Positions 1 through 64,000 of a stretch of 64,000 bases of DNA are shown piece after piece. This DNA comes from an uncultured bacterium (GTDB taxonomy: Bacteria > Bacillota > Clostridia > Oscillospirales > Oscillospiraceae): the NCBI GenBank assembly GCA_947383145.1, contig CANDCH010000009.1, positions 28,198 through 92,197 of the forward strand, given 5' to 3'. The notes beneath the pieces were generated by a model. The model did not search any database, was not told the DNA's origin, and saw nothing but the letters and a program-made list of their open reading frames with translations. Position 1 is the first letter of the stretch. Every line of letters begins with the position of its first letter. The translations under genes were made by a program, and so were the position numbers.

Positions 1-201
1 ACCTTTACGATCACGGTGGACTATAATGCGGAAAACTCCGGCATCGAGACGGACAGCGGCGCCTGGACGGAAAATGAGGACGGCTCCCTGGCCCTCACCG
101 GCACCCGGGACTTCACCGTCACCCTGGCCGACGGGGTGTATACCTTGGAGGTCACCAACGCCGAAACCGGGATCGTGTGCCAGTTGAGCGGAAACGCCTG
201 A
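1..201 (+). CDS. 3' end of an unidentified protein (partial)
   Basis: The frame is open from base 1 to a TGA at 199-201, so only the last 66 residues are visible and the start lies outside the window. The segment is polar, rich in Thr, Glu and Gly, and reads like alternating beta strands (TFTITVDYN, DFTVTLADGVYTLEVTN). This would suit the C-terminal beta-sandwich of a secreted or surface protein, but I recognise no family. It is followed by a perfect 12-bp hairpin, which suits the end of a transcript. Function unknown. Confidence 0.55.
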   Translation, partial: TFTITVDYNAENSGIETDSGAWTENEDGSLALTGTRDFTVTLADGVYTLEVTNAETGIVCQLSGNA

Positions 202-268
202 CGGTTGGCAAGCTGCTTCCTACGACAGAACGGCCGATGCTTCGCGGCCTGTTCTCCCCATTCACAGT

Positions 269-302
269 CAGCCCCCTCCCCGTATACGCTGGGAGGGGGC
301 TG
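269..302 (+). terminator. Hairpin after the partial gene
   Basis: A perfect 12-bp stem (269-280 with 291-302) and a 10-base loop lie 67 bases after the stop codon. No long T run follows, so it may be a weak terminator or a mRNA-stabilising hairpin. Confidence 0.45.
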
Positions 303-555
303 ACGCATTTGACAGCTTCAAAACCCATCTGTATATCCGTATTCGACACGCAGGCCGCACAGAGCAAAAGATTCTCCCAGGCGATTTGGCCAGATATGAT
401 AAAGCGTGCAATGGCCGTGTCATTGTGGCGATGAAAGATCGGCCCCGAGTGGGCCGCCTTCACGGACTGCCACACAATCCCCAAAGCATATTGGTTGGGC
501 ACGGTTCCCCCGCCGGCAGCCGGGAAATAACCATACCAGCCGCACCCGCCTTTCA

Positions 556-593
556 CAAAAATACAGGGCGGCCAGCCTTCCGGCTGACCGCCC
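556..593 (-). terminator. Probable terminator of the GH3 operon
   Basis: The arms 566-577 and 582-593 pair over 12 bp with one mismatch and a 4-base loop. On the minus strand the stem is followed by TGTATTTTTG, so it can end transcripts coming from the GH3 gene about 120 bases upstream. Confidence 0.5.
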
Positions 594-602
594 ACTGAGG
601 AG

Positions 603-635
603 AACTGGCTGGCTTGCAAACAGCCAGTTTTATTA
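603..635 (+). terminator. Hairpin with T-rich tail
   Basis: The 9-bp arms AACTGGCTG (603-611) and CAGCCAGTT (621-629) are followed on the plus strand by TTATTATCTT. It has intrinsic-terminator form for plus-strand transcripts, though no plus-strand gene is confirmed just upstream. Confidence 0.4.
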
Positions 636-711
636 TCTTCCGATGCCCGGTAGTTCAAAGACATCAGAGATGCGGCAAAAGAGAGAGGCGCAACGCCGGC
701 ACTTTATCGGT

Positions 712-3700
712 TTATTTGGAGATTTTCTTTTTCCGCTGCATCTCATATACCACGGCCCAGGCCACGCTGGCCAGCAGCAGCGCGCCGGACGCAATTTCCA
801 CAGTCACCAGAGCCCGGTGCCACCAGGGCATGACGGGGACCATTTTGGTGCCCGGGGCAATGCCGTTCATGGCGTTGGAGTTGGCCACGGAATAGCAGAT
901 GCGCTTGGCGGCCAGGCGCATGGCCTGGGCCATCGCGGCATAATCCCCGTTCCCCGAGCCATCGGGGCGGTAGGCGTCAAACTGGGCCTCCTCACCGGAG
1001 CCATCGGGAATATCGCAGCCGCCGGTGTAAACGCCATAGGCCAGCTCAAAATAGGGAGAGTTGTCCTGCTTGCCGTTCATGTCGGTGTACATATCGGTAA
1101 CGATGATGCCCTTCATGCCGCACTCGCCCCGGAGGAAGGACTGGCCCAGCACCCCGTCGGAGGGACCGGCAATCGTACCGATGCGGGCGAAGGAGGCCAT
1201 GGTGTTGGAGGCCCCTCCGATGGTGATGGGCAGCTCGAAGGCCCGCAGGTAGATCTCCCGGAGGGCCTGCTCGGTCACCCACACGCCCACGCCGTGGCGG
1301 GCGGACTCCTGGTCGTTGACCACGCAGTGCTTGTTGTAGACGTGGACGCCCTTCTCCTCGATTCCGGCGCACTCAGCGGCAGCCATCAGGCCGGTGAGCA
1401 TACCGTCCTCGCTGTAATACTCCGCCGTGCGGCCCAGGTAGGGACTGCGGTGGATGTTGGCCCCGATGCCGTACAGGCCGGCGCAGCCGCACCAGATGCC
1501 GTCCTCCCCGATGATCCTGCCGGCGCGGTAGGCCACATCCCGGTTGAAGCTGGCGGCGACGATGCCGTTGGCGGGGAAAGCGGTGGTCTTCAATTTGCCG
1601 TTGGGGTCGCCCTGCTCAGTGACGTTGCCTTCAGCGTCCACATGGCCCGCCTTGACCTCGTCCCGGTAGACGCGGCCCTCCTTCTGCTGGTTGTAGCGGA
1701 GGTTGAACCCATTGGGGCCGTTCTCATCATTGGTCTCCGGCTTGCCGATGGACTCCACCAGGGCGGTGTTGTGGTAGCCGGTGCTCACCAGGGTGGCCAG
1801 CTCGTCCCAGGTCAGCTGGTCGATGAAGGTATCCCACAGGGGGTCGTCCAGGTCGATGGGATTGCCCTCGCTGTCGGCGCGCATATCCACCAGGCTGATG
1901 CCCGCGGACTTGCCCATGGTGGGATAGGCCGTTTTTTCGCCGTCCTTGGGCAGCGGGATGCCGTACTCCACCGGGCACTGCTTGAGGATGTCGTTGGCCA
2001 TCTCCTGGGTGGCGTGGAGCTTGGGCACGCCGTTCACCCGGTCCAGGGACACGGTGCCCGCCCAGTCGGCCCGGTCATAGTAGCGCACGCCGTTGTCGCC
2101 CCGGCCGCTGTAGCGGTTGATATCGCCGTAGTCAAACAGGTTGACGATGGGGTTTCCGGTGGCGTCGGAGAAGGCGTATTTCTCGGTGTTCAAATCCAGA
2201 TTGAACTTGGCGGTCAAAGCCTGGTCCCCGGCGCCCACCAGCCTGACCGCGTCCGCGCCCTTGGCCAGCAGGACGTTGTTCACCGCCTGGTGCGCGTCAG
2301 CGGCGGCGGTGAGGTAGTAGTCGCCGGGCATGAGCACATAGGTGCCCGCGCCGTACACGTCATAGGAGGCGAAATACTTCTCGTCCACCGTCACCTTGAC
2401 GGTCTCGGTCTCGCCGGGGGCCAGAATCTTCGTCTTGCCGAACTCCACCAGCTCCACGGCGGGCACCTGAATCTGGTTCTGCTTGGCGTAGTCGCCGTAG
2501 GGCTTGGAGACATAGAACTGGACCGTCTCCTTACCGGAATACTGGCTGCCGGTATTGGTCACGTCCACGGAGAGCGTGTAACCGCGGTCGCCCGTTTTCT
2601 CGGCTTTGAAGTTGCCGTAGGAGAACTCCGTATAGCTTCTGCCGTGGCCAAAGGGGAAGGCCACCACCTGGCTGTAATCGAAGTCGCCCACGTTGGCGGA
2701 TCCCATCACCGCGTCCTCGTATCGGGTCTCGGTGTAGCGGTAGCCCAGGTACATCCCCTCCTGGTAGACGGTATAGGCGTGAAGGGTGGGCTCGGGCACG
2801 AACATATTGCCCTGCTTGCTGAGGATGCCGTACTTGTCCGCGTCGGCATACTCCCAGTAGCCGTAGTTGACGTTGACGGGATTCATCTCGTGGCTCGTCC
2901 AGAAGGTGTCGGTGAGCTTGCCGGAGGGAACGTACTCGCCGGTGAGCAGCTTGCCCACGGCGGAGCCGCCGTTCTGGCCCAGAGTGCCCACCCACAGGGC
3001 GGCGTCGATGCCGTACTGGGGATCGTTGATGAAGCCGGCGGACACCATGCTGGCGCCGTTGTAAATGAAGACGAGCTTCTGGAATACGCCCTGCTCTTTA
3101 AGGGCTTTCAGCCCTTTGAGGGTGTCCATCTCCTTTTGGGTCAGGTGGAGGAAGTCGCCGTTGTAGCCGTCGGTGGCGCTGTCCTTGCTCAGGTCGGAAC
3201 CCTCGCCGCCCACGCGGCCGATGATGTAGACGGCGGCGTCGCCGTAGGCGGCAAAGCTGCCGCCCGCCTCCTGCTCCACCATGTCCCAGGGCACGCCGCC
3301 GATGTAGATGCCCTCGCTGCCCGCCCAGCCGGCGCTGTAGCGGCGGAAATGTATGGCGTCATCGTAGGGTTCGCCGGCAATCCCCTGCCAGAAGTTTCCC
3401 GGGTCCGGGGCGGCGTACCAGGCGTTGGCGTCCAGATATCTCTCCTTCAGCGTGGGATTGAGCTCCAGCCCGGCGGCCTCAAAACCGCTGTAGAAGCTCA
3501 CCGCCTTGGAGGCGTCCACCGCGCCAGAGCCCGTGCCGCCGTAGATGGGGTCGGCGGAGGTGACGCCGAACACGCTGACTTTGTTCCCAGCGGCCAGGGG
3601 CAGGGCGTCGTTGTCGTTCTTCAGCAGGACGGCGCCCTCCGCCATGACCTCCTCGGTCATGGCCGCGCCCGCCTCAATGAGAGAGGCCAGGTCGCTGTAA

Positions 3701-3900
3701 TCGGATTTGTAGTATTCCGTGTCCATATTGGCGGCGTCCGGGTTGGTCACCAGCTCAAAGGAGGCGGTACCCAGGGCGCTGTTGATGGCGTCCGCGTTTT
3801 CCAGGGCGATGACGGTGCCGGTGCAGGAGACGCCGAACACCAGGGTCAGCGCCACGATGGCAATGCGCTGGAGCAGCTTCACGATCTTGTTGGTTTTCAT
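712..3900 (-). CDS. Surface-anchored glycoside hydrolase family 3 protein with permuted domain order
   Basis: This 1062-residue protein is a GH3 glycosidase (beta-glucosidase/xylosidase class). It has an N-terminal membrane helix at about 10-32 and a C-terminal helix at about 1030-1052 followed by a basic tail (MQRKKKISK), so the enzyme should sit outside the cell, anchored. The domains are in reversed order: the alpha/beta GH3_C domain comes first (from about residue 75, EGAVLLKNDNDALPL), then an FnIII-like domain (FPFGHGRSYTEFSYG), and the catalytic barrel last (about 660-1000). The likely nucleophile is Asp936 in GIIVTDMYTDM. GH3 enzymes of Ruminococcus albus and Butyrivibrio fibrisolvens are known to have this reversed order. 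The start has AAGGAGG inside the end of the upstream membrane gene, 4 bases away, so the two are coupled. The substrate cannot be read from sequence. Confidence 0.9.
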   Translation of the reverse strand: MKTNKIVKLLQRIAIVALTLVFGVSCTGTVIALENADAINSALGTASFELVTNPDAANMDTEYYKSDYSDLASLIEAGAAMTEEVMAEGAVLLKNDNDALPLAAGNKVSVFGVTSADPIYGGTGSGAVDASKAVSFYSGFEAAGLELNPTLKERYLDANAWYAAPDPGNFWQGIAGEPYDDAIHFRRYSAGWAGSEGIYIGGVPWDMVEQEAGGSFAAYGDAAVYIIGRVGGEGSDLSKDSATDGYNGDFLHLTQKEMDTLKGLKALKEQGVFQKLVFIYNGASMVSAGFINDPQYGIDAALWVGTLGQNGGSAVGKLLTGEYVPSGKLTDTFWTSHEMNPVNVNYGYWEYADADKYGILSKQGNMFVPEPTLHAYTVYQEGMYLGYRYTETRYEDAVMGSANVGDFDYSQVVAFPFGHGRSYTEFSYGNFKAEKTGDRGYTLSVDVTNTGSQYSGKETVQFYVSKPYGDYAKQNQIQVPAVELVEFGKTKILAPGETETVKVTVDEKYFASYDVYGAGTYVLMPGDYYLTAAADAHQAVNNVLLAKGADAVRLVGAGDQALTAKFNLDLNTEKYAFSDATGNPIVNLFDYGDINRYSGRGDNGVRYYDRADWAGTVSLDRVNGVPKLHATQEMANDILKQCPVEYGIPLPKDGEKTAYPTMGKSAGISLVDMRADSEGNPIDLDDPLWDTFIDQLTWDELATLVSTGYHNTALVESIGKPETNDENGPNGFNLRYNQQKEGRVYRDEVKAGHVDAEGNVTEQGDPNGKLKTTAFPANGIVAASFNRDVAYRAGRIIGEDGIWCGCAGLYGIGANIHRSPYLGRTAEYYSEDGMLTGLMAAAECAGIEEKGVHVYNKHCVVNDQESARHGVGVWVTEQALREIYLRAFELPITIGGASNTMASFARIGTIAGPSDGVLGQSFLRGECGMKGIIVTDMYTDMNGKQDNSPYFELAYGVYTGGCDIPDGSGEEAQFDAYRPDGSGNGDYAAMAQAMRLAAKRICYSVANSNAMNGIAPGTKMVPVMPWWHRALVTVEIASGALLLASVAWAVVYEMQRKKKISK

Positions 3901-3904
3901 GGCG

Positions 3905-4312
3905 TCAGTCCTCCTCCTTGGTCTGCTTTAGGAACACATTGATGATATTTGCGGCCAGCAGCCCCACAAACATCACGGTGCACAGCAGGAACTGCCAGTT
4001 GAACGTGGAGGCCTGTATGCCCACCATGACGATGGACACGTAGAAGTAGATGCCGTAGACGTAGAACAGCAGCCCGATGAAGTCGGCCAGGGCCAGCACC
4101 GCATAGGACCACTTGGCCAGTCCGGTGAAGGCCAGGATCAGGGCGGCGGCCGCGCCGCCCAGCATAATGCCCGCCGCGGGCCAGGACATATACCGGGAGC
4201 CGTTGTACAGCGCCGTGTAGATCAGCGCCGCCGCCACGCTCAACGCGGTCAGCGCCAGCGTGACATAAAAGCCATAGCTTTTATCCTTGAGAAGTCCTTT
4301 GATCTTTCCCAT
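3905..4312 (-). CDS. Four-helix membrane protein co-transcribed with the GH3 gene
   Basis: I chose the ATG at 4312 because AAAGGGGG stands about 8 bases before it; upstream codons in the same frame lack a site. The 135-residue protein has four hydrophobic segments (about 15-33, 43-62, 67-87 and 98-122) and a charged C-terminus ending KQTKEED. It matches no family I recognise. Its stop lies 4 bases before the GH3 start, so the pair forms an operon. A role as membrane partner of the anchored glycosidase is inference from position only. Confidence 0.7.
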   Translation of the reverse strand: MGKIKGLLKDKSYGFYVTLALTALSVAAALIYTALYNGSRYMSWPAAGIMLGGAAAALILAFTGLAKWSYAVLALADFIGLLFYVYGIYFYVSIVMVGIQASTFNWQFLLCTVMFVGLLAANIINVFLKQTKEED

Positions 4313-4420
4313 GTTTGTTCCCCCTTTTCTGGATCGCGCGGCGGCTGGCCCCGGACGCGCCAAAGCTCCCCCCCCTTCTCTGCCTGATTGGCCCTTGCCG
4401 CGCTCTGTTGTCTGGACCGT

Positions 4421-4456
4421 AACAAAAAATGCGGTTCCCATCAACGGGAACCGCAT
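4421..4456 (-). terminator. Rho-independent terminator after the histidine kinase gene
   Basis: A perfect 11-bp stem (4429-4439 with 4446-4456) and a 6-base loop are followed on the minus strand by TTTTTT. It lies 18 bases after the kinase stop and separates the regulatory pair from the GH3 operon. Confidence 0.9.
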
Positions 4457-4473
4457 AATCAGTCGATTTTACA

Positions 4474-5772
4474 TCATGATCGGTATGCCGGTTTGGCCGG
4501 CGCGAACAGCAGGATATCCAGCGCAAACACCTGATCCCGGCACTTCACTGCCAGCGATCCGCCGTACTTTTCCGCCAGACGGGCCATGCTCTTCATGCCG
4601 AAGCCGTGATATTGGGGGTCTCGCCTGCTTTTCGGCAGGCCGTCCTCCAGCTCCAGCTCTCCTGCGTAGGGATTTTCCACGTGGACGGCGGCCATATTCC
4701 CGTCCCGGGCCACGGTCAGGGTGACAAACCGCTCCCCCTCGGGCAGGCCGGACGCCGCCTCCATGGCGTTGGTCAGGGCGTTGCTCAGCAGGCAGTACAG
4801 GTCCAGCTCCTCCACAAAGTCCAGCGCCTCTCCGTTGACGTAACAGGTGAGCAGGATACCCCGCTGGGCGCACAGAGACCGCCTTTCGCTGAGGATCACG
4901 TCCAGCACATCGCTGCCGGTGTGCACAAAGGTGTCGTAGCTGCCCACGTGCCGCTCCAGCTGGTCCAGCTGCTCCACCGGCACCCGGCCCCGGAGATCGG
5001 CCAGGAGCCGCTTCAGGTCGTGGTACTTTTCGTTGACCAGCTGGGCGCTCTCCCGGCTGGCCTCATACTGCGCGTGCTGCTGGTGGACCAGCTCCCGCAT
5101 GGCCTCCACGTCCCGGGCCAGCCGGGTGCGCTCCATCAGGCCGTATTGCAGCAGCAGAATGAAGCAGCCGCACAGGATCTGATAGATTCGGTCGGCCAGC
5201 GCGGCCCAGCTGGAATAATCTCCGCCCACCCGGACAAGGCGGGTCATGCCCGCGCAGATCAGCAGCACCACGATGGAGAACACAGTCTTGACCTTGTTCC
5301 CGAACTTCTGCGCTCCCTGCCGGGTATAGGGCCGGAACAGGAAATAGGCCGCCAGATATATGCCGCCGTAGCACACCAGGTCCACAAGGAGCACTCCCGG
5401 TGTGGACCCGGTCAGCAGATTGACCCAGTCCAGCCGCCGCAGGATCGCCTTCAAGGAGCTGGCGATGTTCTGCACCATGTAGCCGGAGGACACCACGAAC
5501 ATGGCCGTCCACACCAGCACCTCGTTGCACAAGCACACAATCCCGATGAGCATCAGGTAGAGCAGGGAGATGGCTGCTATTTCCGCCCAAAAGCCCCTGG
5601 GGTAGAGGGCGGCGGCCAGCAGCTCCATGCCCGCCATCCCCGCCGCCGTGGACAGCCCCAGCCTGAGCCAGAACAGGGGCCTGCGTTTCATGGCGTAGGC
5701 GAACACATAGGTCCCGCACAGCGCCTGGAGCAGAAGGAGCGCCTGCCAATGGTTCTGATACCATTCCACCAT
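4474..5772 (-). CDS. GHKL-domain sensor histidine kinase (AgrC-like)
   Basis: This 432-residue membrane sensor kinase has about six helices in residues 1-210, a coiled linker, a phospho-acceptor-like segment with His251 (NEKYHDLKRLL), and a GHKL ATPase domain with the N box LSNALTNAMEA (331-335) and G box HGFGMKSMARL (389-399). This layout is that of the AgrC/VirS group, which senses peptides or other extracellular signals and phosphorylates a LytTR regulator. The ATG at 5772 overlaps the stop of the regulator gene by one base (TGATG), so the two are translationally coupled. No AgrB or AgrD-like peptide gene is nearby, so the signal is unknown. A strong terminator follows. Confidence 0.9.
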   Translation of the reverse strand: MVEWYQNHWQALLLLQALCGTYVFAYAMKRRPLFWLRLGLSTAAGMAGMELLAAALYPRGFWAEIAAISLLYLMLIGIVCLCNEVLVWTAMFVVSSGYMVQNIASSLKAILRRLDWVNLLTGSTPGVLLVDLVCYGGIYLAAYFLFRPYTRQGAQKFGNKVKTVFSIVVLLICAGMTRLVRVGGDYSSWAALADRIYQILCGCFILLLQYGLMERTRLARDVEAMRELVHQQHAQYEASRESAQLVNEKYHDLKRLLADLRGRVPVEQLDQLERHVGSYDTFVHTGSDVLDVILSERRSLCAQRGILLTCYVNGEALDFVEELDLYCLLSNALTNAMEAASGLPEGERFVTLTVARDGNMAAVHVENPYAGELELEDGLPKSRRDPQYHGFGMKSMARLAEKYGGSLAVKCRDQVFALDILLFAPAKPAYRS

Positions 5773-6485
5773 CACAATGTTCCCCCTTTGTACTGGGCCA
5801 GCGCTCCCAGAAATTCCCTGCGCCGGGCGCGGGAAATGGGCAGGCTGTCTCCTCCCGCCACCAGCACCTGATCCCGGCATATTTCCTTCACATATTTCAG
5901 ATTCACCAAAAAGCTGGAGCCGCACCGGGCAAAATGGGCATTCTTCAATAGCTCCTCATACTTGGACAGCGTCCCCCATTGCTTGATCCGCTCGGACATG
6001 GTGTGGATGTAGACATCGTGGGCGGATACCTCAATATAGGTGACGGCATCCGCCGCCAGCCGCCGTCCGCCCTCCTTGGTTTTCAGTTCCAATGTCAGGC
6101 TGCTGGAGCGGTAGGACAGCATCCGGAGGGCCCGCTGAAGCTTCCGGCTGAAGGAAAAATAGTTCAGCGGCTTGAGAATGTAATCGAAGGCGTTTACCGA
6201 GTACCCGTCGATGGCATACTGGGTCAGATTGGTCAGAAAAATAATCATCACGTTTTGGTCCACCTCCCGGATGCGGCGGGCGGCGTCGATCCCCAGCATA
6301 TCGGGTACTTGGATGTCCAAAAAAATCAGGTCGGCATCCCTGCGGTACGCATCCAGAAGCTGATAGGCCCGGTCATAGCTCTCCAGCACATATTGAAATC
6401 CCTGCTGCTCTGCCTGGAAGCGCGTCAAATAATTTTCCAGCCGCTCAATTTCGGACCGCTCGTCCTCCAAATAGCAGATTTTCAA
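5772..6485 (-). CDS. LytTR-family response regulator
   Basis: An N-terminal receiver domain (about 1-120), with acidic residues in LEDE and the phospho-acceptor Asp58 in LIFLDIQ, is followed by a LytTR DNA-binding domain (about 135-235). Such proteins bind pairs of short direct repeats in promoters. I prefer the TTG at 6485, because GAGGGGG stands 8 bases before it and the receiver fold begins there (LKICYLEDE). A TTG at 6488 and an ATG at 6542 are also in frame, but the ATG has no ribosome site. It is the upstream partner of the GHKL kinase. The target may be the neighbouring GH3 operon, but that is not shown. Confidence 0.88.
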   Translation of the reverse strand: MKICYLEDERSEIERLENYLTRFQAEQQGFQYVLESYDRAYQLLDAYRRDADLIFLDIQVPDMLGIDAARRIREVDQNVMIIFLTNLTQYAIDGYSVNAFDYILKPLNYFSFSRKLQRALRMLSYRSSSLTLELKTKEGGRRLAADAVTYIEVSAHDVYIHTMSERIKQWGTLSKYEELLKNAHFARCGSSFLVNLKYVKEICRDQVLVAGGDSLPISRARRREFLGALAQYKGGTL

Positions 6486-6678
6486 CAAACGCGCCCCCTC
6501 AATAACAGCTTTTTCCTGTCTTGTCCTATATGCTTCATTCAAGCAACCAGAATTTACAGGCTCAGTTTATCATATCCCCTCGAAAAAAGAAATGCCTTTA
6601 TATGTTTCTGTATGCTAATTATGGGAAATTATTAGATTGCCAAGCTCACTCCGTAATTTCAGGCTGGCGGTTCTCTTA

Positions 6679-6697
6679 GGAAGCGCTGATTAAAGCC
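6679..6697 (+). repeat. Left terminal inverted repeat of the IS
   Basis: It begins GGAAGCGCTGATTAAAG and matches the right end at 15 of 19 positions. TTA directly before it is repeated after the right end. Confidence 0.8.
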
Positions 6698-6908
6698 GGC
6701 CTAATGGCAGAAAGTAGTTAAACGTGAAGCCAAACGTCAAATCAAGGAGCATATTTGAGGGAGGTATTCTCGTTTCCCATACACATCCCGCCCAAAGGGC
6801 GCAAAAACCCCAAGCGGGGGATAGAGAGCCGCCCGCCCTGGCAAGCATATACAGATTTGCGCTGGCGAAGAGTACGTGTAAGCGGTTCAGGTTCTTTCTC
6901 AGCCACCT

Positions 6909-7792
6909 TTAAACGGCCTTTCGGAACCCGAAGATGTTCTTCACGATCCGGTAGGGGTGCTCCACTTTGCGGCGCACAGATGATTTTTGGTTTTCAATAT
7001 AGCGCTCCCAGTCGATGGCGCTGTCTGAAACCTTGGGCAGCCGGCCCGGCCGGCGGTTGATACGGTATGTGATGGCAGAAAGCTGAGGGCTGTTTCTGAT
7101 CCCCTTCCGCTTCTCTATCCCGAGATAGGCGCTGTCCCCGTAAACCACCGCGTCATCTTCCCGCAGAAGTTTTGCCGCCACAGTGACATCATGGACATTG
7201 GCGGCGGTGGCCTCTACCGTGTGAACAAAGCCGCTCCCGGCATCCACACCTGTGTGGCACTTCATGCCAAAATGCCACTGGTTCCCCTTCTTCACCGAGT
7301 GCGTCTCCGGGTCCCGTTTTTTCTCCGCGTTTTTTGTGGAGCTGGGCGCGCTGATCAGCGTGGCGTCCACAATGGCGCCGCCGCGCATGATCCGTCCGGC
7401 CCGCTCCAGGCAGCGGTTGATCGCGTCAAAAAACAGCCTGCCGATGCCCTTGTCCTCCAGCGGTGCCGGAAGTGCGGCAGGGTTGCGGCGTCCGGGACGT
7501 CCTGCTCCAAAAAGTTGATCCCCATAAATTTGCGCATGGCATAACTGTCGTATATGGCGTCCTTTACCCCTTCATCGGACAGGGTGAACCAGCATTGCAG
7601 CAGATACATTCGAAGCATCGTTTCAATCTCAATGGGCGGGCGGCCGCGCCTCCCACTGGGATAGTGGGGTACGATGAGCGATACCAATTCGTCCCATGGG
7701 ATGATCTCGTCCATGATTTCCAGAAATTCTTCCCGCTTTGTCTTCTTTTTCCGGCAGCCGTATTCCATGTCGCTGAAACTTTCCTGTTTCAT
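6909..7792 (-). pseudogene. IS5-family transposase, broken by a one-base frameshift
   Basis: Two frames together cover a normal IS5-family DDE transposase. The first (7792 down to about 7461) holds the N-terminal part, with GRPPIEIETMLRMYLLQ and DAATLPHFRH. The second (to 6909) holds the catalytic core, with IVDATLISAPSSTKN, KKGNQWHFGMKCH and the second Asp in VVYGDSAYLG, and ends RKVEHPYRIVKNIFGF. At about 7460-7461 the expected reading HFRH-R-LEDKGIG is lost because one base is missing between CACCG and CTGGAG. IS5 elements are usually a single frame, so I call this a pseudogene; programmed frameshifting is the alternative, but no slippery run of A or T is present. Confidence 0.85.
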
Positions 7793-7839
7793 TTCGTGCC
7801 CCCCTTTTTCCCTATTTTATCACATCCCTTTTCCGCCGT

Positions 7840-7858
7840 CGATTAAATCAGCGATTCC
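7840..7858 (-). repeat. Right terminal inverted repeat of the IS
   Basis: Read from 7858 inward it is GGAATCGCTGATTTAATCG. The outer bases after 7858 are TTA, matching the left flank. Confidence 0.8.
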
Positions 7859-7894
7859 TTAAGAAATCAATTCAGAGCTCCCCCCGAAAGGGCC

Positions 7895-8398
7895 TTATGG
7901 ATTAGAAAAGCATTTGCATAGAGGATTCTCTCCCCGGGCACTTGGTGCGCCGCATCTTTTCTTCTTGGGCAGCTTTGAATGATTCGTCAGAAATGATGGC
8001 TTCGTGGGAATCGGAGTAAAGGTACGATCCATAAGGCCATCATTTCTGATTTGAGTGGTTTCGGTGCTGACGGTTTTTTGGAGCAGCACACGCCCTGTGT
8101 ATTTTTCGTTGGACAGCAGCTTGTTGAGAGCCTCCCGGTTCCATTTGGTTTTGCCTGTGGGGGAGAGGATACTTTTCACTTCCAGTGCAGAAGCGATTTT
8201 TCCCAAGCTGTCACCATGGAGGTAACGCTCGAAAATCCAGCGGACGACAGCGGCCTCATCAAAATTTATTGTCAGTTGACCGTTCAGCCCGATGTCGTAG
8301 CCATAGCACCTGCGCTGGGCCATCTTGGAAGTGCCATCCTGGAACCCCCTCCGCAGACCATCTTTAATTACTTGACTTTTTTGTACTGAATCCATCAT
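7895..8398 (-). pseudogene. Stand-alone serine-recombinase (Recombinase domain) protein, frameshifted
   Basis: The gene starts at an ATG with a perfect GGAGGT 5 bases upstream, so the absence of a catalytic resolvase domain is original, not a truncation. Residues 1-110 are the Recombinase domain found in the middle of large serine recombinases (TSKMAQRRCYGYD, VVRWIFERYL, LSNEKYTGRVLLQKTVS). Near 8022 one base is missing: the other frame continues LYSDSHEAIISDESFKAAQEEKMRR, which is the family sequence, while the annotated frame does not. The far end lies 36 bases from the IS, so IS insertion may also have cut it. Its role in recombination is unknown. Confidence 0.75.
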
Positions 8399-8422
8399 GA
8401 TTTACCTCCAAAAACAAGAAAT

Positions 8423-8444
8423 GCCGCAGTGAAATCACTGCGGC
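8423..8444. repeat. Perfect hairpin upstream of the recombinase fragment
   Basis: The 10-bp arms GCCGCAGTGA and TCACTGCGGC are separated by two bases. It lies 25 bases before the recombinase start, in its 5' leader, and could be an old terminator. Confidence 0.5.
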
Positions 8445-8474
8445 GCGAGAGTTTAAATAATTTATGCAAAAAGA

Positions 8475-8509
8475 AAGTTGACAAATTTCTTTCCGAAATT
8501 TGTCAACTT
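8475..8509. repeat. Perfect 15-bp inverted repeat
   Basis: AAGTTGACAAATTTC (8475-8489) and GAAATTTGTCAACTT (8495-8509) are exact reverse complements around TTTCC. The position between the recombinase gene and the tRNA suggests a recombination or operator site, or the scar of an element. Confidence 0.6.
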
Positions 8510-8633
8510 ATCTTGGCAGGGGCGAACACTCTAGATGCACCCGGTACCCAAGCTATGCCCAAACCAAATCGAAGCCCAGCGAAGCGGGTTCGATTTGGAA
8601 AGGAGGAGCAGCGGAATGAGCGCACTCCGGCGT

Positions 8634-8674
8634 TAAAAAACGCCGGAGCAAGCTCCATATCGCTTGCTCCGACG
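8634..8674 (-). terminator. Terminator of tRNA-Leu
   Basis: The arms 8644-8653 and 8662-8671 pair perfectly over 10 bp. On the minus strand the stem is followed by GGCGTTTTTTAACG, placing a T6 run just after it, directly downstream of the tRNA. Confidence 0.8.
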
Positions 8675-8759
8675 TGGTACGGGCAGTGGGGGTCGAACCC
8701 ACACGGATCGCTCCACAGGAACCTAAATCCTGCGCGTCTGCCAATTCCGCCATGCCCGC
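8675..8759 (-). tRNA. tRNA-Leu, anticodon TAG
   Basis: The minus strand folds into a type II tRNA with a long variable arm. The acceptor arm GCGGGCA pairs with TGCCCGT (first pair G-T), the anticodon stem CAGGA/TCCTG encloses TTTAGGT with anticodon TAG (reads CUA/CUN), and the T arm carries GTTCGACC. The 3' CCA is encoded (8675-8677). A terminator follows. The site next to a recombinase-domain gene suggests past integration here. Confidence 0.93.
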
Positions 8760-8793
8760 GTATGGGCGGCGGGACCTGCCCGCCGCCGCGCCG

Positions 8794-10050
8794 TCACCAC
8801 ACCAGGGTGGCAAAATAATCGTCCGGCGTCTCGGCCCGCCGCATCAGCTCCACCGCGCCGTCCGCTTTCAGCAGCAGTTCAGCCGAGCGCAGCTTGCCAT
8901 TGTAATTGTAGCCCATGGAAAAGCCGTGGGCCCCGGTGTCGTGGAGCACCAGAAGGTCGCCCATCTCAATCTCCGGCAGCGCCCGGTCAATGGCAAACTT
9001 ATCGCTGTTCTCACACAGGGAGCCCACCACGTCGTACACCCGGCCGCAGGGCGCGTCCTCCTTGCCCAGCACCGTGATGTGGTGGTACGCCCCATAGACG
9101 GCCGGCCGCATCAGGTTGGCGGCGCAGGCGTCCACCCCGATATACTCCTTATAAATGTGCTTTTCGTGGACGGCGGTGGTGACCAGATGGCCGAAGGGAG
9201 CCAGCATAAACCGTCCCAGCTCCGTGAAAACGGCCACATCGCCCATCCCCGCGGGCACTAAAATCTCCTCATAGGCGCGGCGCACCTCCTCGCCGATCAC
9301 CGCGATGTCGTTGGCGGGCTGCTCCGGCCGGTAAGGCACTCCCACCCCCCCGGACAGGTTGATGAACGCCACGGCGCACCCCGTCTCTGCGGCCACGTCG
9401 GCGGCGGTCTGGAACAGCAGCCGGGCCAGGGCGGGATAATACTCGTTGGAAATGGTGTTGGACGCCAAAAAAGCGTGAATTCCAAAGCGTTTGGTCCCCA
9501 GCTCTTTCAAACGGAGGAACGCCTGGGCCAGCTGAGGCCGGGTCATGCCGTACTTGGCCTGCCCCGGGTTATCCATCACCTGGAAGCCCTCCTTGCTCTC
9601 CCCCAGCGCGAATACTCCGCCGGGGTTGAAGCGGCAGCACACCGTCTCCGGCGCCCGCCCCAGAGTCTTGTACAAAAACTCCACGTGGGTCAGGTCGTCC
9701 AGATTGATATGGGCGCCCAGCCGCGCGGCCAGCTCAAATTCCTCCGCCGGGGTCTCGTTGGAGGAAAACATGATCTCCCCGCCCGAGAAGCCGCACCGTT
9801 CCGCCAGCATCAGCTCGGTGAGGGAGGAGCAGTCCACGCCGCATCCCTCCTCCCGCAGCAGCTTGAGTATGCCGGGGGTGGGGGTGGCCTTGACGGCGAA
9901 ATACTCCTTAAACCCCGGGTTCCAGGCGAAAGCGGCCTTCAGCCTCCGGGCGTTCTCCCGAATGCCCGCCTCGTCGTAGATGTGGAAGGGGGTGGGGTAG
10001 GTCTTTATGATCTCCCGGGCCTGGGCCAGGGTGAGAAAGGGCTTCTTCAT
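8794..10050 (-). CDS. lysA: Diaminopimelate decarboxylase
   Basis: A PLP enzyme of fold type III that decarboxylates meso-diaminopimelate to L-lysine in the cytoplasm. The ATG at 10050 (MKKPFLTLAQ) is preceded by a purine-rich GGGAGACAGAGAG. Lys54 in EYFAVKATPTP is the expected PLP lysine. Later come the glycine-rich INLSGGVGVPY, LGRFMLAPFG, and GSLCENSDKFAIDR, whose Cys-Glu pair belongs to the dimer active site, then LMRPAVYGAYHHI. Length (418 residues) is normal. It stands alone, with the XRE regulator 58 bases upstream on the same strand. Confidence 0.92.
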   Translation of the reverse strand: MKKPFLTLAQAREIIKTYPTPFHIYDEAGIRENARRLKAAFAWNPGFKEYFAVKATPTPGILKLLREEGCGVDCSSLTELMLAERCGFSGGEIMFSSNETPAEEFELAARLGAHINLDDLTHVEFLYKTLGRAPETVCCRFNPGGVFALGESKEGFQVMDNPGQAKYGMTRPQLAQAFLRLKELGTKRFGIHAFLASNTISNEYYPALARLLFQTAADVAAETGCAVAFINLSGGVGVPYRPEQPANDIAVIGEEVRRAYEEILVPAGMGDVAVFTELGRFMLAPFGHLVTTAVHEKHIYKEYIGVDACAANLMRPAVYGAYHHITVLGKEDAPCGRVYDVVGSLCENSDKFAIDRALPEIEMGDLLVLHDTGAHGFSMGYNYNGKLRSAELLLKADGAVELMRRAETPDDYFATLVW

Positions 10051-10108
10051 CTCTCTGTCTCCCTTGGATGGATTTGCCCCGTTATCATATCCGATTTTGA
10101 GCCGGTTG

Positions 10109-10618
10109 TCAACCGTCAACGGGCGGTTTTGGGTCCCCGTATACCTTGCCCTCCACGTAGGCCATCATGCGGTTGTTCAGATAACAGTACGCCACCAGCC
10201 ACAAAACACCCAGCAGCGCCAGCCACCCGTTCAACCACAGATAAAGAGACAGCGCGCCGCACAGCGCTGAGTACAGGACAATGAACCAGAAGTGTTCCTT
10301 ATGCCACTTTTTCTTAAAGAACTCCGTGCGCTCCTTGACGGTGAAGGCGCTCTCCCGCACCGCCTCCACCAGGTTTTCATCTGCCTGCTTCCGAAACGCG
10401 GCATCGTCCAGCCGCTCCCCGGCCAGCAGCTCGTTGACGCTGACCCCCAGGGCCTCCCCCAGGGGGACCAGCAGTTCGATGTCGGGCATGTAGTTGCCGT
10501 TTTCCCAGCGGGAGACGGTTTTGTTGGTGACGCCCAGCCGGCGCCCCAGGGCCTCCTGGGTGAGCCCGCGCTCCTTTCGCAGCGCCGCGATAAACCTTCC
10601 TATCTTGATCTGATCCAC
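10109..10618 (-). CDS. XRE-family transcription regulator with two membrane helices
   Basis: The start is a GTG at 10618, preceded by AAGGAGGG about 5 bases away. Residues 5-60 form a helix-turn-helix of the Cro/C1 type (GLTQEALGRRLGVTNKTVSRWENG). The middle is charged (FTVKERTEFFKKKWHKEH), and two hydrophobic segments at about 108-125 and 127-145 would place the protein at the membrane with the DNA-binding part in the cytoplasm. Such membrane-tethered XRE proteins are common in Clostridia, but their targets are mostly unknown. No specific target is visible here. Confidence 0.85.
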   Translation of the reverse strand: MDQIKIGRFIAALRKERGLTQEALGRRLGVTNKTVSRWENGNYMPDIELLVPLGEALGVSVNELLAGERLDDAAFRKQADENLVEAVRESAFTVKERTEFFKKKWHKEHFWFIVLYSALCGALSLYLWLNGWLALLGVLWLVAYCYLNNRMMAYVEGKVYGDPKPPVDG

Positions 10619-10735
10619 AAAACTCCCTCCTTCCGAACGGCAGTATATCATGTCCGGCTCTGGGAATCACTCCCCACAGACCGCGAATATCCGTTCAGAA
10701 GGGAGATTTTCCGCCGAAACCTGCCCGGACAGTCA

Positions 10736-10768
10736 AAAACGGGCGGCGCTCATCCCAGCGCCGCCCGT
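10736..10768 (-). terminator. Terminator after the CD1247-type gene
   Basis: A perfect 12-bp stem (10739-10750 with 10757-10768) is followed on the minus strand by TTTTGA. It lies 23 bases after the stop codon. Confidence 0.85.
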
Positions 10769-10791
10769 CGTTTTACCGTTGTCCCGCCGGG

Positions 10792-11220
10792 TTACTCGTC
10801 AGAGTCAGCTCCGTCCTCCCCGTCCTCAAAGGAGAGGGCAAACTTGCCGCCGCACACGGGGCAGTCCACCACCCCGGCGGCCAGAGCCTCGTCGTCCACC
10901 AGCAGGTCCTCGCCGCAGGTGGGGCAGGGAATTTCAAAGAAATCCTCGCCGTCCTCACCGCCGAAGCCGCAGGACTCCTCGTCCTCCTCATCCTCGTCGT
11001 CAAACACGGCGTCCTCCAGCTCGGACACCGTGTCCTCCAGGGTATCCAGTTCCTCGTCGAACTGGTCCATGGCGGCGTCCATGCCCTCCAGCTGCTGGCC
11101 CACCTCCCGCAGCACGTCCAGCACCTCGGAGAGAATGCGGGCCTCGCCGGACTTCTTCTCGTCCAGTCCCAGCCCGTCGTACAGCCCCTGGATATAGGCC
11201 ACCTTTTCGGAAATAGTCAT
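10792..11220 (-). CDS. CD1247-type acidic zinc-ribbon protein
   Basis: This 142-residue protein has a helical N-terminus (MTISEKVAYIQGLYDGL) typical of proteins named after Clostridioides difficile CD1247. A very acidic linker (FDDEDEEDEE) and a C-terminal zinc-ribbon follow, with CxxC pairs at Cys99/Cys102 (PCPTCGED) and Cys120/Cys123 (DCPVCGGK). The start ATG at 11220 has AAAAGGAGCG before it. Function is unknown; the zinc ribbon and acidic segment would suit a role near the transcription or translation machinery. It follows efp on the same strand, separated by repeats. Confidence 0.75.
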   Translation of the reverse strand: MTISEKVAYIQGLYDGLGLDEKKSGEARILSEVLDVLREVGQQLEGMDAAMDQFDEELDTLEDTVSELEDAVFDDEDEEDEESCGFGGEDGEDFFEIPCPTCGEDLLVDDEALAAGVVDCPVCGGKFALSFEDGEDGADSDE

Positions 11221-11280
11221 ATAACGCTCCTTTTCCACGCTGTGCCGCGCCGCTTCGCGGCGGCTGGGCTTTTTGTCCCC

Positions 11281-11322
11281 GCGCCGGTCCAGGCGTCCTG
11301 CTCCCGGCCTCTCCGCGCTTCT
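11281..11322 (-). repeat. Dispersed GC-rich intergenic repeat, copy 1
   Basis: It is nearly identical (about 40 of 42 bases) to 11420-11461 and similar to 31207-31250. On the minus strand it begins AGAAGCGCGGAGAGGCCGGG. Confidence 0.7.
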
Positions 11323-11419
11323 ACATCTGTCACGCTGCGAAGCCTCCGCGACGGCCGCCTTCCCTCCGTCTCGGGGCGCAAACATCCGGGGCTTGGCCCC
11401 TCCTTGGTTTGCGCCCCTC

Positions 11420-11461
11420 GCGCCGGTCCAGGCGTCCTGCTCCCGGCTTCTCCGCGCTTTT
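11420..11461 (-). repeat. Dispersed GC-rich intergenic repeat, copy 2
   Basis: It starts directly after the efp stop codon. On the minus strand it reads AAGCGCGGAGAAGCCGGGAG, then a part ending GGACCGGCGC. The inverted repeat GGCGCAAAC/GTTTGCGCC lies between copies 1 and 2. Confidence 0.7.
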
Positions 11462-11464
11462 AAA

Positions 11465-12034
11465 TTACCCCTTGCACCGCTCCAGGTACTCGCCGGTGCG
11501 GGTGTCGATGCGGATCTTGTCGCCGGGATTGACAAACAGGGGCACCTTGATCTCCGCGCCGGTCTCCAGGATGGCGGGCTTGGTCACGTTGGTGGCGGTG
11601 TCGCCCTTCACGCCGGGGTCGGACTCGGTGACCACCAGCTCCACGAAGTTGGGGGGCTCCACGCCGAACACGCTGCCCTTGTAGGACATGATCTTGCAGG
11701 TCATGTTCTCCTTGACGAACTTGAAGCTGTCCCCCAGCACGTCCTTGTTGATGGGGGTCATGTCGTAGGTCTCCATGTCCATGAAGTAGTACAGGTCGCC
11801 GTCGTTATAGCTGTACTCCATGTCCTTGCGGTCCACGAAGGCCTGCTCGAACTTGGCGGTGGGGTTGAAGGAGGTCTCGGTGACGGCGCCGGTGATGACG
11901 TTCTTCATCTTGGTGCGCACAAAGGCCGCGCCCTTGCCGGGCTTGACGTGCTGGAACTCCACCACCTGCATTACCTTGCCCTCCATCTCGAAGGTCACGC
12001 CGTTGCGGAAGTCGCCTGCTGTAATCATTGCCAT
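11465..12034 (-). CDS. efp: Translation elongation factor P
   Basis: This 189-residue, three-barrel protein enters the ribosomal E site and relieves stalling at polyproline. The loop [10 protein letters not shown] carries Lys34 at the position modified in other bacteria. The start [12 protein letters not shown] at 12034 has TTGGAGGAAG upstream. Domains II-III end with the conserved [16 protein letters not shown]. The gene is immediately downstream of the integrated element on the map but belongs to the core genome by its GC content. A terminator is not obvious; a GC-rich repeat follows instead. Confidence 0.95.
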
Positions 12035-12274
12035 TGGTATCTTCCTCCAATATCGAAAAATTTGCAGCTTCATCAGAATTAGTCAATATATTATACCCCA
12101 TGCGCCGCCGGATTGCAAGAGGTTTTGCGGATTCTCCCCAACAGGTGAAATATGGAGGAAAAATGCCGGCAGCGCCAGAATTGATGAATTCAGCCGGAGG
12201 GAGTTTTGCGGGGTGCCATTAACCCCGTTATTATTGTGATAGCGTTTAGCGGGCTATTGTTAACACAACTGGAA

Positions 12275-12374
12275 AAAAGAGGTACTGCCTAGGATTATCC
12301 CAAGCAGTACCATCTTTCACTTTTTAGGCCTATCGTAGAAGCGGTACTCTTACGGTACGGCTCCCCTTTAAACC
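12275..12374 (+). repeat. Attachment-site repeat, efp side (attL-like)
   Basis: It is identical over 100 bp to 19753-19852. It contains the ntpD terminator hairpin (GGTACTGC at 12281-12288 pairing with GCAGTACC at 12304-12311) and a stop codon in the ntpD frame at 12368-12370. Confidence 0.9.
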
Positions 12375-12480
12375 CCTGCCGGAGCTTCGCCCGAATCCCC
12401 GAAAGCTCTTACGGCTCTAGCGTCTGCCGCCTGCCGCTCCTCAATGGCTTCCTTGAGTATCATGTCCTTCACCTTTATCG
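12368..12480 (-). pseudogene. Displaced or element-borne 3' end of ntpD
   Basis: On the minus strand this stretch reads in frame through the last ~36 residues of an ATPase subunit D: KDMILKEAIEERQAADARAV, then RAFGDSGEAPAGV and stop. The intact gene differs by only a few residues (QAQDARAVKAF, EAPTEV), while many third codon positions differ. So it was once part of a working ntpD of a related but not identical strain. It now has no promoter or N-terminus. Confidence 0.85.
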
Positions 12481-12515
12481 GGTTACGCTATTAGGTAGTG
12501 CTAACATATCACATT

Positions 12516-12585
12516 TAGTCCCATCTGTCAACGCTTTTTCGCTCCTACTCTCCCAAGTAGTCCCAGCCTTTCCCCTCTAGTCCCA
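12516..12585 (+). repeat. Three TAGTCCCA direct repeats at the element end
   Basis: TAGTCCCA occurs at 12516-12523, 12558-12565 and 12578-12585, between the att core and the integrase remnant. Multiple short direct repeats at this place are typical of arm-type integrase binding sites. Confidence 0.6.
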
Positions 12586-12608
12586 ACCTAGAACGGGTAA
12601 AAAGACGG

Positions 12609-12645
12609 TAAACCCGGTAGCCCTATCCCAAAGCTACCGGGTTTA
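12609..12645 (-). terminator. Terminator of the integrase remnant
   Basis: The perfect 13-bp arms 12609-12621 and 12633-12645 enclose an 11-base loop. On the minus strand CCGTCTTTTTACC follows. It starts 10 bases after the integrase stop. Confidence 0.88.
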
Positions 12646-12654
12646 CCTATCCCA

Positions 12655-13150
12655 TCATACTGCCTTGCCAGTGCTGGGAAATGGAATAATGATAGTCGGA
12701 TGATTTTCTTTCTCGTCTGTTTCAATAAACTTATCAATCTCCCCCAGCTTATCAATCTGCTTTTCTTTCGTATCCTCCAACAGGTGAATGTAGATATTGT
12801 ACGTCGTTTTGACATTGGCGTGTCCCAACTGCTCACTGATTGCCTTAATATCCACTTCAGCCTCAAAGCACCGAGTAGCGTATGCATGGCGTAACGTGTG
12901 CATAGTCGCTCCCTCAATGCCAGCTTTCTCATAGATTCTGTTCAAGACCTCTTTAATGTTTCCATACTGTACAATGTGATTGCGGCTATTGAGGAATACA
13001 AGCCCATCCTCCTGCCATTCTTCCCCAAGAGCCTCGAACCTCTCTTTCATGGATTCCTTATGTTCCCTCAATATCTCCACCAGTCCAGCAGTAATAACCA
13101 CTTTACGCTTGCTGGATTTAGTCTTGCAGAAGTTTTGAACCTCCTGCTTT
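12655..13150 (-). pseudogene. Tyrosine integrase, N-terminal part deleted
   Basis: The C-terminal catalytic half is intact: HTLRHAYATRCFE (HxxR box), SEQLGHANVKTTYNIYIHL (LGH and the Tyr nucleophile), and upstream KTKSSKRKVVI, where integrases have their beta-strand region. The arm-binding domain, the core-binding domain and the segment with the first catalytic Arg are missing. Going upstream the frame runs straight into the excisionase gene, with no start codon for a full protein (the first plausible start, near 13101, would give only 148 residues). The upstream limit near 13150 is my estimate of the deletion joint. The enzyme cannot be active. Confidence 0.85.
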
Positions 13151-13298
13151 GTGGTACACGAAAAGCTGGGAAATCTTTACTATGTACCAGCTCATATGTC
13201 CTATTCCTCGACAGCCCTAGTACATTCCCTATATCAGAAGGTGTGAGAACCATTGGTAACATTTCTGGATTCGTCACAAGCCTATAATTTTTATTCAT
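13068..13298 (-). pseudogene. Excisionase-like helix-turn-helix protein, fused to the integrase deletion joint
   Basis: The ATG at 13298 has GGAGG about 6 bases before it. Residues 1-50 resemble the MerR-like DNA-binding fold of small excisionases: VLTPSDIGNVLGLSRNRTYELV, then HSKDFPAFRV, where the family continues with a Gly-Lys/Arg-rich wing. Here the sequence turns instead into PQSRRFKTSARLN, the integrase coding sequence in a shifted frame. So one deletion removed the end of xis and the start of int. The truncated product may still bind DNA. Confidence 0.75.
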
Positions 13299-13708
13299 AA
13301 TTACCTCCATTTTTAATGTTGATAATTTGACTTTATATTACTTTTTTAATATGTACATATCACCCCCATTTCTATGTAGTACGAGAAAGACAATACGATT
13401 GTATTGGCAGTAATGTAAAGAGGCGTACTACTCCTGTAAATTTACCAGTTTCCTAATTTTAGGCACAATATAAACTTATCAAGGTACACGTCTTTCTTTT
13501 GGGCTGGCTCCCTGTCCTCTTTACAGTTGTTAGTATGCCATACATCGTTTCCCTTTTATATCTCCCTATATATTTTCTACTATGTAAACTGAAATTACTG
13601 TAATGTAATGTTATAGAGATAATGATGTAATGCTTTTCCAGGCTGTGCTATTCGTATCAATGAAAAATAAGAAAATAGTGTTTGATAATTCCATCAAACA
13701 CTATTTTC
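13299..13708. other. AT-rich intergenic region of the element
   Basis: About 410 bases lie between the excisionase remnant and the 218-codon frame. Apart from the terminator at 13671-13708 I see no frame with a ribosome site. It probably holds the promoter of the xis-int unit, but no clear -35/-10 pair stands out. Confidence 0.45.
13671..13708 (-). terminator. Terminator of the HTH-like gene
   Basis: The perfect 16-bp arms 13671-13686 and 13693-13708 enclose a 6-base loop. On the minus strand TTATTTTTC follows. It abuts the stop codon at 13709. Confidence 0.9.
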
Positions 13709-14349
13709 TCATTTTTCCTGCTGTTTTAACTCCACGTATCGCAACAGTGTACTAGCTATATCCAGTTGTTTTTCCAACCCTCGCACATATTTCTGTAATA
13801 CCTCTGGTCTGCACCTCTCAAGTCGGGTTAGGCTGATATTGTCCAGCCAGTTTATTCTCCCTAAAATTTCTTCTTCTATATTTACATCCGTTACTGCTTT
13901 ACCACTTTTCAAGTAAACTGCAAAATAGTATAAGTCTGCATTTTTGAGTAAGTCAACATCGCTTTCCACCATCTGATCATAAAGATTCTTTTCAAATGTC
14001 TTTGCCCCTTCAATATTCACTTCTCGCAGCTCAAATAATCTCTGCCAATCTCTACGTGAAATTGCTTCAAAGTGAAAACAGTCTTTCCCCTCAAAAATTT
14101 CACTGCGTACACCTGTCTCAACTACAAGTCGCTTTAACTCCTCTTTTGAAAAACGTACAGGCTCCCCGCGAATAACTCTTGTGTAGCGTTCACGGCTCAT
14201 ATGAAAGGCTGCATAGATTGTCTGCCCTTCTGAACCTTTCTTCGCACGTCCACGTAGTCTCTGCCACATTTTACGCATGACAAGAAAATTGATTTGCCTG
14301 TTAAGCCTCTGCCGCTCTTGTTCCTCCCTGTTGCTCCTTTGCCCTGACA
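13709..14349 (-). CDS. Unknown element protein, possibly a DNA-binding regulator
   Basis: I prefer the ATG at 14349 (MSGQRSNREEQ), since GGTGGAGGTGGCAGGG precedes it; a GTG at 14364 is also in frame. The 213-residue product is basic at the N-terminus (NREEQERQRLNRQINF). At about 30-85 it has a segment (IYAAFHMSRERYTRVIRGE) that looks like the recognition helix of a phage-repressor type fold, with no clear family match. The rest is helical and Leu-rich. It has its own terminator. Its AT content is that of the element, not of the core genes. A repressor of the element is possible but unproven. Confidence 0.65.
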
Positions 14350-14490
14350 TCCCTGCCACCTCCACCTATACATTAAATTATAGTATAGCTGATTTGGGGC
14401 AGTTTGGCAACCTGTTTAAACACTCCTGCCATTTGAAACATTTGAAACATCCAAATCAAAAAACCTCAATTTTTGGTAATGTGGTAATTT

Positions 14491-14530
14491 CAAAAAAGAT
14501 ACCCAGCCTAATTTTTTAGACTGGGTATCT
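14491..14530 (-). terminator. Terminator after the 47-residue membrane gene
   Basis: AGATACCCAGCCTAA (14497-14511) pairs with 14516-14530 with one mismatch. On the minus strand TTTTTTG follows. It lies 4 bases after the stop codon. Confidence 0.85.
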
Positions 14531-14533
14531 CTT

Positions 14534-14677
14534 TCACTCGTTCCGCAGTTCCTCTAAACTCTCTCGCAGTATCAACACAAATTCCCTTAACAACTCTATT
14601 AACTCATACAGTAGGTATAGCAGAACCACAAGCCCACAACACATGAAGCCTACTATAAAATCAGAGGAAGCGGTCAT
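14534..14677 (-). CDS. Small single-helix membrane protein, 47 residues
   Basis: The ATG at 14675-14677 directly follows the TAA of the 167-residue gene (TAAATG), with GAGGGGGCGG in the end of that gene as ribosome site, and a terminator follows its TGA after 4 bases. The product begins MTASSDFIVGFMCCGLVVL, continues with a hydrophobic run to about residue 24 (LYLLY), then an amphipathic charged tail (ELIELLREFVLILRESLEEL). This is a one-pass or holin-like small membrane protein. No family is recognised. The tight coupling says it works with the gene upstream. Confidence 0.7.
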   Translation of the reverse strand: MTASSDFIVGFMCCGLVVLLYLLYELIELLREFVLILRESLEELRNE

Positions 14678-15181
14678 TTAGACCGCCCCCTCTTTATCGC
14701 TCCTGGGGTCTCCTGTGGCCTCGCTCGTCTCCACCCCCTCATGGATTACCACCTTTCCCTTTTCGTCTACTCTGGCCCCTCCTACGCTTATCAGGGATAG
14801 CAATGCTTTCAGCCTATCAACGTCTACGACCTCCAGTTTAAACCGATTGCTCACCAGCTCATAACGATCTCCAGCCTTGCCGCCTTTGATAACACGGGTC
14901 ACAGCGAAATACTTGCTAACGCCACTGTCCTCGTCTTCCTTAATCGGAGTAAACGTAGCAAGCCTCGTTTTCGACAGCAGTCCAGTTGTGAAGTTTTCGT
15001 CCATCACGACCTCGCCAGCCTCGTTGACGCATACGCCATTGATACGCTCTCCGTTGGCAATCTTGGCTTTGATTTGCTTGTCACTGTACCAGGTGAAGTC
15101 CCTGCTCTGATTCAGATAAACGGCCCAGCCCTCACGACGTTTACTCAGCTTTTCCTCAAAGATAACAGTAGCTTTGCACAT
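14678..15181 (-). CDS. Unknown element protein, 167 residues
   Basis: The ATG at 15181 has TAAAGGAGAAATG upstream, a strong ribosome site. The protein begins MCKATVIFEEKLSKRREGW and is mixed alpha/beta with no signal peptide or helix spanning the membrane. A conserved-looking middle (GERINGVCVNEAGEVVMDEN) and an acidic end (GDPRSDKEGAV) can be seen. I do not recognise a family. It is the first gene of a two-gene unit with the small membrane protein and is probably cytoplasmic. Confidence 0.7.
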   Translation of the reverse strand: MCKATVIFEEKLSKRREGWAVYLNQSRDFTWYSDKQIKAKIANGERINGVCVNEAGEVVMDENFTTGLLSKTRLATFTPIKEDEDSGVSKYFAVTRVIKGGKAGDRYELVSNRFKLEVVDVDRLKALLSLISVGGARVDEKGKVVIHEGVETSEATGDPRSDKEGAV

Positions 15182-15761
15182 TTTTCATTTCTCCTTTAAT
15201 TTTATTGTTTGAAAAGTTTTCTTTTCCCTTTCAACAAAACCATCTTAACGCTGGGGTCATTGATGGGCAAGACGTGATAGTTTACGGAAAAGAAAGCTTG
15301 AATTTAGAGGGGTTGCCGGATTCATTTTATCTAATAAACCCATAGCTGTTTTTTGTTTGACAAATGGCATTTCTTACATTGCTTTCTATATTGTCATTTT
15401 AGGCATTTTTCCATTCTGAATGTTTTGTGTATGTAGTCTTTTTTCTTTTCATAACTATCATTCTTATTGCTACACTTCACAAAATCCACATACCTATACA
15501 TTTTTTCTACAACCCTATTTTTTCCCTTTCAATCTCCCATTTTTCAAAAAATAACCTACTTGTAAATTTCAGTTCTAAAATTAACTTTTTTAGAAGGTAT
15601 TTCACTTTCTTGTAATTTAATGGTTGTCAAAATAAACATAAAAATTAAATGTTTCAAATCACATAACTAGCCTATTTGGAGATTAAAAACACAATGCTTT
15701 CTGTCTTTTCAAAATGAGTATAAAAACAGGCCAGACGTTTTTACATCTGGCCTGTCTGCGC
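15182..15761. other. AT-rich intergenic region without a supported gene
   Basis: This 580-base stretch is strongly AT-rich. A 62-codon plus frame at 15427-15615 has no ribosome site and a composition expected by chance. A short open minus stretch (15202-15300) ends just before the ribosome site of the next gene but lacks a usable start. The terminator at 15726-15755 belongs to the 79-residue gene. Confidence 0.5.
15721..15755 (-). terminator. Terminator after the 79-residue gene
   Basis: The perfect 10-bp arms ACAGGCCAGA (15726-15735) and TCTGGCCTGT (15746-15755) are followed on the minus strand by TTTTTA. It ends 7 bases from the stop codon. Confidence 0.88.
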
Positions 15762-16001
15762 TTAATGCTTATTAGGTGTTTTTTTCTTTTTAGGTGGATT
15801 CAAATTCCATATGTCAGCAAGTATGTCTATCTGTTCAATGACATATTTTTTTGCTCGCTCTTTCCCACAAATTGGTATAACACTTCTCTGTACCGGCTGA
15901 CGATTGATCCCACATCGTATTTGAAAATAGCAAGCATATACTCTGCCGGGATTATCATATTCCACTTGAATACAAACCTCTATGCCCTTCCTCTTTATCA
16001 T
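15762..16001 (-). CDS. Small basic unknown protein, 79 residues
   Basis: The ATG at 16001 has AAAGGAGCTGTTTAAC before it. The product has a beta-rich start (MIKRKGIEVCIQVEYDN), several Cys (CYFQIRCGIN and IPICGKERA) and a Lys-rich end (NPPKKKKTPNKH). It carries its own ribosome site and terminator, so it looks real, but it matches no family I know. The basic tail suggests binding to nucleic acid. Confidence 0.6.
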   Translation of the reverse strand: MIKRKGIEVCIQVEYDNPGRVYACYFQIRCGINRQPVQRSVIPICGKERAKKYVIEQIDILADIWNLNPPKKKKTPNKH

Positions 16002-16073
16002 GTTAAACAGCTCCTTTCAAAAAATATACCCTAATTTGAAAAGAGTGCTATTTTTAACAGAACTATATAAACT

Positions 16074-16110
16074 AAAAAAGTGCTATAGCCTAAACTACAG
16101 CACTTTTATA
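16074..16110 (-). terminator. Terminator of the lipoprotein gene
   Basis: AAAAGTGCT and AGCACTTTT pair around a partly paired loop (TAG with CTA). TTTTTTAG follows on the minus strand. It is about 40 bases after the stop codon. Confidence 0.85.
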
Positions 16111-16148
16111 AAATGACAATGCTAAATGTATAAAATTATTCGATATGT

Positions 16149-16808
16149 TTAACTAATGCTTTCCCAGTCTTCTACTATTTCATCCCAAGTATATTCACCC
16201 TGTATTTCCTGTGAATTGGGATTACTACGAACGGGGTCAACCGGGTCTTCATAATCATCCGGGATCCATAACCCATCTACTACTTGACCGCCACCTCCAT
16301 TAAGCTGGGAACCTACACTTTCGATAAATTCAACTGTTACTTGGCCGGTTCCAACTACTTCTCCATTGGCGATGGCTTCTTGTTGCTGTTTAAGAGCTGC
16401 GTCTATTTGAGACTGTATTTCTTCATCGGTGACTTGACCACCATTAGACTGTGAAGGTGTCTCTGTCTGCCCTCCGCTGGGCTTGCTCTCCTGCGGTTTA
16501 TTGGCTGTCGGTGTGTTTTCAACCGCTGGAGTTGAAATGCTCTGTTGCGTTTCCTGTTCCTCTGGAACTGTTAAACTCTCCTGCGGCTGTGTTTCTTCTG
16601 TGGGTTTCTCTGTCTCAACAGGTGCAGTTGTTTCTATTGGCTTGACTTCTTCCGATTCAACAGGTGTCTCTGGCTCTGTGCTCGCTGGCTCCGTCTGTTG
16701 TGTTTCTTGCTTTGGTTCCTCTGGCTCCTGTGCCTGTTGGCCTCCACAGGCCACCAGCGAAAGAACCAAGGCCACACTTAACACAAGTGCCAAGTATTTA
16801 CTTTTCAT
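16149..16808 (-). CDS. Secreted lipoprotein with a long Pro/Glu/Thr stalk
   Basis: The ATG at 16808 has GGAGGAAAGC before it. A signal peptide ends in the lipobox SLVAC, with Cys21 as the lipid site. Residues 25-130 are a repetitive, unstructured Pro/Glu/Thr/Gln stalk (EPEEPKQETQQTEPAS). The last 85 residues are acidic and Gly/Asn-rich, ending YTWDEIVEDWESIS, with no known domain. The protein should stand on the outer face of the membrane. The leader holds a hairpin at 16845-16885. A role in surface exclusion or attachment of the element would fit, but nothing proves it. Confidence 0.75.
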   Translation of the reverse strand: MKSKYLALVLSVALVLSLVACGGQQAQEPEEPKQETQQTEPASTEPETPVESEEVKPIETTAPVETEKPTEETQPQESLTVPEEQETQQSISTPAVENTPTANKPQESKPSGGQTETPSQSNGGQVTDEEIQSQIDAALKQQQEAIANGEVVGTGQVTVEFIESVGSQLNGGGGQVVDGLWIPDDYEDPVDPVRSNPNSQEIQGEYTWDEIVEDWESIS

Positions 16809-16844
16809 GCTTCCTTTCCTCCAAAATTATTCTTAACAGGTTCC

Positions 16845-16885
16845 GCATGAACTGCCCTGACTGGTTTGCCAGGGACAGTTCATGC
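16845..16885. repeat. Hairpin in the leader of the lipoprotein gene
   Basis: GCATGAACTG (16845-16854) pairs with CAGTTCATGC (16876-16885), and CCCTG pairs with CAGGG inside. It ends 37 bases upstream of the lipoprotein start. Confidence 0.6.
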
Positions 16886-16988
16886 TTTCCCTGCCAAGAA
16901 TAACAAGAGCAGTGCGACGAGTTGTGTAAAACCCATCACACTGCCTGACATTTCTATCAAAGCAAACACAGCTATTTTTCCTGCCCTA

Positions 16989-17105
16989 TTGCTAAATCTG
17001 ATTCAGACAGGTATAATAATACTGGGTGCAGAGATTTCTCTGCTGTGCTGGGTAGCCGAGATACCCGTACAGCCTTGGAGAGGGTTGCCGCCCTCTCCAA
17101 GGTGC
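16989..17105 (+). ncRNA. Candidate structured RNA with its own promoter
   Basis: TTGCTA (16989-16994), a 17-base spacer and TATAAT (17012-17017) form a good promoter. From about 17024 three stems follow closely: GCAGAGA/TCTCTGC (17028-17043), GGGTA/TACCC (about 17050-17066) and a perfect 12-bp stem (17073-17084 with 17091-17102). No convincing coding frame covers them. It could be a regulatory RNA of the element. The 3' end is unclear, as no T run follows the last stem. Confidence 0.4.
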
Positions 17106-17225
17106 CTGCAATCGTTATCCTTGTACTATCTATTTTACCGCCTGCGCTCCTATCCGTCAATAGCCTATCTCAAAATCTCCCTATAGGCAAGGTCACTTTA
17201 TCCCCTTTTTCTTTCGTTGAGTGGT

Positions 17226-17239
17226 AGGGTATATACCCT
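17226..17239. promoter_or_regulatory. Perfect 14-bp palindrome, possible operator
   Basis: AGGGTATATACCCT is its own reverse complement. It stands alone in a gene-poor part of the element and could be the binding site of a dimeric repressor. Confidence 0.35.
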
Positions 17240-17282
17240 ATGCTCTGTTTTAAGGTTCCATCTATCAATAAGAATTGCATAG

Positions 17283-17325
17283 CAGTACAAAAAGACAGGT
17301 ACAGTAAATAAATTGCTGTACCTGT
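17283..17325 (-). terminator. Terminator-like hairpin
   Basis: The perfect 10-bp arms ACAGGTACAG (17295-17304) and CTGTACCTGT (17316-17325) are followed on the minus strand by CTTTTTG. The transcript it would end is not identified. Confidence 0.55.
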
Positions 17326-18022
17326 TTCTTCTGCTTATGCTGATTTTTACGAAACTGTCTATTTTTCTTTCTGATAAACTCCCGACACTTTTTCATATGT
17401 TGTTTTCTCTGCTTAATGTTATTATTGAGAAATTCCAAATTGTCTCACTTTTCTGCCTTTGTATCATCTATCTATTGCGCATTGTTTATATTTTCTTTCT
17501 TATTTGCTACAAACACCAGATAAAAGTTTTAAATCCTAATCTACAAGTTTATTGTATCAAATTGTAAATGTAAATCGTGTGTCATTACATTGATTCAAGG
17601 ATTTAATTGTATTAGTATATATTTTCACTACTATGTACAACAATCCAGCTTATAACCCTAAATAATATAAAGTTTGCAATCTGAATTTCCTTAGATATGT
17701 ATAATTTCCTCTATGTTTGCTTTGTCATAAAACAGGTTTTTTACCGCACTCTTTAGATATTGTTTTCTATCAGAAATGTTGCGGCCAATGTTTCAGATAA
17801 TTGTCTATCTTTCATGACAAATCTATGATAGAGGTATCTTTATTAAAAGTTCTCAATTTATACCATGTACCCACTACCTCAACTTTTTTACACTTCTGGA
17901 TTTTAAGCCTTTTTCACCCCACTGTATCACCGAAAAATCTATAATGTATTGCAAATAAAATCCCCCTCTGTATCCTGATTTTTTCAAAAGCCGATACCAT
18001 TTTTTATTTTTAACCAAATATT

Positions 18023-18060
18023 CACAGCCAGCACCTAAAACCTTTTAAGTGCTGGCTGTG
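18023..18060 (-). terminator. Hairpin after the resolvase gene
   Basis: The perfect 12-bp arms CACAGCCAGCAC and GTGCTGGCTGTG lie 30 bases after the resolvase stop. The T content after it is modest. Confidence 0.65.
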
Positions 18061-18090
18061 TAATGTACTCTATTTTTTTATATCTGATTA

Positions 18091-18666
18091 TCAAATATCT
18101 ATAACCATGTTATCCTCCTCAAACTCACGCACTTTCCGATACCACGTTGAGCGTGAAATCCCTAACTGCTTCGCTCCTTTACTCGCTGATAACTTCCCCT
18201 CTTTCACAGCGAGATAAACATCCTCGAAAGTATCAACTGCTTTCTTTGGCCTGCCGTTCATCCTCCCCTCTGCCTTGGCGATCGCTATCCCCTCGGCCTG
18301 ACGGTCAAGTATTGTGTCTCTCTCAAACTCCACCAATCCCGCAAAGACTGTCAGCATAAACTTTCCTGCATTCGTATCTGTATCAATCTTTTCTTTCTGA
18401 CTTACAAAACGTACCCCTTTCTCTTTTAATGCTGCTGTCAAATTGAGTAAATCTTGTGTGTTCCTAGCAAAGCGGGAAAAGGATTCAACGACTAAAGTAT
18501 CACCCTCCCGCACAAAATCCATCATCTTGTGAAGTTCGGGCCTCTCTGCATCCTTTCCGCTCATTTTGTCAGTATAAACCTTTTCAACATCTAACTGTCT
18601 CATAAGTTCATCCTGACGGGCTGTGTTTTGCTCTTTGGTGCTAATGCGTACATAACCGACTTTCAT
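18091..18666 (-). CDS. Serine recombinase of the resolvase/invertase family
   Basis: This 191-residue protein has the size of Tn3/Hin-type recombinases. The catalytic domain (1-135) starts MKVGYVRISTKEQN, with the nucleophile Ser10 in RIST, and has the Arg-rich SFSRFARNT. A short C-terminal helix-turn-helix ends it (SASKGAKQLGISRSTWYRK). I chose the ATG at 18666 rather than upstream codons because the fold begins there and GGAGCG precedes it. It probably acts on a site in its upstream region, where repeats occur (18690-18850). Its job may be resolving multimers or inversion of DNA of the element. Confidence 0.9.
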   Translation of the reverse strand: MKVGYVRISTKEQNTARQDELMRQLDVEKVYTDKMSGKDAERPELHKMMDFVREGDTLVVESFSRFARNTQDLLNLTAALKEKGVRFVSQKEKIDTDTNAGKFMLTVFAGLVEFERDTILDRQAEGIAIAKAEGRMNGRPKKAVDTFEDVYLAVKEGKLSASKGAKQLGISRSTWYRKVREFEEDNMVIDI

Positions 18667-18689
18667 TGTAATCGCTCCTATCAACTAGT

Positions 18690-18850
18690 TTTTCAAATGA
18701 AACTGAACACCGAAAGCGTCCCGAAAGTGTTGCGCCCGGAAAGCTATACCATTCAAAGCGTTTCAGACTCCATCCTTTTTTACCCTCTGGAAGTGTCCCG
18801 AAAGCTCCGCTTCCGTTTTCAAAGCGCCTTTTTGGTGCGTCTCATTTGAT
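18690..18850. promoter_or_regulatory. Possible recombination site (res) upstream of the resolvase
   Basis: GTCCCGAAAG occurs twice in direct orientation, about 78 bases apart (near 18718 and 18797). TCAAATGAAAC near 18694 is matched by its near reverse complement GTCTCATTTGA near 18838. Resolvases commonly use sites of 100-150 bp directly upstream of their own gene. This is inference from position and repeats. Confidence 0.35.
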
Positions 18851-18993
18851 ACCTAAACTTCATTTTAGAGCAATCATACATGACCCAATAAAAGTTGAAA
18901 CATTTGAAACATACGCACAAAAAAGAAGCACTGCCCAGAAGAAGCCCCAAACAGTACTCCTTTACATCTTGAACAGAGCTATTAAAATTTTTA

Positions 18994-19022
18994 TAGACAT
19001 TGAAAATAAAAAGTAGTATAAT
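18994..19022 (+). promoter_or_regulatory. Promoter of the NYN gene
   Basis: TAGACA (18994-18999), a 17-base spacer and a perfect TATAAT (19017-19022). Transcription would start about 15 bases before the NYN start codon, leaving a short leader with AAAGGAG. Confidence 0.8.
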
Positions 19023-19044
19023 GTCTAAAGAAAGGAGTTTTGAT

Positions 19045-19596
19045 ATGGACAAAGTTGCTATTTTTATTGATGGTGCCTATCTTTCTAAAGTACTAAAGGA
19101 GAGCTTTTCTTCTACACAGATTGATTTCTCAAAACTGAGTACTTTTCTTGCAAATGGCGATCCCATTCTACGTACATATTATTATAATTGTATGCCATAT
19201 AAATCTCCTGCTCCGAGCAGTGGTGAAATTGCTAGATATAATAATATGCAAAGATTTGTTACTTCACTTGAAAAACTTGACCGCTATGCAGTTCGACTTG
19301 GCAAATTAGAAAATAGAGGACGCAAAGCAGATGGTACGCCAATTTTCCAGCAAAAAAGGGTGGATATTTTATTAGGTTGCGATTTGGTCCTTTTAGCTGC
19401 TAAGCAACGTATTGGGAAAGCTATACTGATTACTGGAGATAGTGACTTTATTCCTGCTATTGAGGTTGCAAAAAATGAAGGCGTTGAAATTGAATTAGTA
19501 TATGATTCTGCGCATCATCCTCATAGTAGCTTAACTTTAATTGCTGATGTGAGAAAAGAGTTATCTCAAGCTGATATTGATTCTGTCAAAAAGTAA
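19045..19596 (+). CDS. NYN-domain (PIN-like) putative ribonuclease
   Basis: This 183-residue protein of the NYN/LabA group starts at the ATG at 19045, after AAAGGAG. It shows the acidic metal-binding positions of the PIN-like fold: Asp in AIFIDGAYLSK near the N-terminus and ILITGDSDFIPAI at about 130-142, where Asp residues bind Mg2+. Related proteins are RNases. It is the only plus-strand gene of the element, with its own promoter and terminator. It sits at the att end, as cargo genes often do. Toxin, defence or RNA-processing roles are all possible. Confidence 0.85.
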   Translation: MDKVAIFIDGAYLSKVLKESFSSTQIDFSKLSTFLANGDPILRTYYYNCMPYKSPAPSSGEIARYNNMQRFVTSLEKLDRYAVRLGKLENRGRKADGTPIFQQKRVDILLGCDLVLLAAKQRIGKAILITGDSDFIPAIEVAKNEGVEIELVYDSAHHPHSSLTLIADVRKELSQADIDSVKK

Positions 19597-19701
19597 CAAG
19601 AGAAAATTTGAATTTACAGTTGACTTTTTCTCCTTTTTTGCATATAATAAGTTATGTAAATAGTTGCTACATTCATATCGAATGATAGCGTAAATGAAGA
19701 T

Positions 19702-19730
19702 GGCCCCCTCTAATGAGGGGGCCCTTTTGT
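19702..19730 (+). terminator. Terminator of the NYN gene
   Basis: The 9-bp arms GGCCCCCTC and GAGGGGGCC around TAAT are followed by CTTTTGTTTTG. Confidence 0.9.
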
Positions 19731-19752
19731 TTTGTTGATATAATTAGCACAG

Positions 19753-19789
19753 AAAAGAGGTACTGCCTAGGATTATCCCAAGCAGTACC
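19753..19789 (-). terminator. Terminator of the V-ATPase operon
   Basis: GGTACTGC (19759-19766) pairs with GCAGTACC (19782-19789). On the minus strand TCTTTTC follows. The same hairpin exists in the other att copy. Confidence 0.85.
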
Positions 19790-19852
19790 ATCTTTCACTT
19801 TTTAGGCCTATCGTAGAAGCGGTACTCTTACGGTACGGCTCCCCTTTAAACC
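19753..19852 (+). repeat. Attachment-site repeat, ntpD side (attR-like)
   Basis: It is identical to 12275-12374. It includes the working ntpD stop (19846-19848) and terminator. Confidence 0.9.
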
Positions 19853-20559
19853 TCCGTCGGAGCTTCGCCCGAATCCCCGAAAGCCTTTACGGCTCTAGCG
19901 TCCTGCGCCTGCCGTTCCTCGATGGCTTCCTTCAAAATCATGTCTTTGACTTTCATCAGCCGGGTGGTGGTGGAGCGGTCGTTCTCATCCAGCTTCATGG
20001 TGATATAGCGGATGCTGTCCTGGGTGTCGGGGATGACCACGTACTCCAGCGCGTTGACGCGCCGCCGGGTCTTTTCAATCTCTTCCGCCATGAGCTGGGC
20101 CGCCTTCTCGGTCTGGGCCAGCTTCAGCATGTCCTGGAACACCTTGCCCAGGGCGGCCACCGCTCCGTCCAGCTCGCCGCTGGTGGCGGCAAAGCCGTAG
20201 GGGAAGATATCGCCGGTGTCGTCGGTGCGGGTTTGATAGTGATATACCGGCACGTTGACGCTCATGATGTTCTGGAAGGTCATGGTGAGCTCCACCGACT
20301 GCTTGGGATACATCAGCGCCTGCTCCATGGCCTGGGCGCTCATCAGCGCGGAGGCCACGGTGAAGGAGCTGTGCACCCGCATCAGCTCCTCCTCCACCTG
20401 GGCGCGGAGGGAGCGCAGCTCCCGCACGGTGTCCAGGAACTGCTTCATCAGCTCGTCCCGCTTGTCCTTGAGCAGCTTGTGGCCCCGCTGGGCGGTTTTC
20501 AGCTTGCCCTTCAGCCGGGTGAGCTCCATTCGGGTGGGGTTGACCACGGTGTTTGCCAT
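19846..20559 (-). CDS. ntpD: V-type ATP synthase subunit D
   Basis: This 237-residue central-stalk subunit rotates inside the A3B3 head and couples it to the membrane ring. The N-terminus ANTVVNPTRMELTRLKGKL and the long N- and C-terminal helices are typical. The last gene of the visible operon, it starts 13 bases after ntpB. Its 3' end and terminator lie inside the attachment site of the integrated element, which leaves the frame intact. In Enterococcus hirae ntpH and ntpJ follow ntpD; here the element follows. Confidence 0.93.
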   Translation of the reverse strand: MANTVVNPTRMELTRLKGKLKTAQRGHKLLKDKRDELMKQFLDTVRELRSLRAQVEEELMRVHSSFTVASALMSAQAMEQALMYPKQSVELTMTFQNIMSVNVPVYHYQTRTDDTGDIFPYGFAATSGELDGAVAALGKVFQDMLKLAQTEKAAQLMAEEIEKTRRRVNALEYVVIPDTQDSIRYITMKLDENDRSTTTRLMKVKDMILKEAIEERQAQDARAVKAFGDSGEAPTEV

Positions 20560-20572
20560 GTCTTACCCCTCC

Positions 20573-21955
20573 TTACTGGTCTTTCTTCGGCAGATACTTT
20601 TCGATGAACTCCGGCTTGATGCGCTTCAGCTCCGCCTTGGGCAGGATGGACAGCAGCTCCCAGCCCAGGGCCAGGGTGTCCTCGATGGAGCGGTTCTCCT
20701 CATAGCCCTGGTTGACGTAGCGCCGCTCGAACTCGTCGGCGAACTTGGCGTACAGCAGGTCGGTGGGGGTCAGCGCCGCCTCGCCCAGAATGGACATCAG
20801 CTCCTTGTTGTCCTTGCCGGTGGAGTAGGCCGCGAAGAGCTGGTTGAGCACGTTGGCGTGGTCCTCCCGGGTCTTGCCCGCGCCGATGCCCTTGTCCTTC
20901 AGACGGGACAGGGAGGGCAGCACGTCCACCGGGGGATTGATGCCCTGCCGGTACAGGGACCGGGACAGGATGATCTGGCCCTCGGTGATATAGCCGGTGA
21001 GGTCGGGGATGGGGTGGGTCTTGTCGTCCTCGGGCATGGTGAGGATGGGGATCATGGTGATGGAGCCGGGCTTGCCCAGCTGGCGGCCGGCCCGCTCATA
21101 CATGGTGGCCAGGTCGGTGTACAGGTAGCCGGGGAAGCCGCGGCGGCCCGGGACCTCCTTCTTGGCGGCGGACACCTCCCGCAGGGCCTCGGCGTAGTTG
21201 GTGATGTCGGTGAGGATGACAAGCACGTGCATATCCTTCTCAAAGGCCAGATACTCGGCCGCGGTCAGCGCCATGCGGGGGGTGGAGATGCGCTCCACGG
21301 CGGGGTCGTTGGCCAGGTTGGTGAAGAGCACGGTGCGGTCGATGGCGCCGGTGCGCTTGAACTCCTGGACAAAGAACTCAGACTCCTCAAAGGTGATGCC
21401 GATGGCGGCGAACACCACGGCGAAATTGCCGGCGGCGTCCCCCAGCACCTTGGCCTGACGGGCGATCTGGGCGGCCAGGTTGGCGTGGGGCAGGCCGGAG
21501 CCGGAGAAGATGGGCAGCTTCTGCCCGCGGACCAGGGTATTCAGCCCGTCGATGGTGGAAACGCCGGTCTGGATGAACTCGTCGGGGTAGTCCCGGGCGG
21601 CGGGGTTCATGGGCAGGCCGTTGATGTCCCGGTACTCCTCGGCCAGGATGGCGGGGCCGCCGTCGATGGGCACGCCCATGCCGTTGAACACCCGGCCCAG
21701 CATGTCGCCGGACACGCCCAGCTGGAGGGGATGGCCCAGGAAGCGGACCTTGGACTGGGCCAGGTTGATGCCCGCGGCGGACTCGAAGAGCTGGACCACG
21801 GCGGTGTCGCCGTTGACCTCAAGCACCTTGCCCCGGCGGATGCCGCCGTCGGGCAGCTCCACCTCCACCAGCTCGTCATAGGTGACGTTTTCCACCATTT
21901 TGACCATCATCAGCGGGGAGGCGATTTCCTGGATGGTTTTATACTCTCGAATCAC
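20573..21955 (-). CDS. ntpB: V-type ATP synthase subunit B
   Basis: This 460-residue non-catalytic nucleotide-binding subunit alternates with A in the head. It begins [16 protein letters not shown] and contains the conserved [17 protein letters not shown] and [14 protein letters not shown]. It starts with GTG at 21955, overlapping the ntpA stop by 4 bases (GTGA), so translation is coupled and keeps A and B equal. Confidence 0.95.
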
Positions 21956-23730
21956 AGCTCCTCACCTGCCTTTCTAACGACCTCGTCGATCTCCTTCTCC
22001 ATGGAGGCGGAGATGTCGGCGTACACCCGCGCGTACTCGTCGGCGGGCACGCTCTTGGCGCGGCCGATGCGCTCACGGGCGGGGATCACAAACAGGTCGG
22101 CCACAGGGGCGCCCTTGGCCACGGCGGCGCGGCACAGCTTGTCGTAGTCCAGAATCATGGCCAGCAGCTTCTCCTGCCGGTCATAGGTGGAGAAGGAGTC
22201 GATGTCCACGAAGGAGTTTTGCTGGAGGAAGTCCTCGCGGACCATACGGGCGGTCTCCAGGGTGAGCTGGTCGGCGGGGGACAGGGAGTCCTTGCCCACC
22301 AGCTGCACGATCTCGTTCAGGCTGGCCTCCTGCTGGAGGACGGTCATGGCCTGCTCCCGGTTCTGGAGGAACTCCCGGCCCAGATTCTCGTCAAACCAGG
22401 GCTTCAGGGAGTCCAGGTACAGGGAGTGGGAGGTGAGCCAGTTGATGGCGGGGAAGTGGCGCTTGTAGGCCAGCTGGGCGTCCAGGGCCCAGAACACCTT
22501 CACGATGCGCATGGTGCCCTGAGACACGGGCTCGGCCAGGTCGCCGCCCGGGGGGGACACCGCGCCCACGGCGGTGAGGGAGCCCCGGCGGTCCTCCTCG
22601 GACCCCAGGCAGGACACGGAGCCGGCCCGCTCGTAGAACTGGGCCAGACGGGACGCCAGGTAGGCGGGGTAGCCCTCCTCGCCGGGCATTTCCTCCAGAC
22701 GGCCGGACATCTCGCGCAGGGCCTCGGCCCAGCGGGAGGTGGAGTCGGCGATGACGGCCACGTCGTAGCCCATGTCCCGGAAGTACTCGGCGATGGTGAT
22801 GCCCGTGTAGATGGACGCCTCCCGGGCGGCCACCGGCATGTCGGAGGTGTTGGCGATGAGCACCGTGCGCTTCATCAGCGTCTCGCCGGTGCGGGGGTCC
22901 ACCAGCTCGGGGAACTCCCGCAGCACGTCGGTCATCTCGTTGCCGCGCTCGCCGCAGCCGATATACACCACGATGTCCACGTCGGACCACTTGGCCAGGG
23001 CGTGCTGCATCACGGTCTTGCCCGAGCCGAAGGGGCCGGGGATGGCGGCGGTGCCGCCCTTGGCCACGGGGAAGAAGGTGTCCACAATGCGCTGGCCGGA
23101 GGACAGGGGCTTGATGGGGGGATATTTATGCTTGTAGGGGCGGCCCACACGGACGGGCCAGCGCTGGCTCATGGCGATGCTCACTTCGGAGCCGTCCTCC
23201 TTGACCAGCACCGCCACCGCCTGCTTCACGTTGTACTGGCCCGCGGGGACCACGCTCTTCAGGGTGCCCTTCAGGCTGGGGGGCACCATGATCTTGTGGA
23301 GCACCACCGGGGTCTCGGGGACGGTGCCGATGATGTCGCCGCCCACCACCTTGTCCCCCGCCTTGGCCACGGGGGTGAAGTCCCACAGCTTCTCCTGGTC
23401 GATGGCGGGAACCTCCACGCCCCGGGGCAGGTTGTTGCCGTGGACCTTCTCCATGATCTTCTCCAGCGGGCGCTGGATGCCGTCATAGATGTTCTCGATC
23501 ATGCCGGGGCCCAGCTCCACGCTCATGGGGGAGCCGGTGGTCACCACCTCGGTGCCCGGGCCCAGGCCGGAGGTCTCCTCATAGACCTGGATGGAGGCGG
23601 AGTCGCCGTTCATGGTGAGGATCTCACCGATGAGGCGCTCGGGACCCACGCGGACCACGTCGGACATGTTGGCGTCCGCCATGCCGGTGGCCACCACCAG
23701 GGGGCCGGAGACCTTAACTACTTTTCCCAT
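21952..23730 (-). CDS. ntpA: V-type ATP synthase catalytic subunit A
   Basis: This 592-residue catalytic subunit starts at the ATG at 23730 ([12 protein letters not shown]); an upstream extension in the same frame lacks family similarity. It contains the Walker A loop GPFGSGKTV at about 232-240 and the non-homologous insertion region before it (residues ~115-190), both typical of V/A-type A subunits. [17 protein letters not shown] and [10 protein letters not shown] also fit. It hydrolyses ATP to drive ion export, or makes ATP in reverse. Confidence 0.96.
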
Positions 23731-23809
23731 AGGCTTTTTATACCTTCTTTCTGGGTTGATTTCATTGTTACACGTAAGGGCGCACACTGTCCGCCCCTAC
23801 ACGCCGCGT

Positions 23810-24019
23810 TTACAAAACAAATGGCACGATTAAACCGCAGATGCCGGCCAGCACGCACATTACGCCGCCGAACCGCGTGGAAAAGAGCCACAGCCTGGAC
23901 GGCTCGTCCGCGCCGCCGTCGTGCTTCCAGCTCTCGGTCAGCTCGAAGACGAGCCTGGGCTTCCAGAGCATCGCAATGCCCATGGCAATGAGCGCCAGCC
24001 CGACGATGAAATACAGCAC
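23810..24019 (-). CDS. Small two-helix membrane protein inside the V-ATPase operon (DUF6199-like)
   Basis: This 69-residue protein begins MLYFIVGLALIAMGIAMLW. Helices span about 2-18 and 50-68, joined by a polar loop with ELTESWKHDG and STRFGGV. The pattern resembles the DUF6199 family, from memory. It lies between ntpG (11 bases) and ntpA (79 bases), a place where the E. hirae operon has no gene. It may be an assembly or regulatory factor of the ATPase, or an unrelated passenger. Confidence 0.7.
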   Translation of the reverse strand: MLYFIVGLALIAMGIAMLWKPRLVFELTESWKHDGGADEPSRLWLFSTRFGGVMCVLAGICGLIVPFVL

Positions 24020-24030
24020 GGCGCGCTTCC

Positions 24031-24348
24031 CTACAGGATATCGGCGCCCACGGCCCGCTCCACCGACTTCTTGATGTTTTCCATGCCCATGCCCAGGCTG
24101 CCCTCCTTGCCGGGGATGAGGATGATGGCGGGGGTGAGCTCGTCCTTGTACCGGGCCACGTCCGTCTCCATCTGGGCGGCCAGCTGCTCGGTGAGGTAGA
24201 CCACGGCGTAGTCCTCCCGGGCGATATGGTGCAGGGTGGAACGGGCCTGCTCCACGCTCTCCACGGGGAAGACCGTCAGCCCCAGGGCCTTGAAGCCCAT
24301 GACGCTGTCCTTGTCGCCCAGCACGGCGATCTGATAGCTGTTTGCCAT
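24031..24348 (-). CDS. ntpG: V-type ATP synthase subunit F (NtpG)
   Basis: This 105-residue stalk subunit, which binds the D subunit, begins MANSYQIAVLGDKDSVMGFKA, the conserved start of this family (AVIGDxDSVxGF). The Rossmann-like fold ends in GMGMENIKKSVERAVG. It starts 13 bases after the ntpC stop. Confidence 0.93.
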   Translation of the reverse strand: MANSYQIAVLGDKDSVMGFKALGLTVFPVESVEQARSTLHHIAREDYAVVYLTEQLAAQMETDVARYKDELTPAIILIPGKEGSLGMGMENIKKSVERAVGADIL

Positions 24349-24361
24349 AAAGTCTCCCCCC

Positions 24362-25369
24362 TTAACAGTAGGCCCGGCGCAGGCGCTGGCGGATGGTGCC
24401 GCCGTCGATGCCCGCCATGCGGCCGGTGAGGATGATGCGGATGGCGGTGGCCTCCGCCTCCCGGGCGTAGAGATAGGCCGCCACGGGCTGCTCCCCGAAG
24501 GGGATCATCCGGGCCTTTTTCAGGTAGTCCATCACCGCGTCGTCGCACATGCGCTCAAAGTCGGTGAGGGGCCCGCCGCCGGGGACGGCCACAGCGGCGC
24601 CCGCCTCCGCGGCGGCGGCGAAGGCCGTGTCCTTGTATACCCTGTTCAGCTCAGAGCCCTTTGCCCGGGCGATGTCCTCCGGGGAGACGGTTCCCCCGGA
24701 CGCCAGCACGGAGCGCAGGAACTCCCCGGCCTTGTCCAGGCGGGCGGCCCGGACGGCGGCGCGCAGGTTGGCGGCGTCGATCAGGGCGGACACATAGCCC
24801 TCCAGGAACCTGCTGCCGGAGGCCTTGGCCAGGGCGGTGAGCTCGGCGAAATAGGCCCGGTCCAGGATGATATCCGCCTGCTGGGGGTCGCCGGAGGAGC
24901 CCAGCACCTCCCGGGCCTGGCCCACGGCCTCCCGGAAGGTCTCGGAACAGGAGCGCAGGTCCTCCCGGCGGTAGTCCTCCGCCAGCGCGGCCGGGGCGTA
25001 CCGCCCGCCGCCAAGCAGCAGTCGGTCCCGGTCCAGCTTCAGCGCCTCCGCCTTCACCAGGGTCTTGGCGTTGTGGTAGTCGTACTTCACCCGGAACACA
25101 TCCAGCAACGCCTGATTGCCCACCGCCTTGCCCATGTCCTCAAATAGGGCGGCCTGGGCCTGGGCCAGCATGGCCTCCAGGGCGGAGGGGGTGACCTCGG
25201 GCAGGTCGGGATAGCCGCACTCGCCCAGCACTTTGGCCGCGTCGGCGGCGTCCTTGGCGTCGATCATCCGCTCCATCCGCTCGGCGGTGAGCAGCCGGTT
25301 CTCCAGCACCCGGACGCGGGCGGAGATGGACAGAAAGTCGTTTTCCTTCAATTTCTTTACTTTTGACAA
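24362..25369 (-). CDS. ntpC: V-type ATP synthase subunit C
   Basis: This is the all-helical subunit that joins the stalk to the rotor ring (335 residues). I prefer the TTG at 25369, which has AAAGGGGG at the right distance; an upstream ATG at 25393 is less likely. The sequence VKKLKENDFLSISARVRVLE and the late YLYAREAEATAIRIILTGR, with the conserved AREAEAxxxR, identify it. Confidence 0.92.
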   Translation of the reverse strand: MSKVKKLKENDFLSISARVRVLENRLLTAERMERMIDAKDAADAAKVLGECGYPDLPEVTPSALEAMLAQAQAALFEDMGKAVGNQALLDVFRVKYDYHNAKTLVKAEALKLDRDRLLLGGGRYAPAALAEDYRREDLRSCSETFREAVGQAREVLGSSGDPQQADIILDRAYFAELTALAKASGSRFLEGYVSALIDAANLRAAVRAARLDKAGEFLRSVLASGGTVSPEDIARAKGSELNRVYKDTAFAAAAEAGAAVAVPGGGPLTDFERMCDDAVMDYLKKARMIPFGEQPVAAYLYAREAEATAIRIILTGRMAGIDGGTIRQRLRRAYC

Positions 25370-25407
25370 GTTTTTTCCCCCTTTCGCGTTCAATTGAAAG
25401 GGTTCGA

Positions 25408-26091
25408 TCAGCCGAACAGCACTTTGGCCACCTCGCCGGCCAGCGCGCCGCGCTGGAGCCGGATCAGGGTGTCAAAGGTGCAGTTGACCTCCACCGCGCC
25501 GTCGGAGAGGATGAAGCCGCCGTCCATGGGCCGGGTCTCCTCGGCCAGGGTGAGCATGGCGGCGCCGCTGAGCACGGCGGACGCGCCGGTGATCACCTTG
25601 TTGAGCATGGCCTTGGTCTTGGACTCGGCGGGGTCGGGCAGCTTGGGGGCCGCGGCCGCGGCCAGCTTCTCATTGGCCGCCATCACCACCGCCTTGCCCA
25701 CCTGGGCCCGATCAGGGGCGGAGAAGATCAGCTTTTCCCGCCCGGTGGCGGAGGCCTTCGCCGCCAGACCGGCCAGGAAGGCCACATACTCCTCCTGGGA
25801 GAGGTTCAGCAGCTTCTTGTGGGCCAGCTGGAAGGCCTCCTCGATCACGTCCTGCTTGGCGCACAGCACCGCCTTGCGGCACTCCATCTGGGCCGTGGAG
25901 TCCACCCGGCGCTCCCGCTCCTGGGCGTCCGCCCGGCCCTGGGCCAGAATCTCCTCCGCCTGGGCCTTGGCCTCCGCCTGAGCCTTGGCGGTGATCTCCG
26001 CCGCCTGGGCGCGGGCCTGAGCCAGCAGGGTCTCGGCCTCCTGCCTGCCGTCCTCCTCGATGCGTGCGGTAATCTTTTCAATTCCGTTCAT
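25408..26091 (-). CDS. ntpE: V-type ATP synthase subunit E
   Basis: This 227-residue peripheral-stalk subunit pairs with the G/H-type subunit. It has a long N-terminal helix rich in Ala, Gln and Glu (EDGRQEAETLLAQARAQA) and a globular C-terminal domain with DGGFILSDGAVEVNCTFDTL, near the family signature for subunit E. Confidence 0.92.
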   Translation of the reverse strand: MNGIEKITARIEEDGRQEAETLLAQARAQAAEITAKAQAEAKAQAEEILAQGRADAQERERRVDSTAQMECRKAVLCAKQDVIEEAFQLAHKKLLNLSQEEYVAFLAGLAAKASATGREKLIFSAPDRAQVGKAVVMAANEKLAAAAAPKLPDPAESKTKAMLNKVITGASAVLSGAAMLTLAEETRPMDGGFILSDGAVEVNCTFDTLIRLQRGALAGEVAKVLFG

Positions 26092-26130
26092 GTATTTGGC
26101 TTACCGCCTTTCTCAAAATCAATGGTACGC

Positions 26131-26640
26131 TTACAGCGCGTTCATCAGCAGGAGGATGGTGCCCACCAGGGACAGAATGGCGTAGAACTCCACGATGCCG
26201 CACATGATGACGCCCTTCATGTAGTCGTCGGGCTTCTTGGCCACGATGTTGATGGAGGCGGCGGCCACGCGGCCCTGGGCGATGGCGGAGAGCAGGCCGC
26301 CCAGCATGATGGGCACGCAGGCGAACAGGATGGCCATGCCGCCGGACACGGTGAACTCAACCGCCGCGCCGGTGAAGGGGCTGACGCCGCCGGAGAAGAA
26401 GCCCATGGCGAACAGGCCGAAGAAGCCGGCGGCCAGGCCGTACAGACCCTGGGTGCCGGGGAGGGCCTGGAGAATCATGCACTTGGTGAAGTGCTCGGGG
26501 GTCTCGGACAGCACGCCGGTGGCAGCCTCGCCCACCATGCCGGTGCCCTTGGCGGAGCCGATGCAGCAAAGACCGATGGCCAGGGCGATGCCGATGAAGG
26601 CCAGAGCCTGACCGCCAACCAAATTAAAGAAATCAACCAT
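26131..26640 (-). CDS. ntpK: V-type ATP synthase subunit K (rotor ring), predicted Na+ type
   Basis: This 169-residue proteolipid has four helices, a tandem fusion of two hairpins. The ion-binding residues known from the E. hirae Na+ ring (Leu61, Thr64, Gln65, Gln110, Glu139) all have counterparts here: Leu60, Thr63 and Gln64 in LPGTQGLYG, Gln122 in AIAQGRV and Glu151 in GIVEFYAI. The ring is therefore predicted to carry Na+, though H+ use cannot be excluded from sequence. It starts with a strong GGAGG site. Confidence 0.94.
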   Translation of the reverse strand: MVDFFNLVGGQALAFIGIALAIGLCCIGSAKGTGMVGEAATGVLSETPEHFTKCMILQALPGTQGLYGLAAGFFGLFAMGFFSGGVSPFTGAAVEFTVSGGMAILFACVPIMLGGLLSAIAQGRVAAASINIVAKKPDDYMKGVIMCGIVEFYAILSLVGTILLLMNAL

Positions 26641-26641
26641 T

Positions 26642-28651
26642 TTACATTTCCTCCTTTAAAATATCTACATAAGTGGTTTCCACCGCCAGAGGACGGAAGG
26701 CCTTGCCGCCGTCCTGATAAAAGCGCCCGAAGAACTCCAGGCACTGCAGGCGCATGGTGTGGACGTAACAGCCCAGCAGGTTGAGCACCAGGTTGAGCAC
26801 GTTGCCGATCACGGCCACGATGATGAAGGGCACCAGCCCGAACACCGACCCCAGGGTGTTGAACACCGAGGCGATGATGGACCCGGCCATCATCAGGGCC
26901 ATGAGGCGCAGGTAGGACAGGATGTCGCTGAAATAGCCGGACACGCCGTTGTAGATGTCCCCGCCGAAGCCGATGATGCCGCCAAGGCCCTTGGCCCGGA
27001 TCAGGTTGCCCGCCAGCAGCAGTACGAACCCCAGAATGAGCAGGCCCATGCCCACGGCGCCCAGCGCGGCGGGAGCGCCCGGGATCATGGGGCCGCCGAT
27101 GGCCAGGGCCGCGCCGATGAGGACGCAGTACCAGGCGATCTCCTGGGTGACGGCGTCCAGGGCGTTTCCGTGGCGGAATTTCTCCTCCACGCTGACGGCC
27201 ATGCCGGTGAACACCTGGACCACGCCCATGGCCATGGCCCCCACCATCACCAGGATGATGTCGTTGATGGGGGTGAAGACGGGCTTCCAGAACCAGACGA
27301 AGGCGCCGGAGGCGTCGTGGTAGCCGGGGACGGAGGCGGCGGAGCCGGTCAGGTCAAAGAGCTTGGGCAGGAAGTCGCCGAAGAAGCCCCCGGTGAGGCA
27401 GCCCCAGAAAACGGAGGCGATGCCGCACATGAAGAACATGGACATCATGTCCCGCATGCCCCCCTTGGGCTTGGCCTTCATCAGGAAGAAGGCGGTGCCC
27501 AGCACCATGAGCAGGCCGTAGCCGATGTCGTTCATCATGAAGCCGAAGAAGATGATGAAGAACGGGGCCATCAGGGGGTTGGGGTCCACGCTGTCGTAGG
27601 CCGGCATGGAGTACATCTCGGTGATCACGTTGAAGGGCCCGGTGACCGGGTTGTTCTTCAGCTTGATGGGGACCTGGGGGTATTCCTCCGGGGCGGGGTC
27701 GGCCGTCTCCCAGGCGCACTGGAAGCCGCCCAGCACCTTCTCCAGCTCCTCCGCGTTCCCGGCGGGAAGCCAGCCGTCCATGACGAAGGCGGCGTCGGTG
27801 TCGATGAGCCGGGCCTTGTTCTCCTCCCGGCTGATCTCCTGAGCGGCGCGGTCCACGCTCTGGCGCAGGATGCCCCGCTTCTCCCCCAGCGCGGCCAGGT
27901 TGGCGCGGCACTGCGCCTCCTCCCGCTCCAGGGCGGCGATGCGGTTGTCCAGCAGGGCGGTGTTTTCCGCCGCCGTCCCCTTCCAGCCCCGCAGGGCGAC
28001 CCGGGAGGCGCCGAAGGGCCGCATGGCCTCGTTGCACTGGCTGAGCACGGAGCGGTGGCAGATCAGAAGAAAGTATTGCAGCTCCCGGTCATGGCCCGCC
28101 CGGATGAGCTGGGCGGGTTCCGCGGCCTGGGCCACCGCCGCCTCCAGGGCGGCAAAGTCGGTCTTGCCGGGGACGGAACAGAAGTGGACGGGCACGGCGG
28201 CCGAGCCCTCGGTCTCCAAAGACACGTCCAGGCAGGCCCAGGGCTCCAGGGAGGCCTTCTGGGTCAGAAGCTTGGCCCGCTCCGCCCCCTTGGCGGCCAG
28301 GGCCTGCTCCGCCTCCAGCACCTGGCGGGCGGCGTCCAGCCCCTGGGCGTAGGCCGCCTCGTCGAACAGCTGGTCCTCGGTGACCTCGGGCCGGGGCGCG
28401 AACAGGCTGTCCTTGGCCGGGGCATACCGGCGCAGGGCGTCCAGCGCGGCGTTGAGAAGCAGGCTCTGCTCCCGGGCCTGTTCCAGCCCGGAGGGGTCCG
28501 GCTTCGCCATGCCCGCCCACTGGGGGTCGCTCAGGTCGATGGCGGGCTCCCGGAGCTCCACGCAGCCCAGGCTCTGGAGGGCGCGCAGCAGCCGCTCCCG
28601 GTCCGGGCGGAGGCCCAGCAGCCGCAGCCGCTTCATTTTGACAATGGCCAT
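26642..28651 (-). CDS. ntpI: V-type ATP synthase subunit I
   Basis: This 669-residue static membrane subunit forms the ion path against the rotor and anchors the peripheral stalks. The N-terminal half (about 1-330) is cytoplasmic, with coiled stretches. From about 345 there are some seven helices, with FGFMMNDIGYGLLM and the late GGDIYNGVSGYFSDILSYLR, LMALMMAG and VLNLVLNLLGCYVHTMRL, all typical. Its ATG overlaps the upstream stop by one base (TGATG). Confidence 0.94.
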   Translation of the reverse strand: MAIVKMKRLRLLGLRPDRERLLRALQSLGCVELREPAIDLSDPQWAGMAKPDPSGLEQAREQSLLLNAALDALRRYAPAKDSLFAPRPEVTEDQLFDEAAYAQGLDAARQVLEAEQALAAKGAERAKLLTQKASLEPWACLDVSLETEGSAAVPVHFCSVPGKTDFAALEAAVAQAAEPAQLIRAGHDRELQYFLLICHRSVLSQCNEAMRPFGASRVALRGWKGTAAENTALLDNRIAALEREEAQCRANLAALGEKRGILRQSVDRAAQEISREENKARLIDTDAAFVMDGWLPAGNAEELEKVLGGFQCAWETADPAPEEYPQVPIKLKNNPVTGPFNVITEMYSMPAYDSVDPNPLMAPFFIIFFGFMMNDIGYGLLMVLGTAFFLMKAKPKGGMRDMMSMFFMCGIASVFWGCLTGGFFGDFLPKLFDLTGSAASVPGYHDASGAFVWFWKPVFTPINDIILVMVGAMAMGVVQVFTGMAVSVEEKFRHGNALDAVTQEIAWYCVLIGAALAIGGPMIPGAPAALGAVGMGLLILGFVLLLAGNLIRAKGLGGIIGFGGDIYNGVSGYFSDILSYLRLMALMMAGSIIASVFNTLGSVFGLVPFIIVAVIGNVLNLVLNLLGCYVHTMRLQCLEFFGRFYQDGGKAFRPLAVETTYVDILKEEM

Positions 28652-28965
28652 CAGCTGCTCCCTACCCTTCCGACGATGAGGCCGGCGGCCTTGTCAAGGC
28701 GTTTGCGGGCGTCCTGCTTCAGCGCCTCGCACTGGGCGGCGCTGTCCGCCAGGGTCCGCTCCGCCTTTTTCTGTGCCTGGGCCTCGGCGTCGGCCAGCAT
28801 GGCCCGGCAGTCCTGCTCCGCTTTGGCGCGGGCGTCGGCGATAAGCTGCCTGCCCCCGCGCTCCGCGTCGGCTACGATGCGCTTGGCCTCCTCCGCCGCC
28901 TCGGCCCGCCGCTCCCTCGCGGCCTGTTCGGCCTCAGTGACCTTTTGGATGGCCTCTAAAGACAT
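28651..28965 (-). CDS. ntpF: V-type ATP synthase subunit G/H (peripheral stalk, NtpF)
   Basis: This 104-residue, almost wholly helical protein (EAEQAARERRAEAAEEAKR) forms the coiled coil of the outer stalk with subunit E. It is the first gene of the operon, with AGAGAGGTGAAG before the ATG, and overlaps ntpI by one base. Order F-I-K-E-C-G-A-B-D equals that of the E. hirae ntp operon. Confidence 0.88.
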   Translation of the reverse strand: MSLEAIQKVTEAEQAARERRAEAAEEAKRIVADAERGGRQLIADARAKAEQDCRAMLADAEAQAQKKAERTLADSAAQCEALKQDARKRLDKAAGLIVGRVGSS

Positions 28966-28993
28966 AAGACTTCACCTCTCTTACTTAATCATG

Positions 28994-29060
28994 GGGGAGA
29001 CGGACGGGCCGTCTTCCCCATTTTCAAAAAGATTCTACCATTCCTTTCGCAACTTATCAA
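28994..29060 (-). promoter_or_regulatory. Promoter and leader hairpin of the V-ATPase operon
   Basis: On the minus strand TTGATA (29055-29060), a 17-base spacer and TAGAAT (29032-29037) precede ntpF. The leader contains a GC-rich hairpin (28994-29019) before the ribosome site. Confidence 0.75.
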
Positions 29061-29109
29061 CCCTTGAATCAAAAATAAAATAACAACCCCACAGATTTGC
29101 GCCGCGGTC

Positions 29110-29138
29110 TTGTTTTTACCGTTTTGTTTTGGTATAAT
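29110..29138 (+). promoter_or_regulatory. Promoter of gdpP
   Basis: TTGTTT (29110-29115), a 17-base spacer and a perfect TATAAT (29133-29138), about 60 bases upstream of the start codon. It diverges from the V-ATPase promoter. Confidence 0.75.
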
Positions 29139-29196
29139 CTATTATCTATCGAAATGCGCGCCCCGTCCCGGCGGCAGCGGAAAGAGGTGGCCTGAG

Positions 29197-31206
29197 GTGT
29201 ATCAAAAGCTGACCCGTATGCTGATTCCCCGCATTGGGCTCTACTTTGCCGTGATGCTGGCGTTTGCCGGGATCACCGCCCTGCTGGGCCACCGGGAGGC
29301 GGCCGCGGCGGAGCTGGCGGCGGTGGCGGCGTTGCTGGCGGGCTATGGGGCCTCCGCCTTCCGGCGCAGGCGGGAGGCCGACCGCTGCCTGAGAGAAATC
29401 CTGGACAACATGGATCAGGCCACCCGGAACAGCACCCTCAACTGCCCCCTGCCCCTGGTGATGTTCCGGCCGGACTCCGGCGAGGTGGTGTGGTCCAACG
29501 AGCGGTTTCTGCGGATCACCGGCGGCGAGGAGCGGATGTTCGACACCAAGCTGGCCGACCTGGCCCCCGCCTTTGACACCCGCTGGCTGCTGGAGGGCAA
29601 GGACGAGTGCCCGGAGGAGGTGGAGCTGGGCGGGCGGCGCTATCAGGTGTTCGGCGACATGGCCCGCGCCGCCTCCGAGGGGGAGGAGAGCCTTCTGGCC
29701 ACCACCTATTGGCTGGACGTCACCGAGCTGGCGGACACCCGGGACATCTACAAGGCCACCCGGCCCGTGCTGGCCCTGCTGCTGCTTGACAACTATGAGG
29801 ACGCCGTCAAGAGCCAGGACGAGAGCGTGCGCTCCGCCATGCTCAGCCAGGTGAGCCGCCGCCTGTCCCGGTGGGCGGAGCTTTCCCAGGGGCTGTTTCT
29901 GCGGCTGGACCGGGACCGCTTCCTCCTCCTGTTTGAGGAGCAGTACCTGAACCATTACAAAGAGGAGAAGTTCTCCCTGCTGGACAGCGTGCGGGAGGTG
30001 GTCAGCCCGGCGGGAATGCCCGTCACGGTGTCCATCGGCGTGGGGGTGGACGGCGACACCTTCGGGGAGCTGTACCGCTTCGCCAACCTGTCGGTGGAGA
30101 TGGCCCTGTCCCGGGGGGGCGACCAGGCGGTGATCAAAAACCGCTTCACCTTCGAGTTCTTCGGCGGGCGCAGCAAGGAGACCGAGCGCCGGGGCAAGGT
30201 GAAGAGCCGGGTGATGGCCTCCGCCATGGGCGAGCTGGCGGCGGACGCCTCCTGCGTGATCGTTATGGGACACAAGGCCCCGGATTTCGACGCCGCCGGA
30301 GCGGCGGTGGGGGTGTGCGCCATCGCCCGGATGAAGGGGGTGCCCCACTATATCGTCCGGGACAATGTGCCCACCCCCGCCGACGAGCTGTACGAGCGGG
30401 TGGCCAAAATGCCCCAGTACCAGGAGGTGTTTGTGGACAGCCAGGAGGCCCTGGTCCGGGCGGACTCCCGCTCCCTGCTGGTGGTGGTGGACACCAACCG
30501 GCCCGAGCAGGTGCAGAGCCTGGAGCTTCTGGACTCCTGCAACAAGGTGGCGGTGGTGGACCACCACCGCCGGGCCGCCACCTATATTGAGGGCGCGGAC
30601 CTGAATTTCCATGAGCCCTACGCCTCCTCCACCTGCGAGCTGGTCAGCGAGCTCATCAGCTATCTCATGGAGCCGGCAGACCTGCTGCCCGGGGAGGCGG
30701 AGGCCATGATGGCGGGGCTGATGCTGGACACCAAGAACTTCACCACCCGGACCGGGGGCCGCACCTTCGAGGCGGCGGCCATGCTCCGCAGGGCGGGGGG
30801 GGACACCAGCGAGATCCGCAAGCTGTTCCAGACCGACCTGGACGACGCGGTGGCCAAATACGGCATCATCCAAAACGCCAAGATGTACCGCCAGGACGTG
30901 GCCATCGCGGCCTCCGGCCGCCCGGTGGGCCGGGTCACCGCGGCGCAGGCGGCGGACGAGCTGCTGAACATCGCGGGCATCGGCGCGTCCTTTGTGCTCT
31001 ACCCGGACGGGGACCGGGTGGTGGTGTCCGGCCGGAGCCTGGGGACGGCCAACGTGCAGGTCATTCTGGAGGCGCTGGGCGGGGGCGGCAACGCGGAGGC
31101 CGCCGGGGCCCAGATCCCGGGCAAAACGGTGGACCAGGTGCTGGAGGAGCTCCACGGGGCGCTGGACAATTATTTCGACGAGGAAGAAAGCGCGGAGCCG
31201 TCATGA
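29197..31206 (+). CDS. gdpP: Cyclic-di-AMP phosphodiesterase
   Basis: This 669-residue membrane protein cleaves c-di-AMP. The start is the GTG at 29197, with AAAGAGG upstream. It has two helices (about 12-53), a PAS domain (about 80-165), a degenerate GGDEF domain (about 185-310; LDRDRFLLLFEE replaces the GGDEF loop), then the catalytic DHH domain with VMGHKAPDFDA near 350 and VVDHHRRA near 450, and DHHA1 ending RVVVSGRSLG. The order gdpP-rplI-dnaB is conserved in Firmicutes. It controls cell-wall and potassium balance through c-di-AMP. Confidence 0.93.
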   Translation: MYQKLTRMLIPRIGLYFAVMLAFAGITALLGHREAAAAELAAVAALLAGYGASAFRRRREADRCLREILDNMDQATRNSTLNCPLPLVMFRPDSGEVVWSNERFLRITGGEERMFDTKLADLAPAFDTRWLLEGKDECPEEVELGGRRYQVFGDMARAASEGEESLLATTYWLDVTELADTRDIYKATRPVLALLLLDNYEDAVKSQDESVRSAMLSQVSRRLSRWAELSQGLFLRLDRDRFLLLFEEQYLNHYKEEKFSLLDSVREVVSPAGMPVTVSIGVGVDGDTFGELYRFANLSVEMALSRGGDQAVIKNRFTFEFFGGRSKETERRGKVKSRVMASAMGELAADASCVIVMGHKAPDFDAAGAAVGVCAIARMKGVPHYIVRDNVPTPADELYERVAKMPQYQEVFVDSQEALVRADSRSLLVVVDTNRPEQVQSLELLDSCNKVAVVDHHRRAATYIEGADLNFHEPYASSTCELVSELISYLMEPADLLPGEAEAMMAGLMLDTKNFTTRTGGRTFEAAAMLRRAGGDTSEIRKLFQTDLDDAVAKYGIIQNAKMYRQDVAIAASGRPVGRVTAAQAADELLNIAGIGASFVLYPDGDRVVVSGRSLGTANVQVILEALGGGGNAEAAGAQIPGKTVDQVLEELHGALDNYFDEEESAEPS

Positions 31207-31250
31207 GAAGCGCGGAGAAGCGGGCGGCGAGGGCGCTTGGACCGGAGCGA
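31207..31250 (+). repeat. Dispersed GC-rich intergenic repeat, copy 3
   Basis: It starts directly after the gdpP stop codon with GAAGCGCGGAGAAGCGGGCG and ends GGACCGGAGCGA, similar to both copies downstream of efp. Confidence 0.65.
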
Positions 31251-31289
31251 GGGGCTCGGCCCCGGATGAGATTTTGGAGGTAATGAATT

Positions 31290-31739
31290 ATGAAAGTCAT
31301 TTTACAGCAGGATGTGAAGGGCCACGGCAAGAAGGGCCAGATGGTGGAGGTGTCCGACGGCTACGGCCGCAACTTCCTCCTGCCCCGGAAGCTGGCGGTG
31401 GAGGCCACGGCGGAGAACGTGAACACCATGAAAATGCAGGACAAGGCCAAGCAGGCCCGGCTGGCGGAGGAGAAGGCCGCGGCCCAGGCCCTGGCGGAGC
31501 GGCTCAAGGGCGTGCAGGTGAAGATCAAGGCCCGGGCGGGTCAGGGCGGCAAGCTGTTCGGCTCCATCACCAGCAAGGAGATCTCCGAGGAGCTGAAGAG
31601 GCAGTTTGATATGGACGTGGGCAAGAGCAAGATCGTGCTGGGCGAGCCCATCAAGTCCTTTGGGACCTTTGAGGTGAAGTGCAAGCTGGGCAGCGAGGTG
31701 TCCGGCGCCATCAACGTGTTGGTGATTGAGGAGAAATAA
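31290..31739 (+). CDS. rplI: 50S ribosomal protein L9
   Basis: 149 residues, the usual length. The N-terminal RNA-binding domain reads MKVILQQDVKGHGKKGQMVE and GYGRNFLLPR. A long linker helix (about 42-75) and the C-terminal domain (LFGSITSKEISEEL) follow. TTTTGGAGGTAAT precedes the start. It lies between gdpP and dnaB as in many Firmicutes, but GC-rich repeats fill both gaps. Confidence 0.96.
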   Translation: MKVILQQDVKGHGKKGQMVEVSDGYGRNFLLPRKLAVEATAENVNTMKMQDKAKQARLAEEKAAAQALAERLKGVQVKIKARAGQGGKLFGSITSKEISEELKRQFDMDVGKSKIVLGEPIKSFGTFEVKCKLGSEVSGAINVLVIEEK

Positions 31740-31767
31740 GAAGCGCGGAGAGGCGGACAGCGAGGGC
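31740..31767 (+). repeat. Dispersed GC-rich intergenic repeat, copy 4 (partial)
   Basis: GAAGCGCGGAGAGGCGGACA directly follows the rplI stop, as copy 3 follows gdpP. Confidence 0.6.
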
Positions 31768-31804
31768 AAAATACAGATTTGCGGGGCAAATCTGTATTTT
31801 GCCC
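31764..31804. terminator. Perfect 19-bp hairpin between rplI and dnaB
   Basis: The arms 31764-31782 and 31786-31804 are exact reverse complements around GGG. The inner stem is AT-rich and ends in TTTT on the 3' side. It may terminate, or be the core of the repeat element inserted here. The sequence 31841-31867 after it resembles 52261-52291 in reverse. Confidence 0.6.
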
Positions 31805-31911
31805 GAGTCGGAGGGAAAGCGGTCGAGCGCCCTGTCCGTTTCGCAGCGTGACAACGGAGAAGCGCTGTGCCGTCGCCAGCGGCGCGGCACAGCGGCGCCG
31901 AAAGGAGTGTG

Positions 31912-33279
31912 GTGTCATTGTCCGGCGAGGAACTGAGCGAATTTCAAATGCCCCATGACGTGCGGGCGGAGCAGGCGGTGCTGGGCGCTATCCTGATCAA
32001 CGACCAGTGCGTGCCCGACGTGATGGAGCGCCTGCGGCCCGACGACTTCTATATGCGCCAGAACCGGGATATATTCCAGGTGCTGTTTACCATGTTCGCC
32101 CGGTTCGACACCATCGACCCCGTCACCGTGGTGGACCGGATGAAGCAGGCGGGGGTGTACGACGAGAACGCCACCCTGCCCTATCTGGCCCAGCTCATGC
32201 AGAGCACGCCCAGCGTGGCCAACGTGAAGGAGTACGCGGACATTGTGGCGGACAAGGCCCTGCTGCGCCGGGTAGGAGAGGTGGCCGGAGAGCTGAGCGA
32301 GATGGTCCGCGCCGAGGCGGGCACCGCCGCCCAGGTGCTGGAGGCCGCCGAGCAGCGCATCTACGCCGTCCGGCAGGGGCGGTCCGCCCGGGGGATGAGC
32401 CACATCTCCGCCGTCATGAACGAGGTGTGGGAGACGGTGAAGGAGCGGCAGGCCCAGGGGAGCGAGTTTCCCGGCATCTCCACCGGCCTGGTGGACCTGG
32501 ACCGGCGCATCTCCGGCCTGAACAACTCCGATCTCATCATTCTGGCCGCCCGCCCCGGCGTGGGCAAGTCGTCCCTGGCCATGAACATCGGCGTGGAGGC
32601 CGCCAAGCACTCGGGAAAGAGCGTGGCGGTGTTCTCCCTGGAGATGAGCCGCGCCCAGCTGGGCATGCGGCTGGTGTCCACCGAATGCCTGATGGACAAC
32701 AAGCGGCTTTCCACCGGGCGGATCACCGGGGAGGAGGAGTGGGGCAGGCTGGCCATGGCGGTGGCCAGCCTGAGTCAGGCCAAAATGTATATCGACGACG
32801 ACGCCTCCCTGTCGGTGGCGGACATCAACGCCAAATGCCGCCGGGTGGAGGATCTGGGGCTGGTCATTGTGGACTACCTCCAGCTGATGACCTCCGCCGG
32901 GGGGCCACCCAAGGCCAGCGACAACCGCCAGCAGATCGTGTCCGACATGTCCCGGGCGCTGAAGCTGATGGCCAAGGAGCTGGACGTGCCGGTGATCTGC
33001 CTGTCCCAGCTGTCCCGGGCCAACGAGAGCCGGTCCACCGGACAGCGGCGGCCCATGCTGTCCGACCTGCGGGACTCCGGCGCCATCGAGCAGGACGCGG
33101 ACATTGTGCTGTTTCTCTACCGGGAGAGCTATTACGAGGACGACGCGGAAAACCCCAACGTGGCCGAGTGCATCGTGGCCAAAAACCGCCACGGCGAGAC
33201 GGGCACCGTCATGCTGGAGTGGCGGCCGGAGTTCACCACCTTCCGCAATCTGTCCTACCAGTATGACGACGAGGAGTAG
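31912..33279 (+). CDS. dnaB: Replicative DNA helicase
   Basis: This ring helicase unwinds DNA at the fork and binds primase. The N-terminal domain starts with FQMPHDVRAEQAVLGAIL. The RecA-like domain has Walker A ARPGVGKSSLAMN near residue 210 and LVIVDYLQLM. Near the end come SQLSRANE and LRDSGAIEQDADIVLFLYRE. Several starts are possible: GTG at 31909 or 31912, or TTG at 31918, all after AAAGGAG. I use 31912; the mature protein differs by few residues. The stop overlaps the ribosome site of tilS. Confidence 0.95.
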   Translation: MSLSGEELSEFQMPHDVRAEQAVLGAILINDQCVPDVMERLRPDDFYMRQNRDIFQVLFTMFARFDTIDPVTVVDRMKQAGVYDENATLPYLAQLMQSTPSVANVKEYADIVADKALLRRVGEVAGELSEMVRAEAGTAAQVLEAAEQRIYAVRQGRSARGMSHISAVMNEVWETVKERQAQGSEFPGISTGLVDLDRRISGLNNSDLIILAARPGVGKSSLAMNIGVEAAKHSGKSVAVFSLEMSRAQLGMRLVSTECLMDNKRLSTGRITGEEEWGRLAMAVASLSQAKMYIDDDASLSVADINAKCRRVEDLGLVIVDYLQLMTSAGGPPKASDNRQQIVSDMSRALKLMAKELDVPVICLSQLSRANESRSTGQRRPMLSDLRDSGAIEQDADIVLFLYRESYYEDDAENPNVAECIVAKNRHGETGTVMLEWRPEFTTFRNLSYQYDDEE

Positions 33280-33283
33280 CGGC

Positions 33284-34606
33284 ATGGGGGACGGCTTCCG
33301 CTTTGACCTCATCTCCCCCGGCAGCGGGGTGCTGTGCGCCCTGTCCGGCGGGGCGGACTCGATGTACCTGCTGTGCCGCCTGCTGGAGGGCCGGGAGCGG
33401 TACGGCTGGACGGTGTCCGCCGCCCACCTGAACCACAACTTGCGCGCCAGCGCCTGGGCGGATGAGATCTTCGTCCGCCAGCAGTGCCGGGACCGGGGAG
33501 TGCCCCTTACCGTGGGCCATCTGGACGTGGCGGGCCACGCCGCCCGGGAGGGCCTGGGCGTGGAGGAGGCGGGCCGGACGCTCCGCTACGGCTTTCTGGA
33601 GGAGACCGCCCGCCGGGAGGGCCTGGAGCTCATCGCCACCGGCCACCACGCCATGGACAACGCCGAGACGGTGCTGATGAACCTGATCCGGGGCTGCGGG
33701 CTGAAGGGGCTGTGCGGCATCCCGGAGCGCCGGGGGGACATTGTCCGGCCCATGCTGGCGGTGGAGCGGGCGGAGATTGAGGCGTATCTCAAGGAGCACG
33801 GCGTCCCCCACGTGGAGGACGAAACCAACGCCGACCAGGCGTATACCCGGAATACAATCCGGCATCAACTGCTCCCCCTCCTGGAGGAGCTCAATCCCCG
33901 GGCCGCCGCCCACATCGCCGCCGCCGCCCGCCGCCTGCGGGAGGACGAGGAGGAGCTGTCCCGGCAGGCGGGCCAGATCGCGGGGCAGGGGCTGGATATC
34001 CCGGACGGCGCCGCCGTCAGCGTGGAGCTGCTGCGGGAGGCCCCCCGGCCCATCGCCCTGCGGGTCTGCGGCCAGCTGCTGGAGCGGGCGGGCCTGGGGG
34101 GGGAGGCGGTCCACCGGGAGGGAATGCTGGCCCTGGCCCTGGGGGAGGACCCCTCCGCCGCCCTGGACATGCCCGGCGGGCGGGTCTGGCGGCAGTACGG
34201 CCTGCTGGCCCTGTCCCGGTCGCGGGAGTCCGGTCCGCCAGAGCCCAGGGAGCTGGCGGAGGGGGAGATCCGCTGGGGGAAGTGGGTCATCGGCTGCGTC
34301 CCGGCGGTGTGCCCGGAAAAGGCGTATCTGACCCCCCACAATTTTTATCTGAAGCCGGACCGCTACGCCGTCCGTTCCCGCCGGGAGGGGGACGCCCTCG
34401 CCCTGGGGGACCGGCCGCGCAAGACGGTGAAAAAGCTGATGATCGAGGGCCGGGTGCCCGCCGGGGAGCGGGAGCTGGTCCCTGTGCTGGACCGGGCGGG
34501 GGCGGCGGCGGCCCTGGGCGGCTTCGGCCCGGACAAGGAGTTTCTGGCTGAGCCCGGGGGGCCGGCTGTGCATATCATTTTAAAGACAGAGGAGAATGCG
34601 CTATGA
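33284..34606 (+). CDS. tilS: tRNA(Ile)-lysidine synthetase
   Basis: This 440-residue enzyme modifies C34 of tRNA-Ile(CAU) so that it reads AUA. The PP-loop ATP site is CALSGGADSMYL (about residues 17-28). LNHNLRASAWADE and the later GHHAMDNAETVLMNLIRG are conserved. C-terminal TilS domains end it. The ATG is 5 bases after the dnaB stop, with GAGGAG in the end of dnaB. It overlaps hpt by 4 bases (ATGA). Confidence 0.93.
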   Translation: MGDGFRFDLISPGSGVLCALSGGADSMYLLCRLLEGRERYGWTVSAAHLNHNLRASAWADEIFVRQQCRDRGVPLTVGHLDVAGHAAREGLGVEEAGRTLRYGFLEETARREGLELIATGHHAMDNAETVLMNLIRGCGLKGLCGIPERRGDIVRPMLAVERAEIEAYLKEHGVPHVEDETNADQAYTRNTIRHQLLPLLEELNPRAAAHIAAAARRLREDEEELSRQAGQIAGQGLDIPDGAAVSVELLREAPRPIALRVCGQLLERAGLGGEAVHREGMLALALGEDPSAALDMPGGRVWRQYGLLALSRSRESGPPEPRELAEGEIRWGKWVIGCVPAVCPEKAYLTPHNFYLKPDRYAVRSRREGDALALGDRPRKTVKKLMIEGRVPAGERELVPVLDRAGAAAALGGFGPDKEFLAEPGGPAVHIILKTEENAL

Positions 34607-35145
34607 TCCATCCAGACGTGGAACAGGTTCTGTACACCGAAGAGGAGCTCCGGCGGCGGGTGAGGGAGCTGGGCGGGCAGATCACCGCCGACTACGCCGG
34701 ACGCAGGCCGCTGCTGGCCTCCGTGCTGCGGGGGTCCTACATCTTCATGGCCGACCTCACCCGGGCCATCGGCCTGGACGTGACGGTGGACTTCATGGTG
34801 GTGTCCTCCTATGGCGCGGGCACCGTCAGCTCGGGACAGGTGGAGATCAAAAAGGACCTGTCCGACTCCATCGAGGGCCGGGACCTCATCATTGTGGAGG
34901 ACATATTGGACTCGGGCAACACCCTGTACTACCTGATGGATGTGCTCCGGGCCCGGAAGCCCGCCTCCATCCGCATCTGTACCCTGATGGACAAGCCGGA
35001 GCGGCGCACCAAGCCCATCATCGCCGACTACTGTGGCTTTACCATTCCGGATGCCTTCATCGTGGGCTACGGCCTGGATTACAACGAGAAGTACCGCAAC
35101 CTGCCCTATGTGGGGGTGCTGCGGCCCTCTGTGTATGACAAATAA
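34603..35145 (+). CDS. hpt: Hypoxanthine phosphoribosyltransferase
   Basis: 180 residues. It salvages hypoxanthine and guanine using PRPP. The PRPP site is LIIVEDILDSGNTLYYL, and the early loop reads LRGSYIFMADL. Late KPIIADYCGFTIPDAFIVGYGLD is the base-binding region. The start overlaps the tilS stop by 4 bases. tilS-hpt-ftsH is a conserved order in Firmicutes. Confidence 0.95.
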   Translation: MIHPDVEQVLYTEEELRRRVRELGGQITADYAGRRPLLASVLRGSYIFMADLTRAIGLDVTVDFMVVSSYGAGTVSSGQVEIKKDLSDSIEGRDLIIVEDILDSGNTLYYLMDVLRARKPASIRICTLMDKPERRTKPIIADYCGFTIPDAFIVGYGLDYNEKYRNLPYVGVLRPSVYDK

Positions 35146-35169
35146 ACCCGTCAAAGGAGAACAGCTATT

Positions 35170-37044
35170 TTGAGGCAGTCAAGGCAATACAGTATCAAAA
35201 ACGTTTTTCTCTCCGCAGTGGTGGTGCTGGCGCTGCTGTGGGGATTTGTCCTGTTCACCGCGGGGGACCGGGACAACATTTCCTATTCCGCCGTCCTGAC
35301 CTGCTTCCAGGGGGAGCTGGTCACCGAGTTCACGGTGGACGGCGGGGGCGTCCTGACCATGAAGATGAAGGACGGCTCCATCCTGCGCCACGCCCTGGCG
35401 GACGTGGACGCCTTCCGGCGGGAGCTGGGCGAGCTCATTGAGGACCAGCACCGGCGGGCCGTCATCAAGAGCTACGACTTCCGGCAGCCCTATGAAATGC
35501 CCCTGTGGCTGGTTGTGCTGCTGCCCTGCGGGGCGTCGGTCCTGCTGGCGCTGGGGCTGTGGGCCATTCTGGGAGCCCGGCAACAGGCCGGCCAGGGCGG
35601 CGGGGGCGGAGGACCGGGGCCCGGCCGCTTCGGTCAGGCCCGCACCGTGGAGGGCGGCGGGGACGCCGTCACCTTTGCCGACGTGGCCGGGGCGGACGAG
35701 GAGAAGCAGGAGCTCCAGGAGCTGGTGGACTTTCTCCGGGAGCCCCGGAAGTTCATCAACCTGGGGGCGCGCATCCCCAAGGGGGTGCTGCTGGTGGGCC
35801 CGCCGGGCACCGGCAAAACCCTGCTGGCCCGGGCCGTGGCCGGGGAGGCGGGGGTGAAGTTTCTGTCCATCTCCGGCTCCGACTTTGTGGAGCTGTATGT
35901 GGGCGTGGGCGCGTCCCGGGTGCGGGACCTGTTCGACCAGGCCAAGAAGGAGTCCCCCGCCATCGTGTTCATCGACGAGATCGACGCCGTGGGACGCCAG
36001 CGGGGCACCGGCCTGGGGGGCGGCCATGACGAGCGGGAGCAGACCCTGAACCAGCTGCTGGTGGAGATGGACGGCTTCGCCGCCAACGAGGGGGTCATTG
36101 TGCTGGCCGCCACCAACCGGCAGGACATCCTGGACCCCGCCCTGCTCCGCCCCGGCCGGTTCGACCGGCAGGTGTACGTGGGCAGGCCGGATATGAAGGG
36201 CCGGGAGGAGATCCTCCGGGTGCACACCCGGAAAAAGCCCCTGGCCGACGACGTGGACCTGAGGGAGATCGCCCGGGAGACCACCGGCTTCACCGGCGCG
36301 GACCTGGAGAACCTGATGAACGAGTCCGCCCTGCTGGCCGCCCGGCGGGATCGGCCCTATATCACCCTGGCGGACGTGCAGGAGTCGGTCGTCAAGGTCA
36401 TCGCAGGGCCGGAGAAGCGCAGCCGGGAGCGGCTTCTGGAGGACCGGCGGATCACCGCCTACCACGAGGCGGGCCACGCCGTGGTCAGCCACGCCCTGCC
36501 CACCCAGGACCCGGTGCAGCAAATCACCATCGTCCCCCGGGGGAGCGCGGCGGGCATGACCATCAACCGCCCCCAGGAGGACCGGGACCACGTGACCCGC
36601 CAGCGGCTGGTGGAGACCCTGTCCACCCTGTTAGGGGGCCGGTGCGCCGAGGAGACCGCCCTGGGCTTTGTGTGCACCGGCGCGGTGAGCGACCTGGAGC
36701 GGGCCACCGCCATCGCCAGGGACATGGTGACCAAGTACGGCATGAGCGAAAAGCTGGGCCACACCGCCTTCCACACCGGCAGCGACGAGGTGTTCATCGG
36801 CCGGTCCATGGCCCAGGCCCGGCCCTACTCCGAGCAGACCGCCGCCCTCATCGACCGGGAGGTGAAGGACCTGCTGGACGGGGCCTACGCCCGGTGCCGG
36901 GAGATTTTGGAGCGGGACCGGGACAAGCTGGAGCTGGTGGCCCAATTCCTGCTGGAGCATGAGACCATGGACGCGCGCCAGTTCCAGCTGGCATATGACG
37001 ACCCGGCGGCCCTGCAATCCGCCGCCGGGGGGACGGAGAGCTGA
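35170..37044 (+). CDS. ftsH: ATP-dependent zinc metalloprotease FtsH
   Basis: This 624-residue membrane AAA+ protease starts with TTG at 35170, after AAAGGAG. Helices lie at about 12-30 and 112-135, enclosing a short outer domain. A Gly-rich linker follows. Walker A is GPPGTGKT (210-217), then the pore loop [10 protein letters not shown] and the second region of homology. The zinc site is HEAGH near residue 432, with the third ligand in VSDLERA. The hexamer degrades misfolded membrane proteins and regulators. Confidence 0.96.
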
Positions 37045-37047
37045 GAG

Positions 37048-37704
37048 ATGGAAAATTGGGAAGTGGAACAGGGCTTTGACGGGGGGACGCCCTCGGAAGA
37101 GGGGGCCGCCGGACAGGAGCGGGACCGGATTCCGGAGGGTCCGGCCCCGGAGCCCGGAGCGCAGAGCCGGGAGGCGCCCTTTCCCGGGCGGGAGCTGTAT
37201 CTGAACGTCCGGGTGCTGGTGGTCATGATGACGGCCTTTGTGATGCTGTTTACCTTTGTGGCCCGGATTATTGTGGTCAGCGGCCCGTCTATGGAAAATA
37301 CCCTGTGGGGCGGGGACCTGATCCTGGTGTGGTCTCTGGGCTACACCCCGGAGCAGGGAGACGTGGTGGTGCTCACCCAGGAGAGCTATCAGGAGGACTC
37401 CATTGTGAAGCGGGTGATCGCCACCGGGGGCCAGCAGGTGGACATTGACTACAACTCCGGCTCCGTCAAGGTGGACGGCACGGCCCTGGAGGAGCCGTAT
37501 ATCAAGGAACAGATGCTGGTTCCAGGCTACGGCGAGGGGATCAACCATGTGATCGTGCCCGAGGGATGCATCTTCGTCATGGGGGACAACCGCAACCACT
37601 CGGCGGACAGCCGCTATCCCTCCATCGGCATTGTGGACAACCGGTGCGTCATCGGCCGCGGGATGCTGGTGCTGTTCCCGCTTACCCACTGGAAGGGGCT
37701 GTGA
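37048..37704 (+). CDS. lepB: Type I signal peptidase
   Basis: 218 residues, one N-terminal helix (about 55-77) after a polar, Pro/Glu-rich cytoplasmic segment of about 50 residues, longer than usual. Catalytic Ser81 in VVSGPSMENTL and Lys121 in SIVKRVIA form the dyad. Late GDNRNHSADSRY is the conserved box E. It cleaves signal peptides outside the membrane. It starts 3 bases after the ftsH stop. Confidence 0.93.
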   Translation: MENWEVEQGFDGGTPSEEGAAGQERDRIPEGPAPEPGAQSREAPFPGRELYLNVRVLVVMMTAFVMLFTFVARIIVVSGPSMENTLWGGDLILVWSLGYTPEQGDVVVLTQESYQEDSIVKRVIATGGQQVDIDYNSGSVKVDGTALEEPYIKEQMLVPGYGEGINHVIVPEGCIFVMGDNRNHSADSRYPSIGIVDNRCVIGRGMLVLFPLTHWKGL

Positions 37705-37757
37705 GCGATGGGCCCCGATCATCTTTTGCGCCCCGGCCTGAGGGGGGGAGGTTTCCC

Positions 37758-38696
37758 ATGGATGTGAAGCGTAAACAAAAATTTGGGGGGCGGTCCTGGC
37801 TGATCTGCGCGCTGGCGGCCGGGCTTTGCGCCGCCGCCCTGCGGAAGTGGCAGCTGGCCTCCGCCTTTGAGGCGGGCACCGGCCTGTCCGTCCCCTGGGC
37901 CCCCGCCAGCGTCATTCTCACCTGCGTGCTGGTGATGTCGGGGGCGTGGTTCATCATTTTGGCCATGTACCAGCCCCTGTCCCGCCGCCCCAACACCGCC
38001 GGGGGGGCTCAGCGCTGGGACCTGGCGTTTCTGGACGCGGGGGACGCGGTGTATCCCGTCCTGGTGGTGGCGTCGTCCTTTCTGGCGGTGGCGGCTTCGG
38101 TGGCGCTGTTTCCCCTGGGGCTGCGCCAGTGGCAGGAGTACCAGACCGCCGTGGCCGCAGAGCTCCAGCCGCCCAGCACCAACGGCGTGCTCACCATCGC
38201 CACGGCGGCGGGGGCGCTGGCGGCCTTCCTGGGCCTGCTCCAGATGGGGCGGGACGGGCTGCGCCCCGGACGGCGGGGCCGGGGCGGCTATGCCGCCGCC
38301 CTGCCCGGAGTGGCCGGGTGCGTGTGGCTGATGGAGAGCTTCCGCGCCCACGCCGCCAACCCGGTGCTGTGGGACTATGTGCCGCTGCTGCTGGCCATTG
38401 TGTGCGGGATGCTGTTCTTCATGGATTTTGCCGGGATGTCCGCCGGTACGTCCAAGCCCCGGCGGCTGCTGTGGATGGCGGCGATGACGCTGGTTCTGTC
38501 CATTCAGGCCATGGTCTCCGCCGCGGCGGAGCGGACCTGGGGCGACGTGCTGCTGCTGTCCGCCCAGCTGCTTGCGGCGGCGGCGGTGCTGTGGCGGCTG
38601 CCGCCCAACCTGGAAAACCCGCCCCCCATCAACGGGACCCCCATCCCCCCTGTCCAGGGGGAGGCAAGCATACAGGAGGAATCCACCTATGAATGA
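37758..38696 (+). CDS. Multi-pass membrane protein of unknown function
   Basis: The ATG at 37758 follows GGGGGGGAGG. The 312-residue protein has eight or so hydrophobic segments between residues 13 and 285, and a Pro-rich tail (LENPPPINGTPIPP). No family motif is recognised. It overlaps metG by 8 bases, so it is translated from the same message, between lepB and metG. The gene looks like a lineage-specific insertion in the housekeeping run. Confidence 0.75.
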   Translation: MDVKRKQKFGGRSWLICALAAGLCAAALRKWQLASAFEAGTGLSVPWAPASVILTCVLVMSGAWFIILAMYQPLSRRPNTAGGAQRWDLAFLDAGDAVYPVLVVASSFLAVAASVALFPLGLRQWQEYQTAVAAELQPPSTNGVLTIATAAGALAAFLGLLQMGRDGLRPGRRGRGGYAAALPGVAGCVWLMESFRAHAANPVLWDYVPLLLAIVCGMLFFMDFAGMSAGTSKPRRLLWMAAMTLVLSIQAMVSAAAERTWGDVLLLSAQLLAAAAVLWRLPPNLENPPPINGTPIPPVQGEASIQEESTYE

Positions 38697-40662
38697 CAAG
38701 AAGTTCTATATCACCACCCCCATCTACTACCCCTCCGGCAAGCTTCACATCGGCCACGCCTACTGCACCGTGGCCACCGACGCCATGGCCCGGTACAAGC
38801 GGCTGTGCGGGTACGACGTGATGTTCCTCACCGGCACCGACGAGCACGGCCAGAAAATCGAGGACAAGGCCAAGGAGGCGGGGGTGACCCCCCAGCAATT
38901 CGTGGACAATATTGTGGCCGCCCCCGGCGGGGTGCTGGACCTGTGGAAGCTGATGAATATCAGCTATGACCGCTTTATCCGCACCACCGACGATTACCAC
39001 GTGGAGGCCATCCAGAAGATTTTCAAGGCCATGTACGACAAGGGGGACATCTACAAGGGCTCCTACAAGGGCAAATACTGCAAGCCCTGCGAGTCCTTCT
39101 GGACGGAGAGCCAGCTGGTGGACGGCAAGTGCCCCGACTGCGGCCGGGAGGTGATGGACGCGGAGGAGGAGGCCTACTTCTTCCGGGCCTCCAAGTACGC
39201 CTCACGGGTGCGGGACCTGCTGCTGAACACCGGCTTCCTGGAGCCCAAGAGCCGGGTGAACGAGATGGTGAACAACTTCATCGACTGCGAGGGGGGCCTC
39301 CAGGACCTGTGCGTGTCCCGCACCTCCTTCACCTGGGGCGTGCCGGTGGATTTCGACCCCGGCCACGTGGTCTACGTGTGGCTGGACGCGCTGTTCAACT
39401 ATATGACCGCCCTGGGCTATCAAAACAGCCGGTATGACGATCTGGACAGGTTCTGGCCCGCCGACGTCCACTTCATCGGCAAGGAGATCGTCCGCTTCCA
39501 CGCCATCTACTGGCCCGCCTTCCTCATGAGCCTGGACCTGCCCCTGCCCAAAAAGGTGTACGGCCACGGCTGGCTCAACTTCAACGGGGACAAGATGTCC
39601 AAGTCCAAGGGAAACGTGGTGGACCCCCATCTGCTGTCCCAGCGGTACGGGGTGGACGCTTTGCGGTTCTTCCTGCTGCGCTCCTTCCCCTTCGGGTCCG
39701 ACGGGAACTTCACCAACGAGCTGCTCATCCAGACCATCAACACCGACCTGGCCAACGACCTGGGCAACCTGGTGAGCCGCACCACCGCCATGGCGGAGAA
39801 GTATTTCAGCGGCAAACTCCCCGAGGCCAAGGAGAGCGCCGAATTGGACGGGGAGCTGATCGCCCTGGCGTCCGGCCTGCGGGGGCGCTACGAGGGGCAG
39901 ATGGAGAAGTTCCAGTTCCAGAACGCCCTGGAGGAGGTCTTTAAGGTCATCCAGCGGGCCAACAAATATATTGATGAGAACGCCCCCTGGGCCCTGGCCA
40001 AGGACCTGGAGGCCAATAGCTCCCGGCTGGCGGCGGTGCTCTATAACCTGCTGGAGACCGTTCGGATCTGCGCCGTGCTGCTCACCCCCTTCATGCCCGA
40101 GAGCTGTGAAAGGATTTTCGCCCAGATCGGGGCGGAAAAGTCCGCCCGGACGTGGGATTCCGCCGCCCAGTGGGGCGTCCTGTCCGCCGCGGTGTCCGTC
40201 GTCAAGGGAGAGAACCTGTTCCCCCGCATCGACCTGGCAAAGGAGCTGGCCGAGCTGGAGGCCATCCAGGAGGAGGCCAGAAAGGCCGCGCTGCCCGCCC
40301 TGGAGATCGAGCCGCTGGCGGAGGAACAGGTAGATTTCGACACCTTCTGCAAGTCCGACTTCCGGGCGGTGAAGGTGAAGGACTGCCAGAGCGTGAAGAA
40401 GTCCGACAAGCTGCTGAAGTTCACCCTGGACGACGGCACCGGCGCCGATCGTCAGATTCTGTCCGGCATCGCCAAGTGGTACAGGCCGGAGGAGCTCATC
40501 GGCAAGACCCTGGTGGCCATCGTCAACCTCCCCCCCCGGAAGATGATGGGGCAGGAGAGCCAGGGTATGCTCATCTCCGCCGTCCACACCGAAAAGGGCG
40601 AGGAGGTCCTCCACCTGCTGATGGTGGACGGCGCCATCCCCGCCGGGGCCAAGCTGTGTTGA
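38689..40662 (+). CDS. metG: Methionyl-tRNA synthetase
   Basis: This 657-residue enzyme has the class I signatures KLHIGHAY near residue 17 and KMSKSKGN near 302. A zinc knuckle of CxxC pairs (CKPCESFW near 131, KCPDCGRE near 147) marks the longer, zinc-containing type. From about residue 548 a C-terminal EMAP-II-like domain (DFDTFCKSDFRAVKVKDC) binds tRNA and forms the dimer. AGGAGGAATCC precedes the ATG. Confidence 0.96.
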   Translation: MNDKKFYITTPIYYPSGKLHIGHAYCTVATDAMARYKRLCGYDVMFLTGTDEHGQKIEDKAKEAGVTPQQFVDNIVAAPGGVLDLWKLMNISYDRFIRTTDDYHVEAIQKIFKAMYDKGDIYKGSYKGKYCKPCESFWTESQLVDGKCPDCGREVMDAEEEAYFFRASKYASRVRDLLLNTGFLEPKSRVNEMVNNFIDCEGGLQDLCVSRTSFTWGVPVDFDPGHVVYVWLDALFNYMTALGYQNSRYDDLDRFWPADVHFIGKEIVRFHAIYWPAFLMSLDLPLPKKVYGHGWLNFNGDKMSKSKGNVVDPHLLSQRYGVDALRFFLLRSFPFGSDGNFTNELLIQTINTDLANDLGNLVSRTTAMAEKYFSGKLPEAKESAELDGELIALASGLRGRYEGQMEKFQFQNALEEVFKVIQRANKYIDENAPWALAKDLEANSSRLAAVLYNLLETVRICAVLLTPFMPESCERIFAQIGAEKSARTWDSAAQWGVLSAAVSVVKGENLFPRIDLAKELAELEAIQEEARKAALPALEIEPLAEEQVDFDTFCKSDFRAVKVKDCQSVKKSDKLLKFTLDDGTGADRQILSGIAKWYRPEELIGKTLVAIVNLPPRKMMGQESQGMLISAVHTEKGEEVLHLLMVDGAIPAGAKLC

Positions 40663-40760
40663 AAGCAGTGGACTTTTTCAGGCCCATATGGTAAACTGAT
40701 ACCTGCTGCGGGCCCTGCGCAGGGCTGCAAATTTGAGAACAGAGAAAGAAGTGAGCGAAT

Positions 40761-41357
40761 ATGAAGCGGTTTGTATCCACTCTTCTGGCGCTGGCGATGC
40801 TGGCGTCCCTTGCCGCCTGCGGCGAGGGCGGCCTGAGCCTCAAGCCGGAGGGCGAGAAGAAGGACGGCGAGGTAATCACCCCGGAGGACGGCGTGGCCCT
40901 GGGCTATGAGGGCGACACCCTGCGCACGGCGTTCTTCGACATGACCGTGGAGAACCCCAGAACCAGCGAAACCTACAACGGGCTCACCGCCGAGGAGGGC
41001 TATCAGTTTCTGGCGGCGGACCTCACCCTGTATAACCACACCGGCGTGACCCAGCCCATGTTCGACACCGACTTCGAGGTGGTGTGGGATCTGGACGACG
41101 ACGACGCCTGGGCCTGGCCGGAGTGCTATGAGGAGGAGGGCGCGGGCGGCGAGATGGAGTACTCCGTAAAGTCGGAGGACCAGATCCCGGTGGAGTTCGA
41201 GCTGGGTATCCACAAGACCCAGACCGGCGTGCTGCTGTTCCAGGTGCCCGAGGACTGCAAGGATTTTTATATCGCCTACTATGAGGTGTTCATGCCGGAG
41301 GAGGAGGGAGGCGAACCCGACTACGGCGACTCCTTCTTCGTCCGTTTCAGCGCGTGA
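40761..41357 (+). CDS. Predicted lipoprotein with a DUF4352-like beta domain
   Basis: Signal peptide with lipobox SLAAC (Cys20). The 178-residue outer part is acidic and reads like an Ig-like fold (FFDMTVENPRTSETYNG, QFLAADLTLYNHTG, KTQTGVLLFQVPEDCKDF), as in Telobox/DUF4352 lipoproteins. It is attached to the outer membrane face. GAAAGAAGTGAGCG precedes the start. The stop overlaps the tatD-like gene by 4 bases if that gene uses GTG. Function unknown. Confidence 0.75.
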   Translation: MKRFVSTLLALAMLASLAACGEGGLSLKPEGEKKDGEVITPEDGVALGYEGDTLRTAFFDMTVENPRTSETYNGLTAEEGYQFLAADLTLYNHTGVTQPMFDTDFEVVWDLDDDDAWAWPECYEEEGAGGEMEYSVKSEDQIPVEFELGIHKTQTGVLLFQVPEDCKDFYIAYYEVFMPEEEGGEPDYGDSFFVRFSA

Positions 41358-42130
41358 GCATGGGGCTGTTTGACACCCACGCCCACTACGACGCCCATCA
41401 GTTCGCCCCCGACCGGGACCAGGTGCTGTCCGCCCTGCCCGGTCAGGGGGTGGAGCTGGTGGTCAACCCCGGGTGCGATCTGGCCAGCTCCCGCCGGGCG
41501 GTGGAGCTGGCGGGGCGGTATCCCTTTTTGTACGCCGCCGTGGGGGTCCACCCAGAGGAGTGCGGCGGCTGGACGGACGGGGACGCGGAGGAGCTGCGCG
41601 CTCTGGCGGCCCGGCCCAAGGTGGTGGCAGTGGGGGAGATCGGGCTGGACTACTACTGGCCTGAAAATCCGCCCAGGGAGCTGCAAAAACAGGCGTTCCG
41701 GGCGCAGATGGCCCTGGCCGGGGAGCTGAACCTGCCTGTTATCGTCCATGACCGGGAGGCCCACGGGGACTGTATGGACGTGATCCGGGCGTTCCCCGGC
41801 GTGCGGGGGGTGTTCCACTGCTTTTCCGGCAGCGCGGAGATGGCCCGGGAGCTGGTGCGCCTGGGGTGGATGATCTCCTTTACCGGGGTGCTCACCTACA
41901 AAAACGCCCGGAGGGCGGTGGAGGCCGCCCAGGCCGTCCCGCTGGACCGCATTATGATCGAGACCGACAGCCCCTATATGGCCCCCGTTCCCCACCGGGG
42001 GAAGCGGAACCATTCGGGCTATGTGGGACTGGTCTGTGAACGGCTGGCGGAGCTGAAGGGGATCACAGTGGAACAATGTTCCGAGGCGACCCTGGAAAAT
42101 GGCCGTAGATTCTTCCAGATCCAGGATTAA
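41354..42130 (+). CDS. TatD-family metal-dependent deoxyribonuclease
   Basis: 258 residues with the TIM-barrel metal sites of TatD: LFDTHAHYDAHQF, GVHPEECG, VGEIGLDYYW, VIVHDREAH, GVFHCFSGS and IETDSPYMAP. These enzymes are Mg2+-dependent nucleases with roles in DNA repair and quality control. GTG at 41354 overlaps the lipoprotein stop (GTGA); an ATG two codons later is the alternative. Confidence 0.92.
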   Translation: MSMGLFDTHAHYDAHQFAPDRDQVLSALPGQGVELVVNPGCDLASSRRAVELAGRYPFLYAAVGVHPEECGGWTDGDAEELRALAARPKVVAVGEIGLDYYWPENPPRELQKQAFRAQMALAGELNLPVIVHDREAHGDCMDVIRAFPGVRGVFHCFSGSAEMARELVRLGWMISFTGVLTYKNARRAVEAAQAVPLDRIMIETDSPYMAPVPHRGKRNHSGYVGLVCERLAELKGITVEQCSEATLENGRRFFQIQD

Positions 42131-42223
42131 AATGGGAGAGAACGGAAAATTGTAGTTTTTTGTGGAACTGGATGAAAATTTGTTCCAAAATGCCGCTGTT
42201 TTCAGTTTTTTTTCAATCAGTGC

Positions 42224-42252
42224 TTGACAGTTTTTTAGCGTAGTGCTATACT
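42224..42252 (+). promoter_or_regulatory. Promoter of the cold-shock gene
   Basis: A perfect TTGACA (42224-42229), a 17-base spacer and TATACT (42247-42252). The leader from about 42259 to the start codon is about 108 bases long, as in cold-shock genes. Confidence 0.88.
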
Positions 42253-42283
42253 GACAATGGTTTTGATGTATGAACTGATTTGT

Positions 42284-42319
42284 GCCCGCTCTTTCGTACA
42301 TGAAGGGGCGGACTTTTTT
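42284..42319 (+). promoter_or_regulatory. Terminator-like attenuator in the cold-shock leader
   Basis: CCGCTCTTTC (42286-42295) pairs with GAAGGGGCGG (42302-42311) with two G-U pairs, followed by ACTTTTTT. It is an intrinsic terminator between the promoter and the coding region, about 50 bases before the start codon. It suggests control of transcript completion. Confidence 0.6.
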
Positions 42320-42366
42320 CTTCTACTTTCAAAACGAAATTTTTACAAATAAGGAGGATATAGGAA

Positions 42367-42585
42367 ATGAACGGAACAGTGAAATGGTTCAACGCTGAGA
42401 AGGGCTATGGCTTCATCACTCCCGAGGACGGTACGGAGGATGTGTTCGTCCACTTCTCCGCCATTGTGGCCGACGGCTACAAGAAGCTGCTGGAGGGGCA
42501 GAAGGTCACCTTCGAGACTGAGCCCGATCCCCGCGGCGCCAAGGGCGTGCGCGCCACCAACGTGGTAGCCCAGACCGAGGCGTAA
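42367..42585 (+). CDS. Cold-shock protein (CspA family)
   Basis: 72 residues, one cold-shock domain: [15 protein letters not shown] (RNP1 in KGYGFI), DVFVHFSAI (RNP2) and a typical end. It binds single-stranded RNA and DNA and opens RNA hairpins. The ribosome site AAGGAGGATATAGG is very strong. It has its own promoter, long leader and terminator. Confidence 0.95.
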
Positions 42586-42599
42586 GCTGAGACGTGAGG

Positions 42600-42632
42600 A
42601 AGGACCCGCCGCTGACGCGGCGGGTCCTTTTT
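42600..42632 (+). terminator. Terminator of the cold-shock gene
   Basis: A perfect 13-bp GC-rich stem (AAGGACCCGCCGC with its complement) around TGAC, followed by TTTTTT. Confidence 0.95.
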
Positions 42633-42659
42633 TCGCGGTCTGGGACGCGCTTCTCCGTT

Positions 42660-42795
42660 TTGTACATGAACTGGCGGATTCTCTCCATGTACAACGGGGC
42701 CTCCGCCCGGTATAATATAGCCAGCGCGGAGGAAAAAGCGCGCCCCCGTTGACGGGAGAGCCGGCAAGGAGGATGGGAGCGCCGGTTTTCCGCCC
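42660..42795 (+). promoter_or_regulatory. Inverted repeat, TATAAT and hairpin: possible small-RNA unit
   Basis: TTGTACATG (42660-42668) and CATGTACAA (42686-42694) form an inverted repeat. TATAAT follows at 42712-42717. About 70 bases later a stem GCCGGC/GCCGG is followed by TTTTCC. No coding frame fits. It could be a short transcript, or simply the end region of the araC-type gene on the other strand. Confidence 0.3.
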
Positions 42796-42831
42796 TGTCC
42801 GCGTCCGGCGGGAGGTCCGGCCTGCGCGGGT

Positions 42832-43569
42832 TCAGCCGGCGGGCCCTGCCATGTAGTCTCTGGGGGATACGCCGTATTTCTTTTTGAACAGGCGGGAAAA
42901 GTACAGGGGATCGGCAAAGCCGCACAGGCGGGCGGTCTCCGAGACGCTGCCCCAGCCGCAGAAGGTAGCCAGGGTGCTGGCGGCGTTTTCCAGCCGCTTC
43001 TCGGTGAGATATTGGAGGGGCGTCCGCCCCGTCTCCTTTTTGAACAGCTTTTTCACATACTCCGTGCTGAAGGGCAGGGAGCTGAGGTAGGCGTTCAGGT
43101 CATAGGCGCAATCGGGGTAGTGGTGGAGGATGTGGTCCTCCACCCGCTGGACCACCTCGCTGCGGCGCGGGCCGGGGCGGCAGGCGGCCACCAGGGCGGC
43201 GATGAGCTGGCCGTACACCGGCAGCAGGGCATGGCCCGCGGAGGGCTCTGACCAGTAGTAGAACGCGGCGGAGAAGGCGTCCGCCAGAAAGCCGTTGGGG
43301 TCACCCCGGATAATGATGGGCTCCGGGTCAGGGAAGGCCGCGTCCGCCAGATTGACGTGGATGTTGGTGAAGCCCTCCCGGCTCATATTGGCGTGGGGCG
43401 CCAGCGGCGGGATGACCGCCACATCGTTGGCCCCGTAGGGCAGCGGCCGTCCCTCGAAGAGCAGCTCGCCGCTGCCGCCGGTGCAGTAAATCAGCTCCCA
43501 GCTGTTGTGGGTGTGGCGGGACACCGCCCGCGTGAGGGTGTGCCTGCCCGCGTAGACGATGGTGTTCAT
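42832..43569 (-). CDS. AraC-family transcription regulator
   Basis: 245 residues: an N-terminal cupin-like sensing domain (SRHTHNSWELIYCTGGSGEL, with the usual His and Glu), then two helix-turn-helix motifs (LSSLPFSTEYVKKLFKKETG and SVSETARLCGFADPLYFSRL) and the family end FKKKYGVSPRDYM. It is read away from kduI-kduD, 102 bases apart. By position it should activate the uronate genes when an oligouronide or its breakdown product binds; this is inference. Confidence 0.9.
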   Translation of the reverse strand: MNTIVYAGRHTLTRAVSRHTHNSWELIYCTGGSGELLFEGRPLPYGANDVAVIPPLAPHANMSREGFTNIHVNLADAAFPDPEPIIIRGDPNGFLADAFSAAFYYWSEPSAGHALLPVYGQLIAALVAACRPGPRRSEVVQRVEDHILHHYPDCAYDLNAYLSSLPFSTEYVKKLFKKETGRTPLQYLTEKRLENAASTLATFCGWGSVSETARLCGFADPLYFSRLFKKKYGVSPRDYMAGPAG

Positions 43570-43671
43570 GGCGCGTCAGCCCCTTTCCGCCTGTTTGGCT
43601 CCGATGAAAAAACCATATCATATTTTTCCCGGCCTGTCCATGAAAAAATAAATGAAACGAGGTAATGCAGT

Positions 43672-44514
43672 ATGGATATCCGCTATTCCGCCAGTCCCAG
43701 AGACGTCAAACGGTACACCACCCAGGAGCTGAGGGACGAGTTCCTCATCACCGGGCTGTACGTGCCGGACACCGTCCAGGCCACCTATTCCCATGTGGAC
43801 CGCATGGTGGTCATGGGCATCATGCCGGTGAAGGAGACGGTGTCCATCGACAAGGGCATCGACGTGTGGGCCAACTTCGGCACTGGGTACTTCCTGGAGC
43901 GCCGGGAGGCTGGCGTGTTCAACCTGGGGGGCAGGGGCTTTATCCAGGTGGACGGCGCCCGGTACGACCTGGGCTATGAGGACTGCCTCTACATCTCCAA
44001 GGGGGCCAAGGAGGTCTTCTTCGGCAGCGCGGATCAGGCAAACCCCGCCAAATTTTATCTGGCCTCCACCCCCGCCCACAGGGCCTGCAAAACCACCCTG
44101 CTCACCATGGAGAACGCCAACCACCGCCCCTGTGGGGAGAGGGCGCTGGCCAACGAACGGGTCATCAACCAGTTCATCCACCCCGACGTGCTGGAGACCT
44201 GCCAGCTGTCCATGGGCCTGACCCAGCTGGCCCCCGGCTCCGTGTGGAACACCATGCCCAGCCACACCCACGAGCGGCGGATGGAGGTATACACCTACTT
44301 TGAGATCCCGGAGAATCAGGTGGTGTTCCACATGATGGGCCAGCCCCAGGAGACCCGGCATTTGGTGATGCAGAACTTCGACGCGGTGATCTCCCCCTCC
44401 TGGTCCATCCACAGCGGCTGCGGCACCGCCAATTACACCTTTATCTGGGCCATGGGCGGGGAGAACCAGGCTTTCGACGATATGGACAACCTGAAGCCAG
44501 ACGAGTTGAAATAA
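43672..44514 (+). CDS. kduI: 5-dehydro-4-deoxy-D-glucuronate isomerase
   Basis: 280 residues, the usual length. This cupin metalloenzyme converts 5-keto-4-deoxyuronate, from pectin or glycosaminoglycan breakdown, to 3-deoxy-D-glycero-2,5-hexodiulosonate. The start MDIRYSASPRDVKRYTTQEL is typical. Metal ligands lie in WNTMPSHTHERRMEVYTYF, and the end reads SGCGTANYTFIWAMGGEN. Paired with kduD 13 bases downstream. The rest of the pathway (kdgK, kdgA) is not in the window. Confidence 0.95.
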   Translation: MDIRYSASPRDVKRYTTQELRDEFLITGLYVPDTVQATYSHVDRMVVMGIMPVKETVSIDKGIDVWANFGTGYFLERREAGVFNLGGRGFIQVDGARYDLGYEDCLYISKGAKEVFFGSADQANPAKFYLASTPAHRACKTTLLTMENANHRPCGERALANERVINQFIHPDVLETCQLSMGLTQLAPGSVWNTMPSHTHERRMEVYTYFEIPENQVVFHMMGQPQETRHLVMQNFDAVISPSWSIHSGCGTANYTFIWAMGGENQAFDDMDNLKPDELK

Positions 44515-44527
44515 GGAGGAGCATACC

Positions 44528-45322
44528 ATGAAGAATCAGTTTGATCTGACCGGGAAGGTGGCGCTGGTCACCGGCGCGTCCTACGGCATCGGCTTTGCCA
44601 TTGCCACCGCCATGGCGGAGGCGGGGGCCGTCATCGTGTTCAACGACATCAAGCAGGAGCTGGTGGACAAGGGTCTGGCCGCCTACGCCGGGAAAGGCAT
44701 CAAGGCCCACGGCTATGTGTGCGACGTGACGGATGAGGACGCGGTGAATCAGCTGGTGGCCAAGATCGAGGCCGAGGTGGGAGTCATTGATATCCTGGTG
44801 AACAACGCAGGCATCATCAAGCGCATCCCCATGGTGGAGATGAGCGCCCGCGACTTCCGCCAGGTCATCGACGTGGACCTGAACGCCCCCTTCATCGTGT
44901 CCAAGGCGGTGATCCCCTCCATGATCAAGAAGGGCGGCGGCAAGATCATCAACATCTGCTCCATGATGAGCGAGCTGGGCCGGGAGACCGTGTCCGCCTA
45001 CGCCGCCGCCAAGGGCGGGCTGAAGATGCTGACGAAGAACATCGCCAGCGAGTACGGCCAGTACAACATTCAGTGCAACGGCATCGGCCCGGGCTACATC
45101 GCCACTCCCCAGACCGCCCCCCTGCGCGAGCCCCAGCCCGACGGCTCCAAGCACCCCTTCGACCAGTTCATCCTGGCCAAGACCCCCGCCAACCGCTGGG
45201 GCGAGGCCTCCGACCTGGGCGGACCCGCCGTGTTCCTGGCCTCCGCCGCCTCCGATTTCGTCAACGGCCACATCCTCTATGTGGACGGCGGCATCCTGGC
45301 CTATATCGGCAAACAGCCCTGA
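44528..45322 (+). CDS. kduD: 2-dehydro-3-deoxy-D-gluconate 5-dehydrogenase
   Basis: 264 residues, short-chain dehydrogenase. The nucleotide site is VTGASYGIGFAIA. NNAGIIKR and the catalytic Tyr-Lys in SAYAAAKGGLKM follow, with Ser in NICSMMSE. It reduces the kduI product to 2-keto-3-deoxygluconate with NAD(P)H. AAGGAGGAGCATACC precedes the ATG. A strong terminator follows. Confidence 0.94.
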   Translation: MKNQFDLTGKVALVTGASYGIGFAIATAMAEAGAVIVFNDIKQELVDKGLAAYAGKGIKAHGYVCDVTDEDAVNQLVAKIEAEVGVIDILVNNAGIIKRIPMVEMSARDFRQVIDVDLNAPFIVSKAVIPSMIKKGGGKIINICSMMSELGRETVSAYAAAKGGLKMLTKNIASEYGQYNIQCNGIGPGYIATPQTAPLREPQPDGSKHPFDQFILAKTPANRWGEASDLGGPAVFLASAASDFVNGHILYVDGGILAYIGKQP

Positions 45323-45332
45323 CCGGGAATAG

Positions 45333-45367
45333 AAAAGAGCGCGATGGCGTGGCCATCGCGCTCTTTT
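45333..45367. terminator. Bidirectional terminator between kduD and desulfoferrodoxin
   Basis: The perfect 16-bp arms 45333-45348 and 45352-45367 have A and T runs at the outer ends, so it can end transcripts from both sides. It touches the stop codon of the desulfoferrodoxin gene. Confidence 0.93.
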
Positions 45368-45741
45368 TACGCTTTCCAGAGCCCGTGGAGGTTGCAGTAG
45401 GCGTAGGCGGCCTCCACGTCGTCTCCGTCGCACAGGGCGAAGCTGACCTCCGGGGCCCGGCCCGGACGGAGGGTTTTGTACTGCCCGCCCTGCCTGGTCT
45501 GGAGGGACACCCATTCAATGGAGTGCTCCTCGGCCATGGGGTGGGCGGCGGAGCCGACGGATACGCTCACCCGGTTTCCCTCCACCTTGTACACCGGGAT
45601 GTGTTTCTCCCCCGCGCCCTCCGTGGCGCCGGGGACCATCTGGGTCATGTCCTCCCCGCAGCACCGGATGGGTACGCCGGCGTCCTTCACCATCAGCACG
45701 ATGTTCCCGCAGCGGGGGCAGGAAAAGTATCTCTGTTCCAT
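45367..45741 (-). CDS. dfx: Desulfoferrodoxin (superoxide reductase)
   Basis: 124 residues with two iron domains. The N-terminal rubredoxin-like centre has Cys in SCPRCGN and RCCGEDM. The C-terminal superoxide reductase centre has His in EKHIPVY, AHPMAEEHSIEWV and the Cys/His pair CNLHGLWK. It reduces superoxide to hydrogen peroxide without making oxygen, in keeping with an anaerobe. TGGCATACTAATC upstream of AGGAGGTCCGTC may hold the promoter. Confidence 0.95.
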   Translation of the reverse strand: MEQRYFSCPRCGNIVLMVKDAGVPIRCCGEDMTQMVPGATEGAGEKHIPVYKVEGNRVSVSVGSAAHPMAEEHSIEWVSLQTRQGGQYKTLRPGRAPEVSFALCDGDDVEAAYAYCNLHGLWKA

Positions 45742-45904
45742 GACGGACCTCCTGAAAACGGCGCGGCCGCGCCGGAATGGGATTAGTATGCCCTGAACGG
45801 GCGGCGCTATACCCCGCCGCGCCGAGGCACGCCGCCGTTTTTGGCCGGAGTATGTCCAGATTTCCCGCAGCAGGCGGCCGCCCTTTCTGCCGCAACATAA
45901 AGGA

Positions 45905-45934
45905 ACAGGCCGCGGCGTTGAAGCCGCGGCCTGT
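45905..45934 (-). terminator. Terminator of the rpsF-ssb-rpsR operon
   Basis: The perfect 12-bp arms 45905-45916 and 45923-45934 lie 30 bases after the rpsR stop. On the minus strand TCCTTTATG follows, so the T run is weak. Confidence 0.7.
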
Positions 45935-45963
45935 CTGATCCATGAATTTGCGCCGGCCGGATG

Positions 45964-46206
45964 TCAGTCGGTGACGTAGGGCAGCAGGGCCACGTGACGG
46001 GCGCGCTTGATGGCGTCGGTCAGCTGGCGCTGGTGCATGGCGCAGGTGCCGGTGGTGCGGCGGGGCAGAATCTTGGACCGCTCGGACAGATAGCGCTTCA
46101 GCTTCTGGGCGTCCTTGTAGTCGATCTGTTCCACCTTGTCCACGCAGAACGCGCACACCTTGCGGCGCTTGCGGTTGCCGCGGGGCTTCGCATTATCCAT
46201 AGCCAT
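45964..46206 (-). CDS. rpsR: 30S ribosomal protein S18
   Basis: 80 residues. The basic start [21 protein letters not shown] keeps a CxxC pair, so a zinc-binding form is possible. [16 protein letters not shown] and [17 protein letters not shown] are the conserved S18 core. It is the last gene of rpsF-ssb-rpsR. Confidence 0.96.
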
Positions 46207-46242
46207 ATTGGCAGACCTCCTTATGTTGAGATGGCCCTTTCC

Positions 46243-46749
46243 TTAGAAGGGCAGGTCGCCGTCGTCGGCCAGATCGGAGAACTGGTCGCCGCCGGTGGGG
46301 ATGCCGTAGTCGGCGGGGGCTGCGGGGGGAGTGGGGCGGCCGCCGTAGGAGGAGCCGCCGCGGTCCCCATAGGAGCCGCCGTAGCTGCCGCCGCGGTCGC
46401 CGTAATTGCCGCCGCCGTCGCCGTCCCGTTTGGAGTCGCCGAAATAGACGTTGTCGGCCACCACCTCGGCGGTGACGCGGCGGTTGTTGTCCTTGTCGGT
46501 CCATTCCCGCATCTGGAGCCGCCCCTCCACCACGGCCATGCGGCCCTTGGAGAAATAGCGGCTGACAAATTCGCCGGTGCCGCGCCAGGCCACCACGTCA
46601 ATCCAGTCGGTGACCCGCTCGCCGGTGTTTTTGTCCTTGAAATCCCGGTCCACCGCCAGACGGAACGTGGCCACCGGGGTCCCGTTCTGGGTGTGGCGCA
46701 GCTCCGGGTCACGGGCCAGGCGGCCCATGATAACGATATGGTTGAGCAT
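46243..46749 (-). CDS. ssb: Single-stranded DNA-binding protein
   Basis: 168 residues. The OB fold (about 1-105) starts MLNHIVIMGRLARDPELRHT. A Gly/Tyr/Ser-rich linker of short repeats (RGGSYGGSYGDRGG) follows, then the acidic tip DDGDLPF that recruits partner proteins. I chose the ATG at 46749, after GAAGGAGAACACC. It lies between rpsF and rpsR, as usual. Confidence 0.95.
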   Translation of the reverse strand: MLNHIVIMGRLARDPELRHTQNGTPVATFRLAVDRDFKDKNTGERVTDWIDVVAWRGTGEFVSRYFSKGRMAVVEGRLQMREWTDKDNNRRVTAEVVADNVYFGDSKRDGDGGGNYGDRGGSYGGSYGDRGGSSYGGRPTPPAAPADYGIPTGGDQFSDLADDGDLPF

Positions 46750-46762
46750 GGTGTTCTCCTTC

Positions 46763-47059
46763 TCAGGCGTCCTTGCCGACAATGATGGAACGCATGACGC
46801 TGACGTTAATGCGCATCAGGCGGTCCAGCTCAGCGGGGAACGCAGGGTCGGAGGAGAAGGTCATCAGGACGTAGTAGCCCTCCTCCAGGTCGTTGATGGG
46901 ATAGGCCAGACGGCGCTTGCCCCACTCGTCCACCTCGGTGACGGAGCCGCGGCCCTCGGCGAGCTCCTTGAAGCGGGCCACCAGGGCGGCGGTCTCCTCC
47001 TCGCCCAGGCTGGGGTTGAGGACGTAGAGCACCTCGTAGTTACCATTCACTTTAGCCAT
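46763..47059 (-). CDS. rpsF: 30S ribosomal protein S6
   Basis: 98 residues; NYEVLYVLNPSLGEEE and KRRLAYPINDLEEGYYVLM are the S6 signatures. First gene of the operon, with AAGGAGGTGC upstream. In other Firmicutes S6 and S18 bind the leader of this operon to regulate it. Confidence 0.96.
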   Translation of the reverse strand: MAKVNGNYEVLYVLNPSLGEEETAALVARFKELAEGRGSVTEVDEWGKRRLAYPINDLEEGYYVLMTFSSDPAFPAELDRLMRINVSVMRSIIVGKDA

Positions 47060-47148
47060 TGTGTTTGCACCTCCTTATGGTCTTATGGCCTCCGGCCGCA
47101 CCGGAGGCAAGGATGTTGTGTCCGGCGCGCACAGGCGCAGACTAATTT

Positions 47149-47176
47149 AGTATACACGAAACCGGCCGGTTGTCAA
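47149..47176 (-). promoter_or_regulatory. Promoter of rpsF-ssb-rpsR with a palindrome in the spacer
   Basis: On the minus strand TTGACA (47171-47176), a 16-base spacer and TATACT (47149-47154). The spacer contains the perfect 12-bp palindrome AACCGGCCGGTT (47160-47171), a good place for a repressor. Confidence 0.85.
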
Positions 47177-47180
47177 GGGG

Positions 47181-49514
47181 TCAGGGGCCGTTTTCAGGGG
47201 ATTTTCCCGATTTTTTCCCCGGCGTTCCCCAGAACCACCGAAAGGCCAGCCGGGGCAGGAGGGGCAGGGAGCCGCTCAGCCGCGCCCGCTCCCGGTCCAC
47301 CAGGGCCCGCAGCTGGTCCAGCTCCTCCCCGGTGAGGGTGTGCTGGCTGAAGCGGGCCTTCTGGGCCAGCTCCTCCGCCCGTCCGTCCACCGCTCCGCCC
47401 CAGCGCTTCAGCCGCAGCAGATATCCGTAGGCGTCCAGGGCGGCCCGGTTGGGGTCGGGGCCGCGGAGCCGCCGGACGCGGCGGCGCTTCACAAGGCGCT
47501 GCGTCAGCCACAGCGCCAGGACGGCCCCCGCCGGGACGGCGATGGGGAAAAGGGAGAGATTCGGGCCCCCCGGGCCGGGGCCGCCCGCCGCTCCGGCGGG
47601 CGGGGCGGACCCCTCCGGCCCCCTGGAGGGGGCGGGGTCCTGGGACGGCGCGGGGGTCGGGGTGGAGGTGGGCGCGGGGGTTACCTCCGGGGGAAGAGAG
47701 GGGAGGAGGCGGGAGGGCTCCACCCCCGCCTCGGGCTCCATCCAGGCGAAGGCGGCGGCGGGGGTGACCTCCACGGGGTACCAGCCGAAGCCGTTCACCC
47801 ACACTTCCGCCCAGGCGTGGGCGGCCCGGTCGGGCACGCGCACCTGCCGGTTGGGGACGGCGTCCGCCGTGAAGCCGCCGACATACCGGGCGGGTATGCC
47901 CAGGGTGCGCAGCATGAGCACGGCGGTGGAGGCAAAGTGCATACAGTACCCCCGGCGGCTCTCGGTGAGGAAATAGAGCACCGGGTCCGCTCCCCTCGGA
48001 GGGGCCTCCGCCATCTGGTCATATTCGCACAGGGCCGCCAGAAGGGCGGCGATCTGTTCCGCCGTCTCGATGGGACCGTCCGCCCCGCCGTAGATGCCGT
48101 TGTCCCAGCACAGCCGGATCAGCTCCTCCCGGCAGTCCTCCGGCACGTCCAGATAATGCTCATAGGCAAAGGGGGAATACCGGCGGGCGGCCTCCTCCCG
48201 GAGGTCCCGGGAGCCGGCGGCGATGTAGGTTCCGTCGCTGCTGTAGGCTCGGACCGGGGGGCGCGCGTCCCGGAAGGACAGGGTGTACACCCACTGCCCC
48301 CGCCTCCGGGCCAGATAGGAGTCCTTCACCGGGAGGGCTCCCCCGTCCTCCGCCGCCAGGGGGGTGAGGAAATAGGGGGCGTATACGCAGGAGCCGCTCC
48401 TGCCCACGTTGTCCACGGTGACGGTGTAGGCGGGGCCGTCTGTCTGGCCCATGGCGGGAAAATACAGGGGGAAGGCCATCGGGGCGTCCGGGGAGCTGTA
48501 CGCCTCATAGGCCTCCTGGGGCAGAGGCGTCCACACGCCGTCCTCGTACACCGCCAGGGAGGCCCCCCGCAGGTACAGCCGCCCGCCGCAGTCCGCCGTC
48601 ACCCGGAGCACCGTCCGCCCGGTGTACCGCAGGGGGCCCGCCGAGGCCAGGTCCGCCTCCTCCGTCCCGCCCTCGTAGGCGATGGTGTTCAGGAAGGGGC
48701 CGTCAAAGCCGGACAGGAAGCGGACGGCGTCCGCGGCGGCGTCCTGGAGGTTTTTTTCCAGGTCCAGGGCCCACTGGGGGCGGGTGTAGCCCTCCCGGGG
48801 AAGGGCGGAGGTGAGGCCCGCCAGCGCCAGCGCCGACCCCGCCAGGGCCGCCAGCGTGAGCGCGCCCCGGCGGGAGGGGGCGGACCACCTGCACAGATCG
48901 CACAGCAGCATGGCGCACCAGCAGGCGCACAGCGCCATAAAGGGGGGCCAGCTGGGGTAGAGGTCGGCCAGCAGGCCGGGGAGCAGTGGGGGCAGGGTGA
49001 GCAGCGCCGCCAGCCACCACCGGCGGGCCCGCGCCACCGCCCAGCCCAGGGCCAGGGCCAGCGCCGCCAGGGCCAGCAGCAGGAACGCCGTGACGGCCCG
49101 GAGCTCCTCCGCCGGGGTGAGGGAGGCGGGAGCGTATTGGAAGACCCGGCCCCAGGACACCCGCTGGGCGAAGAGGGCGGAGACGGCGTGGACGGTGAGC
49201 CCCGCTCCCCGGACGGCGTCCGTCCAGCGCAGGGCCAGCGCCGTCAGCCACAGCCCCGCCAGCCCGCCCGCCGCCGCCCCCCGGAGCCGGGGCAGGGACC
49301 AGGCCGCCAGCGCCGCCAGGGCAAACGCCGCCGCCGGGAGCAGGAAGGAGGCCGGACGGGCGGCGCAGCGGTCCAGCGCCGTGGCCGCCGGCCAGAGGCG
49401 GTAGCCGCCGTACAGGGACAAAAAGGACCCGGTCAGGCCCGTGAGGGCGCAGACCATCAGCAGGCCATCCCCCAGGACGGACAGGGGGGACAGGCGGGAT
49501 TCCTGTTCAGTCAT
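47181..49514 (-). CDS. Membrane protein with an outer transglutaminase-like domain
   Basis: 777 residues from the ATG at 49514 (MTEQESRLSPL), with GGAGGGGCC before it. Five or six helices lie in residues 12-235, then an extracytoplasmic part with a transglutaminase-like core: Cys in SRRGYCMHFASTAVLML, His in RAAHAWAEVWV and the acidic residue in GWYPVEVTP (Glu where most have Asp). A Pro/Thr-rich linker, one more helix near 650 and a cytoplasmic DUF4129-like end follow. Third gene of the moxR-DUF58-transglutaminase set, found in many bacteria; exact function unknown. Confidence 0.9.
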   Translation of the reverse strand: MTEQESRLSPLSVLGDGLLMVCALTGLTGSFLSLYGGYRLWPAATALDRCAARPASFLLPAAAFALAALAAWSLPRLRGAAAGGLAGLWLTALALRWTDAVRGAGLTVHAVSALFAQRVSWGRVFQYAPASLTPAEELRAVTAFLLLALAALALALGWAVARARRWWLAALLTLPPLLPGLLADLYPSWPPFMALCACWCAMLLCDLCRWSAPSRRGALTLAALAGSALALAGLTSALPREGYTRPQWALDLEKNLQDAAADAVRFLSGFDGPFLNTIAYEGGTEEADLASAGPLRYTGRTVLRVTADCGGRLYLRGASLAVYEDGVWTPLPQEAYEAYSSPDAPMAFPLYFPAMGQTDGPAYTVTVDNVGRSGSCVYAPYFLTPLAAEDGGALPVKDSYLARRRGQWVYTLSFRDARPPVRAYSSDGTYIAAGSRDLREEAARRYSPFAYEHYLDVPEDCREELIRLCWDNGIYGGADGPIETAEQIAALLAALCEYDQMAEAPPRGADPVLYFLTESRRGYCMHFASTAVLMLRTLGIPARYVGGFTADAVPNRQVRVPDRAAHAWAEVWVNGFGWYPVEVTPAAAFAWMEPEAGVEPSRLLPSLPPEVTPAPTSTPTPAPSQDPAPSRGPEGSAPPAGAAGGPGPGGPNLSLFPIAVPAGAVLALWLTQRLVKRRRVRRLRGPDPNRAALDAYGYLLRLKRWGGAVDGRAEELAQKARFSQHTLTGEELDQLRALVDRERARLSGSLPLLPRLAFRWFWGTPGKKSGKSPENGP

Positions 49515-50508
49515 GGCCGGCCCCTCCTTCCTCCGCCGCGACATGGATGGGGAATACCGGGCCCTCCAGCCCGCGCAGCGGCTCCGGGCGGCTGTCCAGC
49601 CGGAGCCCCTCCGGGGGCGCGGGCTCGCCAAGCAGAGCCAGCAGGCAGTCCTGTTGGTCCTTCCAGTCGGACACGGTGCGCAGCTGTGGCTGTCCGTCCC
49701 GGCCCAGCCACAGCACCCCGTGGGGCCGCTGTGAGCGCAGCAGCGCCTGACTCAGCCCCAGAAGCTTGTCCAACAGGCGGTCCAGCTCCTCCGGCCCGCC
49801 GAAGCGGTCCAGGGTCAGGAGGGGCAGGGGGGCCGTGGACGCCCCCCGCTCCCGGACAATGAGCTGGTCCCACTTGGAGGACAGCTTCCAGTGCACTGAG
49901 CGCATGGGGTCGCCGGGGCGGTATGCCCGCAGGTCATAGTCCTCCCCGGGACCCCGCGGGGCGGCGGGGCCGGAGGAGGGGAACCCCAGGCCCTCCGGGA
50001 GGGCGGGGGGATCTGTGGGGAGGGGCACGGGGCGGCACAGCAGCCGGGCGGGCTTGGGGCGGGGCACGGGCAGGGAGATCAGCCCCAGGCAGTCGAACAC
50101 CCGGAGCCTGTCCGCCCGCAGCTCCAGCAGGCCGCAGTGGGGGGTGGGGGCGGCGAACTCCACCGGGCGGCGGCGGGCCACCCCGGACAGGGCCAGCCTG
50201 CGGCGCTCCGTCTGGCCGGTGAGCAGGTTTTCCACCGTGAGGCGCAGGGCGAGCCGTGCCAGGGGCAGGCCGGTGGGCGACTCCACAGCCAGCAGCCAGC
50301 GGCCCTCTTCCCCCCGGTTCAGGGCGGCGGGAGCGGCGGACAGCGTCAGCCGGCAGCCCAGCATTCCCGGCAGGGACAGGGCCAGGGACAGCAGGGGCAG
50401 GGCGGCGCACAGGGCCAGCAGGAATTGGCCCAGATAGTTTTCGTTGGTGATGTGGAACAGCAGCGCCCCCGCCAGGACAAGGGCGTACGGTACGCGGCGG
50501 ACGGCCAT
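49507..50508 (-). CDS. DUF58 domain protein
   Basis: 333 residues. Two helices near the N-terminus (about 8-50) come first. The DUF58 core has GEDYDLRAYRPGDPMRSVHW, the family signature (YxxGDxxRxIxW), and a von Willebrand-like fold after it. Such proteins usually act with a MoxR ATPase. It overlaps the transglutaminase gene by 8 bases and follows moxR by 4 bases. Confidence 0.92.
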   Translation of the reverse strand: MAVRRVPYALVLAGALLFHITNENYLGQFLLALCAALPLLSLALSLPGMLGCRLTLSAAPAALNRGEEGRWLLAVESPTGLPLARLALRLTVENLLTGQTERRRLALSGVARRRPVEFAAPTPHCGLLELRADRLRVFDCLGLISLPVPRPKPARLLCRPVPLPTDPPALPEGLGFPSSGPAAPRGPGEDYDLRAYRPGDPMRSVHWKLSSKWDQLIVRERGASTAPLPLLTLDRFGGPEELDRLLDKLLGLSQALLRSQRPHGVLWLGRDGQPQLRTVSDWKDQQDCLLALLGEPAPPEGLRLDSRPEPLRGLEGPVFPIHVAAEEGGAGHD

Positions 50509-50512
50509 GGGG

Positions 50513-51451
50513 CTACCGCAGGCGGGGGGGCCGGACGCTGTCCAGCACCTCTGCCGCAATGTCCCGGGTCTGCCGGGCGTCCCCCGCCGCCCCGGCGGGG
50601 AGGATCAGCCGGTGGGAGATGGCGTCCACCCAGAGAAAGCCCACGTCGCCGGGCACCACGTAGTCCCGCCCCCGGAGGAAGGCGCAGGCCCGGCACAGCC
50701 CCGCCACTGAGATGGCGGCCCGGGGGCTGGCCCCCTGGGCCAGCCGGGGATGGCTCCGGGTGGCCCGGACCAGCCGGAGGATGTAGTCCAAAATGGCGTC
50801 GTCCACAAATACCCGGTCCACCTGGTCCCGCATGCGGGCCAGCTCCTCCCGGTCCGCCGCCTGGGCCACCGCGTCCATGAACCCGCCCCGCAGCCTGCGC
50901 TGGAGCAGCTCCAGCTCGTCCGCCGGGGCGGGGTAGCCCATGGTGAGGCGCAGGGCGAAGCGGTCCAGCTGGGAGTCGGGCAGCAGCTGGGTGCCGGAGG
51001 CCCCGGCCGGGTTCTGGGTGGCGATGACCAGGAAGGGGTCCGGGACGGGCCGGGACACCCCGTCCACCGTCACCCGGCCCTCCTCCATGGCCTCCAGCAG
51101 GGCGGACTGGGTGCGGCTGGTGGCCCGGTTGAGCTCGTCGGCCAGGAACAGGTTGCACAGCAGCGCCCCGGGCTGATACTCCATCCGGCCGGTGTCCTTG
51201 TTGTACAGGGAGAAGCCGGTGAGGTCGGAGGGCATCACGTCGGGGGTGAACTGAACCCGGCTGTAGTTCAGCCCCAGGGCCTTGGAGAAGGCGATGGCCA
51301 GGGTGGTCTTGCCCACGCCGGGGATGTCCTCCAGCAGGACGTGGCCCCGGGCCAGGATGGCCAGCAGGGTTTTGACCACGGTTTCGTCCTTGCCCACCAC
51401 GGCCTTTTTCACTTCTCCCGCCACCTGGGCGGCCAGCTGATGCTCACGCAT
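50513..51451 (-). CDS. MoxR-family AAA+ ATPase
   Basis: 312 residues. Walker A EDIPGVGKTTLA (about 41-52), Walker B NLFLADELNRA, sensor IATQNPAGASGTQLLPDSQLDRF and the C-terminal lid. MoxR ATPases are chaperone-like and activate partner proteins that carry von Willebrand folds, here probably the DUF58 product. AAGGAGTGACGCGCC precedes the ATG; a TATAAT lies at 51483-51488, right beside the rplT terminator. Confidence 0.93.
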   Translation of the reverse strand: MREHQLAAQVAGEVKKAVVGKDETVVKTLLAILARGHVLLEDIPGVGKTTLAIAFSKALGLNYSRVQFTPDVMPSDLTGFSLYNKDTGRMEYQPGALLCNLFLADELNRATSRTQSALLEAMEEGRVTVDGVSRPVPDPFLVIATQNPAGASGTQLLPDSQLDRFALRLTMGYPAPADELELLQRRLRGGFMDAVAQAADREELARMRDQVDRVFVDDAILDYILRLVRATRSHPRLAQGASPRAAISVAGLCRACAFLRGRDYVVPGDVGFLWVDAISHRLILPAGAAGDARQTRDIAAEVLDSVRPPRLR

Positions 51452-51490
51452 GGCGCGTCACTCCTTGGACAGATTAAAGGTTATTATAAC

Positions 51491-51521
51491 AAAAAAAGAG
51501 GGGCTTGAACAGCCCCTCTTT
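51491..51521 (-). terminator. Terminator of infC-rpmI-rplT
   Basis: The perfect 11-bp arms 51495-51505 and 51511-51521 are followed on the minus strand by a T7 run. The moxR promoter starts directly after it. Confidence 0.93.
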
Positions 51522-51609
51522 CGGTTTGGCAAAATTTGACTCCTGCGGACCGGACGCCCTGCCGCGCTTGATTGCCACGCTGGGCCTGAGCGCATTGCGG
51601 GACGGCCTC

Positions 51610-51966
51610 TTACGCCAGCTTCGCCTTGGCCATGTCGGTGAGCTGGGTGAAGGCGGCCTTGTCGTTGACGGCCAGCTCGGCCAGCATTTTGCGGTTGATC
51701 TCCACGCCGGCCAGCTTCAGGCCGTGCATAAAGGTGGAGTAGTTCATGCCGTTCATCTTGCACCCGGCGCTGATGCGGGCGATCCACAGCTGGCGGAAGT
51801 CGCGCTTCTTCAGGCGGCGGCCCACGTAGGCGTACTGCAGGGACTTCATCACCTGCTCGTTGGCCATTTTGAAGTGCTTGCTCTTGGCGCCCCAATAGCC
51901 CTTGGCCAGCTTGAGGACCTTATTCCTTCTCTTGCGCGTCATCATCGCGCCCTTGACTCGTGCCAT
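51610..51966 (-). CDS. rplT: 50S ribosomal protein L20
   Basis: 118 residues. The basic start [24 protein letters not shown], cut here for length, and the later [19 protein letters not shown] are typical. L20 is needed for early 50S assembly and in Firmicutes represses this operon by binding its leader. A GC-rich stretch similar to the dispersed repeats follows the stop. Confidence 0.96.
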
Positions 51967-52010
51967 TGTTGTTCAGCCTCCTGTATTGAGTGAAATTGTG
52001 ATGTTGCTTC

Positions 52011-52214
52011 TTATTTGTAGGGCACCATGCGCTTGATGGTGGCCGCGTTGGTCACGTCGGCGTAGCCGCCCTTGCGGAGGCCTCTCTTGAGCTTGCGGGT
52101 CTTGCCGTGGCCGTTGAGCAGGTGGCTCTTGTTGGCGTGGGCGCGCTTGACCTTTCCGTTCTTGGTCAAATTGAAACGCTTCTTAGCGCCGCTGTGGGTT
52201 TTCACTTTAGGCAT
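52011..52214 (-). CDS. rpmI: 50S ribosomal protein L35
   Basis: 67 residues: [20 protein letters not shown], then [20 protein letters not shown], the L35 pattern, all basic. Starts after AAAGGAGACAACC. Between infC and rpmI lies a 181-base insert of repeat type. Confidence 0.95.
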
Positions 52215-52395
52215 GGCGGTTGTCTCCTTTTCGTAGTTGAGTTAAATGGATTCGTGCTGCTCAGCGCTTCGCTGTTGTCACGCTGCGCCTGTTCGCGGCG
52301 CGCGGCTTCGCTCCGCCTCGGGCAAAACCCGGCCCTATTGCATGGGCCTTGGGCTTTTACCCTCGCTTCGCTCCATCCGCGCTGCTCACGACGGC
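52215..52395. repeat. GC-rich insert between rpmI and infC flanked by a 16-bp direct repeat
   Basis: TCAGCGCTTCGCTGTT occurs at 52261-52276 and again at 52396-52411, where it covers the infC stop codon. Between them a long imperfect hairpin (around GGGCAAAACCCGGCCC and its partner) can form. The segment 52261-52291 resembles 31841-31867 in reverse. Confidence 0.6.
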
Positions 52396-52923
52396 TCAGC
52401 GCTTCGCTGTTTTCGCGGACAGGAAGATGCTCATGTGCCGGCCCTCCAGCTTGGGCTCCTTGTCCAGCACGGCCAGCTCGCCGCACTGCGCGGCAAAGTC
52501 CAGCAACAGCTTCCGCCCGATGTCGGTGTGGGCCATCTCCCGGCCCCGGAACCGAACGGTGACCTTCACCCGGTTGCCCTCCGCCAGAAACTTCTGGGCG
52601 TTGCGCAGCTTGGTGTTGAAGTCGCCGATGTCGATGCCGGGGGACATCCGCACCTCCTTGATTTCCACCACGTGCTGGTTCTTCTTGGCCTCCTTTTCCC
52701 GCTTGGCCTGCTCAAAGCGGTACTTGCCGTAGTCCATGAGCTTGCACACGGGGGGGACGGCGGTGGGGGAGATTTTGACCAGGTCCAGCCCGGCCTCGTC
52801 GGCGCGGGCCTGAGCCTCCCGGGCGGACATGACGCCCAGCTGGGCGCCGTCGGCGCCGATGAGCCGCACCTCCCGGTCGCGGATCTCCTCGTTGATCTGA
52901 TGAGCCGTATTAGCTATGGTCAC
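52396..52923 (-). CDS. infC: Translation initiation factor IF-3
   Basis: About 175 residues. The N-domain reads HQINEEIRDREVRLIGADG, then the linker and C-domain with RKLLLDFAAQCG. The last residues SAKTAKR are encoded by the repeat TCAGCGCTTCGCTGTT. The start is unusual: GTG at 52923 stands only 3 bases from GGAGG, whereas ATA at 52917 stands 9 bases away and would give MANTAHQINEE, aligning well with other IF-3 proteins. infC genes are known for rare start codons (AUU) that allow self-control. I give the GTG coordinate. Confidence 0.93.
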   Translation of the reverse strand: MTIANTAHQINEEIRDREVRLIGADGAQLGVMSAREAQARADEAGLDLVKISPTAVPPVCKLMDYGKYRFEQAKREKEAKKNQHVVEIKEVRMSPGIDIGDFNTKLRNAQKFLAEGNRVKVTVRFRGREMAHTDIGRKLLLDFAAQCGELAVLDKEPKLEGRHMSIFLSAKTAKR

Positions 52924-52934
52924 GCACCTCCAAA

Positions 52935-53040
52935 AACGAAAAATAAAATACGCGGATGCACAAAGGCCCCCGCGTCCATAACGAAGCCCGCACGCAGACC
53001 GTGCGGAATTCCCCATGATTAACCCCTTCGCCCGCGGCGG
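52935..53040 (-). promoter_or_regulatory. infC leader with antiterminator/terminator-like hairpins
   Basis: On the minus strand a hairpin CCGCAC/GTGCGG (52988-53006) is followed by ACGCGG/CCGCGT (52950-52975) and then TTTTATTTTT. Long leaders with an L20-controlled terminator precede infC-rpmI-rplT in Firmicutes (L20 leader). This one has the right position and shape, but pairing between distant parts was not computed. Confidence 0.55.
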
Positions 53041-53084
53041 GAGGTGAGGACGGCGGCGCCATTCCTGCTTCCTTTTGCCCAAAC

Positions 53085-53113
53085 ATCATACCAGATAGGG
53101 GATGGTTTGTCAA
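53085..53113 (-). promoter_or_regulatory. Promoter of infC-rpmI-rplT
   Basis: On the minus strand TTGACA (53108-53113), a 17-base spacer and TATGAT (53085-53090). The leader to the start codon is about 155 bases. Confidence 0.88.
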
Positions 53114-53175
53114 CAGCTTTTTTTCCGCAGGAAGATGTGGTATGATGGAGAAAAACCGCGAAAGGGGGCCCTGCC

Positions 53176-56100
53176 ATGCTGACGCTGCTGTACGCCCGGG
53201 CGGGCCGGGACATCCGGGGAGAGCTGCTGGAGCGGATGGGCCGGTCCCAGGCCCGCCGCCGTCTGCTGCTTGTGCCCGAGCAGTTTTCCCACGAGAGCGA
53301 GCGGGCCATGTGCGCCGCCCTGGGGGGCGGGGCGTCCATGACCTGCGAGGTGCTGTCCTTCACCCGGCTGGCGGGACGGCTCACCGACGCCGCCGGGGGC
53401 GGGGCCGCCCCCATGCTGGACGCCGGGGGGCGGATGCTGCTGATGTACGCCGCCCTGCGGCAGGTGTCCGACGCGCTGTCCGCCTACCGGGCACCCTCCC
53501 GAAAGCCCGCCTTTCTCACCGGCCTTTTGGCCACGGTGGACGAGTGCCGCTCCTACCGGGTGGAGCCGGAGGCCCTCATGGCCGCCGGGGAGGAGCTGGG
53601 GGGCCGGCAGGGGGACAAACTCAGGGACCTGGGGCTGATCTACGCCGCCTACCGGGCGCTGGAGGCGGGGGGGCGCGCCGACCCCCGGGGGCGGCTGGAC
53701 CGGCTGGCCCGCCAGCTGGAGGACACCCGCTGGGGGGCGGGGATGGCGTTCTATGTCTACGGCTTCACCGACTTCACCCCCCAGGAGGAACGGGTGCTGT
53801 CCGCCCTCATGGCCCAGGGGGAGCTCACCGCCGCCCTGGTGTGCGGCGGGAGGGACGACCCCTCGGGCATCTTTGAGCCCGCCCTCCGGGCCGCCCGGCG
53901 GCTGGCGCGGCTGGCCGGGGAGAACGGCGTTCCCGTCCGGGAGGAGGTTCTGGAGCGTCCCCTGCCCCGTTGTCCCTCCCTGGCCTTTCTGGAGCGGAAC
54001 CTGTTCGGGCCCGCGCCGGAGAAGCCCTGGACCGGGGCGTGCGCCGCCGTCCGGGTCCGGTGCTCCGACCCCCGGCAGGAGGCGGAGTGGTGCGCCGCCG
54101 AGATTCTGCGCCTGCTGCGGGAGGAGGGCTACCGCTGCCGGGACATCGCCGTGTGCGCCCGCCGGATGGACGGATACGGCGAGCTCATCGACAGCGTATT
54201 CGCCCGGTACGGGGTGCCGGTGTTCCGCTCCGCCATGGAGGACGTGCTGGAAAAGCCGGTGCTGGCCCTGGTGACCTCCGCCCTGGCGGCTGCGGGGTCG
54301 GACTACCCCTATGAGGAGCTGTTCCGCTACCTGAAGACCGGGCTGACGGGGATTACCGGCGAGGAGCGGGACCTCCTGGAAAATTATGTCCTCACCTGGG
54401 ATCTGAAGGGCTCCGCCTGGACCCGGAAAAAGCCCTGGGACATGCACCCCGGGGGCTATGGCCGGGAGTTTTCCGAGGAGGACAGGGCCCTGGTGGAGCG
54501 GCTGGACGCCCTGCGCCGCCGGGTGATCGCCCCCCTGGAGGCCCTGCGGAGGGGGGAGGACAAGACGGGAAAGGGCCGCGCCCTGGCCCTGTACCGGCTG
54601 CTGGAGGACATCGGCCTGCCGGAGCGGCTGGCCCTGCGGGCGGACAGCCTGGACCGGCGGGGGGACCGCACCGCCGCCGCCCAGCACCGCCAGCTGTGGG
54701 ACATCCTGACGGGGGGGCTGGAGCAGTGCGCCCTGCTGCTGGCGGACAGGGAGCTGGAGCTGGACGAGTTCTCCCGGCTGTTCTCCCTGGTGCTCAGCCA
54801 GTACGACGTGGGGGCCATCCCCGTGTCCCTGGACGCGGTGGCGGTGGGGGAGGCCCCCCGCATGGCCCACAAGGAGGTCAAGGCGCTGTTCCTGCTGGGG
54901 GCGGACAGCAATTCCATCCCCGACTGCGCCCCGTCGCCGGGGCTGTTCAGCGATCAGGACCGGGACGCGCTGGCCGCGCTGGAGGTGGAGCTGGCCCCCC
55001 GGCAGGAGGACAAGCTCCGCCGGGAGCTGACCATCGCCTACGAGACCTGTTGCCGCCCGTCGGACCGGCTGTACGTCAGCTTTTCTGCCGGTGAGGACCG
55101 CGGCCCCTGCTTTTTGTGGGAGCGGCTGGGCCTGCTGTTCCCGGAGGAGCCGGTGCGGGACGGCGGGGACCCCCTGGCCCGGCTGTCCGCCCCGGACGCG
55201 GCCCTGGAGCTGGCGGGCCGGGACCCCCGGGTGGCGGACGCCCTGGGGAGGGTCCCCGGGCTGACGGCGCGGGTGGACCGGGTGCGGAGCGCGGCGGATT
55301 GGCGGCGGGGGCGGCTGTCCCGGCCCGCGGTGGACGCCCTGTTTGGGCCGGTGGTGCCCATGTCCGCCACCAGGCTGGACCTGGTGAACTCCTGCCATTT
55401 CAGCTATTTCCTCCGTTTCGGCCTGCGGGCGGAGCCCCGCCGGCGGGCGGCCTTCCGCCCGTCGGACTACGGCACCTTTGTCCACGCCGTGCTGGAGGAC
55501 GCCCTGCGGGCGGCCCGGGCGGCGGGCGTTTCCCTGGACGACGGGGAGGGGGTGGACCGGCTGGCCCGGGAGGCGGCGGACCGCTATGAGCGGGAGGCGC
55601 TCTCCGGCCTGGAGGAGGAGCCCGCCCGGTTCCGGTATCTGTTCGGCCGGATGCGGGAGGCGGCGCTGGCGGTGGCCCGGAGCGTGTGCGCCGAGCTGGC
55701 CGCCTCCGACTTCACCCCCGCCGCCTTCGAGCTGGGCTTCGGCCCCGGCAGGGAGCTGCCTCCGGTGGAGGTGGAGCGGGGGGTGCGCCTGCGGCTCACC
55801 GGCTATGTGGACCGGGTGGACCAGTGGCTGCACCAGGGAAAGCGCTATCTGCGGGTGGTGGATTACAAGACGGGCAAAAAGAGCTTCGACTTCGCCGACG
55901 TGGAGGACGGCCGGGGGCTTCAGATGCTGCTGTACCTCTTCGCCCTCAGCCGGGAGGGGGAGCGGGTGCTGGGCCCAGGGGAAATTGTCCCCGCCGGGGC
56001 GCTGTATGTCCCCGCCCGGACGCCGCTGGTGGACGGCGAGCGGGGAATGACGGACGGAGAGGTTCAGGCGGCCCGGGACCGGCTGCTGCGCCGCCAGGGG

Positions 56101-56469
56101 CTGGTGCTGAACGACGGGCCGGTGCTGGCCGCCATGGAGCGGGCCCAGGGCGGGGAGTACCGCTTTCTGCCGGTGGGCGCGGGGCGGGGCGGGGCGGACT
56201 GTCTGGCCACGGGGGAGCAGATGGACGCCCTGGACCGGTACATCACCGCCGCCCTGGCCTCCGCCGCCGGGGAGCTGGCGGCGGGCAACATCGACGCCGA
56301 CCCCTATTGGCGGGGGGCGGACCAAACCCCCTGCCGCTGGTGCGAGTACCGGGCGGCCTGCCACTTTGAGGAGGACTGCGGGGACCGGCGGCGGTTCCGG
56401 CGGGGAATCAAGGCGGCGGAGTTCTGGGAGTGGATGGAGAAACGGGAGGAGGATGAGCATGGCCGTTGA
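53176..56469 (+). CDS. addB: ATP-dependent helicase/nuclease subunit B
   Basis: 1097 residues. AddB pairs with AddA to resect double-strand breaks. The start MLTLLYARAGRDIRGELLE follows GAAAGGGGG. LLLVPEQFSHESERAM is the degenerate N-terminal ATP region. The nuclease motif is VVDYKTGKKS (Asp896). The iron-sulfur cluster cysteines are present: Cys740 in LVNSCHFSYF and CRWCEYRAAC (1053, 1056, 1062), as in B. subtilis AddB. It overlaps addA by 11 bases. Confidence 0.95.
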   Translation: MLTLLYARAGRDIRGELLERMGRSQARRRLLLVPEQFSHESERAMCAALGGGASMTCEVLSFTRLAGRLTDAAGGGAAPMLDAGGRMLLMYAALRQVSDALSAYRAPSRKPAFLTGLLATVDECRSYRVEPEALMAAGEELGGRQGDKLRDLGLIYAAYRALEAGGRADPRGRLDRLARQLEDTRWGAGMAFYVYGFTDFTPQEERVLSALMAQGELTAALVCGGRDDPSGIFEPALRAARRLARLAGENGVPVREEVLERPLPRCPSLAFLERNLFGPAPEKPWTGACAAVRVRCSDPRQEAEWCAAEILRLLREEGYRCRDIAVCARRMDGYGELIDSVFARYGVPVFRSAMEDVLEKPVLALVTSALAAAGSDYPYEELFRYLKTGLTGITGEERDLLENYVLTWDLKGSAWTRKKPWDMHPGGYGREFSEEDRALVERLDALRRRVIAPLEALRRGEDKTGKGRALALYRLLEDIGLPERLALRADSLDRRGDRTAAAQHRQLWDILTGGLEQCALLLADRELELDEFSRLFSLVLSQYDVGAIPVSLDAVAVGEAPRMAHKEVKALFLLGADSNSIPDCAPSPGLFSDQDRDALAALEVELAPRQEDKLRRELTIAYETCCRPSDRLYVSFSAGEDRGPCFLWERLGLLFPEEPVRDGGDPLARLSAPDAALELAGRDPRVADALGRVPGLTARVDRVRSAADWRRGRLSRPAVDALFGPVVPMSATRLDLVNSCHFSYFLRFGLRAEPRRRAAFRPSDYGTFVHAVLEDALRAARAAGVSLDDGEGVDRLAREAADRYEREALSGLEEEPARFRYLFGRMREAALAVARSVCAELAASDFTPAAFELGFGPGRELPPVEVERGVRLRLTGYVDRVDQWLHQGKRYLRVVDYKTGKKSFDFADVEDGRGLQMLLYLFALSREGERVLGPGEIVPAGALYVPARTPLVDGERGMTDGEVQAARDRLLRRQGLVLNDGPVLAAMERAQGGEYRFLPVGAGRGGADCLATGEQMDALDRYITAALASAAGELAAGNIDADPYWRGADQTPCRWCEYRAACHFEEDCGDRRRFRRGIKAAEFWEWMEKREEDEHGR

Positions 56470-59400
56470 GCTGACCAGGGAGCAGCGGGCCGCCGTGGAA
56501 AACCGGGGGGGAGACCTGCTGGTGTCCGCCGCCGCGGGGTCGGGCAAGACCAGGGTGCTGGTGGAGCGGCTGATGGGCTATGTGGAGCAGGGGGAGGACA
56601 TCGACCGCTTTCTGGTCATCACCTTCACCAACGCCGCCGCCGGCCAGCTGCGGGACCGCATCGCCGCCGCCATCCACGGGCGGCTGGCCCTGAGGCCGGG
56701 GGACCGCCACCTGCGGCGGAACGCCGCCCTGGTGTATAAGGCCCCCATCTGCACCATCGACGCCTTCTGCCTGGACCTGCTGCGGCAGTGGGGCCATCTG
56801 GCGGACCTGGACCCGGACTTCCGCCTGTGCGACGAGGCCGAGGGGGAGGAGCTGCGCCGCCGGGCCCTGGAGGAGGTGCTGGAGGAGGGGTACGCCCGGA
56901 TCGAGCGCGACGCCCCCTTCGCCGCCCTGGCGGACGCCCTGGCGGGAGAGCGGGACGACCAGACCCTGGAGGACGTGATTCTGGACGTGCACCGCCGGGT
57001 GCAGGCCCAGCCGGACCCGGCGGGGTGGCTGCTGGCGCGGCGGCGGGACTTCGTTTTCCCGGACGGCGCGGGGCCGGAGGACACCCCCTGGGGCCGCGCC
57101 CTGCTGGACGACGGCCGGGAGCTGGCGGACCACTGGCTGGAGGCCATGACCGCCCTGCGGGACGAGATCGCCGGGGACGGCCTGCTGGACAAAAACTACG
57201 GCCCCACCCTGGAGGAGACCATCGGGGGCCTGGAGCGGCTGCGGGACGGGCTCCGGGCGGGGTGGGACGCCGCCGCGGCCTGTTTTCCCGTCCCCTTTCC
57301 CCGGCCCGGGACCAAGCGGGGGGAGCACGACCCGGGGCTGAAGGCCCGGATGACCGCCCAGCGGGACCTGTGCAAGGCCCAGCTGAAAACCCTGGGGGAG
57401 CGCTTTGACGTGGGGGCGGAGCAGGCCATGGACGACCTGCGGGCAGTGGGGCCCGCCATGACCGCCCTGCTGGAGACGGCGGCCCGGTTTGACGCCGCCT
57501 TTACCCGCCTGAAGCGGCGGCGGAGCCTCATCGATTTTGCCGACGGGGAGCACCTGGCGGTGCGGCTGCTCACCGAAGAGGGCGGCGCCCCCTCCGCCCT
57601 GGCCGCGGACGTGGGCAGGCAGTTCCGGGAGATCATGGTGGACGAGTATCAGGACACCAACGCCGTTCAGAACGCCATTTTCGGGGCGCTGGCGGCGGGG
57701 GGCGGGAACCTCTTCATGGTGGGGGACGTGAAGCAGTCCATCTACCGCTTCCGGCTGGCGGAGCCCGGCATCTTCCTGGACAAGTACCGCCGCTGGCCCT
57801 TGGCGGAGGACGCCGCCCCCGGCCAGGGGCGCAAGCTGCTGCTGTCGGCCAACTTCCGCTCCCGGCCGGAGGTGCTGGACGGGGTCAACTTCATCTTTCG
57901 GAACGTGATGACCCGGGCCGCCGGAGAGCTGGACTACACCCAGGCGGAGGCCCTGCGGCCCGGCCGGGAGGACCTGCTCCCCGACCCCCGGTACTGCGTG
58001 GAGCTGAACTGTGTGGACCTGTCCGGCGGGGAGGACGGGGAGGAGCGGGCGGACAAGGACCTGACGGCCGCCCGGGCCGCCGCCCGCCGCGTCCGGGAGC
58101 TGCTGGACGGCGGCCTGCCCGTGGGGGAGCGCCCCATCCGTCCGGAGGACATTGTGATCCTTCTGCGCTCGCCGGGGCCGGTACTGCGGCACTACGCCGC
58201 CGCCCTGGGGGAGCTGTCCATCCCCTGGTCGGCGGAGGGCGGGGAGGAGTTCTTCGGGACCACCGAGATCTCGGCGACCATCGCCCTCCTGCAGGCGGCG
58301 GACAATCCCCGGCAGGACGTGCCCCTGCTGGCGGCGCTGCGCTCGCCGCTGTTCGGCTTCACGCCGGACCGGCTGGCCCGGCTCCGGGCCCAGGGGGAGG
58401 GCACGGTGTACCAGTGCCTGACCGCCGGGGCGGAGCGGGGGGAGGAGGACTGCGCCCGGTTCCTGTCCCTGCTGGACGAACTGCGGGAGCTGGCGGCGGA
58501 GGAGAGCAGCCACCGGCTGCTGTGGCACATCTACGGCAGGCTGGACGTGCCCGCCGTGTTCGCCGCCATGCCCGGCGGGGACCGGCGGCGGGCCAACCTG
58601 ATGGCGCTTTACGACGAGGCGGCCCGCTTTGAGAGCGGCGGGCACCGGGGGCTGATGGCCTTCCTGCTCCACCTGAGCCGGATGGCGGAGAACGGCCTGT
58701 CCGTCCCCGTGCCGGGGAGCGGGACGGGAGGGGTGCGCATCCTGTCCATCCACCGCTCCAAGGGGCTGGAGTTCCCGGTGGTGCTGGTGTGCGGCCTGGA
58801 CCGGCAGTTCAACGAGGCCGACACAAAATCCACCGTCCTGTTCCACCCGGAGCTGGGCCTGGGGCCCAAGCGGGTGGACCGGGCGCGGGGGCTGCGGTAC
58901 ACCACCGTTGCCCGGGACGCCGCGGCGCTGCGGCTCCGGCGGGAACTGCGGGCGGAGGAGATGCGGCTGCTCTACGTGGCCATGACCCGGGCGGAGCACA
59001 AGCTGATTTTGTTTGCCGCCGTCAACGGGCGGGGGGGAAGCCTGTCCGCCCTGGCGGGGCAGGCCCAGTGCCCTCCGCCCCCCCGGCAGATGGGGGCGGC
59101 CCGGTCCATGGCGGAGTGGGTGCTCATCCCGGCGCTGTGCCGCCGGGACAGCGGCCCTCTCTGGGCGGACCTGGACGCGCCCCGTCCCGATCCCCCGGCG
59201 GAGGAGGGCTTTCCCTGGAATATCCGCCTGCTGCCCGGAGCGGAGCTTCAGCGGCCCCAGGGCCTGGGGGGCGGGGCGGCGGAGACCCCTGCCGCCTCCC
59301 TGCCCGACGGGCTGGAGGAGGCGCTGGGCTGGCGGTATCCCCACGGGGCCTGCGCCGCCATCCCCTCCAAGCTCACCGCCACCCAGCTCAAGGGCCGGGA

Positions 59401-60013
59401 AAAGGACGCGGAGGCGGCGGAGAACGCCGTGGAGCTGCGCCCCGAGCCCGTCCGGGCCGCCCGCCTGCGGGCCCCGGCGTTCGAGGGGGAGCGCCCCCTC
59501 ACCCCCGCCCAGCGGGGCACCGCCCTCCACATGGTGATGCAGTACCTGGACTACGGCCGCGCCGGCAGCTTCGGGGAGATCGCGGACGAGGTCACCCGGC
59601 TGGTGGACGGGCAGTACATCACGCCCCAACAGGGGAACGCCGTCAACCCGGCGGACATTCTGGCCTTTTTCCGATCGGAGCTGGGCGGGCGGCTGCGCCG
59701 GTCGGGCCGGGTGGAGCGGGAGTTCAAATTTTCCCTTCTGGTCCCGGCGGCGGACTACTACCCTCAGGCGGGGCCGGGGGAGGAGGTCCTGCTCCAGGGC
59801 GTGGTGGACTGCTGGTTCGTGGAGGAGGACGGGACCATCACCGTGGTGGACTTCAAGACCGACCGGGTGGGGGAGGACGAGGCGCGCCGCCGCGCCCTGG
59901 ACTACCGCCCCCAGCTGGACGCCTACACCCGGGCGCTGTCCCGGGCGTCGGGGCTGGCCGTGGGCCGCCGGTGCCTGTGGTTTTTCAGCATAGGCCGGGC
60001 GGTGGAGCTTTAA
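56459..60013 (+). CDS. addA: ATP-dependent helicase/nuclease subunit A
   Basis: 1184 residues from the ATG at 56459 ([14 protein letters not shown]), after GGGAGGAGGATG; an ATG two codons earlier is too close to the site. Walker A is [16 protein letters not shown] (about 21-36), followed by the UvrD-like motifs [60 protein letters not shown]-like [14 protein letters not shown] and [13 protein letters not shown]. The C-terminal RecB-type nuclease carries [11 protein letters not shown]. Partner of AddB. Confidence 0.95.
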
Positions 60014-60047
60014 CCCGGGAAAAGATGCACAAATTTCAAAAAAGCAC

Positions 60048-60076
60048 TTGCAATTTTTCCGCGTCCATGATATCAT
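60048..60076 (+). promoter_or_regulatory. Promoter of rpmE
   Basis: TTGCAA (60048-60053), a 17-base spacer and TATCAT (60071-60076), about 68 bases upstream of the start codon. Confidence 0.8.
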
Positions 60077-60143
60077 ACACCTTGCGTTTACAAGGAGCCC
60101 GTGGGCTCCCCGACTTTTGATGAGACAGAAAGAGGTGAATTCC

Positions 60144-60344
60144 ATGAAGGAAGGCATCCATCCCAACTATAAGCAGACCACCATTACGTGCGCCTGCGGC
60201 AACGTGATCGAGACTGGCTCGACCAAGAAGGACATCAAGGTGGAAGTCTGCTCCAAGTGTCACCCCTTCTACACCGGCAAGCAGAAGATGGTGGATACCG
60301 GCGGACGCGTCAGCCGCTTCAACAAGAAGTTCGGTTTGGGCTAA
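60144..60344 (+). CDS. rpmE: 50S ribosomal protein L31
   Basis: 66 residues: [20 protein letters not shown], then [20 protein letters not shown]. The CxC and CxxC pairs make this the zinc-binding type. AGAAAGAGGTGAATTCC precedes the ATG. It has its own promoter and terminator. Confidence 0.96.
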
Positions 60345-60360
60345 CCCTGTCAGTTCTAAG

Positions 60361-60399
60361 GACCCGTTGCAAGAGATTGCGGCGGGTCTTTCTCTTTTT
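60361..60399 (+). terminator. Terminator of rpmE
   Basis: GACCCGTTGCAA (60361-60372) pairs with TTGCGGCGGGTC (60377-60388) with two G-U pairs. TTTCTCTTTTT follows. Confidence 0.85.
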
Positions 60400-60445
60400 C
60401 CGCCCAGCGGCATATACTATATGAAAAAACAGGAGGTATCCCGCC

Positions 60446-60946
60446 ATGCTGCAAAAAGTTGATCTCAAGACCCTGGAGCTGAACCCGTTTTCCGCCGTCG
60501 GAGACCAGTGGATGCTCATCACCGCCGGAACCCCAGAGCGCTGCAACACCATGACCGCCTCCTGGGGCGGGCTGGGGGTGTTGTGGGGCGTGCCCATGGC
60601 CACCTGCTACATCCGTCCCCAGCGCTACACCAAAGAGTTTGTGGACGGGCACGAGTACTTCACCCTGTCCTTTTTCGGCGAAGCGTACCGCCCCCAGCTC
60701 AACCTGTGCGGCGCCAAAAGCGGCCGGGACGTGGACAAGGTGAAGGCGTGCGGCTTTACCGTGGCCGCCGGGGAGGGGGGCGCCCCTTATTTTGAGCAGG
60801 CGGACCTGGTGCTGGTGTGCCGCAAGCGGATGGCGGTGCCCATGGATCCCGCCCTCATGCCGGAGGATGTAAAGGCAAAATGGTATAAGGGCGATTGGCA
60901 CACCATGTACTGGGGAGAGATTGTGGAGGCGCTGGTGAGGGCGTGA
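60446..60946 (+). CDS. Flavin reductase-like, FMN-binding protein
   Basis: 166 residues. The FMN-binding split-barrel pattern is visible: LITAGTPERCNTMTASWGG, GVPMATCYIRPQRYTKEF and FTLSFFGEAYRPQLNLCG. Members reduce flavins or bind FMN in electron-transfer proteins of anaerobes. AACAGGAGGTATCCCGCC precedes the ATG. The next gene overlaps it by 4 bases, so the two probably work together. Confidence 0.85.
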   Translation: MLQKVDLKTLELNPFSAVGDQWMLITAGTPERCNTMTASWGGLGVLWGVPMATCYIRPQRYTKEFVDGHEYFTLSFFGEAYRPQLNLCGAKSGRDVDKVKACGFTVAAGEGGAPYFEQADLVLVCRKRMAVPMDPALMPEDVKAKWYKGDWHTMYWGEIVEALVRA

Positions 60947-61674
60947 GCGGCGTCAGAATTTACAACGCGGGGAGCAGGGTGATGAATACCTATGTCTACC
61001 CCGCCCCGGCGGGCTGGGTGATGGTGGACACCGGGTATGACGGCGGCCTGGCCGCTGTGAAACGGCGGTTAAAGCGGAAGGGCGTTGCGCTGTCCGAGCT
61101 CCGGTACGTCTTTTTGACCCACGCCCACGACGATCACGCGGGGTTTTTGAACGAGCTGCTGTCAAGCTGCCCCTGGATCAAGGTGATTGCCAGCGGGAAA
61201 GCCATTCCCACCCTGCTGCGGGGACAAAATTCCTTTGAGGGCGGGTGCGGCGGCTTCGGGGCCTTTGCTTTCTGCAAGTTTATGGGACTGCTGGGCAGGG
61301 GAAAGCACCTGTTTCCTGCCATTGACAGGCGGCATTTGGATCGCTTCCTTGAGATATCACCGCAAAACCAGGAGGATCTGGAGAAGCTGCTGGGAGGGAA
61401 AATTCTGACCACGCCGGGGCACACGGCAGACTCTATTTCTTTAAAGGTAGACGATATCGTTTTTTGCGGGGACGCCGCCATGAACGGTGTGCCAAGCTCC
61501 AAACGGGTCACCATCTGGATTGAGGACAAGGCGGAGTTTCAACGCTCATGGGATGTTCTGCTGGCGGAGCGGGCCAAGCTGATCTACCCCGCCCACGGAA
61601 AGCCCTTTGACCCCCATGATCTGGAAAAATACAAGGGCCGGATACCCAAGATAAGGCTTTACCCGCTGAAATAG
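60943..61674 (+). CDS. Metallo-beta-lactamase-fold hydrolase
   Basis: 243 residues; the GTG at 60943 overlaps the previous stop (GTGA). The metal motif is FLTHAHDDHAGFL (HxHxDH), with ILTTPGHTADSISL, FCGDAAMNG and IYPAHGKPF as the further His/Asp ligands. It belongs to the general MBL-fold hydrolases; substrate unknown. Composition is slightly less GC-rich than in its neighbours. Confidence 0.88.
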   Translation: MSGVRIYNAGSRVMNTYVYPAPAGWVMVDTGYDGGLAAVKRRLKRKGVALSELRYVFLTHAHDDHAGFLNELLSSCPWIKVIASGKAIPTLLRGQNSFEGGCGGFGAFAFCKFMGLLGRGKHLFPAIDRRHLDRFLEISPQNQEDLEKLLGGKILTTPGHTADSISLKVDDIVFCGDAAMNGVPSSKRVTIWIEDKAEFQRSWDVLLAERAKLIYPAHGKPFDPHDLEKYKGRIPKIRLYPLK

Positions 61675-61712
61675 CGCCCAAAGCGCAAAAGAAACGAGGT
61701 AATTCACCCCAT

Positions 61713-62975
<1,263 letters not shown>

Positions 62976-62989
62976 GGGAGGGCGCGGAT

Positions 62990-63616
62990 ATGGCGAAAGA
63001 AATCGACCCGGCGCGGACCAAACGGGCGGCGGCGTTCCAGCTCTGGATGGGCGCGCCCCAGCCCATGATCACCCTGTTCAAAACCCTGGACGTGACCCGG
63101 CTGGCAGGCGTCAGCCGGAAGCGGGGGCTGAAATTCAACATGCTGCTGTGCTGGTGCGCCGGAAGGGCGGCGGCCCAAACCGAGGAGTTCTACCTGCTTC
63201 CGGTGGGGGACAAAATGGTACAGTACGGCCGTCTGGCGGTCAACACGGTGGTGGCCCTGAAAAACGGGGGCATCAACACCTGCGACATCCCTTTTTCCGA
63301 TGATTTGGAGGGGTTCAACCGGGACTATCTGGCGTTGACCGGGCGGGCTCGGGACACCGGAGAGGCCCACGACCTGGGCGGGGACTATATGGTCATCGGC
63401 ACCTCCGCCCTGGCGGGGTACGACATCGACGGGGCGGTGAATATCTATGCCGGGGTGTACAACAATCCCTTTCTCATCTGGGGGAAGTACCGCAGAAGGC
63501 TGTGGAAAACCACCCTGCCCATCTCCTTCCAGTTCCATCACGCCCAGATGGACGGCGTGCCCGCCGCCCGTTTTTTGGACCGCCTCCAGGGGGAGATCAG
63601 CGCGCTGAAGGCATGA
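62990..63616 (+). CDS. CatA-like O-acetyltransferase
   Basis: 208 residues, similar to chloramphenicol acetyltransferase in fold and length. The early FQLWMGAPQPMITLFKTLDVT and the catalytic His near residue 183 in FQFHHAQMDGVPAARFL (HHxxxDG) are typical. Many such proteins in Clostridia are not resistance factors and have unknown acceptors. It follows hflX by 14 bases, with GAGGGAGGGCGCGG before the ATG, and ends at a terminator. Confidence 0.85.
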   Translation: MAKEIDPARTKRAAAFQLWMGAPQPMITLFKTLDVTRLAGVSRKRGLKFNMLLCWCAGRAAAQTEEFYLLPVGDKMVQYGRLAVNTVVALKNGGINTCDIPFSDDLEGFNRDYLALTGRARDTGEAHDLGGDYMVIGTSALAGYDIDGAVNIYAGVYNNPFLIWGKYRRRLWKTTLPISFQFHHAQMDGVPAARFLDRLQGEISALKA

Positions 63617-63627
63617 CCGCGCAAAAC

Positions 63628-63661
63628 GAAAGGAAAGCCCAAAATACGGGCTTTCCTTTTC
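63628..63661 (+). terminator. Terminator after the acetyltransferase gene
   Basis: GAAAGGAAAGCCC (63628-63640) pairs with GGGCTTTCCTTTTC (63648-63661), which itself ends in T's. Confidence 0.88.
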
Positions 63662-63674
63662 TGCTTTAGTGTGG

Positions 63675-63680
63675 TATAAT
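63675..63680 (+). promoter_or_regulatory. -10 box upstream of proB
   Basis: A perfect TATAAT, 82 bases before the proB start. No good -35 is visible 17 bases upstream. Confidence 0.5.
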
Positions 63681-63762
63681 AAAAGTGAAAATGTCTCATT
63701 ATGGGGCAAGGACAATACAAAACGTATAGTTTTGCGTGTAATAAACAACGAGGAAAGATATT

Positions 63763-64000
63763 ATGAGGATTGTAGTGAAGGTGGGCACCTCCACCCTGGC
63801 CCATCCCACCGGGCGGCTGAACATCCGCCGGGTGGAGGCGCTGGTGAAAGCGCTGTCCGACCTGAAAAACGAGGGGCGCCAGCTGGTGCTGGTGTCCTCG
63901 GGGGCCATCGGCATGGGGGTGGGCAAGCTGAACCTCCCCGGCCGTCCGGCGGATATGCCCACCAAGCAGGCCGCCGCCGCCGTGGGCCAGTGCGAGCTGA
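63763..64000 (+). CDS. proB: Glutamate 5-kinase (5' part)
   Basis: The frame starts at the ATG at 63763, after AACGAGGAAAGATATT, and runs to the end of the window (79 codons). [20 protein letters not shown] and [18 protein letters not shown] are the start of the amino-acid-kinase fold of ProB, the first step of proline synthesis. The end with a possible PUA domain and proA lie outside. Confidence 0.93.

Follow-up and report, generated by a model that had tools for sequence, protein, structure and literature searches.

Integrative elements at the 3' end of ntpD in Oscillospiraceae and their likely exchange of the gene's tail

The analyzed stretch of 64 kb, referred to as the window, carries an AT-rich element of 7.48 kb at the 3' end of ntpD, marked out by a direct repeat. 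GC content per kb between the two copies is 0.35–0.45 (13000–19999) vs. 0.61–0.68 in the flanks. The ntpD product is recognized by Pfam (ATP-synt_D, 3.8e-62) and by NCBIfam as V-type ATP synthase subunit D (317.6 bits, cut-off 290). The features are collected in Table 1, where far denotes the integrase side, opposite to ntpD.

Table 1. Features of the element and its target gene, in coordinates of the window
Feature	Position	Strand	Remark
Part of far repeat copy	12275..12374	-	100% identical to 19753–19852; final codons with stop, then arm-like motif and terminator
Spare C-terminal ntpD tail with stop	12367..12474	-	in frame, same stop; putative displaced pre-insertion end, by analogy with G023 and G114
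Far (int-side) junction CCCGATAAAGGTGAAGGACATG	12461..12482	-	element end CCCGATAA, then shared core AGGTGAAGGACATG
Putative int-side attachment-site arm	12483..12620	-	TTTACC..GTTCTAGG and TTGGGA/TGGGACTA repeats
Tyrosine integrase remnant	12655..13170	-	C-terminal catalytic part only; Pfam Phage_integrase 74–169/172
Excisionase-type HTH_17 protein	13170..13298	-	about 48 residues alike, then cut off; Pfam
218-aa element protein	13709..14365	-	relatives in G023 and G114; weak restriction-enzyme profile match (REase_II 1.4e-4)
167-aa element protein	14678..15181	-	relatives in G016 and G023
Lipoprotein-like element protein	16149..16808	-	related start in G016; weak sporulation-lipoprotein match
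Serine resolvase/invertase	18091..18684	-	Pfam Resolvase 1.1e-40
NYN-domain protein, cargo	19045..19596	+	Pfam
Post-stop arm AGTACCGCTTCTACGATAGGCCTA and strong terminator	19753..19845	-	arm 19 nt after ntpD stop; terminator 19789–19759
ntpD C-terminal tail now used	19846..19952	-	core 19939–19952; probably element-supplied, as judged from G023 and G114
ntpD, V-type ATPase subunit D	19846..20559	-	target gene, kept complete

The direct repeat (12275–12479 and 19753–19957) comprises 205 bp, of which 188 are identical, and includes the gene end. All 17 mismatches fall within 12375–12476, and the identical run spans exactly 100 bp (12275–12374 = 19753–19852); the perfect repeat and its spacing of 7478 bp given in the initial annotation were reproduced exactly on recomputation. 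On its plus strand, the window has 71 repeated 30-mers, all of which map to this pair, and a query of the window's own genome with 12260–12520 revealed no place beyond the two copies. The far copy indeed reads in frame as a diverged ntpD C-terminus, KVKDMILKEAIEERQAADARAVRAFGDSGEAPAGV, up to the same stop, as had been proposed.

The integrase remnant aligns only to residues 241–384 of the 385-aa integrase of G023 (64.6%) and reveals 73.6% identity to that of G114. With its integrase reduced to this C-terminal part, the window copy looks dead; since most of the integrase is lost, it should be unable to move itself. Beside the HTH_17 gene, most of the region intervening between xis and int in G023 and G114 is missing. 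The 218-aa protein has no match in Pfam, PHROG or NCBIfam, and the 167-aa protein no family match in the profile searches, including these three. Pfam scans of 10 window, 8 G023 and 8 G114 proteins identified no relaxase or transfer domain, a result that covers Pfam-recognizable domains and leaves three element protein families without assigned function. Among the 10 proteins scanned, PHROGs gave no phage structural, packaging or replication gene; apart from weak lipoprotein/spanin-like matches, only integrase, invertase and methyltransferase profiles were matched. A phage collection contained one record with a weak match, confined to the resolvase and covering 5% of the query, and a plasmid collection none matching the element. 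With the G023 integrase as query, no relative was found in viral contigs, and three loci were found in genome contigs, including L135 at 33%.

For the comparison of ntpD ends, 40 places were fetched, supplemented by 17 further loci and four longer stretches; ntpD loci lying at the edge of a contig (G004, for example), lower-scoring second subunit-D copies and most order-level genomes were set aside, and G005, G009 and G026 of the genus gave no ntpD match. Further elements ending at ntpD, for which a search had been suggested, do exist. Related elements occupy the same ntpD codons in G018 and G023, both of the window's genus, and in G114 outside the genus, and remnants are present in G016 and G028, which retain the resolvase end, and in the Oscillibacter contig L136, which retains the far end. 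Together with the integrase, HTH_17 and resolvase genes, these relatives at the same site bear out the initial assignment as an integrative element targeting the 3' end of ntpD. G023 and G114 encode a full-length tyrosine integrase with Phage_integrase, SAM-like and central domains (Pfam), which is lacking in the window copy. All three genomes of the genus with this integrase (at least 65% identity) share the ntpD site, which is also used by the G114 element and the L136 remnant, and an exact match to CCCNATARAGGTSAAGGAYATR occurs in only 3 of 42 genomes of the genus, the same three with this integrase family. The serine resolvase is likewise located at the ntpD end in G016, G018, G023 and G114, whereas G028 has a fragment of it there.

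With up to two mismatches, the arm motif follows the stop in 7 of 41 ntpD ends and in 2 of 16 further ends with flank. It also occurs on the int side of G000 and G018, and in weaker form in G023 (3 mismatches). The int-side arm of the window was compared in a visual alignment with G018, G023 and G114, and its sequence suggests a role as an arm. The two tails of G018 are identical (106/106) and look mosaic, which counts against the tail exchange proposed below.

Two complete elements elucidate which tail is native. In G023 (8.9 kb), the far tail is equal in length to those of element-free G029 and of G007 and 74/82 identical to each; the post-stop flank is 125/147 and 115/140 identical, respectively, and is followed by the gene that starts 56–59 nt after ntpD in both. 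The tail on ntpD in G023 differs in length and is 80/85 identical to that of arm-bearing G030. In G114 (11.9 kb), where the integrase is 67% identical over 385 residues and the order int, dam, xis, resolvase is conserved, element-free G108 has matches to the far tail (equal length, 72/97 identical), to the flank with its terminator (93/145) and to the next gene (78%). This far tail is slightly nearer to G102 (78/95), but the G102 flank has no match. G029 and G007 for G023, and G108 for G114, thus represent precise empty sites at species distance; the empty site sought in a relative was found for these two elements and not for that of the window. Because the spare far tail in G023 and G114 adjoins the gene that follows ntpD in element-free relatives, it is, judged by sequence comparison, the displaced host end, and the tail on ntpD is supplied by the element. 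With the native end on the far side, the crossover would therefore be located in the KVKDM codons (12461–12474 and 19939–19952 in the window), not in the stop region or terminator. The upstream core junction is common to all four elements and L136. In L136, the far tail is split between two frames in comparison with G104 (tblastx), a pattern to be expected if this tail was displaced and is no longer in use.

These findings bear directly on the initial annotation, in which the crossover was placed in the stop region and terminator and the element was thought to carry about 106 bases of spare ntpD tail from another strain. Such a crossover is very improbable. The only perfectly identical stretch is the 100-bp run, and at the 16 differing tail sites the tail on ntpD is somewhat nearer to G015, which agrees with the near copy at 10 and with the far copy at 4; against this stand the junction, which lies in the core and upstream of the tail, and the spare tails of G023 and G114, which adjoin host DNA and match element-free relatives. 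We reject it for the family on these grounds, and less strictly for the window. The opposite suggestion, which takes the diverged copy for the former end of the host gene, agrees with the family, while the tails of the window are assignable to neither source: G063 agrees with the near copy at 8 and with the far copy at 7 of the 16 sites, and an element-free sister strain was not found. By analogy, the spare tail of the window would be the displaced host end and the tail on ntpD that of the element. Tail GC was considered as a marker of element origin (0.40 in G023, 0.44 in G030 and 0.46 in G016 vs. 0.64–0.65 in gene bodies) and is suggestive rather than diagnostic, since the G018 tail reaches 0.61 and the arm-free tails of G024 and G001 have 0.52.

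Taken together, the comparison shows a family of elements that share a junction and have arm-like motifs on either side, with the native end displaced in G023 and G114. We explain it, with considerable confidence, by tyrosine-integrase elements that swap the ntpD tail at an attachment site composed of the last conserved codons, L-M-K-V-K-D-M. The KVKDM motif ends the aligned part of a solved bacterial NtpD. In the circular form, the core would be adjoined by an ntpD C-terminal tail belonging to the element, including the stop codon, and by the arm site and terminator. Crossover within this core, with the exchange predicted at AGGTSAAGGAYATG and presumably catalyzed by the integrase with participation of the arms, would split the host ntpD and join its 5' part in frame to the tail of the element. 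The subunit would therefore remain whole, although with an altered C-terminus, the operon would still end in a terminator, and the old tail would be displaced to the integrase side, where it is useless. We infer the same history for the window element from G023 and G114.

The far copy of the window is unusual, as it also bears an element-type arm and terminator, for which a previous visitor, misassembly or gene conversion could account. Their presence, with 100% identity over 100 bp, is not predicted by integration into an untouched site and counts against tail exchange in its plain form; probably, the site hosted an earlier element or gene conversion homogenized the two copies. Of EF-P, whose gene follows the far copy, only the promoter region in this flank matched relatives, and the approximately 135 bp adjoining the far copy had no match in any fetched sequence. 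EF-P is present in 41 of 45 genomes and was not seen next to ntpD in the 40 stretches of relatives examined. This unique neighborhood, which likewise counts against tail exchange, the arm in both copies and the state of the genome (58 contigs, 85% complete) would be consistent with a short-read metagenome assembler having cross-joined two structures at the 100-bp repeat, which is about as long as common assembly k-mers. In that case, the true continuation of the far tail would be the element, circular or in tandem, and that of the ntpD tail would be the flank with EF-P. However, the window stems from one continuous 92-kb contig and, given the truncated integrase, an active circle is improbable, and we consider such a misassembly rather unlikely.

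A variant of tail exchange that accounts for the far arm has, in our view, a little less than an even chance: tail, arm and terminator of an earlier element were already present, and the current element inserted in front of them. G107 shows such a state: its ntpD is followed by an arm (up to 2 mismatches) and a terminator, and the 19.5 kb examined gave no match to element proteins of the window or G023; in G028 only the arm and a resolvase fragment remain. Tandem arrays at one site, known for SGI1 (PMC5704250), provide a precedent. Yet 100% identity over 100 bp beside 85% identity of the tails exceeds what two visitors need, and gene conversion accounts for it more simply. The existence of a direct repeat of the gene end could also suggest a simple tandem duplication with unrelated AT-rich genes in between; the integrase, excisionase and resolvase genes, the common junction, the gene order elsewhere and the displaced native ends contradict it, such that its probability is close to nil.

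Tail exchange by these elements would follow an already known mechanism, a familiar strategy of harmless insertion by which the element brings its own copy of the target gene end, here in gut bacteria. The target itself appears to be undescribed in the literature searched, and the initial remark that the ntpD end is not commonly described as such stands within the limits of those searches. A V-ATPase rotor gene would join the protein genes serving as integration sites, with a precise attachment-site anatomy obtained from several independent junctions. Element activity would explain the variable, sometimes mosaic NtpD tails in this group, and calls for caution, as the native end may be the diverged far copy rather than the copy on the gene. 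More tentatively, and with less than an even chance, an Oscillospiraceae element family may keep the NtpD C-terminus in its attachment site and trade tails between species, leaving mosaic scars. If so, each visit would replace NtpD after KVKDM with the version of the visitor, scars and gene conversion would leave mosaic tails, and the element would diversify, and possibly tune, the end of the shaft of a rotary motor. Interest beyond the biology of mobile elements is modest.

Among known systems, IMEs and ICEs are described at the 3' ends of rpsI, rplL, rpmG, guaA, trmE and lysS, and ntpD is not named among their targets in the accessible parts of PMC5704250 and PMC4701971. As described there, they resemble the elements at ntpD in that one end encodes a tyrosine integrase and an accessory HTH protein, and in that they insert into a conserved gene at its 3' end and keep the gene product. 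In contrast, the complete G023 and G114 copies have no Pfam-recognized relaxase or transfer gene, and the repeats of streptococcal ICEs measure 12–54 bp (PMC4701971) vs. the homologous stretch of 205 bp here. In Tn916, an end terminator acts as an insulator (PMC11658703). The strong end terminator of the window element could similarly shield element genes from host transcription, a putative insulation that differs from the description of Tn916 in that here the restored target gene lies immediately before the terminator. A further close principle is that of the Islander islands (PMC4383910), where tyrosine-integrase islands split a tRNA or tmRNA target gene and restore it by island sequence, such that one end is recognizable by the regenerated gene and the other by the displaced fragment. 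Compared with that account, the target here is a protein gene, and the window element would replace a 106-nt tail and stop by a diverged version.

The 3' end of ntpD carries the near copy of a direct repeat, and the far copy lies on the integrase side of an AT-rich element between them. The two copies are spaced 7478 bp apart, agree at 188/205 positions and include a 100-bp perfect run that spans the last ntpD codons, the stop and the terminator; GC content per kb is 0.35-0.45 between them vs 0.61-0.68 outside. The contig that contains the window is 92 kb long, and the genome, in 58 contigs, is 85% complete.

Features of the ntpD site and the adjoining element in the window
Feature	Position	Strand	Remark
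Segment from far copy to EF-P promoter (~135 bp)	12140-12274		no match among loci compared
Far copy of repeat	12275-12479
Far-copy frame	12367-12474		open from KVKDM to the stop common to both copies
Core, far copy	12461-12474
Promoter-like TTGACA-17-TATGTT	12503-12531	-	just within integrase end, directed outward over junction
Conserved element protein	13709-14365	-	weak match to type II restriction-enzyme profile, 1.4e-4
30-bp repeats	14433-14462 / 18895-18924		near-identical (83%), begin TTGAAACATTTGAAACAT
NYN-domain protein	19045-19596	+	weak matches to PADLOC profiles NYN and HEC-09; possible defence cargo
Near copy of repeat	19753-19957
ntpD, V-ATPase subunit D	19846-20559	-	Pfam and NCBIfam profiles
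Core, near copy	19939-19952

When the window proteins were compared with 40 ntpD downstream stretches from relatives, element genes adjoined ntpD in four. G018 has a resolvase, the excisionase-type gene xis, an integrase end and another ntpD tail. G023 has, besides a resolvase, xis, an integrase and another tail, two shared proteins without known family. In G016, the resolvase is accompanied by three more of the window proteins before the contig breaks off, and G028 retains part of a resolvase. The integrase remnant matched five of 42 genus genomes (E up to 1e-15), three of which hold the same family at 65-100%, all at ntpD (the window's own genome, G018, G023); the other two are 28-31% alike. 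Outside the genus, G114 contains a complete 11.9-kb element with a far ntpD tail and the gene order of the family, i.e., resolvase, lipoprotein, 222-aa protein, xis, 208-aa protein, methyltransferase and integrase. In Oscillibacter sp. RGIG6644, likewise outside the genus, one contig (L136) retains 24 residues of the integrase end together with the far junction. At the same spot in G030 (locus L079), 1.5-6 kb after ntpD, lie proteins of another mobile element, which we take to be two large serine-recombinase-like and one MobC-like protein. Locus L173 (G106:C32) holds a second subunit-D gene, matching the window's at 75% and broken by the contig end just past the KVKDM codons.

The integrase-side end with the core, CCCNATARAGGTSAAGGAYATR, occurs exactly in 3/42 genus genomes (the window's own, G018, G023) and with up to two mismatches in 12/42, most additional sites being the core within ntpD; the pattern in reverse, used as control, had a single match (G005). 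The junction reads CCCCATAAAGGTCAAGGACATG in the Oscillibacter contig and CTCCATATAGGTCAAGGATATG in G114, while host ntpD at the equivalent place reads ATGAAGGTSAAGGAYATG, encoding MKVKDM. Common to the junctions is the core AGGTSAAGGAYATG, the putative crossover point.

In G023, the far tail has 82 nt, as in the element-free genomes G029 and G007, and is identical to each at 74/82 positions; the flank following the stop agrees at 125/147 and 115/140 positions, respectively, and in G007 and G029 the gene found beyond this tail begins 56-59 nt downstream of ntpD. The near tail (85 nt) is identical at 80/85 positions to that of G030, which bears the arm motif described below, and G029 and G007 are absent from its nine best matches. 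The far tail of G114 has the length of the G108 tail (97 nt; 72/97 identical, flank 93/145), and the gene beyond it is 78% identical to a G108 gene about 160 bp after ntpD; the tail is slightly closer to that of G102 (78/95), whose flank is without match. Since length, identity, flank and next gene agree with element-free relatives, the far tail of both complete elements is, as judged from these alignments, the displaced end of the host's own gene, and the near tail was brought by the element. The far tail of the Oscillibacter contig aligns to the G104 tail in two different frames, as expected of an unused fragment.

The closest solved relative, PDB 3aon_A (217 residues), aligned to query residue 208, three residues short of its own end, and the NCBIfam subunit D model ends at 211-212. 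As alignment and model end there, the crossover core lies at the limit of the conserved NtpD part and the swapped stretch is mostly an extension without counterpart in the solved enzyme, which would render the site safe and the diverged tails exchangeable.

The motif TTTACCGCTTCTA was found with up to two mismatches 16-45 nt after the ntpD stop in 7 of 41 ntpD ends (the window's own genome, G016, G018, G023, G028, G030, G036). Among 16 further ends, G107 and G114 also have it after the stop. A similar motif precedes the far junction by 110-130 bp in the window (two mismatches), G018 (one) and G023 (three). The motif was present in 16/6657 tiles of 130 bp from all loci compared, element loci among them; an arm-like motif is visible on the integrase side of G114 as well. 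These motifs look like integrase arm sites. The terminator 3' of the ntpD stop has a predicted fold of -42.2 kcal/mol (z -4.8). GTTTCAA runs akin to the 30-bp repeats follow it in G016, G018, G028 and G036, and both are possible binding sites near the element ends. At the place equivalent to the outward promoter-like sequence, G018 reads TTGACA-17-TAGAAT and G114 TTGATA-17-TAGATT; 26 such promoters were found in a scan vs 19 expected. Because AAGGTGAAGG ahead of an ATG in the far tail resembles a ribosome site, a 31-codon peptide could be made from this tail.

Between the window copies, Pfam recognised a tyrosine integrase end, an excisionase-like HTH_17 protein, a serine resolvase and a NYN protein. 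The integrase aligns to residues 241-384 of the 385-residue G023 integrase, and the likeness of the HTH protein ends after about 48 residues, directly beside the integrase remnant. All of the G023/G114 stretch from xis to the integrase C-terminus, which encodes a protein of about 210-230 residues, a methyltransferase of the Dam type and the N-terminal integrase part, is absent, and because of this missing region the window copy is, by its gene content, defective. The lost integrase part presumably includes one of the catalytic arginines.

Had the element simply entered a site without previous insertions, the native terminator would stand on the far side, as it does in G023 and G114. In the window, however, arm and terminator of the far copy are 100% identical to those of the near copy, and the tails differ at 16/106 positions. 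The end of an earlier visitor already present at the site remains one explanation, in keeping with G107, where arm and terminator follow ntpD and the element proteins searched have no match within 19.5 kb. Gene conversion between the two copies remains another, and misassembly at the 100-bp repeat a further one. Mosaic ntpD tails do arise, as G018 shows: there the two tails agree at 106/106 positions, and their first half agrees at 50/53 positions with element-free G032, their second half at 44/53 with arm-bearing G036 and at 31/53 with G032. The EF-P gene adjoins the far copy in the window and was not found beside ntpD in the relatives' stretches examined; therefore, the far flank has been rearranged or misjoined.

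As neither relaxase nor phage structural genes were recognised among the element proteins scanned, the element is not filed as ICE, IME or prophage. 3' ends of housekeeping genes are well-known sites of IMEs and ICEs, according to two sources (PMC5704250, PMC4701971). 'ATPase' and 'ATP synthase' are both absent from the former; the latter lacks 'ATP synthase' and has 'ATPase' three times, two concerning VirB4 and a segregation ATPase. No naming of ntpD or a V-ATPase subunit as integration target was found in the open-licence papers searched; large tables, of the type of the TIGER/Islander database (PMC12424338), could hold one unremarked. The principle stated for Islander, a target gene that is split and then restored, is what the ntpD site resembles (PMC4383910).
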